Assembly: GCA_943356465.1 (NCBI GenBank)
Contig: CALREX010000001.1
Location: 186,001-250,000, forward strand
Direction of reading: 5' to 3'
Length of the DNA stretch: 64,000 bases
DNA from: Candidatus Peribacteria bacterium
GTDB lineage: Bacteria > Patescibacteriota > Gracilibacteria > UBA1369 > LOWO2-01-FULL-3
Shown: positions 1-64,000 of the stretch, one piece after another
How the letters are laid out: each line of letters opens with the position of its first letter
Position numbering within the stretch: the stretch's first letter is position 1
Translations under genes and position numbers: made by a program
The notes under the pieces: generated by a model
Databases searched by the model: none
Seen by the model: only the letters and a program-made list of their open reading frames with translations
What the model was told of the DNA's origin: nothing

Positions 1-1
1 A

Positions 2-406
2 ATTGCCGAAGAATTTGCTACTCAATCAGGTGGATATCAATTAGTGGTTTCAGATTTATACAGACAACACGAAGATCAGCAAAAATTAACAAAAGTAAAA
101 ATTATAAAAAAAGGAAAAAAGAAAATAAGAATAGTTACAAATCCTGCGGCAACAACAGGAGTTTCCACACATGAATTTGGAAATACATTTGATATCACAA
201 AAATGAGAGTTGTAAATCCACAAGGAAAAATCGAATATTCGCAGAAATTCACAAAACTACTCCGCAAAATATTAATGGCACATCAAAGAAAAGGAGCTGT
301 GATGATAGTCGAAGAAAAAGCTGCTTTTCACATGATGGCCTTAAAACCGGTATTCGGTCAAATACCACGGGCAAATAAATCAAAAGCATCAGAAGCTAAA
401 AAATAA
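2..406 (+). CDS. C-terminal part of an M15/DUF5715-like zinc peptidase (5' truncated by window edge)
   Basis: The frame is open from base 2, so the protein continues upstream of the window; a GTG at 44 is an internal valine rather than a proven start. The visible part contains STHEFGNTFDI (His and Asp seven residues apart) and a later EEKAAFH segment. This is the His-Asp ... Glu/His arrangement of M15-type D-Ala-D-Ala carboxypeptidases and of DUF5715 proteins, which would act on cell-wall peptides outside the membrane. The tail is rich in Lys and Ala. Family membership is inferred from the metal-ligand pattern only, and the catalytic state cannot be judged without the N-terminus. Confidence 0.6.
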   Translation: MAEEFATQSGGYQLVVSDLYRQHEDQQKLTKVKIIKKGKKKIRIVTNPAATTGVSTHEFGNTFDITKMRVVNPQGKIEYSQKFTKLLRKILMAHQRKGAVMIVEEKAAFHMMALKPVFGQIPRANKSKASEAKK

Positions 407-409
407 ATT

Positions 410-434
410 TGATCAATTTTTAGATCACTTTTTT
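410..434. terminator. weak hairpin between convergent genes
   Basis: TGATC (410-414) pairs with GATCA (423-427) and is followed by CTTTTTT. It lies between the stop of the peptidase fragment (406) and the stop of def (420-422), so it could end the rightward transcript. The stem has only 5 bp and the call is tentative. Confidence 0.35.
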
Positions 435-920
435 ATTTTTCACATCTTCAATCACAGCATCTTTGGCGAGTCTATCGATAAAAAGTATGCCATCGATATG
501 ATCATTTTCGTGTTGAACAACACGCGCATTCAGCCCACGAAGATTTAAAACTTGTCTGACTTCATCCAAATCAAAAAATTCCACAGTGATTTCTTTATGT
601 CTCATAACTTTCGCAAATTTCCCTGGAATGCTAAGGCATCCCTCTTCTCCTTCTTCCATTTCTTCACTTCTAGCAAGAATTTCAGGATTTACCATCGGCA
701 AAATTTTCTCGGATTTTTTATTGTAATCAAGAACAATAATAAATGCTCGAATATTGCTTCCAACCTGCGGAGCCGCTATTCCAAGCCCACTTTCACGAAT
801 CATCGCATCTTTCATATCTTTGATAAATCGTTTGAAACTTGCATCAAATTTTTTCACAGGCTTGGACATCGCCCTAAGTATGGGATTATTTACGCCTGTT
901 ACGATTTTAAGTTTTGCCAT
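420..920 (-). CDS. def: peptide deformylase
   Basis: 166 residues, normal length. It removes the formyl group from the initiator Met of nascent proteins and is a metalloenzyme. All three family motifs are present: GLGIAAPQVG (residues 45-54), EEGCLSIPG with the metal-binding Cys95, and QHENDH (136-141) with His137 and His141 as ligands and Glu138 as catalytic residue. It lies 57 bp downstream of prfB on the same strand, so the two may be co-transcribed translation genes, although the gap could hold its own promoter. Confidence 0.95.
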   Translation of the reverse strand: MAKLKIVTGVNNPILRAMSKPVKKFDASFKRFIKDMKDAMIRESGLGIAAPQVGSNIRAFIIVLDYNKKSEKILPMVNPEILARSEEMEEGEEGCLSIPGKFAKVMRHKEITVEFFDLDEVRQVLNLRGLNARVVQHENDHIDGILFIDRLAKDAVIEDVKNKKVI

Positions 921-977
921 AAAACATCATTAAAAGCACACATAGTGTACAAGGTTTTAGGCTTATTGTCCACATGT

Positions 978-2069
978 TTAGTTCTTTTTCTTAAGCTCCG
1001 CCTCAATAAATCCATCAAGTTCTCCATCCAAAACAGCTTCAGGATTACTCTCCTCATAATCAGTTCTGTGATCTTTCACCATTTTATATGGATGTAGTAC
1101 ATACGATCTTATCTGATGTCCCCATGACATTTCGACCTTTTCCCCCTTGATATCTCCAATTTCCTTAGCCTGTTTTTGTTCCATCAAATCCACCAATTTC
1201 GCTGTCAAAATCTTCATAGCCTGTTCCTTGTTTTGCAGCTGACTTCTCTCATTTTGACACGCCGCAACAAGTCCGGTCGGAATATGTGTTATACGCACAG
1301 CGGAAGACGTTTTTTGAACGTTTTGTCCACCTGGGCCACTCGATCTGTAAACATCAGTTCTCAAATCATCAGGATTAATCTTTATTTCTTGCGAAGCAGT
1401 GATTTCTGGCAAAACTTCAATAAGAACAAAAGAAGTTTCACGAGTATTTTTAGAGTTAAAAGGAGAAAGTCTCACAAGTCTGTGAACACCATTTTCGCCC
1501 TTTAAATAGCCGTAAGCAAACTGACCTTTAATCAAAATTGTACAGCTTTTTATTCCGGCCTCATCTCCATCGGATTTATCCAAAACTTCTGCGGAGAATC
1601 CACTTCTCTCAGCATATCTCAAATACATTCTCATCAACATTGAGCCAAAATCCTGCGCATCAGTCCCGCCTGTACCGGCATGAATCGACAAAATTGCATT
1701 ATTTGAATCATATTTCCCTCCCAAAAAAGTTGAAATCTCAAGCGTTCTCCAATTTTTTTTGAAATTTTCCACCATATCCAAAAATTCTTTAGCTTCTTTA
1801 GCATCACTTTCATCAGAAATTTCTTCAGCCATAGCCAAAAGTTCATCTATCTCTTTTGAAGTCTTTTCCCAGGTTTCAATAGTTTTTCCGATCGCACTGG
1901 CTTTTTGGCTTACTTCTGCGGCTTTTTGTGGATCATTCCAGAAGTCAGGTTGTCCCATTTCATAATTCAATTTTTCAAGCTCTTTCTTTTTTTCAGGAAG
2001 GTCTACATTTGCAAGTCCCTGCTTGATAAGCGCTTGCATTTCCTCAAGTTCCGCCTTTACTTGATGCAT
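978..2069 (-). CDS. prfB: peptide chain release factor 2
   Basis: 363 residues from the ATG at 2069; the frame extends upstream to 2117 but that stretch has no family character. RF2 recognises UAA and UGA stops. The anticodon-like tripeptide SPF (202-204) and the peptidyl-hydrolysis GGQ motif (247-249) are both visible. The gene is one uninterrupted frame, so there is no programmed +1 frameshift of the E. coli kind. An extended -10 (TGCTATAAT on the minus strand, around 2098-2106) lies about 29 nt upstream of the start. Presence of RF2 fits the use of TGA as a stop in this genome, for example in znuC and trmB. Confidence 0.96.
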   Translation of the reverse strand: MHQVKAELEEMQALIKQGLANVDLPEKKKELEKLNYEMGQPDFWNDPQKAAEVSQKASAIGKTIETWEKTSKEIDELLAMAEEISDESDAKEAKEFLDMVENFKKNWRTLEISTFLGGKYDSNNAILSIHAGTGGTDAQDFGSMLMRMYLRYAERSGFSAEVLDKSDGDEAGIKSCTILIKGQFAYGYLKGENGVHRLVRLSPFNSKNTRETSFVLIEVLPEITASQEIKINPDDLRTDVYRSSGPGGQNVQKTSSAVRITHIPTGLVAACQNERSQLQNKEQAMKILTAKLVDLMEQKQAKEIGDIKGEKVEMSWGHQIRSYVLHPYKMVKDHRTDYEESNPEAVLDGELDGFIEAELKKKN

Positions 2070-2115
2070 AAAAAAAATTAAAGTAATACAAATGACATTA
2101 TAGCAAAAAAATCTC

Positions 2116-3636
2116 ATGTCGACAGCTCTAAAAATATTATCAAATACGATCGCTCAAATAATAGGAAAATTCGCAGTGGCAATCCTTGGACTTGTCTCAG
2201 TGAAAATCGCCACCGGCTATTTGTCGGTTGCAGGATATGGAGAATACACCGCGATTTACAGCTTTTTGACATTTTTCGGGATCGCCGCAGATCTTGGGCT
2301 TTTCACCATAGCTGTTCGCGAAATGTCAGAAAATGAAGATGAAATTCCAAAAATAATCGGAAATATACTTTCAATCAGAACGATTTTAGTTGTTTTAATC
2401 ATGGGAGTGGCTATAGTCTCAGCTTTTTTGATTCCGGCATATGAAGGTACAAGAATTTCAATTGGTGTAGCGGTCGCATCTCTTACAGTAATTTTGACAA
2501 TAATGAATGGCACGACTACAAGCGTCTTGCAGGCAAAATTAAAAATGCAAAAAGCATCAATAGCAACAGTTTTAGGAAAAGTCGTGACAGTTGCATTCAT
2601 GCTGTATATCGTTATTTGGGGATTTCCAAAGGACAAAGAAATGGGCTTCTACATGCTGCTTGTGGCAGGAAATGTCGGGGCACTTATCATGGAATTGAGC
2701 ACAAGATATTACGTAAAAAAAATAACCCCGCTAACATACAGATTTGATTTTGTCTTCTGGAAACAAATTTTACGTCGCTCTATCCCCTATGGTTTGGCTC
2801 TGATTTTAAACACGGTTTATTTAAACATAGGTCCTATTATGCTCTCAATTATGGGCACAAGAGAACAAGTTGGAATCTATGGAGTCGCAACAAAAATGCT
2901 CGAACAATTTTCAATTCTGCCACTTTATTTTATGAATTCAGTCCTTCCTGTGCTGACAAAAGCTATAAAAGAAAAGTCAGATAAATACAAAGACATCATA
3001 AAATATGCTTTCGATTTCCTTTGCGCAATGTCGATTCCGCTGGTTGTAGGAGGTGTGATTTTGGCTTATCCGATAGTCTTCGCGGTTTCAACCCCTGCAT
3101 TTTTAAGTAGACTTTCAGAAGGATATTTCGGTTCGGATATTGCATTTCAAATCTTGATTTTTGCACTTTTATTCCAGTTCATAAACGTACTTTTCGCATT
3201 CATAATGATATCGGTAAATAAGCAATACAGACTTCTATATATCAATGCATCATGCGTCCTTTTAAATATCACAGGAAATATTATCTTGATACCGCATTTA
3301 GGCTTTCGAAGTTGTGCGATAATGAGCGTGATAAGTGAATTTTTCATACTGATTCTAAACTATACTTTTGCAAAAAAATCTCTGCAGTTTTCATTAAATT
3401 TTACAAATCTTTTTAAAATAATTTTCTCCGCATTAGTGATGGGTGCTTTTGTTTATTTCGGTCAAAAATTCTCATATTCATATTTGCAAAACTGGAATCT
3501 AATAGCATTAGTTCCTTTTGGTGGAGCCATTTATGTGGCAATGCTTTTTATGACAAAAGTCATCGACAAAAACATTATTGCGATGCTGCGCAAAAAACCT
3601 GTGGCGGAAGAAATCCAGGAACCAAGCGGATTATAA
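2116..3636 (+). CDS. polysaccharide/oligosaccharide flippase, PST/Wzx-like (MOP superfamily)
   Basis: 506 residues with about a dozen hydrophobic helices spread evenly over the length and short charged loops, as in Wzx/RfbX-type flippases that move lipid-linked sugars across the membrane. The N-terminus, with a GYLSVAGYGEYTA-like segment after the first helix, is typical of polysaccharide biosynthesis proteins. It is divergent from prfB and ends 4 bp from the convergent murD stop. The substrate (O-antigen-like or S-layer glycan) cannot be told from sequence; a MurJ role is less likely from the N-terminal pattern. Confidence 0.8.
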   Translation: MSTALKILSNTIAQIIGKFAVAILGLVSVKIATGYLSVAGYGEYTAIYSFLTFFGIAADLGLFTIAVREMSENEDEIPKIIGNILSIRTILVVLIMGVAIVSAFLIPAYEGTRISIGVAVASLTVILTIMNGTTTSVLQAKLKMQKASIATVLGKVVTVAFMLYIVIWGFPKDKEMGFYMLLVAGNVGALIMELSTRYYVKKITPLTYRFDFVFWKQILRRSIPYGLALILNTVYLNIGPIMLSIMGTREQVGIYGVATKMLEQFSILPLYFMNSVLPVLTKAIKEKSDKYKDIIKYAFDFLCAMSIPLVVGGVILAYPIVFAVSTPAFLSRLSEGYFGSDIAFQILIFALLFQFINVLFAFIMISVNKQYRLLYINASCVLLNITGNIILIPHLGFRSCAIMSVISEFFILILNYTFAKKSLQFSLNFTNLFKIIFSALVMGAFVYFGQKFSYSYLQNWNLIALVPFGGAIYVAMLFMTKVIDKNIIAMLRKKPVAEEIQEPSGL

Positions 3637-3640
3637 ATCA

Positions 3641-5014
3641 CTACAACTTCTCCACTTCCTCCATAAATTTCTTCCCCCTTTCCTTATAATTCGTGTAAAG
3701 ATCAAAACTGCTGCTGCCGGGAGACATCACCACGACACAGCCTTTTTTGGCTTCCTTGCAGGCTAAAACAACTGCTTCATGCATATTGTTAACCTTCAAA
3801 ATTTTTGTGGGAGTAGTAAAATTTTCTCCAAGTTTTTCTTCAGCTTCATGTAAATCTTGTTCCATTCTGTCAGCAGTATGTCCCAATAAAATCACAACTT
3901 CAAGACTGGCCTTAGTCAGAATTCTTATAGCCCATTCTTTATAATCCAAGCCTTTATCAAATCCACCTGCAATCAAAATAGTTGGAACATCAAAACTATC
4001 CACAGCCGCCATAGAGGTCTCAGGAGTAGTGGAAAACGAATCGTTATAATATTTGACACCATCAACTTCTTTCACAAATTCAAGTCTGTGTGGCAGTCCT
4101 TTGAAGCTCTTTATTGCCTTTTTCATATCATCAAAAGAAACCACAAATTCTTTCGCAGCACAAATTGCAGGCAAAACATTTTCAAAATTATGTTTTCCGA
4201 CTAAAGCAATGTCAGACAAATCACACACTTTTTCATCATCTTCATATTCCGCATAAAAAATCTCTCCGTCTTTTACAAAAGCCCCATCTTCAACTTTTCC
4301 CTTTACGCTGACGAAATTAGCACGCCCTTTCACAAGCTCACTATAATATTTAACATATTCATAATCTTTATTCAAAATTGCCAGACAATCCTTGTTTTGA
4401 TGTGCCAAAATAGACTCTTTTGCGCGCAAATATTCATCTCTGTCAGCATGATAATCCAAATGATCGGTAGTGGTGTTAAGGATCACAGCAACATGCGGAC
4501 TTTTAGTCATATCCTGCAATTGAAAACTCGACATTTCCAAAACGACCACGCTGTCTTTTTTTATCCCGCCATGGGGGGCCAAGAAATCAATCGGCGACTC
4601 ACCGATATTTCCACCAAGATAAACATCTTTTTTTGCCGTTTTCAGCATTTCATAAATCAATGTTGCAGTCGTCCCCTTCCCTTTTGTTCCGGTGACACCG
4701 ATAATTTTACAGGGACACTCATCCATAAAAAACGCCATAGGACTCGTGATTTCCACTCCTTTTTCTTTTGCAAATTGCACTAAGGGCTCCAAATATTTTA
4801 TTCCGGGACTTCTGAAAATTACATCAAAATCCGCCAAATTTTCCAAATATTTTTCTCCCAAAATAGTACTTACGCCAACAGGTATTTCATCAGTCAAATT
4901 CACATTTTGGTCGCAAATAGTAATGTTAAAATACGCATGCCTAAGCAAATATTTTATCATTGCCTGGCCCTCTATTCCATATCCCAGCACCGCTATTTTA
5001 CTGTTCTTATCCAT
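3641..5014 (-). CDS. murD: UDP-N-acetylmuramoyl-L-alanine--D-glutamate ligase
   Basis: 457 residues, full length. It adds D-Glu to UDP-MurNAc-L-Ala in cytoplasmic peptidoglycan precursor synthesis. A Rossmann-like start (GYGIEGQ, 11-17) precedes the Mur ligase P-loop GVTGTKGKGTT (106-116), followed by the NTTTDHLDYH segment and the C-terminal ligase domain. murI (D-Glu supply), murA and murB are elsewhere in the window, so the pathway is dispersed rather than in a dcw cluster. The gene converges on the flippase gene. Confidence 0.94.
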   Translation of the reverse strand: MDKNSKIAVLGYGIEGQAMIKYLLRHAYFNITICDQNVNLTDEIPVGVSTILGEKYLENLADFDVIFRSPGIKYLEPLVQFAKEKGVEITSPMAFFMDECPCKIIGVTGTKGKGTTATLIYEMLKTAKKDVYLGGNIGESPIDFLAPHGGIKKDSVVVLEMSSFQLQDMTKSPHVAVILNTTTDHLDYHADRDEYLRAKESILAHQNKDCLAILNKDYEYVKYYSELVKGRANFVSVKGKVEDGAFVKDGEIFYAEYEDDEKVCDLSDIALVGKHNFENVLPAICAAKEFVVSFDDMKKAIKSFKGLPHRLEFVKEVDGVKYYNDSFSTTPETSMAAVDSFDVPTILIAGGFDKGLDYKEWAIRILTKASLEVVILLGHTADRMEQDLHEAEEKLGENFTTPTKILKVNNMHEAVVLACKEAKKGCVVVMSPGSSSFDLYTNYKERGKKFMEEVEKL

Positions 5015-5021
5015 AAAATTG

Positions 5022-5051
5022 TTGATATATTCCTACAAACAATGCTATAAT
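5022..5051 (+). promoter_or_regulatory. promoter of the RNase J gene
   Basis: TTGATA (5022-5027) and an extended -10 TGCTATAAT (5043-5051) with an 18-bp spacer. The start codon is at 5098, so the leader is about 40 nt; it is A-rich and shows no clear Shine-Dalgarno sequence. Confidence 0.65.
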
Positions 5052-5097
5052 ATAGATGGTAAGCGGTCAACAACGAATTATTTAGTAAAAGAAAAAA

Positions 5098-7041
5098 ATG
5101 GAAGATAGAATTGACGAATGGATGAAGAGAGCTTTCGGTATGGAAGGAAATAAAGAGGTGCATCCAAAAGATTCACCTGCGATTAACTTATCGCAAAACC
5201 AACCAAAACCGAATCATCCGCAAAAAGCTCAACAAAACCACAGAACTAATGTTCAGGGAAAAAATCCCCAACATCAGAATCATAGACCACAGTTTCAAAC
5301 TCATAAGGTTCAATCACAAAAATTTCAGCCACACGCGCAAAATCAAGGACAGACTTACCCTGCGTTAAAAGGTGAATTAAAGATAATCCCTATAGGAGGA
5401 CTCGACGAGGTTGGAAAGAATATGACAATTTTCGAATTCGGAAATGATATTATTATTGTAGACATGGGGCTTGAATTTCCTGGCGAAGAATTGCTTGGGA
5501 TAGATTACGTGATTCCGGATGTGAAATATTTGGAAAAAAATAAAAAGAAAATCAGAGGAATTTTCATAACTCACGGACATCTTGATCACACAGGCGGAAT
5601 CCCATATATCCTGCCAAAACTCGACTTTCCTCCTATATACGCAATGCCTTTGACGATAGGCCTTATAGAAGAAAGAATAAATGAATTTAAAATTCAAAAG
5701 TTTACAAAACTTCATTCATTAAAATCGGATGAAAAGATAAAACTTGGAAATTTTTCAGTTACTTTCTTCAGAGTTGCACACTCGATTCCTGATTCGGTTG
5801 GTATCATCATAGATACTCCGGCAGGGAAAATTGTAACTACTGGAGATTTCAAATTTGATGAAACTCCTGCGAGAAATATACAAAAAGCAGAAATGAATAA
5901 GATGATAGAGTTAGGCAATCAAAACGTCCTCGCTCTTCTATGTGAATCAACAAATGCTACAAAACCGGGACACACAATTTCCGAAAAAGATGTCGGGGAA
6001 GTATTGGAGGGAATTATTGCAAAAGCAACAGGTAGAGTCATAATCGCCTCATTCTCAAGCCAGATTGGAAGAGTTCAGCAAATCTTGGATAGTGCGGCAA
6101 AAAACAAAAGAAAAGTTTTTGTTTCCGGAAGAAGCATGAAAACAAACATAGAAGTTTCAGCGAAACTCGGATATTTGAGTGTACCAAAAGACCTGGTTCA
6201 CGAAATCAAAAAATACAAAGAAAAAGAAACCAGAGGGGAGGAAACATTGATATTAACAACAGGAGCTCAAGGCGAAGGATCATCTTCCCTAAGCCGTATG
6301 GCGGACAACGAGCATTCCCAATATAAAGTGAAAAAAGGAGATTTAATCATAATTTCCGCATCACCGATTATAGGAAATGAAAGGTCTGTTTCCAATGTTA
6401 TAAATAAACTTTGCATGCTTGGTGCTGAAGTGATTCACAATCAAATAATGGAGGTACATACGTCTGGACATGCAAAACAAGAAGAACTTAAGCAAATGAT
6501 AAATCTTATCAGACCGAAATATTTGATTCCGATTCACGGAGAATTTTTCATGAGACAGTCTTTGGCAAATCTCGCGATGAATGATTGTGGAATTCCGGAG
6601 CAAAATATAGTCATGATAAGTAATGGAGATGTTTTGACGACAGATGCCGGAAAAATAAAGAAGACAAAAGAAAAAATAGAAACAAATTACATTTTGATTG
6701 ATGGCGCAGGAGAGGGACAAATTGATTCACAGGTCATAATTGACAGACAAATAATGTCAGAAAATGGAGCACTCTTGGTATTGATTTATTCTTCTGCAAA
6801 AACAGGAAAATTAATCAAAGAACCGGACGTTGTTTCCAGAGGATTTATCTATCCTCATGAACTAAATGAAATCACAAAAGAGATTTCAAAAATTGCTGCA
6901 AATTCCTACGGAACAGTAAGTTCAAAGAAAGGCGTGGACAGAAAAGACATCAAAAACTTCGTGAAACAAGCCGTGGATAAATTTGTTACAAAACGACTGG
7001 ATCGTCGCCCGCTCATAGTCCCATTGATTATCGAACAATAA
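5098..7041 (+). CDS. rnj: ribonuclease J with Gln/Asn/His-rich N-terminal extension
   Basis: 647 residues. RNase J is a metallo-beta-lactamase/beta-CASP nuclease for mRNA decay and rRNA maturation, with endo- and 5'-3' exonuclease activity. The metal site HGHLDH is at 159-164, followed by HSIPDS and TGDFKFD, and the beta-CASP region has the HTSGHA and PIHGE motifs. Residues 1 to about 88 precede the catalytic core and are low-complexity, dominated by Gln, Asn, His, Pro and Lys. Such an extension is probably disordered and may bind RNA or partners (inference). The gene ends 3 bp from the convergent copA stop. Confidence 0.93.
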   Translation: MEDRIDEWMKRAFGMEGNKEVHPKDSPAINLSQNQPKPNHPQKAQQNHRTNVQGKNPQHQNHRPQFQTHKVQSQKFQPHAQNQGQTYPALKGELKIIPIGGLDEVGKNMTIFEFGNDIIIVDMGLEFPGEELLGIDYVIPDVKYLEKNKKKIRGIFITHGHLDHTGGIPYILPKLDFPPIYAMPLTIGLIEERINEFKIQKFTKLHSLKSDEKIKLGNFSVTFFRVAHSIPDSVGIIIDTPAGKIVTTGDFKFDETPARNIQKAEMNKMIELGNQNVLALLCESTNATKPGHTISEKDVGEVLEGIIAKATGRVIIASFSSQIGRVQQILDSAAKNKRKVFVSGRSMKTNIEVSAKLGYLSVPKDLVHEIKKYKEKETRGEETLILTTGAQGEGSSSLSRMADNEHSQYKVKKGDLIIISASPIIGNERSVSNVINKLCMLGAEVIHNQIMEVHTSGHAKQEELKQMINLIRPKYLIPIHGEFFMRQSLANLAMNDCGIPEQNIVMISNGDVLTTDAGKIKKTKEKIETNYILIDGAGEGQIDSQVIIDRQIMSENGALLVLIYSSAKTGKLIKEPDVVSRGFIYPHELNEITKEISKIAANSYGTVSSKKGVDRKDIKNFVKQAVDKFVTKRLDRRPLIVPLIIEQ

Positions 7042-7044
7042 TTA

Positions 7045-9393
7045 TTAGGTCATTCTGGAGCTTATTACAGCGAATTGCCAGAATAGAGTTACGAATAATA
7101 TCGTCATCAAAACAGGAGCTATTGTTGAAATAATATTAAGTTTTCCAGGCTTAAAATATTTCAGCAATAGTGAGTTTGTGACAACGGAAACAGAACTCAT
7201 AGCCATGGCAAGTCCAGCTAATTCAGGTTTGAGAACAAGTCCGAAATTCATAAACACACGGGCTGCAATCGGTATTCCAACTACATTATAGAAAAGTGCA
7301 AAAAACATATTTTGCCTGATTTTGCTCATTGTCTGACGCGCCAATTGAATGGCAACAAAAACATCTCTCAAATCATTTTTTATAATAACAATTCCCCCGG
7401 TCTCCATGGCAATATCAGTTCCCGACCCCATGGCAATGCCAAGCTCGGCCTGTGCCAAAGCGGGTGCATCATTTATTCCATCACCAACCATCGCTACACG
7501 AAGACCTTTCTTCTGTAATTTTTTTACTTCATAAGCTTTGTCTTCAGGTAAAACCTCGGACAGTACATTTGTAATACCAATTTCCATCGCGATGGCATTT
7601 GCAGTTTTTGCATTGTCACCGGTTACCATATAAACATCAATACCTAGATCTTTAAGGCTATCCACAGCCTCTTTGGAAGTCTCCTTAACTCTGTCTGCGA
7701 CAGCAATAAATCCAAGAATCTCCACTTTTGAAGCAAGGATCATTACAGTTTTTCCATTCTCTTCAAATTTGGAAATATCTTTTTCAATTTTGGAATAATC
7801 AAGTTTTGCAAAATCAGAAATCAACTTTCTATTTCCAAAGAAATAGCTTTTACCATCAATAGAGCCAGAAACCCCAAATCCGGGAATAGCAGTAAAATTT
7901 TCTACTTCATCAAGCTCGATATTTTTCTCTTCAGCATATCCATAAATCGCTTCAGCCAGGGAATGTTCGGAAAGTTTTTCCATTGATGCGGCGATTTTTA
8001 GAACATCATCCTTATCAAAATTACCAAAGCTTACAATATCTGTAACTTCAGGTTTTCCATTTGTTAAAGTACCTGTTTTATCAAAAATAACCGCATCGAT
8101 ATTTTGCGCAGCCTCAAGGGGTTCCCCACCTTTAATAAGTATTCCGTTTTCAGCACCTTTTCCTGTTCCAACCATTATTGCGGTAGGAGTGGCAAGTCCC
8201 AAAGCGCATGGACAAGCGATTACGATGACCGCAGTAAATGCAAGTAATGAGAATGACAAAGTAGCGCCAATCAAGAAAAACCAAACTAAAAATGTCAAAA
8301 TTGCTATACATATAACAATAGGAACAAACCATGCAGAAACACGATCTGCAAAAGCTTGAATAGGAGCTTTTGATCCTTGAGCTTCTTCAATAAGTTTTAT
8401 AATTTGTGCAAGCATTGTCTCAGCCCCGACTTTTGTTGCTTCAAATTCAAACGCACCAGTTTTGTTTATCGTTGAGCCGATAACACTGTTTCCAACATTT
8501 TTTTCAACAGGAATACTTTCTCCCGTAATCATAGATTCATCAATAGAAGATGTTCCTTTTATTATATTTCCATCCACAGGGATTTTCTCGCCGGGTCTGA
8601 CCAAAATTATGTCTCCATGCACAACTTCTTCGATAGGAATATCTTTAGTTTTTCCATTTCTTATGACTCTTGCAGTCGTAGCAGCAAGCCCCATCAATTT
8701 TCGGATAGCATCGGAAGTTTTGCCCTTAGCCTTGGCCTCCAACCACTTTCCAAGCAAAACAAAAGTTATCAAAAATGCCGCAGTTTCAAAATATAATTCC
8801 GGAATTTTCATCCCGCCAAGTCCGATAAATGTTTTATTGGTAATGGCATAAATAGAATAATTTATCAGACTGTAAAAAAACGCAGTACTTGTACCAATAG
8901 CAATCAAGCTATCCATGTTAAAAGTTCGCATTCTTAGGCTCGCCCACATTCCTTTATAAAATCCAGCACCGGCGTAAAACTGCACAGGAATGGTCAAAAC
9001 AAGAGAAATAATCCCGACATATGGAAGTAATAAATCACGTCCTGGAACAAATTTAAAAAAATCAAAAAACATAAAATAAACCATCGGTATACTCAAGATC
9101 AACGAGAACAAAAACTTATTAAAATATTGAGAAATAATTTTTTCTTTTCGGATTCTTTCCATATCAGTACTTATATCAGCAGCTAAATTCGCCTTATATC
9201 CGGCATTATTCACGACTGCAATCAAATCTTTTTCAGAATTTTTTGTCTCATCAAAAACTATGTAAGCTTTTTCTGCAGAAAAATTAACATTGGCAGATTC
9301 CACACCCTTGGCTTGCTTAAGCGATCTTTCTATAAGAGAAGCACAAGAAGCGCAATCCATTCCACCAATTTTTAAATCCAATCGTTTAGTCAT
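7045..9393 (-). CDS. copA: copper-translocating P1B-type ATPase
   Basis: 782 residues. It exports Cu(I) with ATP hydrolysis. Order of parts: N-terminal heavy-metal-associated domain (GMDCASC, Cys14 and Cys17), transmembrane helices, TGES actuator motif, CPC membrane metal site in [13 protein letters not shown], phosphorylation motif DKTGTLT, and [10 protein letters not shown]. The nucleotide-domain HP dipeptide reads SEHSLAEAI, so Ser replaces the usual Pro. It is third in the operon csoR - HMA/TauE/cupredoxin - copA, with gaps of 5 and 12 bp, and is probably derepressed by copper through the CsoR-like repressor. Confidence 0.95.
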
Positions 9394-9405
9394 AATAAAG
9401 AGATA

Positions 9406-10752
9406 TTAAATAACATCGATTGTTCCTGTTACCATTCCCATGGAACAACTAAACCAAAAAGTACCGGTTTTCTCGGGAGTAAATTCTTTAGCGGTAGTTT
9501 TATTTAGAGACAAAATAACATTACCATCGAAAAGATCAGGTGCAATTAATGAGTTGGTGCAGCCCTGCGCGCCTTTATTTGTAATTTCCCATCTCACAGG
9601 TATACCTTTTTTAATTTTGAAGTAATCAGGAGAATAAGAATAAGAAGTAGCATCCATTTTTATAACCTGTTTTCCGTCAACGACCTCAGGTAAGTCGGAC
9701 GCATTGGAGCTAGAGGAAGAGCTGGAAGAAGAATTCACAATTTTGCCAATCCCCAAAATCTTAAGTTGTGAATTTATATTATAGAAAGCAAAAAATAGCA
9801 CTACAACTCCAGCAATCAAAGAAAACATTTTTGAAAGTTTTTTGTTTTGATTAAATTTTACGCTCATCATTCCTATAGCCAAAAGTATTGGTAAAGTGCC
9901 AAGCGCAAAGAAAAAGAGCATAATAGCCGCTTTCACAGGATTGCCTGAAATAAGGGCAATACTTTGAACAGTCAAAGTAAATCCACATGGTAAAAAGAAC
10001 GTTAGGGCTCCAAGCAAAAATGGCATATACTTGCCTTGAAAATTTTGCTCGTCAGCTATATATCTGCTCATAAATCTAGGCAAAGTAAGCTGAAATTTTT
10101 TGAAAGCACCGACACCAATCATCTGCAAAGCTAAAAGAATCATCAACAAAGAAACTCCAATAATAAGTACAGAGGTAAACGTCAGAGAAAACTTTAATTC
10201 AACGCCTATAAGCCCCAGCAAAAAACCTAAAACTGCATAAGAAATAAGTCTGCCTATGTTAAACATTAGATGAGGTTTCAACTTTTCAAAGAAAGAATCC
10301 TGAATACCATGAAGTTCATTCCATTGTTTCGACATAGAAAGCACAAGTCCTCCCACCAGTGCTGCACAGCTTGAACTTCCCGCAATCAAGCCAAAAACAA
10401 AGAACGCATACCATGGAGAATCAGCAGTTACTCCAACAGAATTACCAAAAACAAATTTTATAAATATAAATATGCCGGCAAGCAAAAGAATTATCGAAGC
10501 GGCGATCAAATAATCTTCAAACATAGTGGAGTCCTCAAAAGGCTTCTCGCTGAAAGTATATCCTTCTTTTTTAAACATAGAATTCAAGCTGGCAACAGAC
10601 ACATATCCATCAGAAAATTCTATGTCCACAGTGTCTTTTACGGCAGAAGCTTTCACCGATTTTACGTGATTTAATTCTGATAATTCTTTTTCAATTAATA
10701 TCTCGCATGACTTACAATGCATACCTCTAACATAATATTTTTTTTGATTCAT
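9406..10752 (-). CDS. HMA - TauE/SafE (DsbD-like membrane) - cupredoxin fusion protein
   Basis: 448 residues in three parts. An N-terminal HMA domain has GMHCKSC (Cys13, Cys16). A membrane part of the sulfite-exporter TauE/SafE or DsbD-like type has SSSCAAL and FFLPCGF cysteines in helices. A Ser-rich linker (nine Ser in a row) leads to a C-terminal cupredoxin of about 85 residues with QGC and FSCSMGM as likely copper ligands. Its place between csoR and copA points to copper handling, probably passing copper or electrons across the membrane (inference). Similar fusions are annotated as TauE/SafE family proteins in other bacteria. Confidence 0.85.
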   Translation of the reverse strand: MNQKKYYVRGMHCKSCEILIEKELSELNHVKSVKASAVKDTVDIEFSDGYVSVASLNSMFKKEGYTFSEKPFEDSTMFEDYLIAASIILLLAGIFIFIKFVFGNSVGVTADSPWYAFFVFGLIAGSSSCAALVGGLVLSMSKQWNELHGIQDSFFEKLKPHLMFNIGRLISYAVLGFLLGLIGVELKFSLTFTSVLIIGVSLLMILLALQMIGVGAFKKFQLTLPRFMSRYIADEQNFQGKYMPFLLGALTFFLPCGFTLTVQSIALISGNPVKAAIMLFFFALGTLPILLAIGMMSVKFNQNKKLSKMFSLIAGVVVLFFAFYNINSQLKILGIGKIVNSSSSSSSSSNASDLPEVVDGKQVIKMDATSYSYSPDYFKIKKGIPVRWEITNKGAQGCTNSLIAPDLFDGNVILSLNKTTAKEFTPEKTGTFWFSCSMGMVTGTIDVI

Positions 10753-10757
10753 GGAAT

Positions 10758-11024
10758 TTATTTATTAAAAAGGTTTGTTACTTTCAAGATTTCATCCGTC
10801 ATTTCCTTTTTTTTCTTTTCATTTTTTGAAGACATTGCAGTTTTAAAACAAGTGTTTAGATGATTCTCCATCAGCATCTGATGGGCAGACTTAAGCAGGC
10901 CAAGCACAGCCATATTCTGCTGCATGATATCGATGCAGTATTCACCGTCCTCTGTCATTTTTATGATTTTTGCCAAAAGAGAATGAGCCTTTTTGAAATT
11001 AATGAGTGTTTTTTCTTTGGACAT
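10758..11024 (-). CDS. csoR: CsoR/RcnR-family copper-sensing repressor
   Basis: 88 residues, all-helical DUF156 family. Cys30, His55 and Cys59 (in EYC, ENHLNTC) match the Cu(I) ligands of CsoR. When copper binds, such repressors leave the DNA. The gene leads the copper operon, and a GC-rich imperfect palindrome lies just upstream (11041-11071), consistent with autoregulation. Confidence 0.9.
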   Translation of the reverse strand: MSKEKTLINFKKAHSLLAKIIKMTEDGEYCIDIMQQNMAVLGLLKSAHQMLMENHLNTCFKTAMSSKNEKKKKEMTDEILKVTNLFNK

Positions 11025-11040
11025 AATATATATTTAATCA

Positions 11041-11071
11041 ATATACACCCCCACCTAGGGTACGGGTATAT
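11041..11071. promoter_or_regulatory. putative CsoR operator
   Basis: An imperfect palindrome with ATATAC and GTATAT ends, a C-run facing a GGG run, and CCTAGG near the centre (11054-11059). It is the only GC-rich patch in this otherwise A/T-rich 98-bp gap, starts 17 bp upstream of csoR and overlaps its likely promoter. Known CsoR sites have the same layout of a C-rich arm and a G-rich arm with TAC/GTA ends. Confidence 0.7.
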
Positions 11072-11122
11072 ATTAATGCCGCAAAAACAAAAAGTCAACT
11101 TTACGGATGAGAATATTTAATT

Positions 11123-11935
11123 TTACATGCTTTTCCTCCACAAGAAGGAAAGCAAAAATAAAATAAAATTCACGATCACTATAGAAGCACCGGCTGGAAG
11201 ATTGAGGTAAAAAGAAGCGCAAATACCTGCAATTACAGACAAAATCGCTACAAAAGCGGAAACAAAAATAGCAGACTTAAACCCCTTTGATAATTGCAAT
11301 GCGGTAACTGCGGGCAGGATAAAAAACGAGGAAACCAGCATAATTCCAACAACTCTTATTGAAAGTACGACAGTAATAGCGGTTAGAATAACTAACAAAA
11401 GATTTATTTTATCACTTTTGATTCCTGTAACATTCGCTTGTTCTTCGTTAAAAGTTACCGCAAAAAGTTCATAATACAAAAAATAAACCGCAACAAGTAC
11501 AAACAAAGAAAGGGCTATGGATAAATAAGTCTCCGAAATACTGATCGCCAAAATATTTCCGAAAAGATAACTCAAAAGTGAGACATTAAAACCATGAGAT
11601 ATACTCGCAAGTAAAACACCGCCGGCAAGACCTACAGAAGACACAACGCCTATTGCTGTATCTCCATAAATCTTTGCTTTCTCCGTCAGTTTCACGATAA
11701 AAATAGAAGATAATATAACGATAGGAATGGCAAAATATATTGGATAAACGCCAAAAAACAGTCCCATGGCAATTGCGCCAAAACTTACATGAGAAAGCCC
11801 ATCCCCTATCATTGAAAGTTTTCTTAAAACCAAAAACAGGCCAAGAATAGAGCACAAAACGCCGACAAAAATTCCTGAGATAAAAGCTCTTTGTATAAAA
11901 CTATAACTTATAAATTCAAGAAAACTTATATTCAT
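11123..11935 (-). CDS. znuB: zinc/manganese ABC transporter permease (ABC-3 family)
   Basis: 270 residues with about eight membrane helices. The LVLRKLSMIGDGLSHVSFGAIA segment and the C-terminal LPAVTALQLSKGFKSA stretch are typical of ZnuB/TroC/MntB permeases. It lies 1 bp after znuC and is the last gene of the four-gene operon with the Fur-like regulator, znuA and znuC. Zinc rather than manganese is inferred from the neighbouring regulator and binding protein. Confidence 0.9.
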   Translation of the reverse strand: MNISFLEFISYSFIQRAFISGIFVGVLCSILGLFLVLRKLSMIGDGLSHVSFGAIAMGLFFGVYPIYFAIPIVILSSIFIVKLTEKAKIYGDTAIGVVSSVGLAGGVLLASISHGFNVSLLSYLFGNILAISISETYLSIALSLFVLVAVYFLYYELFAVTFNEEQANVTGIKSDKINLLLVILTAITVVLSIRVVGIMLVSSFFILPAVTALQLSKGFKSAIFVSAFVAILSVIAGICASFYLNLPAGASIVIVNFILFLLSFLWRKSM

Positions 11936-11936
11936 A

Positions 11937-12686
11937 TCAATGTTGGTGGCATATTAAATGTTGAGATTCATGTCCAAAAAATCCTTCCATTTTTTCCGAA
12001 CCACAAAATTCCGAAAGCTTTCCGTAAAAAACAACACTCTTTTCAAGATAAAGCAATTTATTGGCATGCTCTCCTATATGCCCTATATCATGTGTTATCA
12101 AAATTATTGTTGTCCCCTTTTTCTTATTCAACATATTCAACAAATTGAAAAAATTATTTCTGGTTTTTTCATCAAGAGTATTGCTCGGCTCGTCCAAAAT
12201 CAAAAGTTCAGGTTCATTCACAAGAGCTTTTGCAAGAAAAACTCTCTGTTGTTGTCCGCCCGAAAGATCAGAAATAAGTTTGTCCTTAAGATCCAAGATT
12301 TCAAGTTCTTCAAGAGCTATATCCACGGTTTTTTCATCAGCCTTTGTTATTCTTCGTGGAAACTTTTTCTTGGAAATTAAACCTAAAGAAACAACTTCAT
12401 AAACAGTTGCAGGAAAAATAGGATTAAAAAGTGAAACACTCTGTGGCAAATAGCCGATTTTTGACCATTGTTTAAATTTTTTAAGATTTTTCCCGAAAAC
12501 AGAAATCATTCCGCTATTTGGGGAAATAAGCCCGAGAATAATTTTCACAAGAGTCGTTTTACCGGATCCATTATATCCACCAAGTCCTACATAGTCTCCC
12601 CTTTCTATAGAAAAAGTGACATCTTTAAGCACCTCTGCAAGCCCATAACTGAAATTCAAATTTTTTACTTCAACAATATTTTCCAT
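11937..12686 (-). CDS. znuC: zinc ABC transporter ATP-binding protein
   Basis: 249 residues from the ATG at 12686; an in-frame ATG at 12701 would overlap znuA, so the later start, giving a 1-bp gap, is preferred. It powers metal uptake through the ZnuB permease. Walker A GYNGSGKTT, signature LSGGQQQR, Walker B LLILDEP and the switch His in LITHD are all present. The stop codon is TGA. Confidence 0.92.
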   Translation of the reverse strand: MENIVEVKNLNFSYGLAEVLKDVTFSIERGDYVGLGGYNGSGKTTLVKIILGLISPNSGMISVFGKNLKKFKQWSKIGYLPQSVSLFNPIFPATVYEVVSLGLISKKKFPRRITKADEKTVDIALEELEILDLKDKLISDLSGGQQQRVFLAKALVNEPELLILDEPSNTLDEKTRNNFFNLLNMLNKKKGTTIILITHDIGHIGEHANKLLYLEKSVVFYGKLSEFCGSEKMEGFFGHESQHLICHQH

Positions 12687-12687
12687 A

Positions 12688-13584
12688 TTATTTACAATCA
12701 AGTCCTATCTTTATATTACCCAAATTTTTATACATTTCATCTATAAAAGTTTTGCCATTTTGCATATCTTCTTTAGGCAAACTTTCCAAATTATTTAAAA
12801 GTAACATTTGAACTCCTGTTTCTTTTGAAATAGTCTCAGCAACTTTTGGAGAAGCAAGTTCTTCGTAAAATATATATTTTATATCATCTCTTTTTATCTG
12901 ATTTGTAAGCTCTATCAAATCCTTGGCATTAGGTTCACTGTCAGGCGAAAGTCCTTGAGCAGCATCATAAGTAAGCCCAAACCTCCTAGTTAGATAGCCA
13001 AAAGCATAATGTCCGCCATAAATAATCTCCTTGGTTTTACATGAAGAAATTGTTTTTGAATATGCATCATCGACAGCATCAATTTTCGCGAATAAATCTT
13101 GTAAATTCTTTTCATAATAATCTTTATGGCTTGGATCTTTTTTTATAATGGCATCAGCGATATTTTTTGCCATAATTTTATCATGTGCAAAATCAAGCCA
13201 TATATGCGGATCGCCATTTACTATTTCAGTTCCTTTGCTTGTGTCAACAATCTCAAGATTTTTATTGGTCACACTATCCAAAATTCCGGAAACCCATTTT
13301 TCCATAAAATCACCAGTATAAGCAAAAACATCAGCTCTATTAATATTAACTACATCATAAGACGTAGGCTCATATTCGTGCGGTTCAGTTCCGGGAGGAA
13401 TAAGAAGTATAGCATCAGACATCTTGCCTCCAATATTTTTTGCAAAATCATAAACAGGAAAAAGCGTTGTTACTACTGTGATTTTATGATTTACAGCGTC
13501 ACTCGAAACAACATTAACATATGGGGAATTTTCACATCCTGCAAAGAATAAAAACAACAGTGGTAATATAATAAATTTTCTCAT
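12688..13584 (-). CDS. znuA: zinc ABC transporter substrate-binding lipoprotein
   Basis: 298 residues. A short signal peptide ends in the lipobox LFFAGC (Cys17), so the protein should be anchored outside the membrane. Metal-binding His residues are visible in GTEPHEY, GDPHIWLD and GGHYAFGYL, as in ZnuA/TroA. It lacks the long His/Asp-rich loop of many zinc-specific ZnuA proteins. Its start overlaps the stop of the Fur-family gene by 4 bp (ATGA), indicating translational coupling. Confidence 0.92.
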   Translation of the reverse strand: MRKFIILPLLFLFFAGCENSPYVNVVSSDAVNHKITVVTTLFPVYDFAKNIGGKMSDAILLIPPGTEPHEYEPTSYDVVNINRADVFAYTGDFMEKWVSGILDSVTNKNLEIVDTSKGTEIVNGDPHIWLDFAHDKIMAKNIADAIIKKDPSHKDYYEKNLQDLFAKIDAVDDAYSKTISSCKTKEIIYGGHYAFGYLTRRFGLTYDAAQGLSPDSEPNAKDLIELTNQIKRDDIKYIFYEELASPKVAETISKETGVQMLLLNNLESLPKEDMQNGKTFIDEMYKNLGNIKIGLDCK

Positions 13585-14012
13585 ATTTTCACATTATTAC
13601 AGGTCTTACACATGCCAAAAAATTCAAAGATATGGTTTAAAACTTTTACACCTGTATCTTCAAAAATTTTCTTTTCATGTTTATTAATATCTTCATTCAG
13701 TTCTATCTCAAAAATTTTATTACATTTGACGCATTTAACATGATGGTGATGGTTAGAACAGATTTCATACATCGACATCTTATTATCAATTTTCACATTC
13801 TCTACGACTTCATTTTTAATCAAAAAATCAAGTTCTCTGTAGACGGTAGTTTTATTTGCATCAATTTTTTGTTTTTCCAAAATATCTCTAATATTCATTG
13901 CACTAAGGGGATTTTTCGAAGAAAAAAGGATTTTTAAAATACCTTTTCTAGTCTTTGTTATGCGAAAACCAAGATCTCTCAATTCAGCGATTTTTTGATC
14001 AAATTTATTCAT
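13581..14012 (-). CDS. zur: Fur-family metalloregulator, probably Zur
   Basis: 143 residues. An N-terminal winged helix (RITKTRKGILKIL ... NKTTVYRELDFL) is followed by a dimer domain with the HHHHVKCVKC motif and two structural CxxC pairs (Cys94/97, Cys135/138). It is first in the zinc-uptake operon, which makes Zur the likely identity over Fur or PerR. A perfect 19-bp palindrome lies between its own -35 and -10, so it probably represses the operon when zinc is sufficient. The ATG is 8 nt after the -10 box, so the mRNA is probably leaderless. Confidence 0.88.
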   Translation of the reverse strand: MNKFDQKIAELRDLGFRITKTRKGILKILFSSKNPLSAMNIRDILEKQKIDANKTTVYRELDFLIKNEVVENVKIDNKMSMYEICSNHHHHVKCVKCNKIFEIELNEDINKHEKKIFEDTGVKVLNHIFEFFGMCKTCNNVKI

Positions 14013-14020
14013 GCACCGAT

Positions 14021-14050
14021 ATCTTAACGCAACTCAGTTGCGTTTGTCAA
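14021..14050 (-). promoter_or_regulatory. zur-znu promoter with Zur-box palindrome
   Basis: Read on the minus strand: TTGACA (14050-14045), 18-bp spacer, TAAGAT (14026-14021). The perfect palindrome AACGCAACTCAGTTGCGTT (14026-14044, 9-1-9) fills the spacer, so a bound dimer would block RNA polymerase. It overlaps the last codons of trmB. Confidence 0.82.
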
Positions 14051-14714
14051 CCACGCAAATGGCGCGTAGGTAATTTATTTTTCGCCCTTCTTTCAAAAAC
14101 TTCCCCTCGTAATAGGTAGTGATCTGAAGAAGTTCCGGAACAGAGTCTTTTGAATGTATATCATATAAAACTTCTTCCATTTTGAAATCGCATTTACCTT
14201 TTTTATCACAGAAATTTTCTATGGTCTCTTTTGAATATTCAAACAAATTTTCATTATCTGTTTTCAGATGTATTATTCCATCAGGTTTCAAAACTTTTTT
14301 ATAAATCTCCAGAAATTTTGGAGAAGTAAGTCTTTTTTTTGCTTTTCCTTCACGTGGAAATGGATCAGGAAACGTTATCCAAATTTCAGAAACTTCATCT
14401 TTTTCAAAATATGATTTTAATTCATCAATATAATGCCTTATAAATGCAACATTTTTCATTTTTGCATCAAAAGCTTTTTTTGCGCCGGCCCATACTCTAT
14501 GCCCTTTGACATCAACTCCAACAAAATTCTTATCGGGAAATTTCTGCGCCAATGCGATTGTATAATATCCCCTGCCACAAGCCAATTCCAAGACTATGGG
14601 GTTTTTGTTTCCAAAATAATTCTGCCAGGAAATTTTAGCTTTTTCCTCGGGCGTTTCGAAAGTATTTCCAAAAGTCTTAAGTTCTGCAAAATGTTTTAAT
14701 TTTCTTCGTGACAT
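14034..14714 (-). CDS. trmB: tRNA (guanine-N7-)-methyltransferase
   Basis: 226 residues. It makes m7G46 in tRNAs using S-adenosylmethionine. The SAM motif ELACGRGYYTIALA and the signature FPDPFPREGKAKKRL (normally FPDPWxKxRHxKRR) are visible, as is the later LKTDNENLFEY. It follows dus by 6 bp on the same strand, forming a small tRNA-modification operon. It ends in TGA inside the operator of the downstream zinc operon. Confidence 0.92.
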   Translation of the reverse strand: MSRRKLKHFAELKTFGNTFETPEEKAKISWQNYFGNKNPIVLELACGRGYYTIALAQKFPDKNFVGVDVKGHRVWAGAKKAFDAKMKNVAFIRHYIDELKSYFEKDEVSEIWITFPDPFPREGKAKKRLTSPKFLEIYKKVLKPDGIIHLKTDNENLFEYSKETIENFCDKKGKCDFKMEEVLYDIHSKDSVPELLQITTYYEGKFLKEGRKINYLRAICVVDKRN

Positions 14715-14720
14715 GACGTA

Positions 14721-15788
14721 TTATTTAATCTTTCTTGAAAATTCATCTATAACATCATACACATCTTTTCCGCTCTGGGCCTGCATAAAACTCATTCTCA
14801 TTTCTTTAGCGCCATCAAATCCTTTCGTATACCATGCCAAATGTTTTTTTAAAGTTTGGAAAGGAAGATATGACAATTTTTCAAAATATTTTACATGTTT
14901 TTTTATTACATTTAGTCTGTCTTCGAGTGAAGGCTCTTTACCTTCAAAGAACCAAGGATTGCCATTTGTTGCCCTGCCAATAAGCACACCGTCACATCCA
15001 TATTTTTTTATTTTCTCATGCGCATCTTCAAGAGAAGAAATATCTCCATTTGCAAAAAACATCACATCATTCTCTTTGCAAATTTTTGCAACATTCCCAA
15101 GAACTTCCCAATTCGCTTCTCCACTATAAAGCTGTTTAAGTGTTCGACCATGCATGGTTAGAGTTTTTACACCAAAGCTGATTAGTAATTTTGCCCACTG
15201 TTCAGCGCAAATTTCATCATAGCCTATTCTTGTTTTTACCGATAAAGGAATCAATTTTCTATCTGAGTTTTTAGCAACAACTCCATTTTTTCCTCCAAAC
15301 ATATCTTTATTTTTTTTCACAAAAGAAATAATATTTTCATGCACTCCCGCATTTTCGAGACTTATTCCATTTGCAAAATCATTGATTCCTTTATAAACAC
15401 TTTTTATGATTTTCTTCGCAAGTTTCGGATTTTTTATAAGCGCCGCACCAGCCCCCTTGCTAGCAATTTTACTCACAGGACAGCCCATATTTATATCTAT
15501 ACCATCAAATCCGAGATAACAAAGCATCACCGCAGCTTTATAAAAAGAATCAGTTTCGGTACCAAAAAGCTGTGCCACGACTGGACGTTCTTTTGCTGAA
15601 TAAAAAAATGCCGGAAGCATTTTTTCAACTCCACGAGCCAGTCCTTCTACATTTACAAATTCTGTAAACATCACGGCTGGCTTGCTGACGCTGGCAACCA
15701 TATATCTAAAAGCAGGATCAGTAACGCCATCCATCGGCGCAAGACCTATTATAGGCTTCTTCAAATTGTCCCAAAAACCACGATTCAT
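14721..15788 (-). CDS. dus: tRNA-dihydrouridine synthase
   Basis: 355 residues, FMN-dependent TIM-barrel family. Motifs: LAPMDGVTDPAFR near the N-terminus, DINMGCPVSKI, MHGRTLKQLYSG and GVLIGRATNGNPW. It reduces uridines in tRNA D-loops. There is an insertion of about 40 residues after GAALIKNPKLAKKII compared with typical DusB, containing a Lys/Asn-rich stretch. The -10 box is 6 nt upstream of the ATG. Confidence 0.92.
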   Translation of the reverse strand: MNRGFWDNLKKPIIGLAPMDGVTDPAFRYMVASVSKPAVMFTEFVNVEGLARGVEKMLPAFFYSAKERPVVAQLFGTETDSFYKAAVMLCYLGFDGIDINMGCPVSKIASKGAGAALIKNPKLAKKIIKSVYKGINDFANGISLENAGVHENIISFVKKNKDMFGGKNGVVAKNSDRKLIPLSVKTRIGYDEICAEQWAKLLISFGVKTLTMHGRTLKQLYSGEANWEVLGNVAKICKENDVMFFANGDISSLEDAHEKIKKYGCDGVLIGRATNGNPWFFEGKEPSLEDRLNVIKKHVKYFEKLSYLPFQTLKKHLAWYTKGFDGAKEMRMSFMQAQSGKDVYDVIDEFSRKIK

Positions 15789-15794
15789 AATTAA

Positions 15795-15800
15795 ATTATA
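15795..15800 (-). promoter_or_regulatory. -10 box of dus, leaderless start
   Basis: TATAAT on the minus strand, followed by six bases and then the ATG at 15788. Transcription would begin at or next to the start codon. Confidence 0.6.
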
Positions 15801-15903
15801 ACATATATTTGCCGAAGGGCAGTGTAAAGCAACTTTTCCTTTACCTCAAGCATACAAATTGATAATCTACTAAATAGAAAAACTTCATCTAATTCTCATT
15901 ACT

Positions 15904-18267
15904 ATGACGACAACAGACCAAAAAGCATTAAAATGGATGGAAAAATACAGACGTTATTGTGACTATATGGGAGCGGCAATGCTTTATTTAAAAAACAATT
16001 TCTTTCTTGAAGAAAAATTATCTTTCGACAACATAAAATCACGTGTGCTAGGCCATTGGGGCACTGTACCGGGGTTGAATTTTATCTACGCAAATTTGGA
16101 TTATCTTATCTGGAAACACAAGTGCGAAATGATGCTTATTGTTGGACCGGGACATGGTGCACCGGCAGTTTTGGCAAATATTTTTGCAGAAGAAACTATG
16201 CATGATTTTTACAAAGAATTTCCTCGCGACAAAAAAGGAATGGGAAAGTTGATACACGACTTTAGCTGGCCACACAGCCGTTTTCCAAGCCATGTAACAC
16301 CATCAGTTCCGGGTTCAATTCTCGAAGGAGGTGAATTGGGATATAGTCTTTCTACAGCCTATGGAGCCGCATTAGACAATCCGGACTTGATTGTGACAGT
16401 GGTCGTTGGAGACGGAGAAGCTGAATCAGGGCCACTTGCTGCGGCTTGGCATGCAAACAAATTTTTAAATCCAAAAACTTCAGGAGCTGTTTTGCCGATT
16501 GTTCATATCAATGGATTCAAGATCTCAAATCCGACAATTTACGGAACAATGAGCGACGAAGAATTAAAAAAACTTTTCGCAGGATATGGATATGAACCGA
16601 TAATTGTTGACGAAAAAAAGTTGGAAATAAAAATGATTGAAGCCCTTGAGAAAGCCTATAATTCAATTCAAGAAATTCAAAGAAAAGCACGAAAAGAAAA
16701 TAAAGTTTTGAAACCAAAATGGCCTGTGATTTTACTTCGCACACCAAAAGGATGGCATGGAATTCACAAATTTCACAACACTGCTATCGAAGGATCATTC
16801 CATTCTCATGGAATTCCTATTGAAGATGTAAAAACAAATCCGGATGCATTAAAAGCAGTAGAAACTTGGCTTAAGAGTTACAAAATAAAAGAATTGATGG
16901 ACGAAAAAGGCAGACCAAAAAAAGAAATTTTAGAGTTTGTTCCACAAGGAAAATACAGAATGGGAAAAAATCTTCACACGATCGGAGGAAATTTTTACAA
17001 AAAAATTGCGTTCCCAAATCTTTCAAAACACGAGGCTAAGTTCGCTAACAGAGGCGAAAAAACTGCAAATAGCATGGTGAGTGCCGGAGGATTTTTACGT
17101 GATATTTACAAATTAAATAAAAATAATTTCAGAGTTGTTTGTCCGGATGAACTAGAATCAAACAAACTTCACAAGATTTTTGAAGAGACGTTGCGTGGCT
17201 ACGTATGGCCAATACCGGAAAATGCTGAATATATTTCTCTGGAAGGACGCGTCACAGAAATGCTTAGCGAACACACACTTCAGGGCATGATGCAGGGATA
17301 TATTTTAACAGGACGACATGGAATGTTTATCACTTATGAAGCCTTTGCAACGATTATTTCCAGCATGGTAGATCAATACGCAAAATTTTTAAGACAGGCC
17401 ATGAACATGAAATGGAGAAAACCTATTCCAAGTGCAATTTACCTTCTAACAAGCCTTGGATGGAGGCAAGACCACAACGGATTTTCTCATCAAAATCCAA
17501 GTTTTGTAAGTAATATAATACACAAACATAGCTCATTTTCACAAGTTTATTACCCTTCAGATGCAAATTCGCTCATCGCTGCATTTGAAGAAACAATGTC
17601 TCGTCCAAATGGAATTTCAGTTATTGTTGCGGGAAAACATGAGATGCCGCAATGGCTGACACTCAAAGAAGCTAGGCAGCAAGCCAAAAACGGAATCGGG
17701 ATATGGGAATGGGTTTCAGGAAAAGAAGGCACAAAAAATCCTGATGTAGTTCTTGCATCAGCCGGAGATTACATCACAGAAGAAGCGATTTATGCAGTAA
17801 AACTTTGTAAAGAATTAATACCTGAATTAAAAATAAGATACGTAAATATTTCCGAAGTTACATCGATAAGTCTCGGAGATAATCTAAAAAGCAAAAAATC
17901 TGCAAACACAGAAAAAGGCTTGTGTCACTACTTTACCGAGGATAAGCCTGTCGTGATAAGTTACCATGGATACATGGAAGACATGCAAGATTTGCTCTGG
18001 CCGTATGCATCTTCAAAAAGATTTGTGATCCGCGGATACGATGAAAAAGGTTCAACAACGACACCATTTGATTTGAAAATTTCAAACAAAGTGAGTCGTT
18101 ATCATTTGGCTATAAATTTGCTTGAACAAGGCGCAAAATCAAATAAAGAAGTAGCAAAAAAGAAAGACAAAATAATAAAAATGTTAAACAATAAAATCGA
18201 ATATCACCAAAAATATATAGTTGAAAACGGTGATGATCCTGCTGAAATAAAAGATATGAAATGGTAA
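15904..18267 (+). CDS. xfp: phosphoketolase (xylulose-5-P/fructose-6-P)
   Basis: 787 residues, the usual length. A thiamine-diphosphate enzyme that splits xylulose-5-P (or fructose-6-P) to acetyl-P plus an aldose phosphate. Signature motifs are visible: GPGHGAP, SHVTPSVPGS, EGGELGYSLSTAYGA, VVGDGEAESGPLAAAWH and TSLGWRQDHNGFSHQNP. In a reduced CPR metabolism it would supply acetyl-P and ATP from pentose phosphates (inference). It stands divergent from dus and 34 bp ahead of yqeY. Confidence 0.96.
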   Translation: MTTTDQKALKWMEKYRRYCDYMGAAMLYLKNNFFLEEKLSFDNIKSRVLGHWGTVPGLNFIYANLDYLIWKHKCEMMLIVGPGHGAPAVLANIFAEETMHDFYKEFPRDKKGMGKLIHDFSWPHSRFPSHVTPSVPGSILEGGELGYSLSTAYGAALDNPDLIVTVVVGDGEAESGPLAAAWHANKFLNPKTSGAVLPIVHINGFKISNPTIYGTMSDEELKKLFAGYGYEPIIVDEKKLEIKMIEALEKAYNSIQEIQRKARKENKVLKPKWPVILLRTPKGWHGIHKFHNTAIEGSFHSHGIPIEDVKTNPDALKAVETWLKSYKIKELMDEKGRPKKEILEFVPQGKYRMGKNLHTIGGNFYKKIAFPNLSKHEAKFANRGEKTANSMVSAGGFLRDIYKLNKNNFRVVCPDELESNKLHKIFEETLRGYVWPIPENAEYISLEGRVTEMLSEHTLQGMMQGYILTGRHGMFITYEAFATIISSMVDQYAKFLRQAMNMKWRKPIPSAIYLLTSLGWRQDHNGFSHQNPSFVSNIIHKHSSFSQVYYPSDANSLIAAFEETMSRPNGISVIVAGKHEMPQWLTLKEARQQAKNGIGIWEWVSGKEGTKNPDVVLASAGDYITEEAIYAVKLCKELIPELKIRYVNISEVTSISLGDNLKSKKSANTEKGLCHYFTEDKPVVISYHGYMEDMQDLLWPYASSKRFVIRGYDEKGSTTTPFDLKISNKVSRYHLAINLLEQGAKSNKEVAKKKDKIIKMLNNKIEYHQKYIVENGDDPAEIKDMKW

Positions 18268-18301
18268 AATGTCGATGAAATAAAATCTAACAATTTTAAA
18301 A

Positions 18302-18748
18302 ATGTCACTAAAAGAAACGCTACAACAAGACTTAATGACGGCAATGAAAACGAAAGACGAAGCTTCCCTTTCCGCTATCAGACTGTTAAAAACAGCCATC
18401 ATGAAAGTGGAAACAGCAGGCGAACAAAAAACAGCAACCGATGAAGAAATAATCCAATTAGTCGGCAAAGAAATCAAACAACGCAAAGACTCTATAGAAC
18501 AATTCGAAAAAGGAGGCCGTCCTGAGCTTGCTGAAAAAGAGAAAGCAGAATTAAAAGTTTTAGAAAAATATCTTCCACCACAACTTGGTGAAGACGAAAT
18601 AAAGGCTATAATCAAAGAAGGAATCTCCGCTACTGGCGCTTCATCAAAAGCCGACATAGGCAAACTAATGGGCGCAATCATGCCAAAAACAAAAGGCAAG
18701 GCCGACGGCGGCTTAGTGAATAGATTGGTTCAGGAAGCTCTTTCCTAA
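18302..18748 (+). CDS. yqeY: GatB/YqeY domain protein
   Basis: 148 residues, helical. It matches YqeY, a free-standing relative of the tRNA-binding tail of GatB: SLKETLQQDLMTAMKTKDEASLSAIRLLKTAI at the start, IKQRKDSIEQFEKGGR in the middle, and GKLMGAIMPKTKGKADGG near the end. The exact function is unknown; a role with tRNA amidation is presumed. Its stop overlaps the convergent homocysteine methyltransferase stop. Confidence 0.9.
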   Translation: MSLKETLQQDLMTAMKTKDEASLSAIRLLKTAIMKVETAGEQKTATDEEIIQLVGKEIKQRKDSIEQFEKGGRPELAEKEKAELKVLEKYLPPQLGEDEIKAIIKEGISATGASSKADIGKLMGAIMPKTKGKADGGLVNRLVQEALS

Positions 18749-19668
18749 AAGCTATGCCTCTTCCCTTTCGCCTCTCTCGCAAGCACAGATATGGCTTTCT
18801 GGTCATATCCACAACAACCACCGATCACTCGAATGCTTGGATTTTCACGGATCATTTGTACGAGTTGTTTTGCGGTTCCTTCGTGGTCATGCAAATGCAC
18901 AACTCCCTTCATCTCTTGAAGTTTTCGAGGATCTTCACTAGAAGAATTTGGATAGACCATCAAAATTCTATGTCTCATTCCATTGGCTACGCTAAGCGCT
19001 TTTTCGGCACCTTCGATGGGACAACAATTGATTCCATAGCCCAAAGCATAGCTACCAGTTGCCGCATCAATTTTTTTCAAAACTTCTACCAAAGGCTCAC
19101 CATCAAAAAGTTTTGCCTCTTTATCAATCACAAAACTTGGAATCACAGGAAGTCCTAGTTTTTGCGCAGCCAAAACAGCACCAAGTCCTTCTCTGCCGGT
19201 ACAAATCGTCTCAAAAAGAGCGGTGTCGATTCCGGCCTTTTGCCAAAGATCGCGAGCTACAGCCAATTGTTCAGCATGAAAATCTCTGGCTTCCTCAGGA
19301 GTAGCAGGAGCATCATCAGGATTATAACAATCATTTCCAGCTGGCCCAAAAGCAATAGCAAGGCTTCTTCGCTTTGTTCCTTTCAAAGCTTCACGCACAA
19401 CATCCACATGCGCACCAACGAGCTCTCGGTAAGTTGGCACATCTCCTGCTCTCAAAAGATGTCTAGCACCAAAAGTATTTGTAGTCGCGACTCTTGCCCC
19501 AACTGCCAAATATTGGCGAGCCAGTTGCAAATGTTCATCTCTATATCTTCCACCTTCCAAAATTTTTGTTGAATCATTCAAATCTGGTAATCCAATCTCC
19601 GGACCCAAGCGATCAAATACGCTTCCGTAAGGCCCAAACGACACCTGCGTTTCTAAAAGTCTGCTCAT
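18745..19668 (-). CDS. mmuM: homocysteine S-methyltransferase family protein
   Basis: 307 residues. A zinc-dependent TIM barrel that methylates homocysteine to methionine. The zinc cysteines appear as INCC (215-216) and GGCCGY (285-286), and TTNTFGA is near residue 63. S-methylmethionine, S-adenosylmethionine or another donor is possible; the symbol is by family resemblance. Its DNA looks more GC-rich and uses more G/C-ending codons than neighbours, a possible sign of transfer (not computed). It is preceded by a Met-rich leader peptide and a strong terminator, so it is probably controlled by attenuation in response to methionyl-tRNA. Confidence 0.85.
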   Translation of the reverse strand: MSRLLETQVSFGPYGSVFDRLGPEIGLPDLNDSTKILEGGRYRDEHLQLARQYLAVGARVATTNTFGARHLLRAGDVPTYRELVGAHVDVVREALKGTKRRSLAIAFGPAGNDCYNPDDAPATPEEARDFHAEQLAVARDLWQKAGIDTALFETICTGREGLGAVLAAQKLGLPVIPSFVIDKEAKLFDGEPLVEVLKKIDAATGSYALGYGINCCPIEGAEKALSVANGMRHRILMVYPNSSSEDPRKLQEMKGVVHLHDHEGTAKQLVQMIRENPSIRVIGGCCGYDQKAISVLAREAKGKRHSF

Positions 19669-19685
19669 GTTTTTAAAAAATTAAA

Positions 19686-19716
19686 TAATAAAAAAACTCC
19701 GCAACCTGTGCGGAGT
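19686..19716 (-). terminator. attenuator terminator ahead of the homocysteine methyltransferase gene
   Basis: Read on the minus strand: stem ACTCCGCA (19716-19709), 5-nt loop, TGCGGAGT (19703-19696), then seven T. It sits 17 nt after the leader-peptide stop and 27 nt before the ATG at 19668. The last seven bases of the 5' arm can also pair with TGCGGAG (19760-19754) inside the leader-peptide gene, which would be the antiterminator. Confidence 0.85.
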
Positions 19717-19733
19717 GAAATGTTGAAATTCTT

Positions 19734-19787
19734 TTACATACAACACATCAGCCTCCGCATAGTACGCATCATCATCGCCATCATCAT
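19734..19787 (-). CDS. Met-rich leader peptide (17 residues)
   Basis: ATG at 19787 opens MMMAMMMRTMRRLMCCM followed by TAA. Nine of 17 codons are Met and two are Cys, which matches the product of the next gene, a methionine-forming enzyme. The codons ATG CGG AG (19760-19754) repeat the 3' arm of the downstream terminator. Stalling at the first Met codons would leave this stretch free to pair with the terminator 5' arm, whereas completing the peptide would let the terminator form. There is no clear Shine-Dalgarno sequence. The assignment rests on composition, position and base pairing. Confidence 0.72.
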   Translation of the reverse strand: MMMAMMMRTMRRLMCCM

Positions 19788-19819
19788 TTGTGTAGATTGA
19801 TACATGTTTGTAAATTTTA

Positions 19820-19838
19820 TGGTGGGCAGGGAGGGATT
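19820..19838 (-). repeat. 19-bp duplicate of the tRNA-Tyr 3' end
   Basis: The plus-strand sequence TGGTGGGCAGGGAGGGATT is identical at 19820-19838 and at 19922-19940, the 3' end of tRNA-Tyr including CCA. On the minus strand the extra copy ends a small structure (GAGGGAT ... ATCCCTC enclosing ACCGC/GCGGT) that resembles a T-arm. It may be a remnant of integration at the tRNA or of a tandem duplication. It lies upstream of the leader peptide. Confidence 0.7.
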
Positions 19839-19921
19839 TACCGCTCCGCGGTATAAACTTCTCATCCCTCGCTATCATAAGTTGTAAATCATCACTGCCT
19901 TCGGCAGAGCTGCTTCACAAC

Positions 19922-20008
19922 TGGTGGGCAGGGAGGGATTCGAACCCCCGTAGGCGTGAAGCCAGCAGATTTACAGTCTGCCCCATTTGACCACTCTGGT
20001 ACCTACCC
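19922..20008 (-). tRNA. tRNA-Tyr (GTA)
   Basis: 87 nt including encoded CCA. Acceptor GGGTAGG pairs with CCTGCCC with one G-T pair, the anticodon loop is CTGTAAA with GTA, a long variable arm is present as expected for bacterial tRNA-Tyr, and the T-loop is TTCGAAT. A long imperfect hairpin (about 19879-19919) follows the 3' end. Confidence 0.95.
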
Positions 20009-20114
20009 ACATTGCTACTTAGTAGCAAGATTATATCCAAAAGAGCTCTAGATGCAAACTCTATTTGTGAATTCAGGCCTTTTGGGATAAAATCCTACAA
20101 AATAACGCTATGTA

Positions 20115-21032
20115 ATGTCAAAAAGTTTCCCGTTCACATATATAAGAAAAAAATTCTGCAAATCGCAGGATGCAGTCGTACCAATCCAATGCAAAGCGAT
20201 ACAATACGGCCTTGGATGCTTTTCCGGAATTCGCGGAAATTACAACAAATCAAAAAAAACCGTATATCTTTTTAGGCTTGCGGAACACTACAATCGCCTA
20301 AAAGACTCAACTAAAATTTTAGGATTCGACTTTGATGTGACAGAAAAAGAATTTATAAAAATAGTCACAGATTTAGTGAAAAAAAACGAAGCGAAAGAAG
20401 ATATTTATGTCAGACCGATAGTTTATGCGGCATCTATAGATGTAGTTCCAGGGCTTGATCATCCGGAAGAAGATTTGGCGATTTACATGATTCCACTCGG
20501 AAATTACTTGAGCGACAAAGGTCTTAATGTTTGTGTTTCCAGCTGGAGAAGATTCGACGACGATATGATTTCTTCAAAAGCAAAAGCCACAGGTGGATAT
20601 ATAAATTCAGCATTGGCAAAAAAAGAAGCCAAAGAAAATGGCTACGATGAGGCAATATTCCTAAATCGCGACGGCAAAGTTTGCGAAGCTTCCGGAGCAA
20701 ATATTTTCGGAGTTAAGGATGGAGAAATTTTTACGCCACATCTTTCATTCAACAACTTAAATGGAATAACTCGAAGATCAGTAATCGAAATTATTGAAAA
20801 AGAACTTAATCAAAAAGTTCGAGAAGAAAGTTTTGATAGATCGACTCTTTATATGTTCGACGAACTGTTTTTGACAGGAACTGCTGCGAGAATTTCATGG
20901 ATTGCATCAGTTGACAAAAAACAAATCGGAGATGGAAAAGAAGGACCGATAACAAAAAAACTAAAAAAGTTTTACGACGAAATTTCGCTCGGAGAAAACA
21001 AAAAATATATGCATTGGCTTACAAAAATTTAA
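20115..21032 (+). CDS. ilvE: branched-chain amino acid aminotransferase (class IV)
   Basis: 305 residues. A PLP enzyme for the last step of Val/Leu/Ile synthesis or first step of breakdown. QYGLGCFSGIRG at the N-terminus corresponds to the family's HYGxxxFEGIR; the PLP lysine lies in SSKAKATGGYINSALAK; EASGANIF and FLTGTAARI follow. The first 25 residues are poorly conserved and the start is uncertain. It precedes asnS by 10 bp and the two may be co-transcribed. D-amino-acid transaminase is a less likely alternative. Confidence 0.88.
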   Translation: MSKSFPFTYIRKKFCKSQDAVVPIQCKAIQYGLGCFSGIRGNYNKSKKTVYLFRLAEHYNRLKDSTKILGFDFDVTEKEFIKIVTDLVKKNEAKEDIYVRPIVYAASIDVVPGLDHPEEDLAIYMIPLGNYLSDKGLNVCVSSWRRFDDDMISSKAKATGGYINSALAKKEAKENGYDEAIFLNRDGKVCEASGANIFGVKDGEIFTPHLSFNNLNGITRRSVIEIIEKELNQKVREESFDRSTLYMFDELFLTGTAARISWIASVDKKQIGDGKEGPITKKLKKFYDEISLGENKKYMHWLTKI

Positions 21033-21042
21033 TTTTTTTACT

Positions 21043-22344
21043 ATGGCAACAAAAATTTTCATAAAAGATTTTAAAGATCATGTCGGAGAAGAAATCCTGA
21101 TAGAAGGATGGATGTTTAACAAGCGTGGAAGCGGCAAAATCTACTTCCTGGAACTTCGTGACGGCACAGATATTACACAAGGAATCGTAGTCAAAGCTGA
21201 TGTTTCCGAAGAAATTTTCGCAAAAGCGGAAGCCCTAACTATGGAATCTTCAGTAAGAATTACAGGAGTGATTTCAAAACATCCAAAGTTCGAAAATACT
21301 TACGAACTTCAGGTAAAAGACATCGATATCGTCCAACTTGTAAAAGAAGATTATCCAATCGCAAAAAAAGAACACGGCATAGATTTCTTGCTTGAAAACA
21401 GGCATTTATGGCTTCGTTCTCCAAAACAACGCGCTATCCAAGTTATAAGAAATACAATAATAAATGCAATTTACGAATATCTAAACAAAAATAATTACAT
21501 AAAAATCGATGCCCCGATTTTGACTCCAAATGCATGCGAAGGAACAACAGAACTTTTTGAAATGGAATATTTCGACGAAGGAAAGGCTTATTTGTCACAA
21601 TCCGGACAGCTATACATCGAAGCCGCGATTTTCTCAGTCGGAAGATGTTTCGATTTCGGACCTGTATTTAGAGCTGAAAAATCAAAAACCCGCAGACACT
21701 TAACAGAATTCTGGATGATGGATGCTGAAGCTGCATTCGTTGAACACGAAGAAAACATGAAAATTCAGGAAGGACTTGTCTGTTTTGTTATCGAAAAAGT
21801 TTTAGCAACTCGCATGGAAGAACTAAAAACTTTGGAACGAGATATAGAACCTTTAAAGAAAATTCAAGCACCATTTTTCAGAAAAACTCACTACGATGCA
21901 GTGGAAGAACTACGTGCGATGGGCTCTACCATAAGCCATGAACAAGACCTTGGAGCGGAAGATGAAACAATCCTTACACAAAAATACGACAAACCGATTT
22001 TTATCGAAAAATATCCTGCAGAAGTAAAAGCATTTTACATGAAACGTGATCCAAAAGATCCGAGTGTTGCGCTTTGTGCAGATATGCTTGCGCCTGAAGG
22101 ATACGGAGAAGTAATTGGTGGAAGCCAACGTGAAGATGATTACGATGTTCTTCTACAAAGAATCCACGACCACAAACTTCCGGAAAAAGCATTTGAGTGG
22201 TATTTGGATTTACGAAAGTATGGCTCAGTGCCACACAGCGGTTTCGGAATAGGTCTAGAACGTCTTACAGGTTGGATTTGCGGCATTCACCACATTCGCG
22301 AAACAATCCCATTCCCAAGGACAATAAACAGAATTTATCCTTAA
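21043..22344 (+). CDS. asnS: asparaginyl-tRNA synthetase
   Basis: 433 residues, class IIb. An N-terminal OB fold (EEILIEGWMFNKRGSGKIYFLELRDG) is followed by the catalytic domain with motif 2 FRAEKSKTRRHLTEFWMMDAE and motif 3 SGFGIGLERLTGWICG. The LTPNACEGTTELFE stretch favours AsnS over AspS. A gap of 10 bp follows ilvE. Confidence 0.94.
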   Translation: MATKIFIKDFKDHVGEEILIEGWMFNKRGSGKIYFLELRDGTDITQGIVVKADVSEEIFAKAEALTMESSVRITGVISKHPKFENTYELQVKDIDIVQLVKEDYPIAKKEHGIDFLLENRHLWLRSPKQRAIQVIRNTIINAIYEYLNKNNYIKIDAPILTPNACEGTTELFEMEYFDEGKAYLSQSGQLYIEAAIFSVGRCFDFGPVFRAEKSKTRRHLTEFWMMDAEAAFVEHEENMKIQEGLVCFVIEKVLATRMEELKTLERDIEPLKKIQAPFFRKTHYDAVEELRAMGSTISHEQDLGAEDETILTQKYDKPIFIEKYPAEVKAFYMKRDPKDPSVALCADMLAPEGYGEVIGGSQREDDYDVLLQRIHDHKLPEKAFEWYLDLRKYGSVPHSGFGIGLERLTGWICGIHHIRETIPFPRTINRIYP

Positions 22345-22363
22345 GCTCAATAACAACAATAAC

Positions 22364-24055
22364 GTGAACAAAGCTTGCAAAAACTGTAATCAAGGATTTG
22401 AGATAACAGACGACGATTTGAAGTTTTTAGAAAAAGTTTCACCTATTTTTGATGGCAAAAAATACGAGATACCTGCTCCGACTTTATGCCCTAACTGCAG
22501 GCAACAACGAAGGCTTGCCACTTGCAATGAGCAGTTTTTATACAATGGAGAATGTAAAATGTGTAAAAAAAGAACACTTTCTCAATATCCACCACCTTTA
22601 AATAAACCTATTTATTGTCGAGAATGTTGGCATAGCGACAAATGGGACAGCACAGATTATGGAAAAGATATCGATTTCTCAAGACATGTTTTTGACCAAA
22701 TCGCAGAGTTGGAAAGCATAGTTCCATCGCTAGCATTAAACGTCCAAGGAACATGCATCAACTCTGATTATATTCATTATGCCGGCAGCTGCAAAAACTG
22801 TTATTTGATCATGCACGCGGATTTTTGCGAAGATTGTTATTATGGCTACGGATTCAAAAAAAATCTCTTCTGCGTTGATGGCTTTTACAATCTACATTGT
22901 GAGCTTTGTTACGAATGCATCGATTGCCATAAATGCTACGGACTTAAATATTCTCAGGACTGTATGAATTGTCATTCCAGCGCTTTCTTGAGGGATTGTG
23001 TTGGATGTAAAAATTGTTTCGCATGTGTCGGTTTACGAGAAAAAGAATATTGTTTTGAAAATAAACAATTAACTCGCGAAGAATACGAAAAGAAAATGAA
23101 AGAGATAGATCTGGGTTCATACAAACAATGTCAGGAATTTAGAAAAACAAGAAAAGAGATAGAAAAAAATCATTGTTTCAAGGAATATCAGGGACATAAT
23201 TTACAAGATTGCCTAGGAGATCATTTGATAAATTGCAAAGAGGCAAAATTTTGTTTTGATTGTGAAGATGTGGAAAGCGCAAAGTATTGTTTTCAGCTTG
23301 TACTAGGCGCTAAAAACGTTCAAGACATTTATCAATATGGAAGTAATTTACAAGAATCATATGAGTGTTCAATTGTAGGAGAAAACAGTTATCACTTACT
23401 TTTTTCAAATAATTGCCACATGAGTTCAGCAGATCTTATGTATTGTTGGTACACGGAGGGCTCAAAAAATTGTTTCGCATGTGTTGGAATTATGCGAAAA
23501 AATTACTGTATCTTAAACAAACAATATTCGAAAGAAGAGTATGAAGAACTTGTTCCAAAAATTATAGAACACATGAAAACAACCGGTGAATTTGGCGAAT
23601 TTTTTCCAATGACAATTTCACCAATCGGCTACAATAAGAGCTCCGCACAAATGTATTATCCTCTTACAAAAGAACAAGTCATATCAAAAGGTTTGAAATG
23701 GGACGATTACGAAACTCCCGTTGCAGACATCAAAAATACAATATTGGCAAAAGATTTACCGGACAATATTGCTGACATCAAAGATGATATTTTAACTTTT
23801 GCAATCCAATGTGAAGAAACAGGAAAACTTTTCAAAATAACACCGCAGGAACTAACTTTTTATAAAAAACAAAAAATTCCACTACCAAGACGATCTCCAA
23901 ACCAAAGACATTTGGATAGATTCAATCAAAGAAATCCAAGAAAATTTTGGAAAAGAACTTGCGGTAAATGCGAAAAAATAATTTGGACAACTTTCAGTCC
24001 TGATAGCCCAGAAAAAGTTTGTTGCGAAGAATGTTATTTGAAAACCGTCTACTAG
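22364..24055 (+). CDS. Cys-rich, multi-zinc-ribbon protein of unknown function (paralogue 1)
   Basis: 563 residues from a GTG start 19 bp after asnS. It opens with CKNCNQGF, then LCPNCRQQRR, CKMCKKRT and CRECWHSDKW. About 200 residues of repeated short Cys pairs (YxxHCELCYECIDCHKCYG, CVGCKNCFACVGL) follow, then IIEHMKTTGEFGEFF and a closing CGKCEKI ... CCEECY ribbon. The shape suggests stacked zinc ribbons. A 540-residue paralogue is at 51010-52614 with the same order of motifs. Such proteins are common in CPR genomes, sometimes under the misleading label caib/baif; the function is unknown. Confidence 0.85.
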   Translation: MNKACKNCNQGFEITDDDLKFLEKVSPIFDGKKYEIPAPTLCPNCRQQRRLATCNEQFLYNGECKMCKKRTLSQYPPPLNKPIYCRECWHSDKWDSTDYGKDIDFSRHVFDQIAELESIVPSLALNVQGTCINSDYIHYAGSCKNCYLIMHADFCEDCYYGYGFKKNLFCVDGFYNLHCELCYECIDCHKCYGLKYSQDCMNCHSSAFLRDCVGCKNCFACVGLREKEYCFENKQLTREEYEKKMKEIDLGSYKQCQEFRKTRKEIEKNHCFKEYQGHNLQDCLGDHLINCKEAKFCFDCEDVESAKYCFQLVLGAKNVQDIYQYGSNLQESYECSIVGENSYHLLFSNNCHMSSADLMYCWYTEGSKNCFACVGIMRKNYCILNKQYSKEEYEELVPKIIEHMKTTGEFGEFFPMTISPIGYNKSSAQMYYPLTKEQVISKGLKWDDYETPVADIKNTILAKDLPDNIADIKDDILTFAIQCEETGKLFKITPQELTFYKKQKIPLPRRSPNQRHLDRFNQRNPRKFWKRTCGKCEKIIWTTFSPDSPEKVCCEECYLKTVY

Positions 24056-24066
24056 ACGCCAACAAG

Positions 24067-24279
24067 CTATAGAGCATTTTTATCTTTCAATACGTTATCA
24101 ACTGCACTTCCAATAACCTTTGTAGCAGATTTCAAGCGTTCTGTAATCGCATCGACTTTGCCAAAAGCTTTGCTTTTCAAAACTTTATCAACAGTTTTTC
24201 TGGCGACCAAGGAAGTGACAGCCACTCCGAGAACCGCCGCCGCACGCCCAAACTCTTTAGCGCCATCTAATTTGCTCAT
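24067..24279 (-). CDS. small Ala/Val/Lys-rich protein, unknown
   Basis: 70 residues from the ATG at 24279. The frame is open back to 24360 but that would overlap tRNA-Thr, and a TATAAT on the minus strand lies a few bases upstream of 24279, so the later start is preferred. There is a moderately hydrophobic stretch AAAVLGVAVTSLVA followed by Lys-rich amphipathic segments. No family recognised. Confidence 0.5.
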   Translation of the reverse strand: MSKLDGAKEFGRAAAVLGVAVTSLVARKTVDKVLKSKAFGKVDAITERLKSATKVIGSAVDNVLKDKNAL

Positions 24280-24351
24280 AAAATAAGATGCATAAATTAT
24301 AAGAACGAACTTTAACCCAAAAGCAAACAAGCTGTCAACAAGACATAAAAA

Positions 24352-24426
24352 TGGAGCCACCTGTCGGATTTGAACCGACGGCCCACAGTTTACAAAACTG
24401 TAGCTCTACCACTGAGCTAAGGTGGC
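24352..24426 (-). tRNA. tRNA-Thr (TGT)
   Basis: 75 nt with encoded CCA. Acceptor GCCACCT/AGGTGGC, D-arm GCTCAGTGGTAGAGC, anticodon stem-loop ACAGT TTTGTAA ACTGT with TGT, and T-arm GTCGG TTCAAAT CCGAC. Confidence 0.95.
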
Positions 24427-24513
24427 TCGACGCTGATTAAAGCAGGCGAATTTTATTTTAATCCACCTCAAATGTCAATTTATTTTAAGATCTAAAAATG
24501 GTATCCTCTTGTC

Positions 24514-25413
24514 ATGAGCCATCAAAGCTTACAAAACGAGTTTACCAAAATATTTTCCGAGGGACTGATAAATGAACCTTTAGGCAAATATTCCAGCATG
24601 AAGGTCGGTGGACAGGCAGACTTTTTTTGCAACGCAAAAGACATAGAAGCTCTAAAAAATCTTATCGATTTTGCGAAAAACGCCTCACTTCCCTACTTTA
24701 TTCTAAGTGGTGGAAGCAATGTTCTATTTGACGATAATGGTTTCCGCGGGCTTGTGATAAAAATTGATTTTAAAAATCTCGAAATAAAAGATGAATTTAT
24801 CACAGCAGATGCGGGTGTGATAGTTGCGCTGATGATGAATATGGCATCGAAAAGCGGACTTACAGGGGTAGAAAAATGGATTGGCCTCCCTGGAACAGTC
24901 GGAGGAGCTATTAGAGGAAACGCCGGATGCAATGGACTGGAAACAAAAGATATCTTGGTGAAAGCAACATTATTAAATCCGGAAACAGGAGAAATTCACG
25001 AAGAGAAAAACGAATATTTTGGCTTCAGCTACCGTAATAGCAAGATAAAACATTCAAACGAAATTATTTTAAATGCGACTTTCAAACTAAAAAAAGGTGA
25101 ACCTCAAAAAGTGGAAAATCCAAGAGTTTTTACCCAGCCAAAAGGCATGTCAGCAGGCTCATTTTTCAAAAATCCATCACCTGAAACTCCTGCAGGAATG
25201 CTGATCGATAAAGCAGGCCTGAAAGGCACGCGCATCGGAAATGCACAAATCTCGGATGTCCACGGCAACTTCATCCTAAACCTCGGCGGCGCAACAGCAA
25301 AAGACATAAAAGACCTAGTCGCTATAGCCAAATCCACAGTAAAAGAAAAATTTGGAATTGAGCTGGAGGAAGAAGTGCAAATTTTGGGAGAGACAGGGAA
25401 GGATATAGTTTAA
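24514..25413 (+). CDS. murB: UDP-N-acetylenolpyruvoylglucosamine reductase
   Basis: 299 residues, type of normal length. It reduces the MurA product to UDP-MurNAc using FAD and NADPH. Visible: YSSMKVGGQADF, LSGGSNVLF (FAD site), GLPGTVGGAIRGNAGC, the catalytic Ser in SAGSFFKNP, and the terminal Glu in EEEVQILGE. A TATCCT -10 lies 6 nt before the ATG. The last codons and stop lie inside the left arm of a long inverted repeat (25399-25528). Confidence 0.95.
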   Translation: MSHQSLQNEFTKIFSEGLINEPLGKYSSMKVGGQADFFCNAKDIEALKNLIDFAKNASLPYFILSGGSNVLFDDNGFRGLVIKIDFKNLEIKDEFITADAGVIVALMMNMASKSGLTGVEKWIGLPGTVGGAIRGNAGCNGLETKDILVKATLLNPETGEIHEEKNEYFGFSYRNSKIKHSNEIILNATFKLKKGEPQKVENPRVFTQPKGMSAGSFFKNPSPETPAGMLIDKAGLKGTRIGNAQISDVHGNFILNLGGATAKDIKDLVAIAKSTVKEKFGIELEEEVQILGETGKDIV

Positions 25414-25528
25414 ATTTTCATGACTTGCTAAACCTATAGCTCGTGCATGCATTAGCTATATTTGCGAGCCCGTACATGTTAGGGCGAAGCAAACAGTTTA
25501 GCTGAGTGAAAATTTAAACTATATCCTT
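25399..25528. repeat. 130-bp cloverleaf-like fold-back element at the murB 3' end
   Basis: A 22-bp perfect inverted repeat (25399-25420 with 25507-25528) is extended by GCTAAAC/GTTTAGC (25427-25433 with 25496-25502). Inside are two smaller hairpins, TATAGCT/AGCTATA and GCCC/GGGC. The left arm covers the last murB codons and the stop. It could act as an RNA 3' end stabiliser or be a small REP/MITE-like element. No other copy of the arms was noticed in the window. Confidence 0.7.
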
Positions 25529-25594
25529 TCGACGATCTTGCAAAATTTTTCTTCCCCTGCTAAAATCAAAAAGTAAAATATTTAACTCATCCCT

Positions 25595-26017
25595 ATGACA
25601 TCAAAATCACAAATTATCAAACAGGCTTTATTGATAATCGGCCTTATGACAGGCGCAATTTTGCTTATTCAGTTTGTTCCGTCAGCATTGGCAAATGGAT
25701 TTATTAGCGGACAGGATAATCCTGGAATAATCGCAGGAGCTACAGGAGGAACAGGAGATTTTAGAGAATTGGCGCTAAGAATAGTAAACTACTTCCTAAC
25801 ATTTCTAGGATTCCTATCAGTTTTGATGGTTATCTACGGAGGTATTCTTTATATTACAGCTGCCGGTAACGAAGAAAACGCTAAAAAAGGAAAAACAATC
25901 ATTATGTACGCAGCAATTGGTATCATAATTGTTCTATTGTCATTTGCTATTATCAATACAATCCTTGGAGCCGCTACATCTACAGTCTCAGGAGGAGGCG
26001 GTGGAGCAGTACAATAA
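25595..26017 (+). CDS. VirB2/TrbC-like type IV secretion pilin-family protein
   Basis: 140 residues. N-terminal hydrophobic signal segment (ALLIIGLMTGAILLIQFV), then a small-residue-rich stretch and two membrane helices (FLTFLGFLSVLMVIYGGILYI and MYAAIGIIIVLLSFAII) separated by a charged turn AGNEENAKKGK, ending in a Gly-rich tail. This is the layout of the T4SS_pilin family found widely in CPR bacteria. No other secretion genes are adjacent, so it may act alone or with distant genes. Confidence 0.75.
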   Translation: MTSKSQIIKQALLIIGLMTGAILLIQFVPSALANGFISGQDNPGIIAGATGGTGDFRELALRIVNYFLTFLGFLSVLMVIYGGILYITAAGNEENAKKGKTIIMYAAIGIIIVLLSFAIINTILGAATSTVSGGGGGAVQ

Positions 26018-26042
26018 AGAGTTATTAAAAAAAGTTGACCGC

Positions 26043-26080
26043 AAAAACCCTTTCAAGGTGAAAACCGAAGAAGGGTTTTT
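26043..26080. terminator. bidirectional terminator between pilin gene and PRC-barrel gene
   Basis: AAAAACCCTT (26043-26052) pairs with AAGGGTTTTT (26071-26080) across an 18-nt loop, with A- and T-runs on each side. It sits between convergent stops. Confidence 0.75.
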
Positions 26081-26101
26081 GATTAAGCCTCAAGATAATA
26101 A

Positions 26102-26626
26102 CTATGCAGCCATTTCTTTCACAGAAACTCTTTGCAAATCTTCCTCTTTTTCTGTATTTCTAGCGTCTTTGACGATTATTTTATAAGACTTAACTTCAAC
26201 GATATTTTTTGCTGGAATTATCAAAGAGTTATACCTGAATAGCCCCAAAATATCTTTTGCTACAAATATTTTATTTAGATCATAAGTTTTTGCATCAATA
26301 GAAAAATCAAAAACTTTTCCGATATATTCACCGGATTTTGTGAAAACTTTTGCTCCGGAAATAGGCCTGCGAGACTTCAAAACTTCGCTTACTCTAAGGA
26401 TTTCCGAAGCTTCTACAATATTATCCGCACTATTTATTTTCATCACATGTTTAAAAGAAATCACATCCATAGGAGAAACAACAAGCTGTTTATTTTGGTT
26501 TAAAACAAAGGCAATTGTCACTCCTCTGTCAGGATCCATGACCAAATCTTTGACAACCGCAACAGGCCTTGAAGAATCATCTTCAAAAACAAAAGTACCA
26601 ACAATATTACTGTAAAACATCTCCAT
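26102..26626 (-). CDS. tandem PRC-barrel domain protein
   Basis: 174 residues forming two PRC-barrel-like beta units, the first around VGTFVFEDDSSRPVAVVKDLVMDPDRG and the second around GAKVFTKSGEYIGKVFDFSID, each ending near IIPAKNIVEV-like strands. PRC barrels act in RNA processing (RimM) and photosynthesis; stand-alone forms have no settled function. The gene is single and converges on the pilin gene. Confidence 0.7.
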   Translation of the reverse strand: MEMFYSNIVGTFVFEDDSSRPVAVVKDLVMDPDRGVTIAFVLNQNKQLVVSPMDVISFKHVMKINSADNIVEASEILRVSEVLKSRRPISGAKVFTKSGEYIGKVFDFSIDAKTYDLNKIFVAKDILGLFRYNSLIIPAKNIVEVKSYKIIVKDARNTEKEEDLQRVSVKEMAA

Positions 26627-26697
26627 AGGAAAAATTGACTTAACAATGACCTGATTATTGTATAGAATCCAACAGTCAAAAACAAATTAGTTTACTT

Positions 26698-26774
26698 CGG
26701 GGTGTAGCTCAGTTGGCTAGAGCGCCTGGTTTGGGACCAGGAAGTCGTAGGTTCAAGTCCTGTCACCCCGACCA
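26698..26774 (+). tRNA. tRNA-Pro (TGG)
   Basis: 77 nt with encoded CCA. Acceptor CGGGGTG/CACCCCG, anticodon stem CCTGG/CCAGG around TTTGGGA with TGG, T-arm with GTTCAAGTC. It ends 1 bp before the convergent gene's stop. Confidence 0.95.
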
Positions 26775-26775
26775 T

Positions 26776-28329
26776 TTATTGCACTTTTATTTCAGCACAA
26801 GGCTCTATTTTTCCCTCAAGATTTAAAATTCTCGTAGCATCCTCTGAAGTAATGGATGCAAGTTTATGATCTCTGTCTTTTTCGGGATAAACAATCTTAT
26901 AAAAATCAGGCATCAAAGAATAAACAGCCTCTTTTATAGTAAGAACGTCAGATTTATGTACAAGACGAGACCAAGTATCTTTCGCACCATAAAGGAATAA
27001 ATCCACCCCTGTGGCAGGAATAATTTCCCCATTTGGACACTTTAAAAAGGCCAAAGCAAAGTCTCCACCCATTTCCTTGGTTTGAGCTCTCGCACACACC
27101 TCAACGCTCCTATAATAGCCCCTATCGACCTGCATTTTGATATATGCATTCTTCATTTCAGTCAGATAATTTACCTGTGAAAATCCGCCTAGGCACTTCA
27201 GTCCATAATAAAAAGAAAGAACCATATAGCAAAGCATCATGCTAGGAATAAGCTCTTTTTTGTCAAAGGCTTCTCTAAGCCCTTCAGGTGTCAATTTTAC
27301 TCTATAACTTTTATCATCACTCACTAGTTCATCTCCATTTCTCCAAAGCTGAACACGATACTTGGAATCCTTTGGTAAAGCCCAAAACAAATATGTCCCA
27401 AGTTTTTCTTTTGTATCAAAAGCACCTTGAATTCCATCAAAATATTTTTTCATCAAAGAATCAAAAACTTTGTCAAAAAGTATATGTCTGATAACAGTAT
27501 CCTGATCAAAATGTTTACTTCGCAAAAGCTCTATAACAAGACTTTCCTGCTCAAGATAAAGCAAGTTCGGAGGAGTTACATTACTTGGTTCAAAGAATTT
27601 TTGCCACAATTTAAAATTAGTTTTTGTTATTTGCTCTGAGAAATTTTTACATTCCAAAACATCGCCATCTAAATATATCTCATCCAGGATCGACAACACT
27701 TTATCCGCTTCAGCTTGAGCCAATTCGCCGATACGTACTTTTTCTTCAACTGATTTTTTTGCGCCATTTATGTCATCGGCGATATAAGGCCTGAAACCAA
27801 AAACAGGACAAAGTCTGTCACTTGCTGGGAAAAATGAAATTTTATGATTTATGATTTTATCTTTTGCATATGCATTAAACAAAAGACCGCGGGGATATGA
27901 AGAATTTCCGAGAGAAACATTCCCGCAAGACAAAACTATAATGTATTTAAGCAAAGGATCTGGATATCCAAAATAAGGCACGGCTGTGACCAAATTTCCA
28001 TTTATAAAAAATGGATGAGTTACAGGTCCATGATGATCGGCTGTAGAAACGAAATAATGTTTTTTAAGTTGCTGTGTAGCGGCATTGGCGATATCGCGCC
28101 CAAGTACACGAAGCGTGTAGCGTCTAAAAACAGCCAAAAACTCATTTTGTCTTTTAGCAAAACCTGGTCCCCTGTTTACATCAATATAATCCTGTGCGTA
28201 TTCATGAAGCGTTTTGTGCCCATGTTTAAGAACAATTTTCTTCAAAATAGGCTTTTTTGATAACACACTATCCACAAGTCTATCAAAATCGGCAGGCAAA
28301 GGAACATCAGAAGGATCGATGGTACTCAT
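26776..28329 (-). CDS. unknown 517-residue cytoplasmic protein
   Basis: No signal peptide or membrane helix. The N-terminal quarter is basic and helical; residues around 95-150 hold STADHHGPVTHPFF and a conserved-looking hydrophobic run PYPDP-like LLKYIIVLSCGNVSLGNSSYPRG. The C-terminal half contains GGDFALAFLKCPNG and scattered aromatic residues. The two His in DHHGPVTH suggest a possible active or metal site (inference). I do not recognise a family. It has its own promoter and is a single gene. Confidence 0.7.
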   Translation of the reverse strand: MSTIDPSDVPLPADFDRLVDSVLSKKPILKKIVLKHGHKTLHEYAQDYIDVNRGPGFAKRQNEFLAVFRRYTLRVLGRDIANAATQQLKKHYFVSTADHHGPVTHPFFINGNLVTAVPYFGYPDPLLKYIIVLSCGNVSLGNSSYPRGLLFNAYAKDKIINHKISFFPASDRLCPVFGFRPYIADDINGAKKSVEEKVRIGELAQAEADKVLSILDEIYLDGDVLECKNFSEQITKTNFKLWQKFFEPSNVTPPNLLYLEQESLVIELLRSKHFDQDTVIRHILFDKVFDSLMKKYFDGIQGAFDTKEKLGTYLFWALPKDSKYRVQLWRNGDELVSDDKSYRVKLTPEGLREAFDKKELIPSMMLCYMVLSFYYGLKCLGGFSQVNYLTEMKNAYIKMQVDRGYYRSVEVCARAQTKEMGGDFALAFLKCPNGEIIPATGVDLFLYGAKDTWSRLVHKSDVLTIKEAVYSLMPDFYKIVYPEKDRDHKLASITSEDATRILNLEGKIEPCAEIKVQ

Positions 28330-28350
28330 ATATTTTTTAAATTACATAGG

Positions 28351-28378
28351 ATTATACAGAATTTTAAAAATAAGTCAA
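28351..28378 (-). promoter_or_regulatory. promoter of the unknown 517-residue protein gene
   Basis: On the minus strand TTGACT (28378-28373), 16-bp spacer, TATAAT (28356-28351). The start codon is 21 nt further on. Confidence 0.7.
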
Positions 28379-28405
28379 CGCCCTTAAGAAAGCCAATTTT
28401 AGTAG

Positions 28406-29590
28406 TTACAGAACTTGTAAAATCAGCGTTTTTAGATACCTTCCCTCAGGAAATGATAATTTATCGGTATGATCAGGAGCCTGGCCTATTGTAGAAAGCA
28501 CGCGAACATCTTTTTTTGCGCTACCGGCTGCTATTTTTAGTGTATTTCTAAAATCATCTATAGAAACCCTGCCGGAACATGAACTTGAAAATAAAATTCC
28601 ATCTTTTTTGAGTAAAGCCAGACATTTCCTATTCAAATCCATATAGGCTTTAAGAGCTTTTTGAACATTTCCACCGGATTTTGCAAAAGCAGGCGGGTCA
28701 CAAACGATAATATCGAAATCTCCAGGTTTAACTTTTTCAGTGGAAAGAAAATCAAAAACATCAGCAGCAACAATTTCTACAGCCTCAAGTCCATTTAATT
28801 CAAAATTCTTTTTTACAAGTTCGGTGGCAGTCTTCGAAATATCTACTGACACAACTTTTTTAGCATCACCTTTAGCCGCATAAAGACTAAAGGCTCCGGT
28901 ATAACAAAATAAATTAAGCACTTTTTTGTCCTTGCAAAGCTCAAGAAGTTTTTTTCGCGCATCTCTTTGGTCAAGAAAAAATCCTGTTTTTTGTCCGCCT
29001 ACGACATCGCTGTAAAATTTTATTCCATTTTCTTCAAATATAATTTCTTCATTAATTTTTCCAAAATGTACAACAGGCTCAAGGACTTTTAGGCCTTCCT
29101 GCTTACGTATTTCTATGTCAGACCTTTCCACGATGGCGGAAGGTTTGAAAGCGTTTTTCAGCGCAGAAATAATTTCTTCTCTGAATTTATCCATTCCAGC
29201 GGTATGTATCTGAAAAACAAAAACATCACCATATTTATCTACAATAAGCCCAGGAAGCATATCAGCATCAGCATAGCAAAGCCTGTAGGCATTTGTATTG
29301 TCAGGAATAAGATTCCTCTTCGCATCATCAAGTTCACGAAATCTTTTTTCAAAAAATTTACAATCAAAAATTTCATCTCTATTTCTCGACAAAATTCGCA
29401 CACTTATAGAGCCCTGTGGATTGAAATATCCTGTTCCTATGTATTCGCCACCTTCCGAAAATACTTCTACAATTTCACCAATATTGCTAGCTTCACATTT
29501 GGCTATACCGTTAGAAAATATCCATGGATGACCTGAAACAACAGGAACATCTTTCTTCGGTTTTAGGCTTATTTTAGATAAATCAGGCAT
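28406..29590 (-). CDS. rlmI: 23S rRNA m5C methyltransferase, RlmI-like (PUA + Rossmann)
   Basis: 394 residues. An N-terminal PUA-like domain (SGHPWIFSNGIAKCE ... SISVRILSR) is followed by a SAM methyltransferase domain with GGQKTGFFLDQRDAR, VLNLFCYTGAFSLYAA, CDPPAFAKSG and SSSCSGRVS. This is the layout of RlmI/YccW, which modifies C1962 of 23S rRNA. It follows the lipoprotein gene by 5 bp on the same strand. Confidence 0.88.
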   Translation of the reverse strand: MPDLSKISLKPKKDVPVVSGHPWIFSNGIAKCEASNIGEIVEVFSEGGEYIGTGYFNPQGSISVRILSRNRDEIFDCKFFEKRFRELDDAKRNLIPDNTNAYRLCYADADMLPGLIVDKYGDVFVFQIHTAGMDKFREEIISALKNAFKPSAIVERSDIEIRKQEGLKVLEPVVHFGKINEEIIFEENGIKFYSDVVGGQKTGFFLDQRDARKKLLELCKDKKVLNLFCYTGAFSLYAAKGDAKKVVSVDISKTATELVKKNFELNGLEAVEIVAADVFDFLSTEKVKPGDFDIIVCDPPAFAKSGGNVQKALKAYMDLNRKCLALLKKDGILFSSSCSGRVSIDDFRNTLKIAAGSAKKDVRVLSTIGQAPDHTDKLSFPEGRYLKTLILQVL

Positions 29591-29595
29591 GAACT

Positions 29596-30555
29596 TTATT
29601 GAGCTTGAGCAACACCACCAAAAATAGAGGCAGGATCAAATTCCTTGGCATCCTTAGGCGCTTCAACAGTTACAGGTGTATTTATATTATCTATAGATGC
29701 ATTGAATACAGCATCCATTTTGGCACCGGATACTGCATCATTTGCTTTAACATCAAACTTGACTTTATGAACCGTTTTATCTGCTACACCAACCCAAAAT
29801 TCAGCCTTTAGCTGAAGATTTTTAAGGTTATCATCAATAGTTTTTATTTGATCATCTGAAACAGTTGTTCCATATATTTTCCCTGATTCTTTTAGGAAAG
29901 TTTCTACGGCAGTATTATCCAGTAATGTTTCATAATGATAAGCACCATTTTCTTCGCCAATATATTTTGCTCCACTGAAGAATTGAGTATTTTTCAATAA
30001 CTCTTTAGCCTTTTTTTCTTCAGTAGTAAGGTTTGATTCGTCACCAAATGCAGCTGATTTTTGTAAAGAATCGATCAGATCTTGTGGCACCTGAGTTTTC
30101 CACCATTGTGCAAGGATAGGTTTGATAGTTTTTTCAGGCAAAATTCCTCCAAAACTACTTATCTTTGAAACCAAAAAATACAAATCAGATTTGTTTACTT
30201 TTATCTCTCCGGAAGCATTCTCATTTTGTTTCCCTAGAGATCCGCTTCCGTCAAATTTCAAATTCAAAAGAAGATTTTTAGGATCTTTGATATTTCCTGA
30301 ACCTGAAAAAGAAACATCAACACTCAAACTTTGAGGAGTTGTAGATTTTCCATCCAATCCAATGCCTGGAGCATCGAGCGAATTTCCCTTCAAATTTCCT
30401 TCGAAAGAAGCAACATTTACATCGTAAAAATTTTTAATACCGTCTTTGACTATTTTATCTCCATCTTTTTCAGGATTAAGCGCAAAAAAACTGCATCCTG
30501 AGAAAACTGTCAAAATCGCACCAAGCGCTACGACATTGCGAATAAATTTATTCAT
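29596..30555 (-). CDS. secreted lipoprotein, possibly LppX/LolA-like
   Basis: 319 residues. A signal peptide ends in VFSGC (lipobox, Cys21). The mature part alternates short beta segments of lipid-carrier type (VDVSFSGSGNIKDPKNLLLNLKFDGSGSLG), a helical mid region and a C-terminal beta sheet. The alternation resembles LppX/LprG or LolA carriers, but no diagnostic residue is visible, so the family call is weak. It is just upstream of rlmI. Confidence 0.6.
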   Translation of the reverse strand: MNKFIRNVVALGAILTVFSGCSFFALNPEKDGDKIVKDGIKNFYDVNVASFEGNLKGNSLDAPGIGLDGKSTTPQSLSVDVSFSGSGNIKDPKNLLLNLKFDGSGSLGKQNENASGEIKVNKSDLYFLVSKISSFGGILPEKTIKPILAQWWKTQVPQDLIDSLQKSAAFGDESNLTTEEKKAKELLKNTQFFSGAKYIGEENGAYHYETLLDNTAVETFLKESGKIYGTTVSDDQIKTIDDNLKNLQLKAEFWVGVADKTVHKVKFDVKANDAVSGAKMDAVFNASIDNINTPVTVEAPKDAKEFDPASIFGGVAQAQ

Positions 30556-30614
30556 AAAACATCAATAAAAAAATAAAGCACAACAATGCTATTTGAATAT
30601 AAACATATTGTCAA

Positions 30615-31244
30615 TCAAGCCCTTTTGACAGCTTTTATGATTTGGTTTATCCATACGCCATCCTCATATATAAATTCATCCTTCTCTATTTCAAAAAAAG
30701 AATCTTTAAGAGCTGCGATTACATGCTTTGGCATATGATAAAAAGATTCAATAATAACTTCATCATTATAAATCTTTAATTTTGGTGGTTTTCTTTGATT
30801 GATATTGCTCAATATAAAAACGCCTCCTTTTTTAAGGACTCTATATACCTCATCAAAAGTTTTCCTCAAATCTCCAATATGAACTATCAAAAAAAGAGCG
30901 GTAACAACATCAAAAGATTCGTCTTTAAAAGGTAGTTTTTCACTGTCTGCAAGAACCAAATTTGCTGTTTTGAATTTTTTCTTTGCAATCTCAAGCATTT
31001 TTTCAGAAACATCCACTCCGTAAACTTCACCTGCATTCAAACCATACAATTGCTTGATTCCCCTGCCGGTACCACATCCCAAATCCAAAACTTTTTTACC
31101 TTCAACGCACTTAAGCATGATATTTAAAACATTGGCTTCCAAGCCGTCTAAAAAAGACGCAGTTTTATCATAATAATTTGCCCATAAATCATATCCCTCA
31201 GCAGAAGAATAAATTTTGTTTATTTTTTTCCCTTTATAAGTCAT
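30615..31244 (-). CDS. class I SAM-dependent methyltransferase (type 11)
   Basis: 209 residues from the ATG at 31244. The frame continues upstream to 31478 but that part is antisense to the next gene, and TATAAT lies 6 nt before 31244. Motif I VLDLGCGTGRG, motif II YGVDVSEKMLEIA and motif III LPFKDESFDVVTA are clear. The substrate is unknown; UbiE-like or small-molecule methylation is possible. It is divergent from the 31276 gene. Confidence 0.85.
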   Translation of the reverse strand: MTYKGKKINKIYSSAEGYDLWANYYDKTASFLDGLEANVLNIMLKCVEGKKVLDLGCGTGRGIKQLYGLNAGEVYGVDVSEKMLEIAKKKFKTANLVLADSEKLPFKDESFDVVTALFLIVHIGDLRKTFDEVYRVLKKGGVFILSNINQRKPPKLKIYNDEVIIESFYHMPKHVIAALKDSFFEIEKDEFIYEDGVWINQIIKAVKRA

Positions 31245-31275
31245 ACTGACATTATAGCATATAACGCAAAAAAAC

Positions 31276-31650
31276 ATGGGAGTAGGAGGCAAAAAACCGG
31301 CAATGAAGGAAATAGATGAAACAAGATCGGCTGGGCGAGACGATGCATTTGAAGCTATCGTACAAAGAATAACAGACGCTGGAGGTGAAATAACAGAAGA
31401 CGACACACATCCACTATACATAGATATTGGCATGCAGGAGTTTGAAACAGGTACAGAGAGAAAAATAAAATTCAACATGCATAAAATGGATTTTGAGCTT
31501 ACAAGAAGAAAAGAAACTTCTCGTCTTCAAGGTATGGGCGCAAAAAAATATTTGGAAGAAAATCCTTCTCCAAAAATAGTTCTAAGTCTTAGAAGAAAAT
31601 CAGAACTGTCAAACGAATGGCAAAGTGTTGATCTAGATGCGCTTCTTTAA
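31276..31650 (+). CDS. small hypothetical protein
   Basis: 124 residues, highly charged, no signal or membrane helix. The N-terminal 35 residues are helical and acidic, followed by beta-like KIKFNMHKMDFELTRRK and a C-terminal KIVLSLRRKSELSNEWQSVDLDALL. No family recognised. It is divergent from the methyltransferase and converges on ybeY with a 2-bp gap. Confidence 0.55.
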   Translation: MGVGGKKPAMKEIDETRSAGRDDAFEAIVQRITDAGGEITEDDTHPLYIDIGMQEFETGTERKIKFNMHKMDFELTRRKETSRLQGMGAKKYLEENPSPKIVLSLRRKSELSNEWQSVDLDALL

Positions 31651-31652
31651 AT

Positions 31653-32108
31653 TCATAAAAGGATTTTTTTAGCCCATTTTTCCATCTCGGCTTCCTCCTC
31701 ATCATCATTATGATCAAATCCTATTACATGAAGAAGTCCATGCACAAACAAAATCTCAAGCTCTTTTTTTAGAGAGTGACCATGTTCTTTCGCCTGTCTT
31801 TTTGAGGTATCCAAAGAAATAAATATATCTCCTACAGTAATATTATCTCCTCCATATACTGCAGTGTCATCATGAGTATATTCGAAAGATATTACATCAG
31901 TTGGCTTATTAAAGCCACGATATTCTTTATTTATTTCATGTATTTTTTTGTCATCTACGATAATCAAAGAAATTCCTCCGGCTTTTCCTTTAAGAATTTT
32001 AGATATTTTTTCAGAAAGTATTTTCGTAAAATGCTGAAATAAAGGCTTAAAAATAGCACTTCCAATCCTTGCATCTGTTTCATTTGTAAAATCAAATTTC
32101 ATGCTCAT
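31653..32108 (-). CDS. ybeY: endoribonuclease YbeY
   Basis: 151 residues. A zinc RNase for 16S rRNA 3' maturation and ribosome quality control. The zinc motif HGLLHVIGFDH (family HGxLHLxGYDH) is intact, with TDVISFEY and GDIFIS upstream. ATG at 32102 (third codon) is an alternative start. It follows the GH18-like gene by 2 bp. Confidence 0.93.
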   Translation of the reverse strand: MSMKFDFTNETDARIGSAIFKPLFQHFTKILSEKISKILKGKAGGISLIIVDDKKIHEINKEYRGFNKPTDVISFEYTHDDTAVYGGDNITVGDIFISLDTSKRQAKEHGHSLKKELEILFVHGLLHVIGFDHNDDEEEAEMEKWAKKILL

Positions 32109-32110
32109 AT

Positions 32111-33094
32111 TTATTTTTTGTTAACCCACAATTTATCAAAAGTTTTCCATTCATCATCAGAAATTTCCCAATATGGGTAGATCGCAATGCCGGCAAAACT
32201 ATCAAGATTACTTCTCAAGTTATTAAGGCCCATAATGACACCGAGTATTCCATCCTCAATATTTTCGACTTTTGCATCGAATTCTTTACCTCCTTTTTCG
32301 TAAGCTGGAATTCCAAAATAAATTTTTTTGTTCTCAAAAAGAGATGTGATTCTGACAACTTCTTCTTCAATAAATTTCTCATAAAGCCACCTAGCATGAA
32401 GTCTTGTATCATAAAGCATTACAACAATTTGGTCAGAATATTTAGCAATATTTTGATAATTTATTTCAGAATTCACATTGTCAAATTTCAAAATTTTATT
32501 TGTATACCACAAGAAAGATTGCGGAATTATATCTGGTAAAGCGACGGACAAAATTTTTTCTTTGGGCATATTTTGCTTACATTCTTTGAGCAAATTTATA
32601 AAATTAAAATCATCATCAGATATAGGTTCTATGTCAAAATGAATGCCGTCAAAGCCCACAGTCTGAGCCAAAATACGACATTGATTAGCCACATTTTTCC
32701 GTACTTCTTCATTATCCAAATTTATCTTTCCACGCATCTGTCCAAGCCATGCCTGATACCTAATATCCTTATTGATTTGCTTTGCCTGTCTTAAAAAATA
32801 AGAAGAATAAATATATGATTTTTGTTCTATTTTCCCATTTTCAAGTAATGGTCCGACATGCAAAAAAACATTTGAAATTTGATGACTATCGAGAGTTTCA
32901 ACAAACTTTTTAATTTGATCCGAAGTTTTCCTCTCCCCTATCCATTCATGCCCAGCCCAAACAGCATTATCACCTTTATTATACTCATTATTGCGACTAA
33001 ATCTTGGAATTCCAACAAAATAAAACACAACAAAAAACAGCGATATAAAAATCACTATAAGAATGCTCCAAGTAAAAATACTAAATCTTTTCAT
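32111..33094 (-). CDS. membrane-anchored GH18-like glycosidase-fold protein
   Basis: 327 residues. One N-terminal membrane helix (SILIVIFISLFFVVFYFVGI) followed by an extracellular TIM-barrel-like domain. GFDGIHFDIEP (148-158) matches the GH18 active-site strand DxxDxDxE, with His in place of the middle Asp and the catalytic Glu156 kept. It may cleave or bind a glycan at the surface (inference). It overlaps the SpoU gene by 14 bp, placing it in a leftward operon with ybeY. Confidence 0.72.
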   Translation of the reverse strand: MKRFSIFTWSILIVIFISLFFVVFYFVGIPRFSRNNEYNKGDNAVWAGHEWIGERKTSDQIKKFVETLDSHQISNVFLHVGPLLENGKIEQKSYIYSSYFLRQAKQINKDIRYQAWLGQMRGKINLDNEEVRKNVANQCRILAQTVGFDGIHFDIEPISDDDFNFINLLKECKQNMPKEKILSVALPDIIPQSFLWYTNKILKFDNVNSEINYQNIAKYSDQIVVMLYDTRLHARWLYEKFIEEEVVRITSLFENKKIYFGIPAYEKGGKEFDAKVENIEDGILGVIMGLNNLRSNLDSFAGIAIYPYWEISDDEWKTFDKLWVNKK

Positions 33095-33617
33095 TTAATT
33101 TTTTTAGAACCTCGTAAACAACTATCCCATAACATGTTTCAACATTCAAAGAATTTGCACGTCCAAGCATAGGCACTGTTATTGCCATGTCTACAAGGTC
33201 CATAACTTCATCGGATATTCCTTCCACTTCATGTCCGAAAACAAGACAGAGAGGAAATTTAAAATCAGCCTTCTCATATGAAATACTGTCATGTGCAAGC
33301 TCTGTAGCGCATATAGTATAGCCGTCTTTTTTAAGTTTTTTTATTGTGTCCACAGCAGAGTCGGAGTATTCCCAAGGAACAATTTCATCTGCACCAAGAG
33401 CAGTCTTGGAAATCTCCTTTCTCGGAGGATACCCAGTGATTCCACATAGATAAAGTTTTTCAAGCATAACAGCGTCTGAAGTTCTGAAAATAGCACCAAC
33501 GTTATAAAGGCTTCTCACGTTATCAAGTACCGCAACAAAAGGATTTCTTTTGGCATTCTTTACTTCTTCAACAGAAGGTTTTATTTGCAGGATATCATCG
33601 TGCGTTAATTTCTTCAT
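33081..33617 (-). CDS. RNA 2'-O-methyltransferase, TrmH/SpoU family
   Basis: 178 residues, SPOUT fold with trefoil knot. Motif 1 NVRSLYNVGAIFRTSDA, motif 2 LVFGHEVEGIS and motif 3 VPMLGRANSLNVETCYGIVVYE are all visible. The target (tRNA Gm18 or rRNA) cannot be told. It lies 1 bp after the FG-GAP gene and overlaps the GH18-like gene. Confidence 0.9.
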   Translation of the reverse strand: MKKLTHDDILQIKPSVEEVKNAKRNPFVAVLDNVRSLYNVGAIFRTSDAVMLEKLYLCGITGYPPRKEISKTALGADEIVPWEYSDSAVDTIKKLKKDGYTICATELAHDSISYEKADFKFPLCLVFGHEVEGISDEVMDLVDMAITVPMLGRANSLNVETCYGIVVYEVLKKLNEKI

Positions 33618-33618
33618 C

Positions 33619-35760
33619 TTACTTATTTATGAGAGAAAATGTTCGGACAATGATATCATCTAGCTCCTTGACCGTTATAGGTTCATCGGGCCTAAAATAA
33701 TCATACTTATCAGCGATACCATTATCCACCGCAAAATTTACGTAACGCGGATACCACCACATATAGCCTATTTTTGGGTTAATATCAACAAAATATGAAG
33801 ACTGATTACTCAGATTATCATTTCCACCGAGTTCTTTTGCCAGCTCAAATTTATATTTTTGATTCACTAGGTTTGTAGCGGTAAGAATAACTTTCAAGGC
33901 ATCTATTCTGGAGATAGTTTCATCGGGCTTAAAAGGGCTATTTTTGTCATTTAGATAACCATTAATAATGCCAAGCATAGTAGCAATATTTATTTCATCA
34001 TAATACTGGTTATTCTTGCCAACATCCGGATATAGAATAATATCAGGATCAAGTTTTATATCGTCAAAGGAAGACATAGCCATAAAATTGAAAAAACAAA
34101 ATTCTTTATGATCAAGGCATTTTTGTATACTATCGGAATCTTTATTTCTCAAATCAAACCTGTCTACAATCATTTTCACAAATTCCCCTCTTGATATTGC
34201 TCTTTCATTATCAATATCTGAAAGCGGCTTCTTTTCACCAAAAGCTATACCATTTCCTAGAAAAATAAAAGCTTTGCCACCATTTATTCTGTTTGGCAAA
34301 TCGGAATATCTAGATCCTACTACCAAATCTTTTTTGCGGTCACCGTTGAAATCTACGGTGTCCAAACTAAATCCGAACCAATCATCAGAATTTTCACCAT
34401 GTATTACAGAAGAGAATTCATTTTTTCTTATGCTATAGCGTGATTTTTTTTCATCAATCTTAACAATATAAACATTTCCTTCTTTTAAACTAACAGGATT
34501 TCCTATCCCTGGAGCACCAATGATAACTTCGCTTTTTAAGTCACCATCAATATCTTCAAGCAATACTTTAGAACCAAGCAAAAGTTCGTTTAGAGGATTT
34601 TCTATAACAAAATCAGGTGAAACAACTTTGAGATTTTTTTTGGAAAAATCATCTTTTCCGTAATATATATTCACACGACTTTTATTTTTCGGTCCTTCAT
34701 AAGGAAAGGCTGATATCGCAAAATCATCTTTTCCATCATTGTTTATATCTCCAGTAGCAATAGAAAAACCAAACCATTCATTATCAAAAATACCATTCAC
34801 TACATTTGTTGGTTTATTAACAACAGTTCCAAATTTTTCATTTTCATAAATATATACACGCCCGGTTTTATCCATATTTTGAGTGCCTGAATAATAAGCA
34901 CCTATCAGCAAATCAACCTTTTTATCACCATTTATATCACCTGTCGCAAGAGAGGCTCCAAATCTTTCACCGCTTGTCTGTCCATGAAAAACAATATCTG
35001 CATTTGAAGCCACTGGAGGATAAAAATAAATTCCGGATGATTTTCCATAAAATACATACACATTCCCACTAAAGTCTCCTGTTGCAGAAGAAGAAAACGG
35101 TGCCGACACAATAAGATCATCAACTTTATCGGAATTGATATCTGCGCTCTCCATAGACATTCCAAAAGAATCACCATCATTGCCGCCATAGATCGTAAAT
35201 CCAAGAGATTTATAAGCAAGATCTATATTTTTTTCATTCCAAAAATTTTTTCCATACATTATATATACTTCTCCAGGATGACCATCTTTGGCGTAAGAAT
35301 AAAAAGAAGATGCATTATAAGCCCCTATAGCAAGATCGTCGATTCCGTCAGCATTGAAATCGCCGGTGGCAAGAGAAGTTCCAAGCTGATCTCCGGAATT
35401 TCGTCCTGTAATCACTATATCAGCGGAGGAATTATAAATATTAGCTTTATCTATAGAAAAATCATTTTTCCCAAAATAGATCAAGACCTGACCATTCCAC
35501 TTTCTTTCATCTACAGATGCAAATGGAGCAGTAAGTGCAATATCCTGTATTCCATCATTATTGAAATCACCACTTTTTGTGTCGGCTCCAAGTTGTCCAC
35601 CTGGATAAATACCATCAAATTCGAGCTTTGAGGTGTCCAAAGAAGTAAAGAGTTCATGGACATAGGCTTCGTTAAAATTTTCAGCTAATACGTCAAAATT
35701 TAAAGACATAATAATCCCAACGACAGTAACGCCGGATATAAAAATCTTTAAAAGACGCAT
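33619..35760 (-). CDS. secreted FG-GAP beta-propeller protein with C-terminal SLH domains
   Basis: 713 residues. Signal peptide (IFISGVTVVGIIMSLNFDVLA), then seven FG-GAP repeats, each with a calcium loop such as DFNNDGIQD, DFNADGIDD, DINSDKVDD, DINGDKKVD, DINNDGKDD, DIDGDLKSE or DFNGDRKKD, which fits a seven-bladed integrin-alpha-like propeller. The C-terminal 200 residues hold S-layer homology repeats (ISRGEFVKMIVDRF, ISRIDALKVIL, ITVKELDDIIVRTF) for binding the wall. A role in adhesion is inferred. It is divergent from the HTH regulator whose TAGACA sites fill the shared promoter region. Confidence 0.88.
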   Translation of the reverse strand: MRLLKIFISGVTVVGIIMSLNFDVLAENFNEAYVHELFTSLDTSKLEFDGIYPGGQLGADTKSGDFNNDGIQDIALTAPFASVDERKWNGQVLIYFGKNDFSIDKANIYNSSADIVITGRNSGDQLGTSLATGDFNADGIDDLAIGAYNASSFYSYAKDGHPGEVYIMYGKNFWNEKNIDLAYKSLGFTIYGGNDGDSFGMSMESADINSDKVDDLIVSAPFSSSATGDFSGNVYVFYGKSSGIYFYPPVASNADIVFHGQTSGERFGASLATGDINGDKKVDLLIGAYYSGTQNMDKTGRVYIYENEKFGTVVNKPTNVVNGIFDNEWFGFSIATGDINNDGKDDFAISAFPYEGPKNKSRVNIYYGKDDFSKKNLKVVSPDFVIENPLNELLLGSKVLLEDIDGDLKSEVIIGAPGIGNPVSLKEGNVYIVKIDEKKSRYSIRKNEFSSVIHGENSDDWFGFSLDTVDFNGDRKKDLVVGSRYSDLPNRINGGKAFIFLGNGIAFGEKKPLSDIDNERAISRGEFVKMIVDRFDLRNKDSDSIQKCLDHKEFCFFNFMAMSSFDDIKLDPDIILYPDVGKNNQYYDEINIATMLGIINGYLNDKNSPFKPDETISRIDALKVILTATNLVNQKYKFELAKELGGNDNLSNQSSYFVDINPKIGYMWWYPRYVNFAVDNGIADKYDYFRPDEPITVKELDDIIVRTFSLINK

Positions 35761-35809
35761 ATATAATAATGATAAAAATGAGGGTGATTTAATTATAGGG
35801 CGCCTTTAG

Positions 35810-36173
35810 TAGACAATCAACTAGACACATGTAGACAAATAGAATAAAATCATGCCGAAAGAGATCTCTGGTTTGTCTATAGACATTAAATATATAATAG
35901 ACACGCGAATGGACAACACATTGTCTACATATAGTTTGGATAGAAAAGCCGCAAGTAGATTGTTAAAAGTGTCAATAAGGACTCTAGACAGATATATAAA
36001 AAGTAAAAAACTGTCTAGTCGTGTCGACAGTGGTCATATTTGGCTTAATAAAGATGAAATTCGAAAATTCAAGGGTGGACGACTGTCGACAGTCACAGTA
36101 GACAATTTCAACATGTCTAGACCTGAGGTGTCTATAGACATGACTATGGACACGTCTATAGACGATGTAGACA
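35810..36173. promoter_or_regulatory. dense TAGACA/TGTCTA site array
   Basis: Exact TAGACA or TGTCTA half-sites start at 35810, 35822, 35832, 35874, 35880, 35898, 35922, 35985, 36012, 36099, 36114, 36129, 36135 and 36168. Two pairs form the palindrome TGTCTATAGACA (35874-35885 and 36129-36140), a third palindrome is CGTCTATAGACG (36153-36164), and TGTCGACA occurs twice. Three sites are in the divergent promoter, the rest inside the first 320 bp of the HTH gene. Elsewhere in the window I noticed only isolated copies. Confidence 0.8.
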
Positions 36174-36547
36174 AGGTGGAGGTGATTGAGGCTAAGAATA
36201 AAGAAAATCTGCCAAAAGAGGAAAATGAGATATATAAAAAATTATATTTTGATGTCAAAGAGGAGCTGAATATAAAACAGGAAAGACTCGAAATAGCAAA
36301 TTATAGAGTTGGTCAGCTCGATGCGCAATTAAGGAGCAGCATCCCAATGCTGGAATTTCACAGAGATAGATATCAAAATGAGAAAGAAAAACAGGATTTG
36401 AAGGAAAAAATAGAATCTAAAGAAAAGGAGATAAAAATAGTATATTCAAAGGTAAAAATAGAAAAATTCAACAAGAGAATTCTTCTTGTAATCCTACTTT
36501 TTACACTTGCCTTGCAGCCACTTTGGCTTCTTCTATATTACAGATAA
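35852..36547 (+). CDS. HTH regulator with coiled coil and C-terminal membrane anchor
   Basis: 231 residues. Residues about 27-75 form a MerR/excisionase-type helix-turn-helix (SLDRKAASRLLKVSIRTLDRYIKSKKL then a wing ending in IWLNKDEIRKF). A Ser/Thr/Asp-rich linker follows, then a Lys/Glu-rich coiled coil (about 140-205) and a final membrane helix ILLVILLFTLALQPLWLLLYY. It is thus a membrane-tethered DNA-binding protein. Its own N-terminus and linker are encoded by the TAGACA array, so autoregulation by many sites is likely. An internal ATG at 35909 is an alternative start. It is divergent from the FG-GAP/SLH gene. Confidence 0.75.
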   Translation: MPKEISGLSIDIKYIIDTRMDNTLSTYSLDRKAASRLLKVSIRTLDRYIKSKKLSSRVDSGHIWLNKDEIRKFKGGRLSTVTVDNFNMSRPEVSIDMTMDTSIDDVDKVEVIEAKNKENLPKEENEIYKKLYFDVKEELNIKQERLEIANYRVGQLDAQLRSSIPMLEFHRDRYQNEKEKQDLKEKIESKEKEIKIVYSKVKIEKFNKRILLVILLFTLALQPLWLLLYYR

Positions 36548-37171
36548 TTATTTTATTTCTAAAACATCTTTTTGTTCCAGAGATAAAGAAATGCCTCCAA
36601 ATGTCGCCTTTATTCTATCAAAAATGCCGCCTGTGGCACTCAAGGAGTTTTTTAGAGTGATTGCTTCACCTATTGCATTAAAAACGTAAGGAGGGCTCAA
36701 AATACTGCCATCAAGATAAATCTGCCCCTTTGGAAGTGTATCGAATCCTGAAGATTCGTTTGTTATGCGTATTCCATTCAGGCTTATGGCCTGTGCACCG
36801 GCATGAAAAAGTTCATTTATAAGATCAACCATCCATGGAGAAGTAATTTTTCCATTCACAGAAATAGAAATACCTGGCCCATAAATGCTTAAATCTCCAG
36901 ACAGCTTATTATATTTTTCTATTTCATCTTGAATAGTTTTTACTGCAGAATCCTGATCTGAAAGGCTTGCAAGTGTGTTTTCCAAATCCTTTGCTTCGTC
37001 TCTCAGATTTTGATTTTCTTCTTTCAAAACTTTTATTTCTTTGAAAACATCACTCTTTGAATCTCTCAAAATAATATTATTAACAAGGTCAAAAGATCTG
37101 CCCTCAATAATTATAAAGCTTCCAAGCAGAATTGCGATTACAAATATGTATATTTTTCTTTTATTAATCAT
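36548..37171 (-). CDS. DUF881 family protein (copy 1)
   Basis: 207 residues. One N-terminal membrane helix (IYIFVIAILLGSFIII), a coiled coil (about 45-85), then the DUF881 domain: YGPGISISVNG, LINELFHAGAQAISLNGIRIT and GSILSPPYVFNAIGE. In Firmicutes and Actinobacteria DUF881 proteins sit near division and wall genes; the function is unknown. It follows copy 2 with no gap, so the two are probably partners. Confidence 0.85.
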   Translation of the reverse strand: MINKRKIYIFVIAILLGSFIIIEGRSFDLVNNIILRDSKSDVFKEIKVLKEENQNLRDEAKDLENTLASLSDQDSAVKTIQDEIEKYNKLSGDLSIYGPGISISVNGKITSPWMVDLINELFHAGAQAISLNGIRITNESSGFDTLPKGQIYLDGSILSPPYVFNAIGEAITLKNSLSATGGIFDRIKATFGGISLSLEQKDVLEIK

Positions 37172-37900
37172 TTATTTTACTATATTTAGGTCATTGGTTT
37201 TAAGATCTCCATTATAGATAGGTATGGATAAAAAAGCTTTAGTTTCAACCTTAAAACGTATCTCTCCTTTCTTTGATCTTTTGTAAATTGAAGGAAGTAA
37301 TGCCTCATTCAAAATCCTTTGCATTATGCTTCCACTATCCCCAACGGCATCTATTACAAAAGGTGGAGAAATATAGCTGTTGTTTATAAGTATGCTGGTT
37401 CCAATAGAAGAAATAGGGGATTGGGCGATAATTCTCTGGTTATTGATTGAAATGGCATCGGCCTTCGCGGAATTCAAAATGTTTACAAGATCACGAAGAT
37501 CGGAAGCCTGAACAAGCAAAGCATCAGAAACATTTGCGCCTTCTCTTGAAGCTGTAGGACCATCATCTATTACGATCTCAATACCTCCACCTTCAACGGT
37601 GCTAAGTCCGATTTTTCTTTTTAGTTTGTCAAGAGTTTCTATATTAACATCCTTAGTTTTTGATTCTATCAAACCTTGAGCTTTTTCTATTTCATTGCGT
37701 AAAAAGACTATTCTGCTCTGCAAATAAGTTTGTTCGTCCAAAAAACTTTTAAGCAAATCTTTTCTGGCATCTATTTCATCTACAAGGAAAGTACCACCCT
37801 TAGGCACTTCAGTTTTAAACTGCCATGTAAGAAAAAGTCCCAAAACAAGACCGGTTAGGGCGAAAGAAACTGCAAATTTTTTATTCTTATCTTCAAACAT
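37172..37900 (-). CDS. DUF881 family protein (copy 2)
   Basis: About 242 residues from the ATG at 37900; an ATG at 37909 and a frame to 37936 also exist, but TATAAT at 37918-37913 makes the inner starts more likely. N-terminal membrane helix, coiled coil, and the DUF881 core GGGIEIVIDDG, LRDLVNILNSAKADAISINNQRI and NSYISPPFVIDAVGD. It heads a two-gene operon with copy 1 and is divergent from murI, which suggests a wall-related role (inference). Confidence 0.85.
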   Translation of the reverse strand: MFEDKNKKFAVSFALTGLVLGLFLTWQFKTEVPKGGTFLVDEIDARKDLLKSFLDEQTYLQSRIVFLRNEIEKAQGLIESKTKDVNIETLDKLKRKIGLSTVEGGGIEIVIDDGPTASREGANVSDALLVQASDLRDLVNILNSAKADAISINNQRIIAQSPISSIGTSILINNSYISPPFVIDAVGDSGSIMQRILNEALLPSIYKRSKKGEIRFKVETKAFLSIPIYNGDLKTNDLNIVK

Positions 37901-37956
37901 CAGACACATAGTATTATAACTGGCTCTGCAAAGCAATTTTTGGTAAAATCAGCTCA

Positions 37957-38766
37957 ATGATAGCATTATTTGATTCAGGATACGGCGGGCTCACAGTCCT
38001 AAAACCAATACTCAAGCTTTTACCTGAGTATGACTATATGTACTTGGGGGATAGCGGCAGGGCTCCATACGGAAATCACAGCACAGAAAATATAAAAATG
38101 TTTTCAGAGCAGGCTGTGGAATATCTATTTAGCAAAGGAGTGAAACTCATAATCTTCGCATGCAACACAGCATCGAGTACATCTCTTAGCCATGTTCAGA
38201 AAAAATATCTAAAAGGAGAAGACGAGAAAGACAGAAAAATTTTAGGTGTTCTTATCCCAGCGGCGCAAAAGGCTGTAGAAATGACAAAAAACAAAAGAAT
38301 AGGAGTAGTAGGAACAAAGGCGACGATAAATTCAAAGGTGTATGAAACTGAAATTCACAAGCTCAATAAAGATATAAAAGTTTACGGAAAAGCCTGTCCG
38401 CTCCTTGTGCCGCTAATCGAAGAAGGTTGGCAAAGCAAACCGGAAGCAAACTCAATCTTGAGAAAATATCTTCGGGATGTAAAAAATCATAACGTTGATA
38501 CGCTGATTCTTGGATGCACACATTATCCATTGATGATCAAAAATTTCAAAAGAATCTTGGGCAAAAAAATCCGTATAATCGAATCAGGTGAAGTGACAGC
38601 ACAAAGCTTAAAAACATACCTCGAAAGACATCCTGAAATAGAGAAAAAACTCTCAAAAAAAGGCAAAAGAGAATTTCTTACAACCGACGATCCACAAAGG
38701 TTCAAAGACTTCACAGAAAAATACCTCGGGATGAAAATCAAGATGCCTACTCCCATTCAATGGTAG
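37957..38766 (+). CDS. murI: glutamate racemase
   Basis: 269 residues. Makes D-Glu for MurD. Both catalytic Cys are present in FACNTASST and LGCTHYPLM, with the N-terminal FDSGYGGLTVL and GDSGRAPYG motifs. A TAAAAT -10 (37944-37949) lies 7 nt before the ATG, so the mRNA is probably leaderless. The last 20 bp overlap the convergent guaA end. Confidence 0.94.
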   Translation: MIALFDSGYGGLTVLKPILKLLPEYDYMYLGDSGRAPYGNHSTENIKMFSEQAVEYLFSKGVKLIIFACNTASSTSLSHVQKKYLKGEDEKDRKILGVLIPAAQKAVEMTKNKRIGVVGTKATINSKVYETEIHKLNKDIKVYGKACPLLVPLIEEGWQSKPEANSILRKYLRDVKNHNVDTLILGCTHYPLMIKNFKRILGKKIRIIESGEVTAQSLKTYLERHPEIEKKLSKKGKREFLTTDDPQRFKDFTEKYLGMKIKMPTPIQW

Positions 38767-40549
38767 CAGGTGGTTTATTTGTAATATCGTAAAATATTCC
38801 ATAAACTCCTTCAACTTTTGCAAGTCTTGAGGTAAGTTCTGCAAGCTTTTCAAAATCCATTCTATAGAAGTTTGCAGTCATAGCTTCTTGGCTGTTTACC
38901 GGCCTAAGGACTATACATTCCTCAGGTCGACTATTCAAAGATAGGGGAATAAGAACAGTCGGAAACTGCCAAATATCATTCAAGATATTGGCCTCTGTAA
39001 TATAGTCCATGGCAATTTTATCAGCGCGTTGGGTAGTCAAAATTCTGTCAGAAGTTAGGTATTTATTATGTACAGCCGTAGACGTGATTTCGCTAGGCTG
39101 CAAGCACAATAGCACGCGATTGATCTCAGCGAATTGATTAGTCAGCTGGGTAGCCAGAGTGGATAAGCTATCCCAATCCGAAGGCTTACCGGTGAGCAAA
39201 AGGGGATGACGATAAGTCCTCTCGTCTCCCTGTACTCCAACACTCTTTATCGGAAGGATGTGTCCTTTAAAGCCTTTGTCAGCCAAAAACTCATTGATTT
39301 TTATTTCAGCATTTTTCAATTCTTCTGAGTAGTCAGCTTCCTTCGCACAAAGTATTCGAACAGCGAGTCCTGGACCTGGGAAAGGGTGTCTCCATACAAG
39401 TTCCTTCTTGATTCCAAGCTTCTCGCCAACCATTCTAACCTCATCTTTATAAAGTTGAGCGATCGGTTCGATCACTTTTCCTTCTTCAATAAGTTTTTGA
39501 ATCTTTTCGACCCTATTGTGGTGAGTTTTGATTTTATCAGCATGTTTTGTACCACCGGTTTCTATTGTATCCGGATAAATAGTTCCTTGTCCAAGAAGCC
39601 ATTCATTTGGATCAAGGCCAAGTTCATTTGAAACTTTTTCCTGAATCGTCAAAAACAAATCTCCAATAATTTTTCGTTTAGCTTCCGGTTCATAAACCTC
39701 TTTTAGTGCATCGATATATTCTTTTCCGGCATCGTAAACATGCAAATTTGTGACTCCAAGTTCCTTCAAAGCACTGGAAACTTCTTCTTTTTCATTCAGC
39801 CTCATGAAGCCTGTATCGACAAAAAGTCCGTATACCCGATCGGCTCCTATTGCCTTACAGATAAGCACAAACGCAACAGTGCTATCCACACCACCGCTTA
39901 TCATCAGGAATACTTTTTTATCTCCAACTTTTTCTTTTATCTCAGCAATAATCTGATCAGTATAAGTATTGATATCCCAGTCGCGAACAGCGCCAGTCAT
40001 AGCCACAAAATTTTCTAAAATAATATTTCCACAAGGTGTATGTGCGACCTCAGGATGGAACTGCATTGAGTAAATATTTTTTTCATAGTTAGCCATAGCG
40101 GCTATAGGACAGTCATCAGTAGAAGCGACAGCTACAAATCCTTCGGGCAATTTAATCACCTGATCAAAATGACTCATCCAAACATCTTCATAATCTTGAA
40201 TTCCTTCAAAAACGCCTTTCTTTTGGGAAAATTTCACATTCGCATGCCCGTATTCACGAACATTTCCATGTTCAACAGTTCCTCCAAGAAGATGCGCGAT
40301 AAGTTGATGCCCATAGCAAATCCCAAGAACAGGAACTCCAATATCAAAAATCCTTTTATCGCATTTTGCACTATTTGGATCATTCACACTCGAAGGTCCA
40401 CCGGAAAGCACAAATCCTTTATAATCCAAAAGTTTTTCATAAGGAGTTTCCGGATCCAAAATCTCGGTATAAACCCCAAGTCTGCGAATCCTATTCGCAA
40501 TCAAATGCGAATACTGTCCGCCAAAATCTAAAACTGCAATCTTATTCAT
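38747..40549 (-). CDS. guaA: GMP synthase (glutamine-hydrolysing), long form
   Basis: 600 residues against about 515 in most bacteria. Converts XMP to GMP. The glutaminase domain has GICYGHQ (Cys nucleophile) and MQFHPEVAHT; the ATP-pyrophosphatase P-loop is SGGVDSTVA; the C-terminus ends in ITNKPPATIEWE. The extra 80-odd residues lie in the C-terminal dimer domain after GDERTYRHP, as in eukaryotic-type long GMP synthases. The 3' end overlaps murI by 20 bp. Confidence 0.94.
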   Translation of the reverse strand: MNKIAVLDFGGQYSHLIANRIRRLGVYTEILDPETPYEKLLDYKGFVLSGGPSSVNDPNSAKCDKRIFDIGVPVLGICYGHQLIAHLLGGTVEHGNVREYGHANVKFSQKKGVFEGIQDYEDVWMSHFDQVIKLPEGFVAVASTDDCPIAAMANYEKNIYSMQFHPEVAHTPCGNIILENFVAMTGAVRDWDINTYTDQIIAEIKEKVGDKKVFLMISGGVDSTVAFVLICKAIGADRVYGLFVDTGFMRLNEKEEVSSALKELGVTNLHVYDAGKEYIDALKEVYEPEAKRKIIGDLFLTIQEKVSNELGLDPNEWLLGQGTIYPDTIETGGTKHADKIKTHHNRVEKIQKLIEEGKVIEPIAQLYKDEVRMVGEKLGIKKELVWRHPFPGPGLAVRILCAKEADYSEELKNAEIKINEFLADKGFKGHILPIKSVGVQGDERTYRHPLLLTGKPSDWDSLSTLATQLTNQFAEINRVLLCLQPSEITSTAVHNKYLTSDRILTTQRADKIAMDYITEANILNDIWQFPTVLIPLSLNSRPEECIVLRPVNSQEAMTANFYRMDFEKLAELTSRLAKVEGVYGIFYDITNKPPATIEWE

Positions 40550-40672
40550 GCTCCAATCTTACAAAAAAATCCCCCCTTCATAAAGCACTAAACCCAACAA
40601 TCAGGACTTACCACTTGACAAAAGAGCAGATTAAGAGGTTTAATACACGCCTAGTTTATAATAAATAATATT

Positions 40673-41515
40673 ATGGAACCTGAATCAAAAAAAGCAGAAC
40701 CTTGGGATGGAGTTGAAAGAAGAACAAAACAACTTCCGGTAGGCCCTACTGCATTTAATATTGCAAAAAGAGCGGTTTACGCGGGAAAAACAGGCGTAGA
40801 TGAGTCAGATATGAGGGCAGGGGATCTTGTAAACACAGATCTAAGAACAAGAATAGATGGGATTTTAGATCTTGCAAATCGTGATGAGGCTAAACCAGAT
40901 TCAGAACAAGCAGACGCAACAGTTATTCCAACAACAAATCAAGTAGCTAAACTAGCCGAAACAGGAAAGCCAGAACTCACGCCTGAACAAGCATATCTTG
41001 CTAAATTTAAAACACGTTTTGATTCACTTCCACAATTACATCAAGGAATTGAGTGGGCAGATGTTGAAAAATCTCTGCAAAAAGATCCTGAACAATTAAG
41101 AAAGCTTCAGATATTAGACGAAAAAGGCCATAGAATGAATGTATTTGCTGAAGAAAACGGTGAATTTGTTTTTGTTTCAGGTTGGAGTGACTATAATACA
41201 GTTTCTCCGGAGCACAGAAATATAGCCTATGACCTAGAAGGTCAAAAATTAGCTGAAAAACGAGGTCACAAACCTACAGGTAACGCAGTTGATATCATAA
41301 AATCAATAGGCGCAGAAGAAGCTGATCCAAAATTTCACACACAATTGATTCGGGCAACAAACGTAAATGGCTGGGCATGGCTTAAAACAGACGCCGCTAC
41401 AAGAAAATCCGGCTATGCGTTCTACGGGTACCGCTATGGTATCAGCACTGGCAATGCGTTCTCTTACGGTGGCAATAGTTCGTTCCGTGCCGCGCTAAGG
41501 GTCAAAAAAGCTTAG
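40673..41515 (+). CDS. DGR variable target protein, DUF4256-like
   Basis: 280 residues without signal peptide. The first 90 residues are charged and probably flexible. From about 105 it resembles DUF4256 (RFDSLPQLHQGIEWADVEKSL ... HKPTGNAVDI ... WAWLKTDAATRKSGYAFYG ... FRAALRV), a family I associate with the C-type-lectin-like formylglycine fold used by DGR targets. The last 37 residues hold the variable repeat (41407-41503), with Tyr, Gly, Ser, Arg and Phe where the template encodes Asn. The TATAAT at 40657-40662 is 10 nt before the ATG. A terminator follows. Confidence 0.88.
   Translation: MEPESKKAEPWDGVERRTKQLPVGPTAFNIAKRAVYAGKTGVDESDMRAGDLVNTDLRTRIDGILDLANRDEAKPDSEQADATVIPTTNQVAKLAETGKPELTPEQAYLAKFKTRFDSLPQLHQGIEWADVEKSLQKDPEQLRKLQILDEKGHRMNVFAEENGEFVFVSGWSDYNTVSPEHRNIAYDLEGQKLAEKRGHKPTGNAVDIIKSIGAEEADPKFHTQLIRATNVNGWAWLKTDAATRKSGYAFYGYRYGISTGNAFSYGGNSSFRAALRVKKA
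41407..41503 (+). repeat. DGR variable repeat (VR)
   Basis: 97 bp aligned without gaps to the template at 41864-41960. There are 17 mismatches, every one at an adenine of the template; the last 31 bases are identical and would include the initiation region for mutagenic homing. Ten of twelve template AAY codons are changed in the gene, to Tyr, Arg, Ser, Gly or Phe. Confidence 0.96.
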
Positions 41516-41539
41516 TATTTGGACTTTATACTTTCTTTT

Positions 41540-41573
41540 AAGCTCCCAGACGAAATGTCGGGGAGCTTTTTTT
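41540..41573 (+). terminator. terminator of the DGR target gene
   Basis: AAGCTCCC (41540-41547) pairs with GGGAGCTT (41561-41568), with an inner GAC/GTC pair, followed by a T-run to 41573. It separates the target transcript from the template RNA region. Confidence 0.85.
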
Positions 41574-41667
41574 ATCTTTATTTTTAGTGCACAAAATTTT
41601 AATATGACAATAACGGTGAATAGCAACTCGATGCTTCTGTGCAAACAGAACTGCGGGCTACCGTAAA

Positions 41668-41829
41668 ATGTTCTTTCTAAAAAAGCTTCAAACGGTTTTG
41701 CAATCAGCAAAACGACAAGAAAAGCCTGAAAGCACATTCTTGAGGAGTTTTAAGACCCTTAGGTATGAGTGGAGTTTGGCTTCAAAGAAGAAGCTGAAAA
41801 AAGCAAACAAATGCATGTACCACGGTTGA
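41668..41829 (+). CDS. possible small basic protein inside the DGR
   Basis: 53 codons between the terminator and the template repeat, Lys/Arg-rich (LKKLQTVLQSAKRQEK and SKKKLKKANK). It ends in TGA 35 bp before the template. No Shine-Dalgarno sequence and no family recognised. It may be a DGR accessory peptide or chance; the same DNA may instead be structural 5' RNA for the template transcript. Confidence 0.3.
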   Translation: MFFLKKLQTVLQSAKRQEKPESTFLRSFKTLRYEWSLASKKKLKKANKCMYHG

Positions 41830-41863
41830 GACTGTGTCTACAATACGGATAAGCTCCATCAGC

Positions 41864-41960
41864 AACCGGCAATGCGTTCAACGGGAACAACAATGGTATC
41901 AACACTAACAATGCGAACAATTACAATGACAATAGTTCGTTCCGTGCCGCGCTAAGGGTC
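41864..41960 (+). ncRNA. DGR template repeat (TR)
   Basis: 97-bp template matching the variable repeat of the upstream gene. In the gene's frame it reads mostly Asn codons (AAC/AAT) at the diversified sites, the hallmark of adenine mutagenesis. It lies 350 bp downstream of the variable repeat in the same orientation and ends 2 bp before the stop of avd, which is on the other strand. The RNA probably extends upstream towards 41580; its ends are unknown. Confidence 0.95.
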
Positions 41961-41962
41961 TA

Positions 41963-42304
41963 TCAGCTCTGTACTGATTTTAGCCATCCTCCAAGCATCC
42001 TGCCGATTTCATCAAACTGCGTATGTAGCTGGAAAATTTTTGTTTCATTAATAAATCTGAGTTCCAGCAATAAACGCAATTTTAACGTTGATACTTCCAG
42101 CTTGCTGCCGGCCTTTATCAAATATCCGGCTTTCAAAGTTTTTGGAGCGTTCTTTGCCATTACTAAACTTTCCATGCAGTCTAAAATTGAGTTTTCGAGG
42201 CTTAAGCCAATCGAATACTTCCTGCGCTTCTCCAGTTTATTATTCAGGTCTATAATCGTTTTATATGCTTCATAAGTTTTATTTATGATTGGCAATGAAT
42301 CCAT
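41963..42304 (-). CDS. avd: DGR accessory variability determinant (Avd-like four-helix protein)
   Basis: 113 residues from ATG at 42304; the frame extends to 42358 but LPIINKTYEAYKTIIDLNNKLEKRRKYSIG after 42304 is where Avd proteins begin. All-helical, basic, of the Avd / 23S-intervening-sequence protein group that forms a barrel and binds the reverse transcriptase and template RNA. It is on the strand opposite to the template and reverse transcriptase, and its first 20 bp overlap the start of the latter, an uncommon arrangement. The stop is TGA. Confidence 0.82.
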   Translation of the reverse strand: MDSLPIINKTYEAYKTIIDLNNKLEKRRKYSIGLSLENSILDCMESLVMAKNAPKTLKAGYLIKAGSKLEVSTLKLRLLLELRFINETKIFQLHTQFDEIGRMLGGWLKSVQS

Positions 42305-43312
42305 AGATTTGAGTTTAAAAAATATTTGGGAAAGTTGGTTTACTTTCAGGAAAGGCAAAAAAGCGACGAATGAATTGCATAGTTTTCAGTATTTTCTCGA
42401 AAAAAATCTCTATGAACTTTTTCAAGATTTGAATTCCGGTAGATATCGTCACGGCGATTACAGAAAATTTATTGTTTGTGACAATAAACGCAGGGAAATT
42501 TCGGTGGCAAACATTCGCGATAGAGTAGTCCATCGCCTTGTTTACGATTATTTGGAAAAAATCTACGACAAAACTTTTATTTACGACGCATGGTCTTGTC
42601 GAAAAGAGAAAGGTTTGCTTGGAGCTATTGAAAGAACTACTTGCTTTTTGAAGCATTACGCTACACACACACACACACACACACACACACCGCGAAGCCA
42701 TTCTTTGGCCTTAGAGAAGGCCAAGTCTGGATTTGGAAGTGTGATGTAAAAAAGTTTTTTGACAGCGTAGATCAAGAAATTTTGCTTAAAATTTTATCAT
42801 TTCGAATCAAAGATAGTACAACTCTACATTTGTTGAAAGAAATAATTTTTAGTTTTACAACAATTCCGGAAAGAGAAATCGGAATGCCGATCGGAAATCT
42901 CACGAGCCAGATTTTTGCAAACATTTATTTAAATGAACTCGATAGATTTGTAAAACATACATTGGGCGCAAAGGCTTATCTACGCTATGGCGATGATTTT
43001 ATCTTTGTAGAAAATGATTTTGAAAAATTAAAGATTTATAGGACAGAAACTATAGATTTTTTAAAAAATAAACTTAAATTAACAGTAAACCCAAAAAGCG
43101 ACAAAATCATAAAACCGCATCAGGGGCTGAAATTTCTTGGAATAAAATTTTGGAAATTCGGCAGAACTTTAAATGAAAGAAGCCTGAAACGCGCTACGCA
43201 GAGGCTCAATAACTCCAATATCTCAAGCTATAGTGGACTTATCAAAAAACACTGCAACAAAAAATATCAAAAATATTTTGATTGGGTAGGGATGGAAAAA
43301 CTTAATTTTTGA
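42285..43312 (+). CDS. DGR reverse transcriptase, split by a -/+ frameshift at an AC microsatellite
   Basis: Two frames, 42285-42749 and 42641-43312, together give one DGR-type reverse transcriptase. The first has FRKGKKATNE, RYRHGDYRKFIVCDNKRREI, RDRVVHRLV and AWSCRKEKG; the second has KCDVKKFFDSVD, the group-typical IGNLTSQIFANIYLNELD, and catalytic YGDD at 42986-42997. The join lies in a (AC)14 tract (42663-42690). One unit fewer, or two more, restores a continuous protein (341 residues with 13 units). As sequenced, translation stops at 42749. The frame state may be real phase variation, a mixed population, or an assembly error in the tract. Confidence 0.9.
42663..42690. repeat. (AC)14 microsatellite within the reverse transcriptase gene
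   Basis: 28 bp of pure AC, coding Thr-His repeats in either of the two relevant frames. No other dinucleotide tract of this length was noticed in the window. Frame arithmetic: 29 bases lie between the last upstream codon (ends 42662) and the first downstream codon GCG (42692), so 13, 16 or 10 units give a multiple of three. Confidence 0.97.
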
Positions 43313-43338
43313 CGATATTTCACAAACTCTGGTACAAT
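43309..43338 (+). promoter_or_regulatory. promoter of the 46-residue ORF
   Basis: TTGACG (43309-43314), 18-bp spacer, TACAAT (43333-43338), then six bases and the ATG at 43345. The -35 overlaps the stop of the reverse transcriptase gene. Confidence 0.7.
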
Positions 43339-43344
43339 AAAAAC

Positions 43345-43485
43345 ATGAAAACACAGCTACTAATAAAACAAATAGCAACGGACGAAACGGTTTATTACGA
43401 GGACGAAAAAAGTTTTGGTATTTATTGTAGAAAAGGACTTGATATGGAAAAAATCAAACAAGCTATTGAAAGAATGGATGGCTAA
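43345..43485 (+). CDS. small hypothetical protein (46 residues)
   Basis: Starts right after a good promoter, so probably leaderless. Sequence MKTQLLIKQIATDETVYY then an acidic stretch, a Cys, and a helical DMEKIKQAIERMDG end. No family recognised. It lies between the DGR and a convergent toxin gene (stops overlap by 4 bp) and could be a passenger or an antitoxin-like peptide. Confidence 0.5.
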   Translation: MKTQLLIKQIATDETVYYEDEKSFGIYCRKGLDMEKIKQAIERMDG

Positions 43486-43754
43486 AACTTATACACATCC
43501 TTTCTGTGTTTCACAGAAAGGATCAGAAGTATTGTAATATTTCCATTACGATCTATATCAAAGATTGCCCTGTAATCTCCGATACGAAACCTGTAAGTGC
43601 CAAAGCGAGGATTTTCAAGTTTCTTTGCAAAAGATAATGGATCCTTTTGCTGACTGAAAAATTTTATTTTATCCAAAACACGTTTAGCGGTCTTTTCACC
43701 AAGCTTTTTAATTTCATCAAATGCAAGATCGGTATATTCAACTCTATAATTCAT
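43482..43754 (-). CDS. RelE/ParE-family toxin
   Basis: 90 residues: MNYRVEYTDLAFDEIKKL, a central VLDKIKFFSQQKDP helix, then GTYRFRIGDYRAIFDID and SVKHRKDVYKF, the classic RelE core and its C-terminal basic end. RelE toxins cut mRNA on the ribosome. It overlaps the antitoxin stop by 4 bp; the antitoxin is upstream, the usual order. Confidence 0.9.
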   Translation of the reverse strand: MNYRVEYTDLAFDEIKKLGEKTAKRVLDKIKFFSQQKDPLSFAKKLENPRFGTYRFRIGDYRAIFDIDRNGNITILLILSVKHRKDVYKF

Positions 43755-43999
43755 AACCCAAGCTTTTTATAAACTTCCTCTTGGCTGTACACATTGCCAT
43801 CTTTTACTTGTTTTCGGGCAATCTCTATATCTTTTGCCAAATTCTCCAAAATAAACTCACCTCCATTTATAGGAGTTACCTCCAAAATCGGAGTTGAGTG
43901 ATTCATAACGATATATCTTATGTTTTTCTTAACGGCCTCCTTCCATGTTTTAGCAATATTTTCTCTAAAACTTTTAATCCCAATCATTTTTGTAGTCAT
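43751..43999 (-). CDS. Phd/YefM-like antitoxin
   Basis: 82 residues from ATG at 43999; the frame extends to 44023 but the typical start is MTTKMIGIKSFRENIAKTWKEA. The segment IRYIVMNHSTPILEVTPI matches the Phd/YefM DNA-binding fold, and the C-terminal acidic helix would cover the toxin. A small palindrome lies upstream (44021-44031), fitting autoregulation. Confidence 0.82.
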   Translation of the reverse strand: MTTKMIGIKSFRENIAKTWKEAVKKNIRYIVMNHSTPILEVTPINGGEFILENLAKDIEIARKQVKDGNVYSQEEVYKKLGL

Positions 44000-44020
44000 A
44001 ATTTTGTTTTTTAAAAGTAG

Positions 44021-44031
44021 CACTTAAAGTG
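44021..44031. promoter_or_regulatory. palindrome upstream of the antitoxin gene
   Basis: CACTTAAAGTG, perfect 5-1-5, followed by GTACAC. It lies 21 bp upstream of the antitoxin start and is a candidate operator for the antitoxin. Confidence 0.45.
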
Positions 44032-44076
44032 TACACAATTTAGTCAACTATGTCAAACGAATAGCTTTTCAAAAGC

Positions 44077-45603
44077 CTATTTGGATTCCGGCCTCATCAG
44101 TGGAAAAAGCACACTATCCTTCAAATTTTCCTGTCCTGTAAGCAATGTAACAAGTCGATCTATTCCCATTCCCCAGCCGGACATACAAGGCATGCCGTGT
44201 TCCATTGCCGTCAAATATTCCTCATTCATCATCATCGCTTCCTCATCTCCGCCGGCTTTTGCCTTTGATTGAGCCTCAAATCTAGCTCTTTGATCAACTG
44301 GATCAACGAGCTCACTATAGGCATTCACAACCTCCCATCCATTTACCAAAAGCTGGAAAGTATCACAAATAGTTGGATTTTCATCATTCTTTCTCGCCAA
44401 AGGTTTTGTAAGTAGGGGATGATGAGTTACGAAAGTTGGCTGTACAAGTTTTGGTCTGGAAACCTTTTTGTAAAGCGCATCAACCAAATTTCCATAACCC
44501 AAAGTTTCAGCTTTTTCTAAAACTATTTTTTTAGCTTTAATAGCTTTAAGTAAACCTTTCGCATCATCGCTGTACTCCAATACATCGATGCCTGAGTCTT
44601 GTTCTATCATTTCAGTAAACTTTCTTCTTGGCCAAGGTCCTGCAAAATCGACTTCTCTATCATTACCATCTTTATCTTTAATATTTACCTTCAAAGTTCC
44701 TAAAGTTTTTTTCAGCAAATACTCAAACATTTTCTCAGTGAATTCCATATTATCCTCAAAATTCCAATAAGCCGCATAGTGCTCAACCATTGTAAATTCC
44801 TGCAAATGACTCGGGTCCATTCCTTCATTCCTAAAACATCTCGCAACCTCAAAAGTTTTTTCAAAACCTCCGACAATCGCCATCTTCTGCCAAAGTTCAC
44901 CCGCGGCAATTCGTAGATAAACATCTATATCAAGGGCGTTGTGATGTGTAACAAAAGGTCTTGCACTTGCACCTGAAGAAATATTTTCCAAAATTGGGGT
45001 TTCTATTTCGGTAAATCCATTGTCCCAATAAAATTCACGAAGCGCTTTTATAAGGCCACTTCTGAAAACAAATCTATCAAGAACAGTCCTGTCCATCACA
45101 GTATCCAAATATCTTTGTCTGTATTTTTGCTCTTGGTCTTGAAGTCCGTGCCATTTCTCAGGAAGCGGTCGTAGTGCTTTTGAAAGCAAAACAAAATCAT
45201 GTACAAGAAGAGTAGTTTCACCATGCTTGGTCTTAAAAAGTTCGCCTGTAACTCCGACAAAATCAGCAATATCGACTTTCTTCAAAAATCCATATCTCTC
45301 TCCAATCAAATTTTGCATGAAGCAAATTTGAATTTTTCCGCTAAAGTCCTGCAAATTCGCGAAAGCAAGTTTTCCATGCTCTCTAAAAGTCATAAGTCTT
45401 CCGCAAAGCTTTATAAGTTTTGAAGAAGGTTTTTCAAGAATTTCCTCAACCTCTCTGCATCCGGTTTTTTCGGCGACCTCTATTGCATCCTGCGCCATAT
45501 GAGTCCTCTCGTATTTACCGACATAAGGATGTATTCCGTCATCTCTTAGATCAGAAAGTTTTTTAAGCCTGTCATTATATTCATTCGACTGAGCAACTGG
45601 CAT
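44077..45603 (-). CDS. lysS: lysyl-tRNA synthetase, class II
   Basis: 508 residues. An N-terminal OB fold (KLCGRLMTFREHGKLAFANLQDFSG) precedes class II motif 2 (FEVARCFRNEGMDPSHLQEFTMVE) and motif 3 (GWGMGIDRLVTLLTG). Single gene between the toxin-antitoxin pair and dnaB. Confidence 0.95.
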   Translation of the reverse strand: MPVAQSNEYNDRLKKLSDLRDDGIHPYVGKYERTHMAQDAIEVAEKTGCREVEEILEKPSSKLIKLCGRLMTFREHGKLAFANLQDFSGKIQICFMQNLIGERYGFLKKVDIADFVGVTGELFKTKHGETTLLVHDFVLLSKALRPLPEKWHGLQDQEQKYRQRYLDTVMDRTVLDRFVFRSGLIKALREFYWDNGFTEIETPILENISSGASARPFVTHHNALDIDVYLRIAAGELWQKMAIVGGFEKTFEVARCFRNEGMDPSHLQEFTMVEHYAAYWNFEDNMEFTEKMFEYLLKKTLGTLKVNIKDKDGNDREVDFAGPWPRRKFTEMIEQDSGIDVLEYSDDAKGLLKAIKAKKIVLEKAETLGYGNLVDALYKKVSRPKLVQPTFVTHHPLLTKPLARKNDENPTICDTFQLLVNGWEVVNAYSELVDPVDQRARFEAQSKAKAGGDEEAMMMNEEYLTAMEHGMPCMSGWGMGIDRLVTLLTGQENLKDSVLFPLMRPESK

Positions 45604-45648
45604 ATTTGGATAAATTAAAAAATCTTATAACTATGACATTATATCTAT

Positions 45649-47019
45649 TTATTCCATTTTTGCATAATCATCAAATTTTCTCTTCGTTTCTATATCCAAA
45701 AATTTCATTTGTTCTTTCTTGAAAGCAAGTTCGATGTGACCTATAGGCCCATTTCTATGCTTTCTTATAAACAAATCTGTAACACCTTTTCTATCAGTAT
45801 CTTCTTCATAGTAATCTTCACGATACATCATCAATACAACATCCGCATCTTGCTCAATAGCTCCTGACTCACGCAAATCACTAAGTTGAGGAACCTTGCT
45901 AGGTCGAAGCTCAACCGCACGAGAAAGCTGCGAAAGCGCCAAAATTGGAATAGAAAGATCACGAGCCAAAGCTTTTAGCGATCTCGAAATTTCCGAAATT
46001 TCCTGCACACGATTTGTTTGAGACATAAAGCTTGAACCGGAACTCATAAGTTGCAAATAATCAATCACAAGGAAATCCAAACCGTTTTCCATCTTTAGCC
46101 TTCTGGCCTTAGCCTTAAGCTCAGCGATAGAATTTCCAATCGAATCATCTATGAAAATCTTCATGGAATTAAGTTCGTCCATAATAGATCCAATCCTACC
46201 AAAATCATCATCGCTTAGTTTTCCTGTACGCATTTTCCATGAATCAACTGAAAGAAGTGAGCAAAACATTCTTTCAACAAGCTGTTCCTTCGACATTTCA
46301 AGAGAAATCAGCCCAACACACTTTCCTCTCTTAGCAACATTTTGGGCTATATTAAGGGCAAGAGCAGTTTTTCCCATAGAAGGTCTGGCGGCAAGAATCA
46401 CAAGATCAGAAGGTTGAAGCCCTGACAAAAGATTGTCCAGAGACTTAAATCCAGTAGGAATACCTCTATATTTTTCTTTTGCGTCAGGATCATGCAGATC
46501 GGAAATTTTCTCATAAGTCTTATTCAAAACATCTTTTATATGCACAAAACGGTCACTCATGTATGTCTGTGAAACCTGAAAAAGCGAACGCTCAGCTTTT
46601 TCAATAAGCTCTTCCGTGTCTTGTTCCTCCATATATCCAAGCCCTTTTATCGCATCTCCGGCCAAAATAAGCTTTCTCAAAATCGACTTTTGCTTGACGA
46701 TAGTCGCATATTGAAAAATATGAGTCGCAGTCGGCACTTCATTTGCCAAAAGCGCCAAATAAGAGGCTCCTCCTATTATTTTCAGCTCTTTTCTTTCTTC
46801 CAAAATATTCGTCAAAGTCACCAAATCGATAGGAATTCTCTTGTCATAAAGATCGTTCATTGCTTCATATATAAGCCGATGCGCATCATGATAAAAATCT
46901 TCTCCTTTGATAAAATCGGAAATCTTGGAAATAGCATCCTTGTCGATCAAAATAGAACCAATAGTAGATTTTTCTGCCTCCAAACTATGAGGCGGAACAA
47001 AACCGCTTTGTTCAGACAT
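45649..47019 (-). CDS. dnaB: replicative DNA helicase
   Basis: 456 residues. Hexameric 5'-3' helicase at the replication fork. The N-terminal helical domain begins PPHSLEAEKSTIGSIL; Walker A is ARPSMGKTA, Walker B LDFLVIDYLQLM, and LSQLSRAVELR and LRESGAIEQDADVV follow. No intein is visible. It is divergent from yraN across a 113-bp gap. Confidence 0.96.
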   Translation of the reverse strand: MSEQSGFVPPHSLEAEKSTIGSILIDKDAISKISDFIKGEDFYHDAHRLIYEAMNDLYDKRIPIDLVTLTNILEERKELKIIGGASYLALLANEVPTATHIFQYATIVKQKSILRKLILAGDAIKGLGYMEEQDTEELIEKAERSLFQVSQTYMSDRFVHIKDVLNKTYEKISDLHDPDAKEKYRGIPTGFKSLDNLLSGLQPSDLVILAARPSMGKTALALNIAQNVAKRGKCVGLISLEMSKEQLVERMFCSLLSVDSWKMRTGKLSDDDFGRIGSIMDELNSMKIFIDDSIGNSIAELKAKARRLKMENGLDFLVIDYLQLMSSGSSFMSQTNRVQEISEISRSLKALARDLSIPILALSQLSRAVELRPSKVPQLSDLRESGAIEQDADVVLMMYREDYYEEDTDRKGVTDLFIRKHRNGPIGHIELAFKKEQMKFLDIETKRKFDDYAKME

Positions 47020-47132
47020 AACATTTAATTATAGAATTCCATAGCGTACCCATTTCGCTCGGATCACAAGTATTACACGAAAAAATCTTCTTCTTCAACA
47101 AGGATTTTAAGAAAATTTAATATCAATGATGT

Positions 47133-47537
47133 ATGACTACTCTTGCATCTAATAAACCTTTACTGATGGACAAGATATCTTTCGGGAAAACAGGAGAACT
47201 AATAGCTGAGAAATTTCTTATTGCCAATAATTACAAAATCTTGCAAAAGAATGTTTACTTTAGGGAAGGGGAGTTGGACATCGTCGCTTTTGAAATAAAC
47301 AGCCAGGAAATAGTTTTTGTGGAAGTAAAGACAAGATCTTCAAATCTTTTTGGAGAACCGCAAGATTCTGTCACGAATGAAAAAAAGATGAAAACTCTTA
47401 AAGCAGCGATAAAATTTTTAAATCTCGCAAGAGAAATACGTTTTAAAAGTTGGAGAATCGACGTCATTGCCGTAAAATTAACAAAAGAAGGGAAATTTTT
47501 AGGTATCAAACATTTTAAAAATATATTTGATGGATGA
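47133..47537 (+). CDS. yraN: YraN/UPF0102 endonuclease-like protein
   Basis: 134 residues, or 123 from an in-frame ATG at 47166 that fits the family start (GKTGELIAEKFL). PD-(D/E)XK-type motifs REGELDIVAF and VFVEVKTRS are clear. Likely a nuclease in DNA repair or recombination; function unproven. The end overlaps the next gene by 11 bp. Confidence 0.88.
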   Translation: MTTLASNKPLLMDKISFGKTGELIAEKFLIANNYKILQKNVYFREGELDIVAFEINSQEIVFVEVKTRSSNLFGEPQDSVTNEKKMKTLKAAIKFLNLAREIRFKSWRIDVIAVKLTKEGKFLGIKHFKNIFDG

Positions 47538-48528
47538 CGATTTATATCAAACACAAGAAGAAGAAACAAAAAAAAGACGAAAAAAAATTCTCTTTTTTTT
47601 CATCATAATATTAGTTCCGATTTTGTATTATATCTGGTTCATTTTCTTGGATTTCGGGAAAGTAATGCTTTATGGAGAAGCCCCATTTAAAGCGGAAATT
47701 TTTGGTGGTGAGACTTTTTATTGCAACGATTCTCCATGCCAAATTAAACAAAAAACAGGTGCATATCAATTGATAATTTCAAAAGAAAATTTCCGACAAG
47801 ATGTTATGGAGGTAAATTTCAAACTATGGAAAACAACAGACTACACATTAATATTTAAAGTAAATCCATACATTGAGAAAACTGAGACAGTGCCGGAGAA
47901 AGAAAAAGAATTTTCGTATGAAATAATGTTTGATGAAGAAACAAAAAGCTACAAACTTTTTGAAAAATCAGATAAAGGAAGAAATGCATTGGCATACTTC
48001 CCTCAAGAAATAAAAAATCCAAAAATTTTCGGATCTAAGTACGCGATCATAGTATGCGAAGGTACTCAGACAATAAATACGACTGCAACCGAAACAATCA
48101 CAGCAGCTTTGCCACAACAAAAAGCTTATCTAATAAATCTCTCTTTGAAAACAAAAACATTACTTCCTGATTTCGCATACTATACAATCACAGAATCAAA
48201 ATTTTCTCCTGACGGAAAATATTTTCAGTTCAAAACTTCAACATCAAAATACTGGTGGCTAATGAATTTAAGCACAAAAAACATAAGTCCTCCGACTCAA
48301 ACAAAAATAGGAAGCGATTTAAAGACAGATTGGATGTATGGCGATAAAATAGCACTTATAAGCCAAAATTTCAGCATAAGCATGTACGATATAAAGCAGG
48401 ATAAATTTGAAAATCTTGGCACATTTCTTGAAATAAAAGAATATCCTCAAAATATAATTGCAGGAGCAAACGGAGGCGTAATTTACATAGAAACAAAAAC
48501 TCAAAAATTTCGAATAATCCTTCAGTAG
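47527..48528 (+). CDS. membrane-anchored protein with PEGA-like and propeller-like regions
   Basis: 333 residues. A charged cytoplasmic N-terminus, one membrane helix (ILFFFIIILVPILYYIWFIFL), then an extracellular part beginning like a PEGA module (GEAPFKAEIFGGETFYCNDSPCQIKQKTGAYQLIISKENF). The second half has repeated beta strands with FSPDGKYFQFKT and WWLMNLSTKN that look like WD/TolB-type propeller blades. The function is unknown. It overlaps yraN. Confidence 0.6.
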   Translation: MMDDDLYQTQEEETKKRRKKILFFFIIILVPILYYIWFIFLDFGKVMLYGEAPFKAEIFGGETFYCNDSPCQIKQKTGAYQLIISKENFRQDVMEVNFKLWKTTDYTLIFKVNPYIEKTETVPEKEKEFSYEIMFDEETKSYKLFEKSDKGRNALAYFPQEIKNPKIFGSKYAIIVCEGTQTINTTATETITAALPQQKAYLINLSLKTKTLLPDFAYYTITESKFSPDGKYFQFKTSTSKYWWLMNLSTKNISPPTQTKIGSDLKTDWMYGDKIALISQNFSISMYDIKQDKFENLGTFLEIKEYPQNIIAGANGGVIYIETKTQKFRIILQ

Positions 48529-48609
48529 ATTTTAGAAAAATTTTAAGAAAATTTAACAATTATTTAATATCGACCTGTCATAGTGCGATAGTTTTCTAAC
48601 AAAAAAACT

Positions 48610-50133
48610 ATGGCAGAAAAAATATATTCATGTTCGTTTACCGGGCTATTATGCCGAATAATAGAAGTAGAAGCCGATATATCAAATGGCATGCCGTCAT
48701 TTTCGATAGTCGGACTTGGAGATACTTCAGTACAGGAATCAAAAGAAAGAGTGCGTCTTGGAATAAAAAATTCGGGGATGCAATTTCCTCAAACAAGAAA
48801 AACGATAAACCTTGCCCCAGCACAGGTACGCAAACAAGGTGCGCTTTTCGATTTGCCAATAGCGCTGAGCATTCTTATCGACAGTAAACAAGTTCCAAAA
48901 GAAAGATTTGAGCACTCGATCATAGTAGGAGAGCTTTCTTTAACGGGAAAAGTGAATCGCATAGCAGGTGCATTGCTAATCACGCAATTTGCGAAAGAGC
49001 AAGGTTTCGAGAAAATATTCCTGCCGGCAGAGAATGCTTTGGAAGCAAGTTTTATTGAAGGGATAGACATAATACCCATAGAAGATTTAAAAGATATTAT
49101 CGAATTTTCCACAGATAAAAAAATAATTTTGCCATACCAAAATAAAGACGAAAATCTCGAACAAAATATTTGCGACTTTACTTTTATTGATAAAATAATA
49201 GGACTTGAAAAGGCTAAAAGAGCGCTTGCCATAGGTGCTTGCGGCAGACACAATATTTTACTTTACGGATCTCCAGGATGTGGGAAAACAATTCTTTGCA
49301 GAGCTTTTAAACACTTACTTCCGTCGATGACAAAAGAAGAAATTTTGGAAACTACAAAAATTTATTCTGTCGCAGGATTATTAAACGCAGATTCTCCGCT
49401 TGTGAAAACACGGCCATTTCGTGAAGTGCATCACACTGCAACAACGTCGTCGATTATAGGTGGTGGAAACATTCCTCGTCCTGGAGAAATTTCACTGGCT
49501 CACAACGGAATTTTATTTTTTGACGAAATCGCAGAGTTCAATCCAACAGTTTTAGATTCACTAAGACAACCTATCGAAGACAAATTTATAAACATTTCCA
49601 GAATAAATCTAGCGATAAAATTTCCTTCGAATTTTATGTTCCTGGCGACTATGAATCCATGTCCATGTGGATTTAAATCCGACAAAAAAATAAGATGTAT
49701 TTGCACAGACTCACAAATAAGCAATTACCAGAAACGGCTTTCTGGTCCACTTCTAGATCGCTTCGATATCTTTGTGGAAGTTGAAAAATCAAATATAAAT
49801 GAAGTCCTCGAAAAAGAACCAACACAAAAAATTCCACAAAAATCATCTCATCCATCTTTCATGGAAAACGCAGAAAAAATGCAAAAAGAAAGATTTTCGA
49901 AATCATCAATCTCAAGAAACGGCGACATGGATATCGAAGATATAAAAAAATATTGTTGGCTCACAGATGAAGCAAAAGACATCCTTAACAAAGCGGCCGA
50001 AAAACTAAATTTATCAAACAGAGGTTACTTAAAAGTCATAAAAATTTCCCGCACAATCGCCGACATGGAAGAAAAAGAAAAAATCGAAACACAACACATA
50101 CTTGAGGCATTGCAGTATAGAAGGACGAATTAA
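48610..50133 (+). CDS. comM: Mg-chelatase-like AAA ATPase ComM/YifB
   Basis: 507 residues. A hexameric helicase for branch migration during natural transformation. The N-terminal Lon-like fold (VEADISNGMPSFSIVGLGDTSVQESKERVRLGIKNSG) precedes Walker A GSPGCGKT, Walker B ILFFDEIAEF and a cysteine-bearing segment MNPCPCGFKSDKKIRCIC. A ComEC-like hydrolase at 55.9 kb fits a competence theme. Confidence 0.94.
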   Translation: MAEKIYSCSFTGLLCRIIEVEADISNGMPSFSIVGLGDTSVQESKERVRLGIKNSGMQFPQTRKTINLAPAQVRKQGALFDLPIALSILIDSKQVPKERFEHSIIVGELSLTGKVNRIAGALLITQFAKEQGFEKIFLPAENALEASFIEGIDIIPIEDLKDIIEFSTDKKIILPYQNKDENLEQNICDFTFIDKIIGLEKAKRALAIGACGRHNILLYGSPGCGKTILCRAFKHLLPSMTKEEILETTKIYSVAGLLNADSPLVKTRPFREVHHTATTSSIIGGGNIPRPGEISLAHNGILFFDEIAEFNPTVLDSLRQPIEDKFINISRINLAIKFPSNFMFLATMNPCPCGFKSDKKIRCICTDSQISNYQKRLSGPLLDRFDIFVEVEKSNINEVLEKEPTQKIPQKSSHPSFMENAEKMQKERFSKSSISRNGDMDIEDIKKYCWLTDEAKDILNKAAEKLNLSNRGYLKVIKISRTIADMEEKEKIETQHILEALQYRRTN

Positions 50134-50145
50134 ATATAAGAAAAA

Positions 50146-50406
50146 TTATTTTAAAATGCTTTTCTTGCGACTTATTAATACAAGTTTCTCTTCTCTGCTC
50201 AGCCCTTTCACTCTATTCTCAGCCTTCGATGCAGTCGACCTGTTACGAAATTTCTTTGAATAAACAAGTTCTACAGGCCTGCGTGCACTTGTATATTTAG
50301 CGCCAAGTTTAGAAGTATTATGCTCTTTTATTCTACGATCCAAATCGACGGTAATTCCGGTGTACAAGGTTGTATCGGCACATTTGAGGATGTATAGATA
50401 ATACAT
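50146..50406 (-). CDS. GIY-YIG nuclease domain protein (UPF0213/YhbQ type)
   Basis: 86 residues: YYLYILKCADTTLYTGITVDLDRRIKEHN carries the YIL/YTG pair of the GIY-YIG fold, followed by KLGAKYTSARRPVELVYSKKF and a basic end. Such small stand-alone forms may cut branched or damaged DNA. It converges on comM. Confidence 0.9.
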   Translation of the reverse strand: MYYLYILKCADTTLYTGITVDLDRRIKEHNTSKLGAKYTSARRPVELVYSKKFRNRSTASKAENRVKGLSREEKLVLISRKKSILK

Positions 50407-50477
50407 TAAACGATTTAAAGATTAACAAATGCTTTTTTAAAGACTAAACTAAAACCGCTTAATCTACAAACAATCAA

Positions 50478-51035
50478 ATGGAATACTTTGATCTCTACGA
50501 TAAAAATGGAAAACAATTAAACAAGACAAAGCTTCGCACTGAGGTACACAGAGATGGAGATTGGCATGCGTCTGTGGATATTTGGATTTTGAATACTCAA
50601 GGTGAATTACTTTTGCAAAGGCGCTCAAAACAAAAAGAATCATTTCCAAATCTCTGGGAAGTATCTTGTTCAGGGCATATTTCAGCGGGAGAAGACTCCA
50701 GATCGTCAGCTCTACGCGAACTGCAGGAAGAGCTCGGACTCGATATAAGAGAACGAGAATTAAAATTACTTTTTAAAGTCAAAGATTCATATATAACAAA
50801 CAAAGGCAAATTCATAAACAACGAGCATAAAGATGTCTATTTGGTTAAAAAAGACCTTGAAATACAACATCTAAAACTCGATCCAACTGAAGTGTCCGAG
50901 GTAAAATTCATGAAAATAGAAGACCTAAAACGTCACATCGAAACTCACGACAAAACTTTCGTGCCACACGACGAAGGATACAAAAAATTATTTGAGTACC
51001 TGGCAACACATGGAAAAGAAAATAAAAAATTGTAA
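50478..51035 (+). CDS. NUDIX hydrolase, isopentenyl-diphosphate-isomerase-like
   Basis: 185 residues. Perfect Nudix box GHISAGEDSRSSALRELQEELGL. The start (YFDLYDKNGKQLNKTKLRTEVHRDGDWHASVDIWI) matches the NUDIX group related to Idi and to YfcD, but the Idi Cys site is not evident, so nucleotide-sugar or similar hydrolysis is more likely. Its end overlaps the next gene by 26 bp. Confidence 0.88.
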   Translation: MEYFDLYDKNGKQLNKTKLRTEVHRDGDWHASVDIWILNTQGELLLQRRSKQKESFPNLWEVSCSGHISAGEDSRSSALRELQEELGLDIRERELKLLFKVKDSYITNKGKFINNEHKDVYLVKKDLEIQHLKLDPTEVSEVKFMKIEDLKRHIETHDKTFVPHDEGYKKLFEYLATHGKENKKL

Positions 51036-52614
51036 AAAATGTAACGTAGAATTTACAGTCGAAAAAGAAGACGAAGACTTTTATGCAAAAATGAACGTTC
51101 CTCATCCAACACTTTGTCCTAAATGCAGAATGCAGCGCAAAATGTGTTTCAGAAACGAGAGAACTCTATATAAAGCAAAATGCGCTTTCTCAGGCCAAGA
51201 TATGCTCTCGGTATATCCGCCAACGACTAAATACAAAGTTTATGAACAGAAAACATGGTGGTCCGACAAATGGAATGCACTTGATTACGGGATGGATTTT
51301 GATTTCAACAGGCCATTTTTTGAACAATTTGAAGAGCTCTGTTTGAAAGTTCCAAAAATAAATCTGGATAACAGAGCAAATGAAAACAGCGACTATTGCA
51401 ATGACACCAGCCAACTAAAAAACTCCTATCTTTGTTTCAACAGCGAACAAGCGGAAAATTATTATTACTGTACGACAAGCGCTTACGGACGCGATTGTAT
51501 GGACATGTTTTGGGCGCTACAATGTGAATTATGTTATGAGTGCACAAAAGTAATAGGAGGATACCACTGTTTCTTTTGCTTCAATTCAAGCAACATAAGC
51601 GACTGTTTTTTCTGCGAAGATTTAGTTGGATGCAAAAATTGTTTTGGATGTGTAGGCCTTCACCACAAAGAATATTATTTATTTAATGAGAAATTAAGTC
51701 GTGAACAATACGAAAAATTCATGAATGAATTTAAATTTACATACGAAAATATCAAGGAGTCAAAAGAAAAGTTGGCAGAATTAAGGCTTAAAGTGCCACA
51801 TAGAAGTCTAGCAATAGATAGCAGTGAAAATTGTTTGGGAGATTACATAAGCAATTCAAAAAACTGTACATATTGTTTCGATATAATGGAATCACAAGAT
51901 TGCAAATATGTTTGGGATGGCATGATGAACACTGGATACGACTGTTTTAATACGGGACTTGAGTCAAGTTTTCTTTATGAATCAGTCGGAGTTTATAGAG
52001 CGAATAATGTAAAATTTTGCAACAAATGTTCACAGGTTAATGACACACTTTACTGCGATTATTGTTATAAATTGAGCAATTGTTTCGGATGCACAAATTT
52101 GAATTACAATGAATACTGCATTCTAAATAAAAAATATACAAAAGAAGAATATGAAAAACTTTTGCCTAGGATCATAGAACACATGAAAACGACAGGGGAA
52201 TTTGGGGAATTCTTTGATCCAAAAATAAGTCTAATCGGATATAATAGCTCAATGGCACAGTATTATTTTCCATTAGAAAAGAGCGCAGCGGAAAAACAAG
52301 GATTTATTTGGGAAGATTATGAAAATCCAAGAATAGAAATAAAAAATGACATATCGGACACAACAATAAAATGTGAAAAAGATGATAAATATTTCAAAAT
52401 AATTCCGCAAGAATTAAATTTTTACAGGAAACATAATTTAGCTTTACCTCATCTATGTCATGATTGCAGGCATTTCGAAAGAAAAGGAAAAATGAATCCA
52501 AGAAATCTTTATGATAGACAATGTATGAAGTGTGAAACACAAATAAAGACAACATATGCGCCGGAACGCAAGGAAATAGTATATTGTGAAAAATGTTATC
52601 TAGAGCAGATATAA
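51010..52614 (+). CDS. Cys-rich, multi-zinc-ribbon protein of unknown function (paralogue 2)
   Basis: 534 residues from the ATG at 51010 (frame open to 50992). CKKCNVEF, LCPKCRMQRK, KWNALDYGMDFDFNRPFF, then Cys pairs (CELCYECTKV, CEDLVGCKNCFGCVGL, YCDYCYKLSNCFGC), IIEHMKTTGEFGEFF, SLIGYNSSMAQYYFPL and a last CMKCETQI ... CEKCYL ribbon. It follows paralogue 1 (22364-24055) motif by motif and so is an ancient or recent duplicate. It is coupled to the NUDIX gene by overlap. Confidence 0.85.
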   Translation: MEKKIKNCKKCNVEFTVEKEDEDFYAKMNVPHPTLCPKCRMQRKMCFRNERTLYKAKCAFSGQDMLSVYPPTTKYKVYEQKTWWSDKWNALDYGMDFDFNRPFFEQFEELCLKVPKINLDNRANENSDYCNDTSQLKNSYLCFNSEQAENYYYCTTSAYGRDCMDMFWALQCELCYECTKVIGGYHCFFCFNSSNISDCFFCEDLVGCKNCFGCVGLHHKEYYLFNEKLSREQYEKFMNEFKFTYENIKESKEKLAELRLKVPHRSLAIDSSENCLGDYISNSKNCTYCFDIMESQDCKYVWDGMMNTGYDCFNTGLESSFLYESVGVYRANNVKFCNKCSQVNDTLYCDYCYKLSNCFGCTNLNYNEYCILNKKYTKEEYEKLLPRIIEHMKTTGEFGEFFDPKISLIGYNSSMAQYYFPLEKSAAEKQGFIWEDYENPRIEIKNDISDTTIKCEKDDKYFKIIPQELNFYRKHNLALPHLCHDCRHFERKGKMNPRNLYDRQCMKCETQIKTTYAPERKEIVYCEKCYLEQI

Positions 52615-52616
52615 AA

Positions 52617-53264
52617 TTATTTCTTAACCGCAAAAGCCTTTTTAGGGGCTGTATATCCAGGCTCCCAGCCACGTAATGTAACAACACTAAGAGGTTTTCC
52701 TTTGATTGGGAAAGAAGTTTTTAAATTGAAACTTTCACCGCCGACAATAACATATATATCTTTTGGATCAACAATATCAAGCCTTATCCTTTCTCCGGCT
52801 CGCAAATTTCTACCGGCATCAATAAAAATAGAAACAAGTCCCTCTGAATTTTTATCAGTTTTATATGCTATATTTTCGAAAGAAATATATCCATTTTCTA
52901 TCCTACCTTCAGATAAAACTTTTTCTCCATTTTTTAATACGGCATTGTCTATATTTTCAGAAATCACGCCGGAAATTTTGAATTTTAAACTATTTAACAT
53001 CATTTCATCATCATGAGTTCTGAAAGATATTTTCATCATGTTTATATTGGTTCCACCTGGTGTCACAGAAAAAACATTTTTTTCTCTGGATATAGAGAAA
53101 TCAACCTTTCTATTATCTATCTCAATCACAGAATTTTTAACAGAATTAAATCCCAAAACATTTGCCATGAAAGTTTGTGTATTTCTGTCGGCACCAACCG
53201 CAACAGTAGAACACAAAATCATTACGAAAAGGAAATAAAATTTAATTATTTTTTCTATATGCAT
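52617..53264 (-). CDS. exported beta-rich protein, unknown
   Basis: 215 residues with a signal peptide (KFYFLFVMILCSTVAVGA). The mature part looks like an Ig-like or cohesin-like beta sandwich (MMLNSLKFKISGVISENIDNAVLKNGE, ISFENIAYKT, LVSIFIDAG). It overlaps the SLH gene by 23 bp and is probably made with it. No family recognised with confidence. Confidence 0.6.
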   Translation of the reverse strand: MHIEKIIKFYFLFVMILCSTVAVGADRNTQTFMANVLGFNSVKNSVIEIDNRKVDFSISREKNVFSVTPGGTNINMMKISFRTHDDEMMLNSLKFKISGVISENIDNAVLKNGEKVLSEGRIENGYISFENIAYKTDKNSEGLVSIFIDAGRNLRAGERIRLDIVDPKDIYVIVGGESFNLKTSFPIKGKPLSVVTLRGWEPGYTAPKKAFAVKK

Positions 53265-54552
53265 CGATAATATTTTTTACAAATCCCTGCGTAGCAGGTA
53301 AATCAGGACTAAAATTTAGGCCGAGTCCTAAGGCTTTAGAGTCAGCCAAAAAGCTTTGTACGTAAGGATAAATAGGGGAATTTCCATCAACATCTTTAAA
53401 ATGTTTTTCAGTGCTTTGCGTAAGATCAGCCTCAAAATAATCCATCACAATTTTCAAAACATCACCTCTGGTTATTTTTTTCTCCGGAGAAAAACTAAGT
53501 GCGGAAGTATTCAAAAGCCCAAGGTTATAAACAGTTTGTACATAAGGCGTATACCATTGATCCGGGCTTATGTCTGTGTAATAAAGCAGTTCATTTTGTG
53601 ACAAAGGAATTTTCAAATAATCAACAAATGCTTTTACAAAATCAGCTCTGTTCATTTCTTTTTGAGGACCAACTTCAACTATGTCGCTAACGCCAAAATA
53701 TCCATTGTCAGGATTTATAGCTTTCACGAAAACATAGTGATTATTTGTTGCTCCATATGGATGCTCCGAAAATTTCACATAATGAGAATTGGCTTCTGTA
53801 CGTTCATCTTTATCAAAATTAATTTCGAGATTTTCTTTGGAACTTTCATAAACATTGTATCCAAGCGGAGTTGAGAAAGATGTATTTTCGAAATATTTTG
53901 CCTCGCCATTTAATACCGCTTTTTCATCTTTTCTGAATAATTCGAAATTATGATTTTTTACAATATATTTATTATCATTAAAATTTAGTTCTACTTTTCC
54001 ATCAGGCGAAATATCTGAAATAAAAATATCTTTTATTTTCGCAGGACCTTCGAAAATTTTCGAAACAAAAACATTGTTTGTTTTATCTGTATCGGACGAA
54101 TCAGCTATATCAACATAAATCGGAAGATCACCTCCGTTGTAATTTCCATCAAAAATTACTTCATAATCTTTTATGATATATGTTGCATCTTTTGCTAAAG
54201 AAAAACCATAATCTGTATTCCTAACCGCTACTGTTTTTTGATTGCCATCTCCATGTAGAAGGACACGGGCATTTATAAGCCTTCCACCGTTATTTTTGAC
54301 AACAATGCTTGCGTTATATTTATAATAATTAAAGTCATCAGTAGGGTCTGACTTTTTATTCAAAACAACGTTCAGTATTGCAAGGTCTGGGGCGGATGGA
54401 GCGATATCCTCGTAAGTCGCCTGTAAAATCCCCAAAATAGAAGTATTGATTATGTCGTAATTTCCCTTGTCTAAGGCCTTATTAACAAAAACACCGCCAA
54501 CAATAGAAATAGCAATAAACACAACCGCTAACTTTTTTGATGAAACCTTCAT
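53242..54552 (-). CDS. exported SLH-domain protein with CARDB-like region
   Basis: 436 residues. N-terminal membrane/signal segment (LAVVFIAISIVGGVFV), a CARDB-like beta domain (APDLAILNVVLN ... YYKYNASIVVKNNGG), then SLH repeats in the last 140 residues (MNRADFVKAFVDYL, ITRGDVLKIVMDYF, TQGFVKNIIDAY). It should bind the wall or S-layer. It is upstream of and overlaps the 52617 gene. A second SLH protein is at 33619. Confidence 0.8.
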   Translation of the reverse strand: MKVSSKKLAVVFIAISIVGGVFVNKALDKGNYDIINTSILGILQATYEDIAPSAPDLAILNVVLNKKSDPTDDFNYYKYNASIVVKNNGGRLINARVLLHGDGNQKTVAVRNTDYGFSLAKDATYIIKDYEVIFDGNYNGGDLPIYVDIADSSDTDKTNNVFVSKIFEGPAKIKDIFISDISPDGKVELNFNDNKYIVKNHNFELFRKDEKAVLNGEAKYFENTSFSTPLGYNVYESSKENLEINFDKDERTEANSHYVKFSEHPYGATNNHYVFVKAINPDNGYFGVSDIVEVGPQKEMNRADFVKAFVDYLKIPLSQNELLYYTDISPDQWYTPYVQTVYNLGLLNTSALSFSPEKKITRGDVLKIVMDYFEADLTQSTEKHFKDVDGNSPIYPYVQSFLADSKALGLGLNFSPDLPATQGFVKNIIDAYRKNN

Positions 54553-54644
54553 TTTCTTTATTTTTGTTTTTATTAAATCTAATAATTCTAGCAGAAATAA
54601 GGCGAAAAATCAATCATTTAGGCTCTAAAATAAGACTAAAAAGG

Positions 54645-54672
54645 TTTAAATTTCATTGAAAATCTGTATAAT
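54645..54672 (+). promoter_or_regulatory. murA promoter
   Basis: TTTAAA (54645-54650), 16-bp spacer, TATAAT (54667-54672) preceded by TG. The ATG is 9 nt further on, so the leader is at most a few bases. Confidence 0.65.
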
Positions 54673-54681
54673 GCCTTCGTT

Positions 54682-55935
54682 ATGGCTAATTTTGTAATAA
54701 AAGGAGGTAAAAAACTTCAAGGAGAGGTCACGGTAAGTGGCTCAAAAAACGCTGCACTTCCGATAATCTGTGCATCACTTTTATCTAAAGAAAAAGTTAC
54801 ACTTGAGAATGTCCCAAACATAGAAGACGTCAGGTCAATGATAAAAATTATCACAGCACTTGGAGCAAAAACATCATTTGAAAATAATATACTTGAGATA
54901 GATCCTTCGAAAGTTTCAGATCAGGAAATTCCAAATGAAATGGTTACAAAAATGCGCGCATCAATTTTGATACTTGGTGGACTTTTGCCACGAACAGGAA
55001 ATGTGAAAATGCAATATCCTGGAGGATGTGTTCTTGGAAAAAGATCGGTAGATTCACACACGCATGCATTCAAAGAACTCGGATGCGAAGTTATAGATGA
55101 TACTCAAGGTATAAATATCAAATGTAATATTTTAAAAGGCAAAAAAATAATTCTTCCGGAATTAAGCGTCACAGCAACAGAAAACGCAATAATGGCATCG
55201 GTCTTGGCGCAAGGGGAAACTGAAATAAGGCTTGCAGCATGCGAACCTCATGTACAAGATTTGTGTGAATTCCTAAACAAGAGAGGAGCAAAAATAAAAG
55301 GAGTCGGAACAAATGTTTTGAGAATAAAAGGAGTTAAAAAATTAAAGAAAGTAAAATATAGAATAACAGGCGATTACTTGGAAGCTGGTACGCTAGTTAT
55401 AGCGGCAGCAGCTACAGGCGGAAATGTCCTCATTAAAGGGTTTAACACAAATGATTTGGATAGTCTTTGGCAAAAACTTGAAGAAACAGGAGTACCAACA
55501 ATTATAGGAAAAGATAGCGTAAAAATAAATCATGCAACAAAGTTGCATGCGATAAAAACTCTTAGGACAGCGGTTTTTCCAAGTTTCCCAACAGACTTGC
55601 AAGCCCCATTCGCAGTACTTCTAACACAAGCACATGGAGTTAGTAAAGTATTCGAAACATTATTCGAAGGAAGACTAAATTATATTTTTGAACTTGAAAA
55701 AATGGGGGCAAAAATAAACCTTTTAAATCCTCATCAAGCCCTCATCTCAGGGCCAACAAATCTAAAAGGTGTACCAATTGCAAGTTGTGATATCAGGGCT
55801 GGAGCTGCGATGGTCATAGCGGCACTTGTCGCAGAAGGCAAAACTGAAATTTCAAATATAAACTATATCGATCGTGGCTATGAAAAACTCGAAGATAAAT
55901 TCAGAAATTTGGGTGCTGATATAGAAAGAATTTAA
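54682..55935 (+). CDS. murA: UDP-N-acetylglucosamine 1-carboxyvinyltransferase
   Basis: 417 residues. First step of peptidoglycan precursor synthesis. GSKNAALPIICASLL at the start, the fosfomycin-target Cys in PGGCVLGKRSVDSH, and PTDLQAPFAVLLTQ and DIRAGAAMVIAAL near the end. Because the Cys is kept, fosfomycin sensitivity is expected. The stop overlaps that of the convergent ComEC-like gene. Confidence 0.95.
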   Translation: MANFVIKGGKKLQGEVTVSGSKNAALPIICASLLSKEKVTLENVPNIEDVRSMIKIITALGAKTSFENNILEIDPSKVSDQEIPNEMVTKMRASILILGGLLPRTGNVKMQYPGGCVLGKRSVDSHTHAFKELGCEVIDDTQGINIKCNILKGKKIILPELSVTATENAIMASVLAQGETEIRLAACEPHVQDLCEFLNKRGAKIKGVGTNVLRIKGVKKLKKVKYRITGDYLEAGTLVIAAAATGGNVLIKGFNTNDLDSLWQKLEETGVPTIIGKDSVKINHATKLHAIKTLRTAVFPSFPTDLQAPFAVLLTQAHGVSKVFETLFEGRLNYIFELEKMGAKINLLNPHQALISGPTNLKGVPIASCDIRAGAAMVIAALVAEGKTEISNINYIDRGYEKLEDKFRNLGADIERI

Positions 55936-56786
55936 AAAACTAGTTCCACCTTAGAGTCCAGATCAGTGCGATAAATTTTTATTCCGTATTTATTCAATCT
56001 ATCCAAAATCATATCTGGAGGGAAACCGTATGAATTATTTTTACCGCAACTTATAATGGCGATTTTAGGCCTTAAAGCACGCAAAAATATATCACTCGAA
56101 GATTTTTTACTTCCATGATGAGATACCTTTAAGACATCAGATTTCAAGTCATTATATTTGGCAACAATCTTTTTTTCTATACCTTCTCCGATATCTCCTC
56201 CGACAAAAATAGACTTATCTCCATAAATAATTCTCATCGCAATAGATGAATCATTTACATCTTTAAAAGTTTGTCCACTGATTTTAGAAAATGGATAAAG
56301 TGTATCTATAAATGTACTCCCGAAATCAAAATCTGTTGTTGCATCTGCAACAAAAACTTCAGCACCTTCATCTTTAACTGCTTTAAGGAAATCCGCATAC
56401 ACACGACTCTTATAAATAACCAAAGTCATCATTACACGTTTTACGTCATAGTCTTTCAGCACACTTATAAGCCCTGTCACATGATCTGAGTGTGGATGAG
56501 TAAGAACCATAAGATCAATTGTTTTATCAAAGAAAAACATGGCTTCAGAAAGGCCTTTCATTACAGAATTATTGGGCCCGCCATCGATCAAAATATGTTG
56601 ATTCTCAGGTGTTTTTATAAGCAGGCTGTCTCCTTGTCCAACGTCCAAAAAATATGCATGAAATCTGTTGTCAGGTAAATCCAATGCAAAAATAACGCAT
56701 GACACAGCGCCAACAAAGATGATTTGAAACGCATACTTTCTGATCAATTTTAAAGTTTTTACAAAAAACATGCCCACATAATACAA
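55932..56786 (-). CDS. ComEC-like metallo-beta-lactamase hydrolase
   Basis: 284 residues. One N-terminal membrane helix, then the ComEC C-terminal hydrolase type: FLDVGQGDSLLIKTPENQHILIDGGP, LTHPHSDHVTGL, FVGGDIGEGIEKKI and LKVSHHGSKKSSSDIFL. The channel part of ComEC is absent, so this is a stand-alone surface nuclease or phosphodiesterase, perhaps used in DNA uptake (inference). An inner start at 56768 (MFFVKTL) is possible. Confidence 0.85.
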   Translation of the reverse strand: MYYVGMFFVKTLKLIRKYAFQIIFVGAVSCVIFALDLPDNRFHAYFLDVGQGDSLLIKTPENQHILIDGGPNNSVMKGLSEAMFFFDKTIDLMVLTHPHSDHVTGLISVLKDYDVKRVMMTLVIYKSRVYADFLKAVKDEGAEVFVADATTDFDFGSTFIDTLYPFSKISGQTFKDVNDSSIAMRIIYGDKSIFVGGDIGEGIEKKIVAKYNDLKSDVLKVSHHGSKKSSSDIFLRALRPKIAIISCGKNNSYGFPPDMILDRLNKYGIKIYRTDLDSKVELVF

Positions 56787-56831
56787 AGGGAAGATTAAAT
56801 TTATATTAAAAAAAGTTAAATTTTTTCTAAA

Positions 56832-58310
56832 TTATTTTTTCTTTTTCTTTGTAGCAAATCTTCCAAGGACGGTTGACAAAGCAACTAGTCCAATAAGTTC
56901 AGGTCCTGTCTCAGCCAAGGTAACCTTTTTTACGATACCTTCACTTTCGTTTCCGGCAGCATCTTTTTGTGTGATTTTAAACCAATACTCTCCCGGAGAA
57001 AGGTCCTTTGCTGAATATTTTGTAGCAGTAGCGTCAAGGCTAGCTTTCTTTGCATAGCTTGTTCCTTGGTCTTGGCTCATATAAATAAGTTGTTCTTTTG
57101 TGTCAGTTTTATTTTCCACAGGATTTTCCCATGAAAGATTTACGACATATTTCCCAGCTGCAAAAACATAGTCAGCCATAAGTTTTGCAACATCTTTGGG
57201 AGGAAGTATATCCTTGATATTATCAGGAGTTTTTGCACCTGCAACACCAACAAATTCACCGGTAGCCTTTGAGGCAGATACTTCATTTCCACTGGTATCT
57301 TTTAGTCCTAGAACTGAAACTGTATATTTTTTTTCTGATTGAGGAGAAGTAGTAACTATTGCTGAAGCATCAACAACATTTTTACTATCCTTTCCGAGTT
57401 CAACGCCCAAAACCTGTAGTTGTTTCTTCTCATCAGCCGCTTCGACGATGCTAAAATTTTGAGAAGGATCGATACCCAAAACAACAGTTTCATTGAAAGT
57501 TACAATCACATGGGTATTATCCATTGGTTCAACTTTTACAACTTCAGGACCCTTAACATCCTCAGCAACCTTATTTGCATCACTACCATCAAATTCTGCA
57601 GTATCCGAAGTTCCGCTGATTATAGGATTACCGGAAATATCCTCAATATCTATTCCAGCAGTAAGTTTATATTTTGATTTCAGTGTTTGTGGAGCCGTAG
57701 AAAGAATTATAGTCTTTTTTTCTTTATCATCTTTGTCAATTTCCACTTTCAAAACAGCTAAAGGTTCAAGAGTATCTTCATCTTCGATTTGGAAAGCATC
57801 CTCAGGTTTTTCTTTTGGCAATACAACAGCTTCAGAAAAGACGACTTTAACCTGTTCTTTGCTTATAGCGGTAGCCTTTGAGACTTGAGGAGCTGTATTA
57901 TCTTTTGCCTCAGGAGCATCAGCGGTAGGAGTCACAGAAACTTCTGGAGCTCCCCAGTTTACACTTTCATTTCCAGCCGCATCATATGCGATTACCGAAA
58001 AATAATACTTTTTACCATTTTCAAGCCCAGTAATGTTATAAGTTAGGACATTTCCAGCATCTTTGATAAACGCATATTTTTCTCCTGGATTTTTCACAGA
58101 CTTAACGTCATAGTGCACTTGATATCCAGCCACTTTTAAATTGTCAGTCGCACTGTCCCAAGAGATTTTTGCCCCTTTATTCAGAGCAACTCCCTTTAGT
58201 CCGATAACATCACTTGGAGAGTCTTTATCTACAGCCGCAAAGGCTGTAAAGCTCATAAGCGTAACGACTAATGCCAGTGATGTGAACAGTTTTGAGAATA
58301 CGTTCTTCAT
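56832..58310 (-). CDS. wall-sorted FnIII / bacterial Ig-like surface protein
   Basis: 492 residues. Signal peptide (FTSLALVVTLMSFTAFA), an FnIII domain (about 33-130: AKISWDSATDNLKVAGYQVHYDV ... AYDAAGNES), two SbsA-type Ig-like domains (about 142-360, each TAPQVSKATAISKEQVKVVFSEAV-like), a second FnIII, then LAETGPE, a hydrophobic stretch and KKKKK. This end looks like an LPXTG-type sorting signal with AETGP in place of LPXTG. No sortase is in the window. TATAAT is at 58349-58344, 33 nt before the start. Confidence 0.82.
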   Translation of the reverse strand: MKNVFSKLFTSLALVVTLMSFTAFAAVDKDSPSDVIGLKGVALNKGAKISWDSATDNLKVAGYQVHYDVKSVKNPGEKYAFIKDAGNVLTYNITGLENGKKYYFSVIAYDAAGNESVNWGAPEVSVTPTADAPEAKDNTAPQVSKATAISKEQVKVVFSEAVVLPKEKPEDAFQIEDEDTLEPLAVLKVEIDKDDKEKKTIILSTAPQTLKSKYKLTAGIDIEDISGNPIISGTSDTAEFDGSDANKVAEDVKGPEVVKVEPMDNTHVIVTFNETVVLGIDPSQNFSIVEAADEKKQLQVLGVELGKDSKNVVDASAIVTTSPQSEKKYTVSVLGLKDTSGNEVSASKATGEFVGVAGAKTPDNIKDILPPKDVAKLMADYVFAAGKYVVNLSWENPVENKTDTKEQLIYMSQDQGTSYAKKASLDATATKYSAKDLSPGEYWFKITQKDAAGNESEGIVKKVTLAETGPELIGLVALSTVLGRFATKKKKK

Positions 58311-58415
58311 TTTTGTTTTTGTTTAAATTCTTTGTATCAGGAAATTATAGCAAAAAACGCTGGATTTATCAACCCCCTTTTCATTAGAATGGGGCAAGGA
58401 ATAAAAACACTGTTC

Positions 58416-59189
58416 ATGAACATAAATATCGACGAAAATATATTTAAGCAATACACAGGCCTGAAAGTGGGGGTAATCATAATAAAAAGTGTAAACAATA
58501 CAAGACGCATTTCGTATATTCAAAGCCTGCTTCGTGGTATTTGGGCTCAGCGTCAAAAGGAATTTGAGAACAAGGAGATACATGATGAGCCATACATCAA
58601 AGCCTGGGACGAGGCATTTGGGATGTTTGGAGTTTCTCCTTTAAAACATCAGCATATAGTTGCAAAACTGCTTCAAAAAGCGAAATCCGGAGCAGAAGTG
58701 GTACACAAAACAGCACTTGAAGATATATGTAGATATTTCAATATGAAATACCTGCTTCCGGTTAGGGGAAAAGACATAGATTGGCTTTGCGGAGACCTGA
58801 ATCTAGTCTATACCAAGGGCGGAGAACCATTCAGACCTGCAAATTCAATAGAGGTTTACAATGCAGGTGAAGGCGAAGTGTCATACATGGATAAAGGTGG
58901 AATAGTACAGAGATACTGGAATTATCGTGAATGTGAAAGAACGAAAATAACAATGCGCACGGTAAATTCAGCATTTATAGTCGAAGATTTGAGCAATATG
59001 CATCTGGATAAATTTGGCGAAATACTAAGAGAAATGGGCATGAACATAATAAAATACATAGGTGGAGAAATAGAGGAATACATTCTAACGTCAGAAAATC
59101 CATCCGTTAATCTTGGTGTAGAAGGTAGGCGTACAGCGGACGATTCAAAAATTCCACTTCAAGAAAAAGCCTACTTCTTAAAAATCTAA
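58416..59189 (+). CDS. B3/B4 tRNA-binding domain protein
   Basis: 257 residues from ATG at 58416; the frame opens at 58332, but that stretch overlaps the promoter of the divergent gene and lacks family character. It resembles the B3/4 editing domain of PheRS beta and free-standing relatives: SYIQSLLRGIWAQRQKEF, AWDEAFGMFGVSPLKHQHIVAKLLQKA, LPVRGKDIDWLCGDLNLVYTKGGEPF, VSYMDKGGIVQRYWNYRECERTKIT. Free forms may edit mischarged tRNA. It precedes argS by 2 bp, supporting a translation role. Confidence 0.8.
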   Translation: MNINIDENIFKQYTGLKVGVIIIKSVNNTRRISYIQSLLRGIWAQRQKEFENKEIHDEPYIKAWDEAFGMFGVSPLKHQHIVAKLLQKAKSGAEVVHKTALEDICRYFNMKYLLPVRGKDIDWLCGDLNLVYTKGGEPFRPANSIEVYNAGEGEVSYMDKGGIVQRYWNYRECERTKITMRTVNSAFIVEDLSNMHLDKFGEILREMGMNIIKYIGGEIEEYILTSENPSVNLGVEGRRTADDSKIPLQEKAYFLKI

Positions 59190-59191
59190 AA

Positions 59192-60967
59192 ATGACAACA
59201 AAAGACAAAATAAAATCCATCATTGAGAAAGCTGTAAAAAAAACGCTAAAAGGCAAAGGCGAGCGCATGGCGCGAGCGCGAACAAGTGAAGCGAGTGGCT
59301 CTGCCACCGCTGAACGTAGTGAGCTTATAAATTTAGAATATCCTGCGGATGTTTCACATGGAGATTATGCGGCAAATATTGCAATGAAACTTGGGAAAAT
59401 TATGCAAAAAAATCCAAGGGAAATCGCGGAGCAAATTGTTAAAAATATTTCAAAAAACATACTTATAGAAAAAGTTGAAATAGCGGGCCCTGGATTTATA
59501 AATTTTTTCATTTCTGAAAAAGTGTTAAAAAATGAAATCTCAAAAGTCATAAAAGAAAAAACAAAATACGGAAGATCCAATACGGGGAAAAATAAAAAAA
59601 TAATTGTTGAATATAGCGCTCCGAATATTGCAAAACCACTCGGAGTTCATCATTTACTATCAACAGTAATAGGGCAGACATTAAACAATATTTTGAGTTA
59701 TATCGGATATAAAACAATATCAATAAACCACATAGGAGATTGGGGTACACAGTTTGGGAAATTAATCTATGCATACAAAAAATGGGGTAAAAAAGATGTG
59801 TTAGACAAAGATCCGATCAATGAAATGCTAAAGCTTTACGTGAAATTTCATGATGAAGCGGAAAAAGATCCAAAACTTGAGGACTTTGCAAGAAAAGAAT
59901 TTAAAGATTTCGAAGAAGGAGATAAGGAAAACAGAAAATTATGGAAATGGTTTGTTGACGAAAGTTTGAAAGAAATAAATAAAACTTACAAAAAACTCTC
60001 CGGAATAAAATTTGATTTTACACTTGGAGAAAGTTTTTATGAGGACAAAATGGCCGATATTCTTGCGGAAGGAAAAAAGAAAAAAATATTTGTGGAAGGG
60101 GATGAAGGCTCATACATCGCAAAATTTTCAGATGAAAATATTTCACCACTGGTGATTCAGAAAAAAGATGGAGCAACACTTTATTCCACAAGAGACATGG
60201 CAACACTGAAGTACAGAATAAGTCGTTGGCATCCAGAGAAGATTGTATACGTTGTAGACATGGCGCAGAACATGTATTTCAAACAACTGTTTGACATAGC
60301 AAAAAGATTTTCATGGTACAACGATGAAGCTGTTCACGTAAGTTTTGGAAGAATGAGAATGGAAAACATGCAAATGAGCACAAGAAAAGGAAATATTATA
60401 TTGCTTGATCAGGTGATTGAGGAAGCAGTGAAAAGAGCAAGAAAAATAATAGAAGAAAAAAGCCCAAATCTTAAGAACAAGGATAAAGTCGCGGAAATAG
60501 TGGGAATTGGATCAGTAAAATACAATATACTTTCACAAAACAGAACAACAGATATAGTTTTTGACTGGGATAAAATGCTGTCATTGGAAGGCAATAGCGC
60601 ACCATATATGCAGTACACCTATGCAAGAGCGCACAGTATTTTGAGAAAGGCAAAAACTGCTAAAGTATCAGGAAAACAGGTCGAAAACAAAACAGAAGTC
60701 GCAGAAAAAACATCTCAACTCTTGCGCATGATTCCAAAATTTGAAGAACATTTGATTCATTCTGCAAAGGAATACAGACCAAATTTACTATGTCAGTATT
60801 TATATGAATTGGCTCAGAAATTTAATTCTTTCTACAACTCAGTTCCTGTCCTTACGGCAAAAGAACCAAAAGATAGATTGTTTAGATTAAAAGTAGCGCA
60901 GTCCGTTAGCCAAATTTTGCAAAATGGTCTCGCTCTGCTTGGGGTTAATGTGGTAGAAGAGATGTAA
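59192..60967 (+). CDS. argS: arginyl-tRNA synthetase with repeat-encoded insertion
   Basis: 591 residues, class I. SAPNIAKPLGVHHLLSTVIGQ is the HIGH region (here GVHH), and MSTRKGN is the KMSKS-like motif; the DALR anticodon domain follows. Residues 23-46, between the first helix and the conserved INLEYPADVSHGDYAANIA, are encoded by a 70-bp palindromic repeat (59258-59327) also present downstream of the gene. The insertion keeps the frame and falls in a surface loop of the N-terminal Add1 domain, so the enzyme is probably active. Confidence 0.93.
   Translation: MTTKDKIKSIIEKAVKKTLKGKGERMARARTSEASGSATAERSELINLEYPADVSHGDYAANIAMKLGKIMQKNPREIAEQIVKNISKNILIEKVEIAGPGFINFFISEKVLKNEISKVIKEKTKYGRSNTGKNKKIIVEYSAPNIAKPLGVHHLLSTVIGQTLNNILSYIGYKTISINHIGDWGTQFGKLIYAYKKWGKKDVLDKDPINEMLKLYVKFHDEAEKDPKLEDFARKEFKDFEEGDKENRKLWKWFVDESLKEINKTYKKLSGIKFDFTLGESFYEDKMADILAEGKKKKIFVEGDEGSYIAKFSDENISPLVIQKKDGATLYSTRDMATLKYRISRWHPEKIVYVVDMAQNMYFKQLFDIAKRFSWYNDEAVHVSFGRMRMENMQMSTRKGNIILLDQVIEEAVKRARKIIEEKSPNLKNKDKVAEIVGIGSVKYNILSQNRTTDIVFDWDKMLSLEGNSAPYMQYTYARAHSILRKAKTAKVSGKQVENKTEVAEKTSQLLRMIPKFEEHLIHSAKEYRPNLLCQYLYELAQKFNSFYNSVPVLTAKEPKDRLFRLKVAQSVSQILQNGLALLGVNVVEEM
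59258..59327 (+). repeat. palindromic repeat copy inside argS
   Basis: 70 bp, about 5 differences from the copy at 61344-61413 and equal in length. It contains a GCGC/GCGC hairpin and TGGC-TCT-GCCA flanked by AGCG/CGCT. Its GC content is far above the flanking argS DNA. In the gene frame it has no stop codon and codes an Ala/Arg/Ser/Glu-rich loop. Confidence 0.88.
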
Positions 60968-60992
60968 GATACTTTTAGCCGGAAAGACAAAT

Positions 60993-61062
60993 GCGAGGGC
61001 ACGGCCCGAGCGCGTAGCTAGCGAAGAATGTGGCTCTGCCACTTCTGAGTGACGCGAGCCTA
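60993..61062 (+). repeat. palindromic repeat copy 1 near tRNA-Ser
   Basis: A divergent member of the family found in argS, with TGTGGCTCTGCCAC as its core hairpin. It ends 5 bp before tRNA-Ser(CGA). Confidence 0.75.
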
Positions 61063-61067
61063 AAAAT

Positions 61068-61156
<89 letters not shown>

Positions 61157-61200
61157 TATTTTACTTTCTGTTGCCGTAGCAAAAGAGATGTAATATAATT

Positions 61201-61259
61201 CGCGAGCTCGAAGCAAGTGAAGAATGTGGCTTTGCCACTTCTGATCGATGCAAAGCTTA
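61201..61259 (+). repeat. palindromic repeat copy 2 (5' truncated)
   Basis: Begins CGCGAGCTCGAAGCAAGTGA and lacks the first part of the repeat. Core TGTGGCTTTGCCAC, end AAGCTTA. Confidence 0.78.
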
Positions 61260-61265
61260 CAAAAC

Positions 61266-61337
61266 GGCGAGCGCATGGCGCGAGCGCGAAGCAAGTGAAG
61301 AATATGGCTTTGCCACTTCTGAGCGACGCAAAGCTTA
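61266..61337 (+). repeat. palindromic repeat copy 3
   Basis: 72 bp, same order of blocks as the argS copy. Separated from copies 2 and 4 by only 6 bp (CAAAAC), forming a tandem array. Confidence 0.82.
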
Positions 61338-61343
61338 CAAAAC

Positions 61344-61413
61344 GGCGAGCGCACGGCGCGAGCGCGAACAAGTGAAGCGTATGGCTCTGCCATCGCTGAA
61401 CGTAGTGAGCTTA
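61344..61413 (+). repeat. palindromic repeat copy 4
   Basis: 70 bp, the closest relative of the argS copy (about 93 percent identical by eye). It ends 8 bp before tRNA-Ser(TGA). Confidence 0.85.
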
Positions 61414-61421
61414 CAAAATAA

Positions 61422-61511
61422 GGAGAGATGGCCGAGTGGTTGAAGGCGATAGTCTTGAAAACTATTAGGGTCGAAAGGCTCTCGGGGGTTCGAATCCCTC
61501 TCTCTCCGCCA
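61422..61511 (+). tRNA. tRNA-Ser (TGA)
   Basis: 90 nt with encoded CCA. Acceptor GGAGAGA/TCTCTCC, anticodon stem ATAGT/ACTAT around CTTGAAA with TGA, long variable arm. The recombinase remnant reads into it from the right, so it is the likely integration target. Confidence 0.95.
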
Positions 61512-61544
61512 AAATTGAAAATCGGAATTGGAAGCCGAAATGGG

Positions 61545-61703
61545 GTCGGCGCGAAGCGCCGACACAAACGCATTCCCGCCAAAAATTCCCGAATCCAAAA
61601 GGTTTTTCCACGCTCCGCGTGGCTCAAAAAAGACGGTTCGATCCTTAATTTGAAAGTTCGAACCGGCTTTTTTGTACAAATGAAGTTTTTCTTCATTTGT
61701 ACA
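61545..61703. repeat. chain of four hairpins downstream of tRNA-Ser(TGA)
   Basis: GTCGGCGC/GCGCCGAC (61545-61563), CCACGC/GCGTGG (61608-61622), CGGTTCGA/TCGAACCG (61634-61665, terminator-like) and a perfect 13-bp repeat TGTACAAATGAAG/CTTCATTTGTACA (61673-61685 with 61691-61703). All lie within the frame of the recombinase remnant. Confidence 0.75.
61634..61673. terminator. terminator downstream of tRNA-Ser(TGA)
   Basis: Stem CGGTTCGA/TCGAACCG extended by an A-run on the left and GCTTTTTT on the right, giving about 16 bp with one mismatch. It can work in both directions. Confidence 0.7.
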
Positions 61704-62188
61704 CTCGTTTGCCAATTCCATATTGTATTTCAAAAACTTTTCGGTAAGTTCGAACCGATTATTCGCTTTTTGCTCAAAAGCCGATAATTTCTCTTTGAGA
61801 AGCTGTTTTTCGTTCACAAGTTTATTTTTCATATCTCGATATTCTTCAAGCGACAACGCACTTTCAAGATACGCATTCATCAGCTTCTCAATCTTGGAAT
61901 CCAAAAGAGAAATATCGGCTTTTGTGTTGTCCGCAAAAAGTGTAGACGATTGGGCTTCATTCAACATATCTTTTCTATTCTCCGCCAACATCCAAGAAGC
62001 CCAGTCGGCTGGCAAAGAAACTTTTTTGATTTTCTTTTGAATTTCGAAAGTGATGATTTCTTCGCGAGTATATTTTTGTAAACAAGGATTTTTCCGTTTG
62101 GTGCAACGCAAATAGTTATGACCTTTCTGCGTTTCAGTGGTAATGAAACATCCACATTCTCCACAACGGAAAAATCCTCTGTACAAAA

Positions 62189-62302
62189 ATGGTTTCAATT
62201 GTTAAGATTGAGAATGGAGTTAATCAAAACCCAACAATCGACACTCTGTCTAAAATAGCGAAGGCTTTTGAGATTAGGGTTGACGACTTGATACAGAAAT
62301 AA
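62189..62302 (+). pseudogene. XRE-type HTH regulator, C-terminal fragment
   Basis: ATG at 62189 opens a 37-residue frame containing IVKIENGVNQNPTIDTL and then SKIAKAFEIRVDDLIQK, the second half of an XRE/Cro HTH (family pattern SKIENGxxxPSxxTLxKIAxAL). The first helices are missing. It meets the recombinase remnant head to head at about 62190, so both genes were cut at the same junction. Confidence 0.7.
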
Positions 62303-62304
62303 CT

Positions 62305-63156
62305 ATGAACACAAAACTCTACAAACTAATACCACTTACTCTCGTAGCGCTCTTTCTCCTCCCCGCCCTCGCCTTTGCACATCAGCCTCGGATAGTAGAG
62401 AGTGATGCCACACAAGTAATAGACCCGGATATATCCAAGGCCTATTACGCCACTCTCACCGGCTCGCCTCATACATACACCATCGACTCACCAGTTGATT
62501 TTGATCTCTATGTCAGCATTTTAGTACCCGATATAAAATCTGCCGACAAAAGCACCACGGCAGAAATTTCTAAAGGAGATGTAAAAGTAGCCACCATCGG
62601 CGGAAGCGACGCCTCATGGAAAAGTTTCTTTGAACCATTTGGGCAAAGTAGCTATCTTGACGGTGGCGAGTACAAAGCTCGCGCCGAAGCCGGAGTCTAC
62701 ACCATCACCGTCAGAAGCCAAAACAACGACAGCAAGTATTCGCTCGCCGTAGGTGAGATAGAGGCGTTTGATAGGGCGGAAGGCATGAATGCGCTCTCTA
62801 TTATTCCAGAATTAAAAAGAGACTTTTTTGAAGAGTCCCCTATAAGCTTTATCAAATCTCCCTTCGGCTGGGGTCTCATCGTCGTAATGTATCTCTTTGC
62901 TGGCATTGTCGGTCTCGTCTACCGCACGATTTTGAAAAAGTTTGCCAAGAATACGGTGCGGGGAGCTACTCATAATATAGGCAAAGTCGACCGCTTGCTC
63001 CGCCTCGCCATAGGCGTAGGGTTGCTCCTATGGGCCATCACCACCACCTGGAGCCCCATCCTCATCTTCTTCTCCGGCCTCGCCCTCTTTGAGGCAATCT
63101 TTAGCTGGTGTGGCTTCTACGCTGCGCTGGGGAAAAACACTTGTCCAATAAATTAA
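62305..63156 (+). CDS. exported protein with C-terminal DUF2892 membrane domain
   Basis: 283 residues. Signal peptide (LTLVALFLLPALAFA), an extracellular beta domain (about 22-165), one membrane helix (GWGLIVVMYLFAGIVGLVY), then the DUF2892/YgaP-like pair of helices starting HNIGKVDRLLRLAIGVGLLL and ending WCGFYAALGKNTC. The N-terminal domain resembles a cell-surface beta sandwich with no named family. Its DNA is visibly richer in GC than the rest of the window, so it may be recently acquired. The start is 2 bp after the XRE fragment. Confidence 0.75.
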   Translation: MNTKLYKLIPLTLVALFLLPALAFAHQPRIVESDATQVIDPDISKAYYATLTGSPHTYTIDSPVDFDLYVSILVPDIKSADKSTTAEISKGDVKVATIGGSDASWKSFFEPFGQSSYLDGGEYKARAEAGVYTITVRSQNNDSKYSLAVGEIEAFDRAEGMNALSIIPELKRDFFEESPISFIKSPFGWGLIVVMYLFAGIVGLVYRTILKKFAKNTVRGATHNIGKVDRLLRLAIGVGLLLWAITTTWSPILIFFSGLALFEAIFSWCGFYAALGKNTCPIN

Positions 63157-63160
63157 ATTT

Positions 63161-64000
63161 ATGAAAAATATTAAAGAAATACTAAATAATTTTATAATCC
63201 AGTCCAAGGCCGGAGATCTCAAAACATCAGCATATCCAAAAGATTGGCAGGACTTTAAATTCAAGGTTTCTTTTGGCATGGGGATGCCAGCTCGTGTTCC
63301 ATGGATAAGTTTGTTAGCTCCGGAAATGGCAACAAGTAACGGGATTTATCCGGTGTATTTATATTATAAGGATCTCGAGAAACTAATACTTGCTTACGGA
63401 ATAAGCGAAACGGCTGAGTCAGCACAATCCTGGCCAACCGAAGTATTAAACTCAAACCAAACTGTATCAGGATATTTAGACCAGGATGTACCGCGCTACG
63501 GTGATTCATTTGTTTTCAAATCATACAAAACTGAAATTACCGGAGATAAAGTTAAATTTATCTATGACACTGGCACTGAAGCCTCAGAGATTGATCTTGA
63601 TTCAGACCTTAACACAATAACCGAATATTACAGAAAAGTAGTTTTAATGCCTTCTAATAATTTTGTTGTTAATGAGATCAATCAAGGCCTCTTTTACATG
63701 GAGAAACAGCTAGAAGATTTTATTGTTCATAATTGGAACAACACAGAGCTTGGTAAAAAATATGATCTTATTATTGAAGAAGGCGTTCTTTTAAGTCAGC
63801 AATTTCGAACAGACATTGGGCCAATAGATATTTTGGCAAAAGATAAACAAACCGGATCATATGTTGTTATAGAACTTAAGAGAAATCAAACGAGTGATGA
63901 CACTGTTGGTCAACTTGCAAGATATATGGGCTGGGTAAAAGAAAACAAAAAAGATAAAGATGTGAAGGGTGTAATTATCGCTGGTCATTATGATAAAAAA
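63161..64000 (+). CDS. McrB-N (DUF3578) / NucS-like restriction nuclease, 3' end beyond window
   Basis: 280 codons open to the window edge from the ATG at 63161. The N-terminal half (FKFKVSFGMGMPARVPWISLLAPE, NGIYPVYLYYKDLEKLILAYGISE) matches the MrcB/DUF3578 DNA-recognition domain. The second half has the PD-(D/E)XK nuclease core of NucS/DUF91 type: FRTDIGPIDILAKD and VVIELKRNQTSDDTVGQLARYMGW, with D and E-x-K metal residues. Such proteins act in defence against foreign or modified DNA. It lies 4 bp after the DUF2892 gene within an accessory block. Confidence 0.8.
   Translation, partial: MKNIKEILNNFIIQSKAGDLKTSAYPKDWQDFKFKVSFGMGMPARVPWISLLAPEMATSNGIYPVYLYYKDLEKLILAYGISETAESAQSWPTEVLNSNQTVSGYLDQDVPRYGDSFVFKSYKTEITGDKVKFIYDTGTEASEIDLDSDLNTITEYYRKVVLMPSNNFVVNEINQGLFYMEKQLEDFIVHNWNNTELGKKYDLIIEEGVLLSQQFRTDIGPIDILAKDKQTGSYVVIELKRNQTSDDTVGQLARYMGWVKENKKDKDVKGVIIAGHYDKK

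Follow-up and report, generated by a model that had tools for sequence, protein, structure and literature searches.

A short, Met-rich open reading frame (ORF) followed by an intrinsic terminator precedes the gene of a homocysteine S-methyltransferase family protein (HMT) in a Candidatus Peribacteria genome, and comparison with related genomes makes it highly probable, in our estimation, that the two form a ribosome-mediated transcription attenuator responding to charged elongator Met-tRNA. As predicted from its sequence, the element corresponds to the definition of such an attenuator: it combines tandem cognate codons, a terminator ahead of the first gene, an antiterminator that competes for the terminator 5' arm, and downstream genes whose predicted products yield Met. 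The window referred to below is the whole stretch of DNA analyzed, 64,000 nucleotides (nt) of contig CALREX010000001.1.

The Met leader and its terminator in the window

The leader ORF (MYQSTQMMMAMMMRTMRRLMCCM, stop codon included) occupies positions 19734..19805 of the minus strand, with its ATG at 19805 and its stop codon ending at 19734; Met accounts for 10 of its 23 codons, and it is conserved in relatives. The initial annotation had described a 17-codon peptide with nine Met codons; these counts are right for the codons from 19787 onward, which form the 3' part of the 23-codon, 10-Met ORF, so that the extent had to be revised. All of the elements that it had reported are present, and to these we add the strand, minus, which it had not given. 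In the genus of the window, the leader frame is open for 20 codons further upstream (MRSL..IKFTN-MYQST.., 19734-19865, minus strand), across a duplicated tRNA end described below; this extension is probably a by-product, and the leader of the window could be longer than 23 codons.

The gene downstream (18745..19668, minus strand) encodes an HMT of 307 amino acids (PF02574, E=7.8e-35), the sole copy in the genome. Since metK is also present, Met is needed for S-adenosylmethionine (SAM) as well as for protein. In CPR bacteria, including a Peregrinibacterium, a Met S-methyltransferase gene (mmtN) adjoins HMT and MetRS genes (PMC9135737); such neighborhoods are a plausible source of S-methylmethionine for the HMT of the window, and they fit the S-methylmethionine/Met cycle as the regulated pathway.

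The terminator consists of a 5' arm (ACTCCGCA, 19709..19716), which is common to the terminator and the antiterminator, a CAGGT loop, a 3' arm (TGCGGAGT, 19696..19703), and a U-tract (TTTTTT, 19690..19695), all on the minus strand; the hairpin (19716..19696) has 8 bp, 5 of them G-C. The spacing originally reported was borne out, with 17 nt from the leader stop codon to the hairpin and 27 nt from the end of the hairpin to the HMT ATG at 19668. Equally, TGCGGAG is found both in the leader (19753..19759, minus strand) and in the terminator 3' arm, and is complementary to the 5' arm, with which it forms the core of the predicted antiterminator. Duplex prediction extends this pairing to a leader stretch at 19740..19763, comprising the core plus GATGTGTTGT, the latter pairing with TCAACATTTC (19717..19726, minus strand), a second antiterminator segment immediately 5' of the terminator. 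The duplex between the leader and the 5' arm is predicted at -22.4 kcal/mol, a value reached by none of 1,000 synonymous recodings that followed the codon usage of the genome and by none of 500 that were matched for GC3, and only 3 of 200 shuffles of the 117-nt leader RNA fold as well as or better than the RNA itself. The pairing between leader and terminator in the window is not due to chance. A generic terminator repeat was ruled out, the hairpin sequence being unique: a scan of the genome itself (1.08 Mb) found CTCCGC-N3..8-GCGGAG at a single place.

A putative -10 box (TAAAAT, 19814..19819, minus strand) lies 8 nt before the leader ATG. At most loci the -10 box is found 6 to 10 nt before an ATG or GTG, with 9 to 11 of 12 promoter positions matching; relatives from other genera have a TTGACW -35 box, again with 9 to 11 of 12 matches, and the genus of the window keeps TAAAAT at 8 nt but has no good -35 box there. 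Such short distances from -10 box to start codon point to an mRNA that is probably leaderless at most loci. Further upstream lies a tRNA-Tyr gene (19925-20008), and between it and the leader (19820-19925, minus strand) the 3' end of this tRNA (TCCCTCCCTGCCCACCA) is duplicated within a predicted two-hairpin structure. Three genomes of the genus share the structure (besides the window, at L008:1312-1412 and L010:2734-2842), with three two-sided pair changes, and the duplicated end tracks each genome's own tRNA sequence; the duplication may be relevant to production of the leader transcript in this genus.

Conservation, covariation, and target genes

Relatives were located at the family, order, and class levels by the HMT protein alone, which avoids selection for Met-rich ORFs. 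Among the 353 genomes of the class, a homologue was recovered at E<=1e-25 from 18, and in 13 of these (G000, G027, G013, G014, G016, G068, G074, G075, G078, G083, G084, G223, and G351) an ORF with a Met run and a terminator stand directly upstream of the HMT gene. G236 (locus L044) has the Met ORF and terminator before HMT, but the antiterminator was not found, and it was excluded from the support. Upstream of HMT, neither leader nor terminator was found in G001, G012, G042, and G295, and no leader in G370; the HMTs of G012, G042, G295, and G370 are of another type. The flanks vary (tRNA-Tyr/yqeY, comEC/yqeY, a tRNA, a PiT-type transporter, mutS, and uracil-DNA glycosylase, names mostly assigned by eye from translations), which indicates that the leader and terminator move together with the HMT gene as a block. 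Directly behind leader and HMT, G223 has metA, encoding homoserine O-succinyltransferase (PF04204, E=3.4e-123), and in G015 the comEC..yqeY locus has another gene in place of HMT behind leader and terminator. In G025, of the same genus as the window, a deletion (L008:1430-1590) took the terminator and nearly all of HMT and joined the 3' end of the leader, which survives as a relic, to the last 28 HMT codons.

Searches with a leader profile brought in further loci and a second target family. In G072 and G285 the element precedes a SAM hydroxide adenosyltransferase gene (PF01887, E=1.1e-9 and 2.6e-26, respectively), and in G015, G086, G088, G248, G249, G257, and G352 it precedes members of one divergent family that align over SDTYGG..NAAPR..DxFGN (genes at L028:379-1407, L074:431-1417, L076:1642-2568, L079:443-1420, L081:1655-2563, and L082:412-1416). 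Three of these seven match the C-terminal SAM_HAT domain PF20257 (best E value, 5.8e-5, just under the Pfam cutoff), most of the divergent members have no Pfam match, and a profile of the family against the PDB returned only SAM hydrolase and MJ1651, at an E value of 1.4 that is too weak by itself. The family, which also stands behind the Met leader, is likely a new branch among the SAM hydroxide adenosyltransferases. G240, G280, and G398 have look-alikes downstream, judged by eye only; G398 belongs to a different class, so that the element is spread over the class and was found in a single genome beyond it. SAM hydroxide adenosyltransferases convert SAM to Met and adenosine; thus, Met would be a product of both target families, unrelated as they are. 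Going by profile matches (HMT, PF02574; metA, PF04204; SAM_HAT, PF01887/PF20257), the downstream genes are predicted to yield the very amino acid that would be sensed.

Some loci stand apart. In G286, G301, G308, and G309 (L078, L083, L084, and L086), all four from a single different family within the class, the element precedes ORFs of 72 to 99 amino acids (MVNLLPF...). No leader ORF was found in G246, and no clear terminator in G275 (L089). Weak profile matches in G049, G073, G072:C70, G018, G084:C1, G087, G096, and G047 were rejected as fragments of long genes or as having no terminator. The first match in G086 (L031, MNFFRAQQTHMMMHHM before an IS-like ORF) did no better than recoded controls; the sound locus in this genome is a different one, L081. 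An IUPAC pattern (ATGATGNNNATGATG..CG) run over the 353 genomes was far too noisy.

Across 18 aligned leaders the Met codons follow the consensus MMMxMMM, extended as MMMxMMMxxxR[R/G], with little conservation of the peptide N and C termini between families. At nearly all loci a hairpin with a U-tract lies between the leader ORF and the first gene, 17 to 32 nt past the stop codon. The predicted antiterminator, which shares the terminator 5' arm and would exclude the terminator, is conserved by covariation. In 24 nonredundant loci, from which close pairs had been removed, duplexes of leaders with their own terminator arms are more stable (mean, -21.6 kcal/mol) than those with arms swapped in from other loci (-16.0 kcal/mol), and the observed energy sum was reached in 0 of 200,000 permutations that ignore phylogeny; the test was also run on 20 loci and on 11 loci (p=4.5e-5 for the 11). 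In 22 loci that could be placed in register, the six core positions are paired in 22 of 22, and the pairing over positions 4 to 8 was matched by 0 of 100,000 shuffles, which likewise ignore phylogeny and here include close pairs. Position 5 is G-C in 6 loci, A-U in 15, and G-U in 1, and position 6 is A-U in 10, G-C in 10, and G-U in 2; the two-sided changes between G-C and A-U at two adjacent positions can be read from the window (GCGGAG/CTCCGC), G015 (GCGAAGG/CCTTCGC), and G248 (GCGAGG/CCTCGC), and the same changes recur in both HMT and SAM_HAT loci. G351, outside the register, still pairs (CCAGCcAAGTGGTGG/CCATCACTTCGCTGG), and in G352, inside it, the helix extends to a perfect 14 bp. GC3-matched synonymous recodings gave a duplex as strong in at most 5% of trials for 15 of 25 loci; L009, L045, L047, L074, L076, L081, and L082 fall within 95% of such recodings, and L015 and L044 have no clear antiterminator and fail the antiterminator tests. 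The leader-terminator pairing is thus kept with compensatory changes. The initial annotation had held that its reading would fall if Met codons and alternative pairing were not conserved in close relatives; both are conserved, at about 25 independent loci ahead of genes whose products are predicted to yield Met. Its picture is supported, but it lacked the longer ORF, the probably leaderless layout, the SAM hydroxide adenosyltransferase targets, the taxonomic spread, and the contrast between the leader of the window, which has no 1:2 arm, and the several relatives for which one is predicted.

A proposed switch and its alternatives

The sequences themselves show the anatomy of the element, its conservation, the covariation, and the association with the target genes; transcription start, ribosome stalling, termination, and Met-tRNA as the ligand are what we infer. 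RNA polymerase would make a probably leaderless leader mRNA, on which a 70S ribosome would start at or near the 5' end. When Met-tRNA is ample, the ribosome would cross MMMxMMM to the stop codon and cover the GCGGAG region, so that the terminator could form and the gene would be off; when Met-tRNA is short, it would stall in the Met run and leave the downstream GCGGAG arm, which starts about 3 codons past the MMMxMMM block, free. The free arm would then pair with the terminator 5' arm as an antiterminator, allowing transcription to read on into HMT, HMT-metA, or the SAM hydroxide adenosyltransferase gene, the product of which would make or recover Met. Several points count against the model: the four loci ahead of small ORFs, the poor -35 region in the genus of the window, the loci at which pairing is unclear or does not exceed that of recoded controls, and two loci, given below, that favor the terminator even with a stalled ribosome. 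A severe lack of Met would, moreover, be expected to restrict initiator fMet-tRNA.

The two states were modeled by masking a stalled ribosome (12 nt beyond the A-site at the first Met pair) or a ribosome at the stop codon. Antiterminator formation upon stalling, as originally envisaged, was predicted at 9 of the 11 loci folded, and masking at the stop codon gave the terminator at all 11, with a probability of just 0.35 to 0.65 in two. For the window, the model gave a probability of 0.97 for the antiterminator in the stalled state and of 0.97 for the terminator at the stop. At L013 and L028 the terminator is favored at equilibrium even when the ribosome is stalled, and kinetic folding would therefore be needed there. 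Without a ribosome, the leader of the window folds into the antiterminator (0.94), and L005, L009, L010, L016, L018, and L028 fold into a 5' structure (1:2 arm) plus the terminator; full-length folds of the window, L014, and L045 contain no 1:2 protector structure.

An identical RNA anatomy would serve an attenuator that depends on the ribosome but senses nascent-peptide arrest (by SAM, an antibiotic, or formylation state) or the general translation rate, and leaderless initiation is itself sensitive to ribosome state. We nevertheless consider this unlikely, as the peptide varies everywhere but in its Met codons and in the pairing arm, unlike typical arrest peptides, and the predicted target enzymes yield Met, in agreement with the codons.

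Slightly less probable still is a functional Met-rich small protein, for example, a metal- or oxidant-binding one, with an ordinary terminator of its own and upstream of HMT by chance. Such a protein could account for the conservation of the Met run as an amino acid motif and for an ORF that outlives the terminator and the gene in G025, but there a single deletion took out both the terminator and most of the gene. The peptide termini are hardly conserved across families, the R[R/G] codons show covariation with the terminator at the nucleotide level and beat synonymous recodings in the 15 of 25 loci given above, and the unit accompanies Met/SAM enzymes into different neighborhoods. Hardly any weight belongs to the idea that the leader is a SAM riboswitch or a T-box and the small ORF incidental: S-box and T-box elements control Met genes in other bacteria (as cited in PMC1262725), but the ORF takes up most of each short leader here and leaves no room for an aptamer, and Rfam 15 returned no SAM aptamer or T-box in the window leader or eight related loci, its only match at the window locus being the upstream tRNA.

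Known systems and implications

The Met-tRNA-responsive attenuator proposed here shares with the trp, his, phe, thr, and leu/ilv attenuators a leader ORF rich in the cognate codon, competing antiterminator and intrinsic terminator structures, and a biosynthetic gene downstream, with folds of several relatives also suggesting a 1:2 arm; it differs from them in the Met codon, the probably mostly leaderless mRNA, the predicted Met-recycling targets, and its occurrence in Patescibacteria. In mycobacteria, polycysteine short ORFs (PMC9031893, citing Canestrari et al. 2020; PMC4633059) are leaderless, as the Met leader probably is, and likewise contain repeated codons for the sulfur-containing amino acid that the downstream genes provide; they involve cysteine and are described as controlling translation of those genes, whereas the terminator and the covarying antiterminator argue for transcription attenuation here. 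The ilvB-II motif/ilvBNC leader of Corynebacterium (PMC10272879) is similar as a conserved, uORF-dependent attenuation system found comparatively, and differs in responding to branched-chain amino acids, in belonging to Actinobacteria, and in its RNA; that paper also cites a leader peptide made without a ribosome binding site. S-box and SAM-II riboswitches and Met T-boxes also control Met genes at the RNA level, but there the RNA itself binds the metabolite or tRNA with no leader translation, and they were not detected here.

A 2005 survey of Actinobacteria found no attenuators for Met (PMC1262725), and no report of a Met-type attenuator came up in a search confined to the open-access literature, or in Rfam 15. 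Provisionally, then, Met seems to be absent from the set of amino acids that leader-peptide attenuation is known to sense, possibly on account of the Met codon with which every ORF begins. With less assurance than for the switch itself, we lean toward the broader view that Patescibacteria run a Met/SAM regulon by Met-tRNA attenuators that are leaderless and coupled to translation and that precede unrelated Met-yielding enzymes, in the role that SAM riboswitches, Met T-boxes, or MetJ have elsewhere.

A conserved Met-type switch would mean that the supply of elongator Met-tRNA can be read by leader attenuation, and the Met leader would tie the divergent SDTYGG...NAAPR proteins to Met recovery from SAM. 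The switch would add to the small number of regulatory circuits open to testing in uncultured CPR bacteria, and it would imply that a shortage of Met is sensed by these reduced, host-dependent cells.
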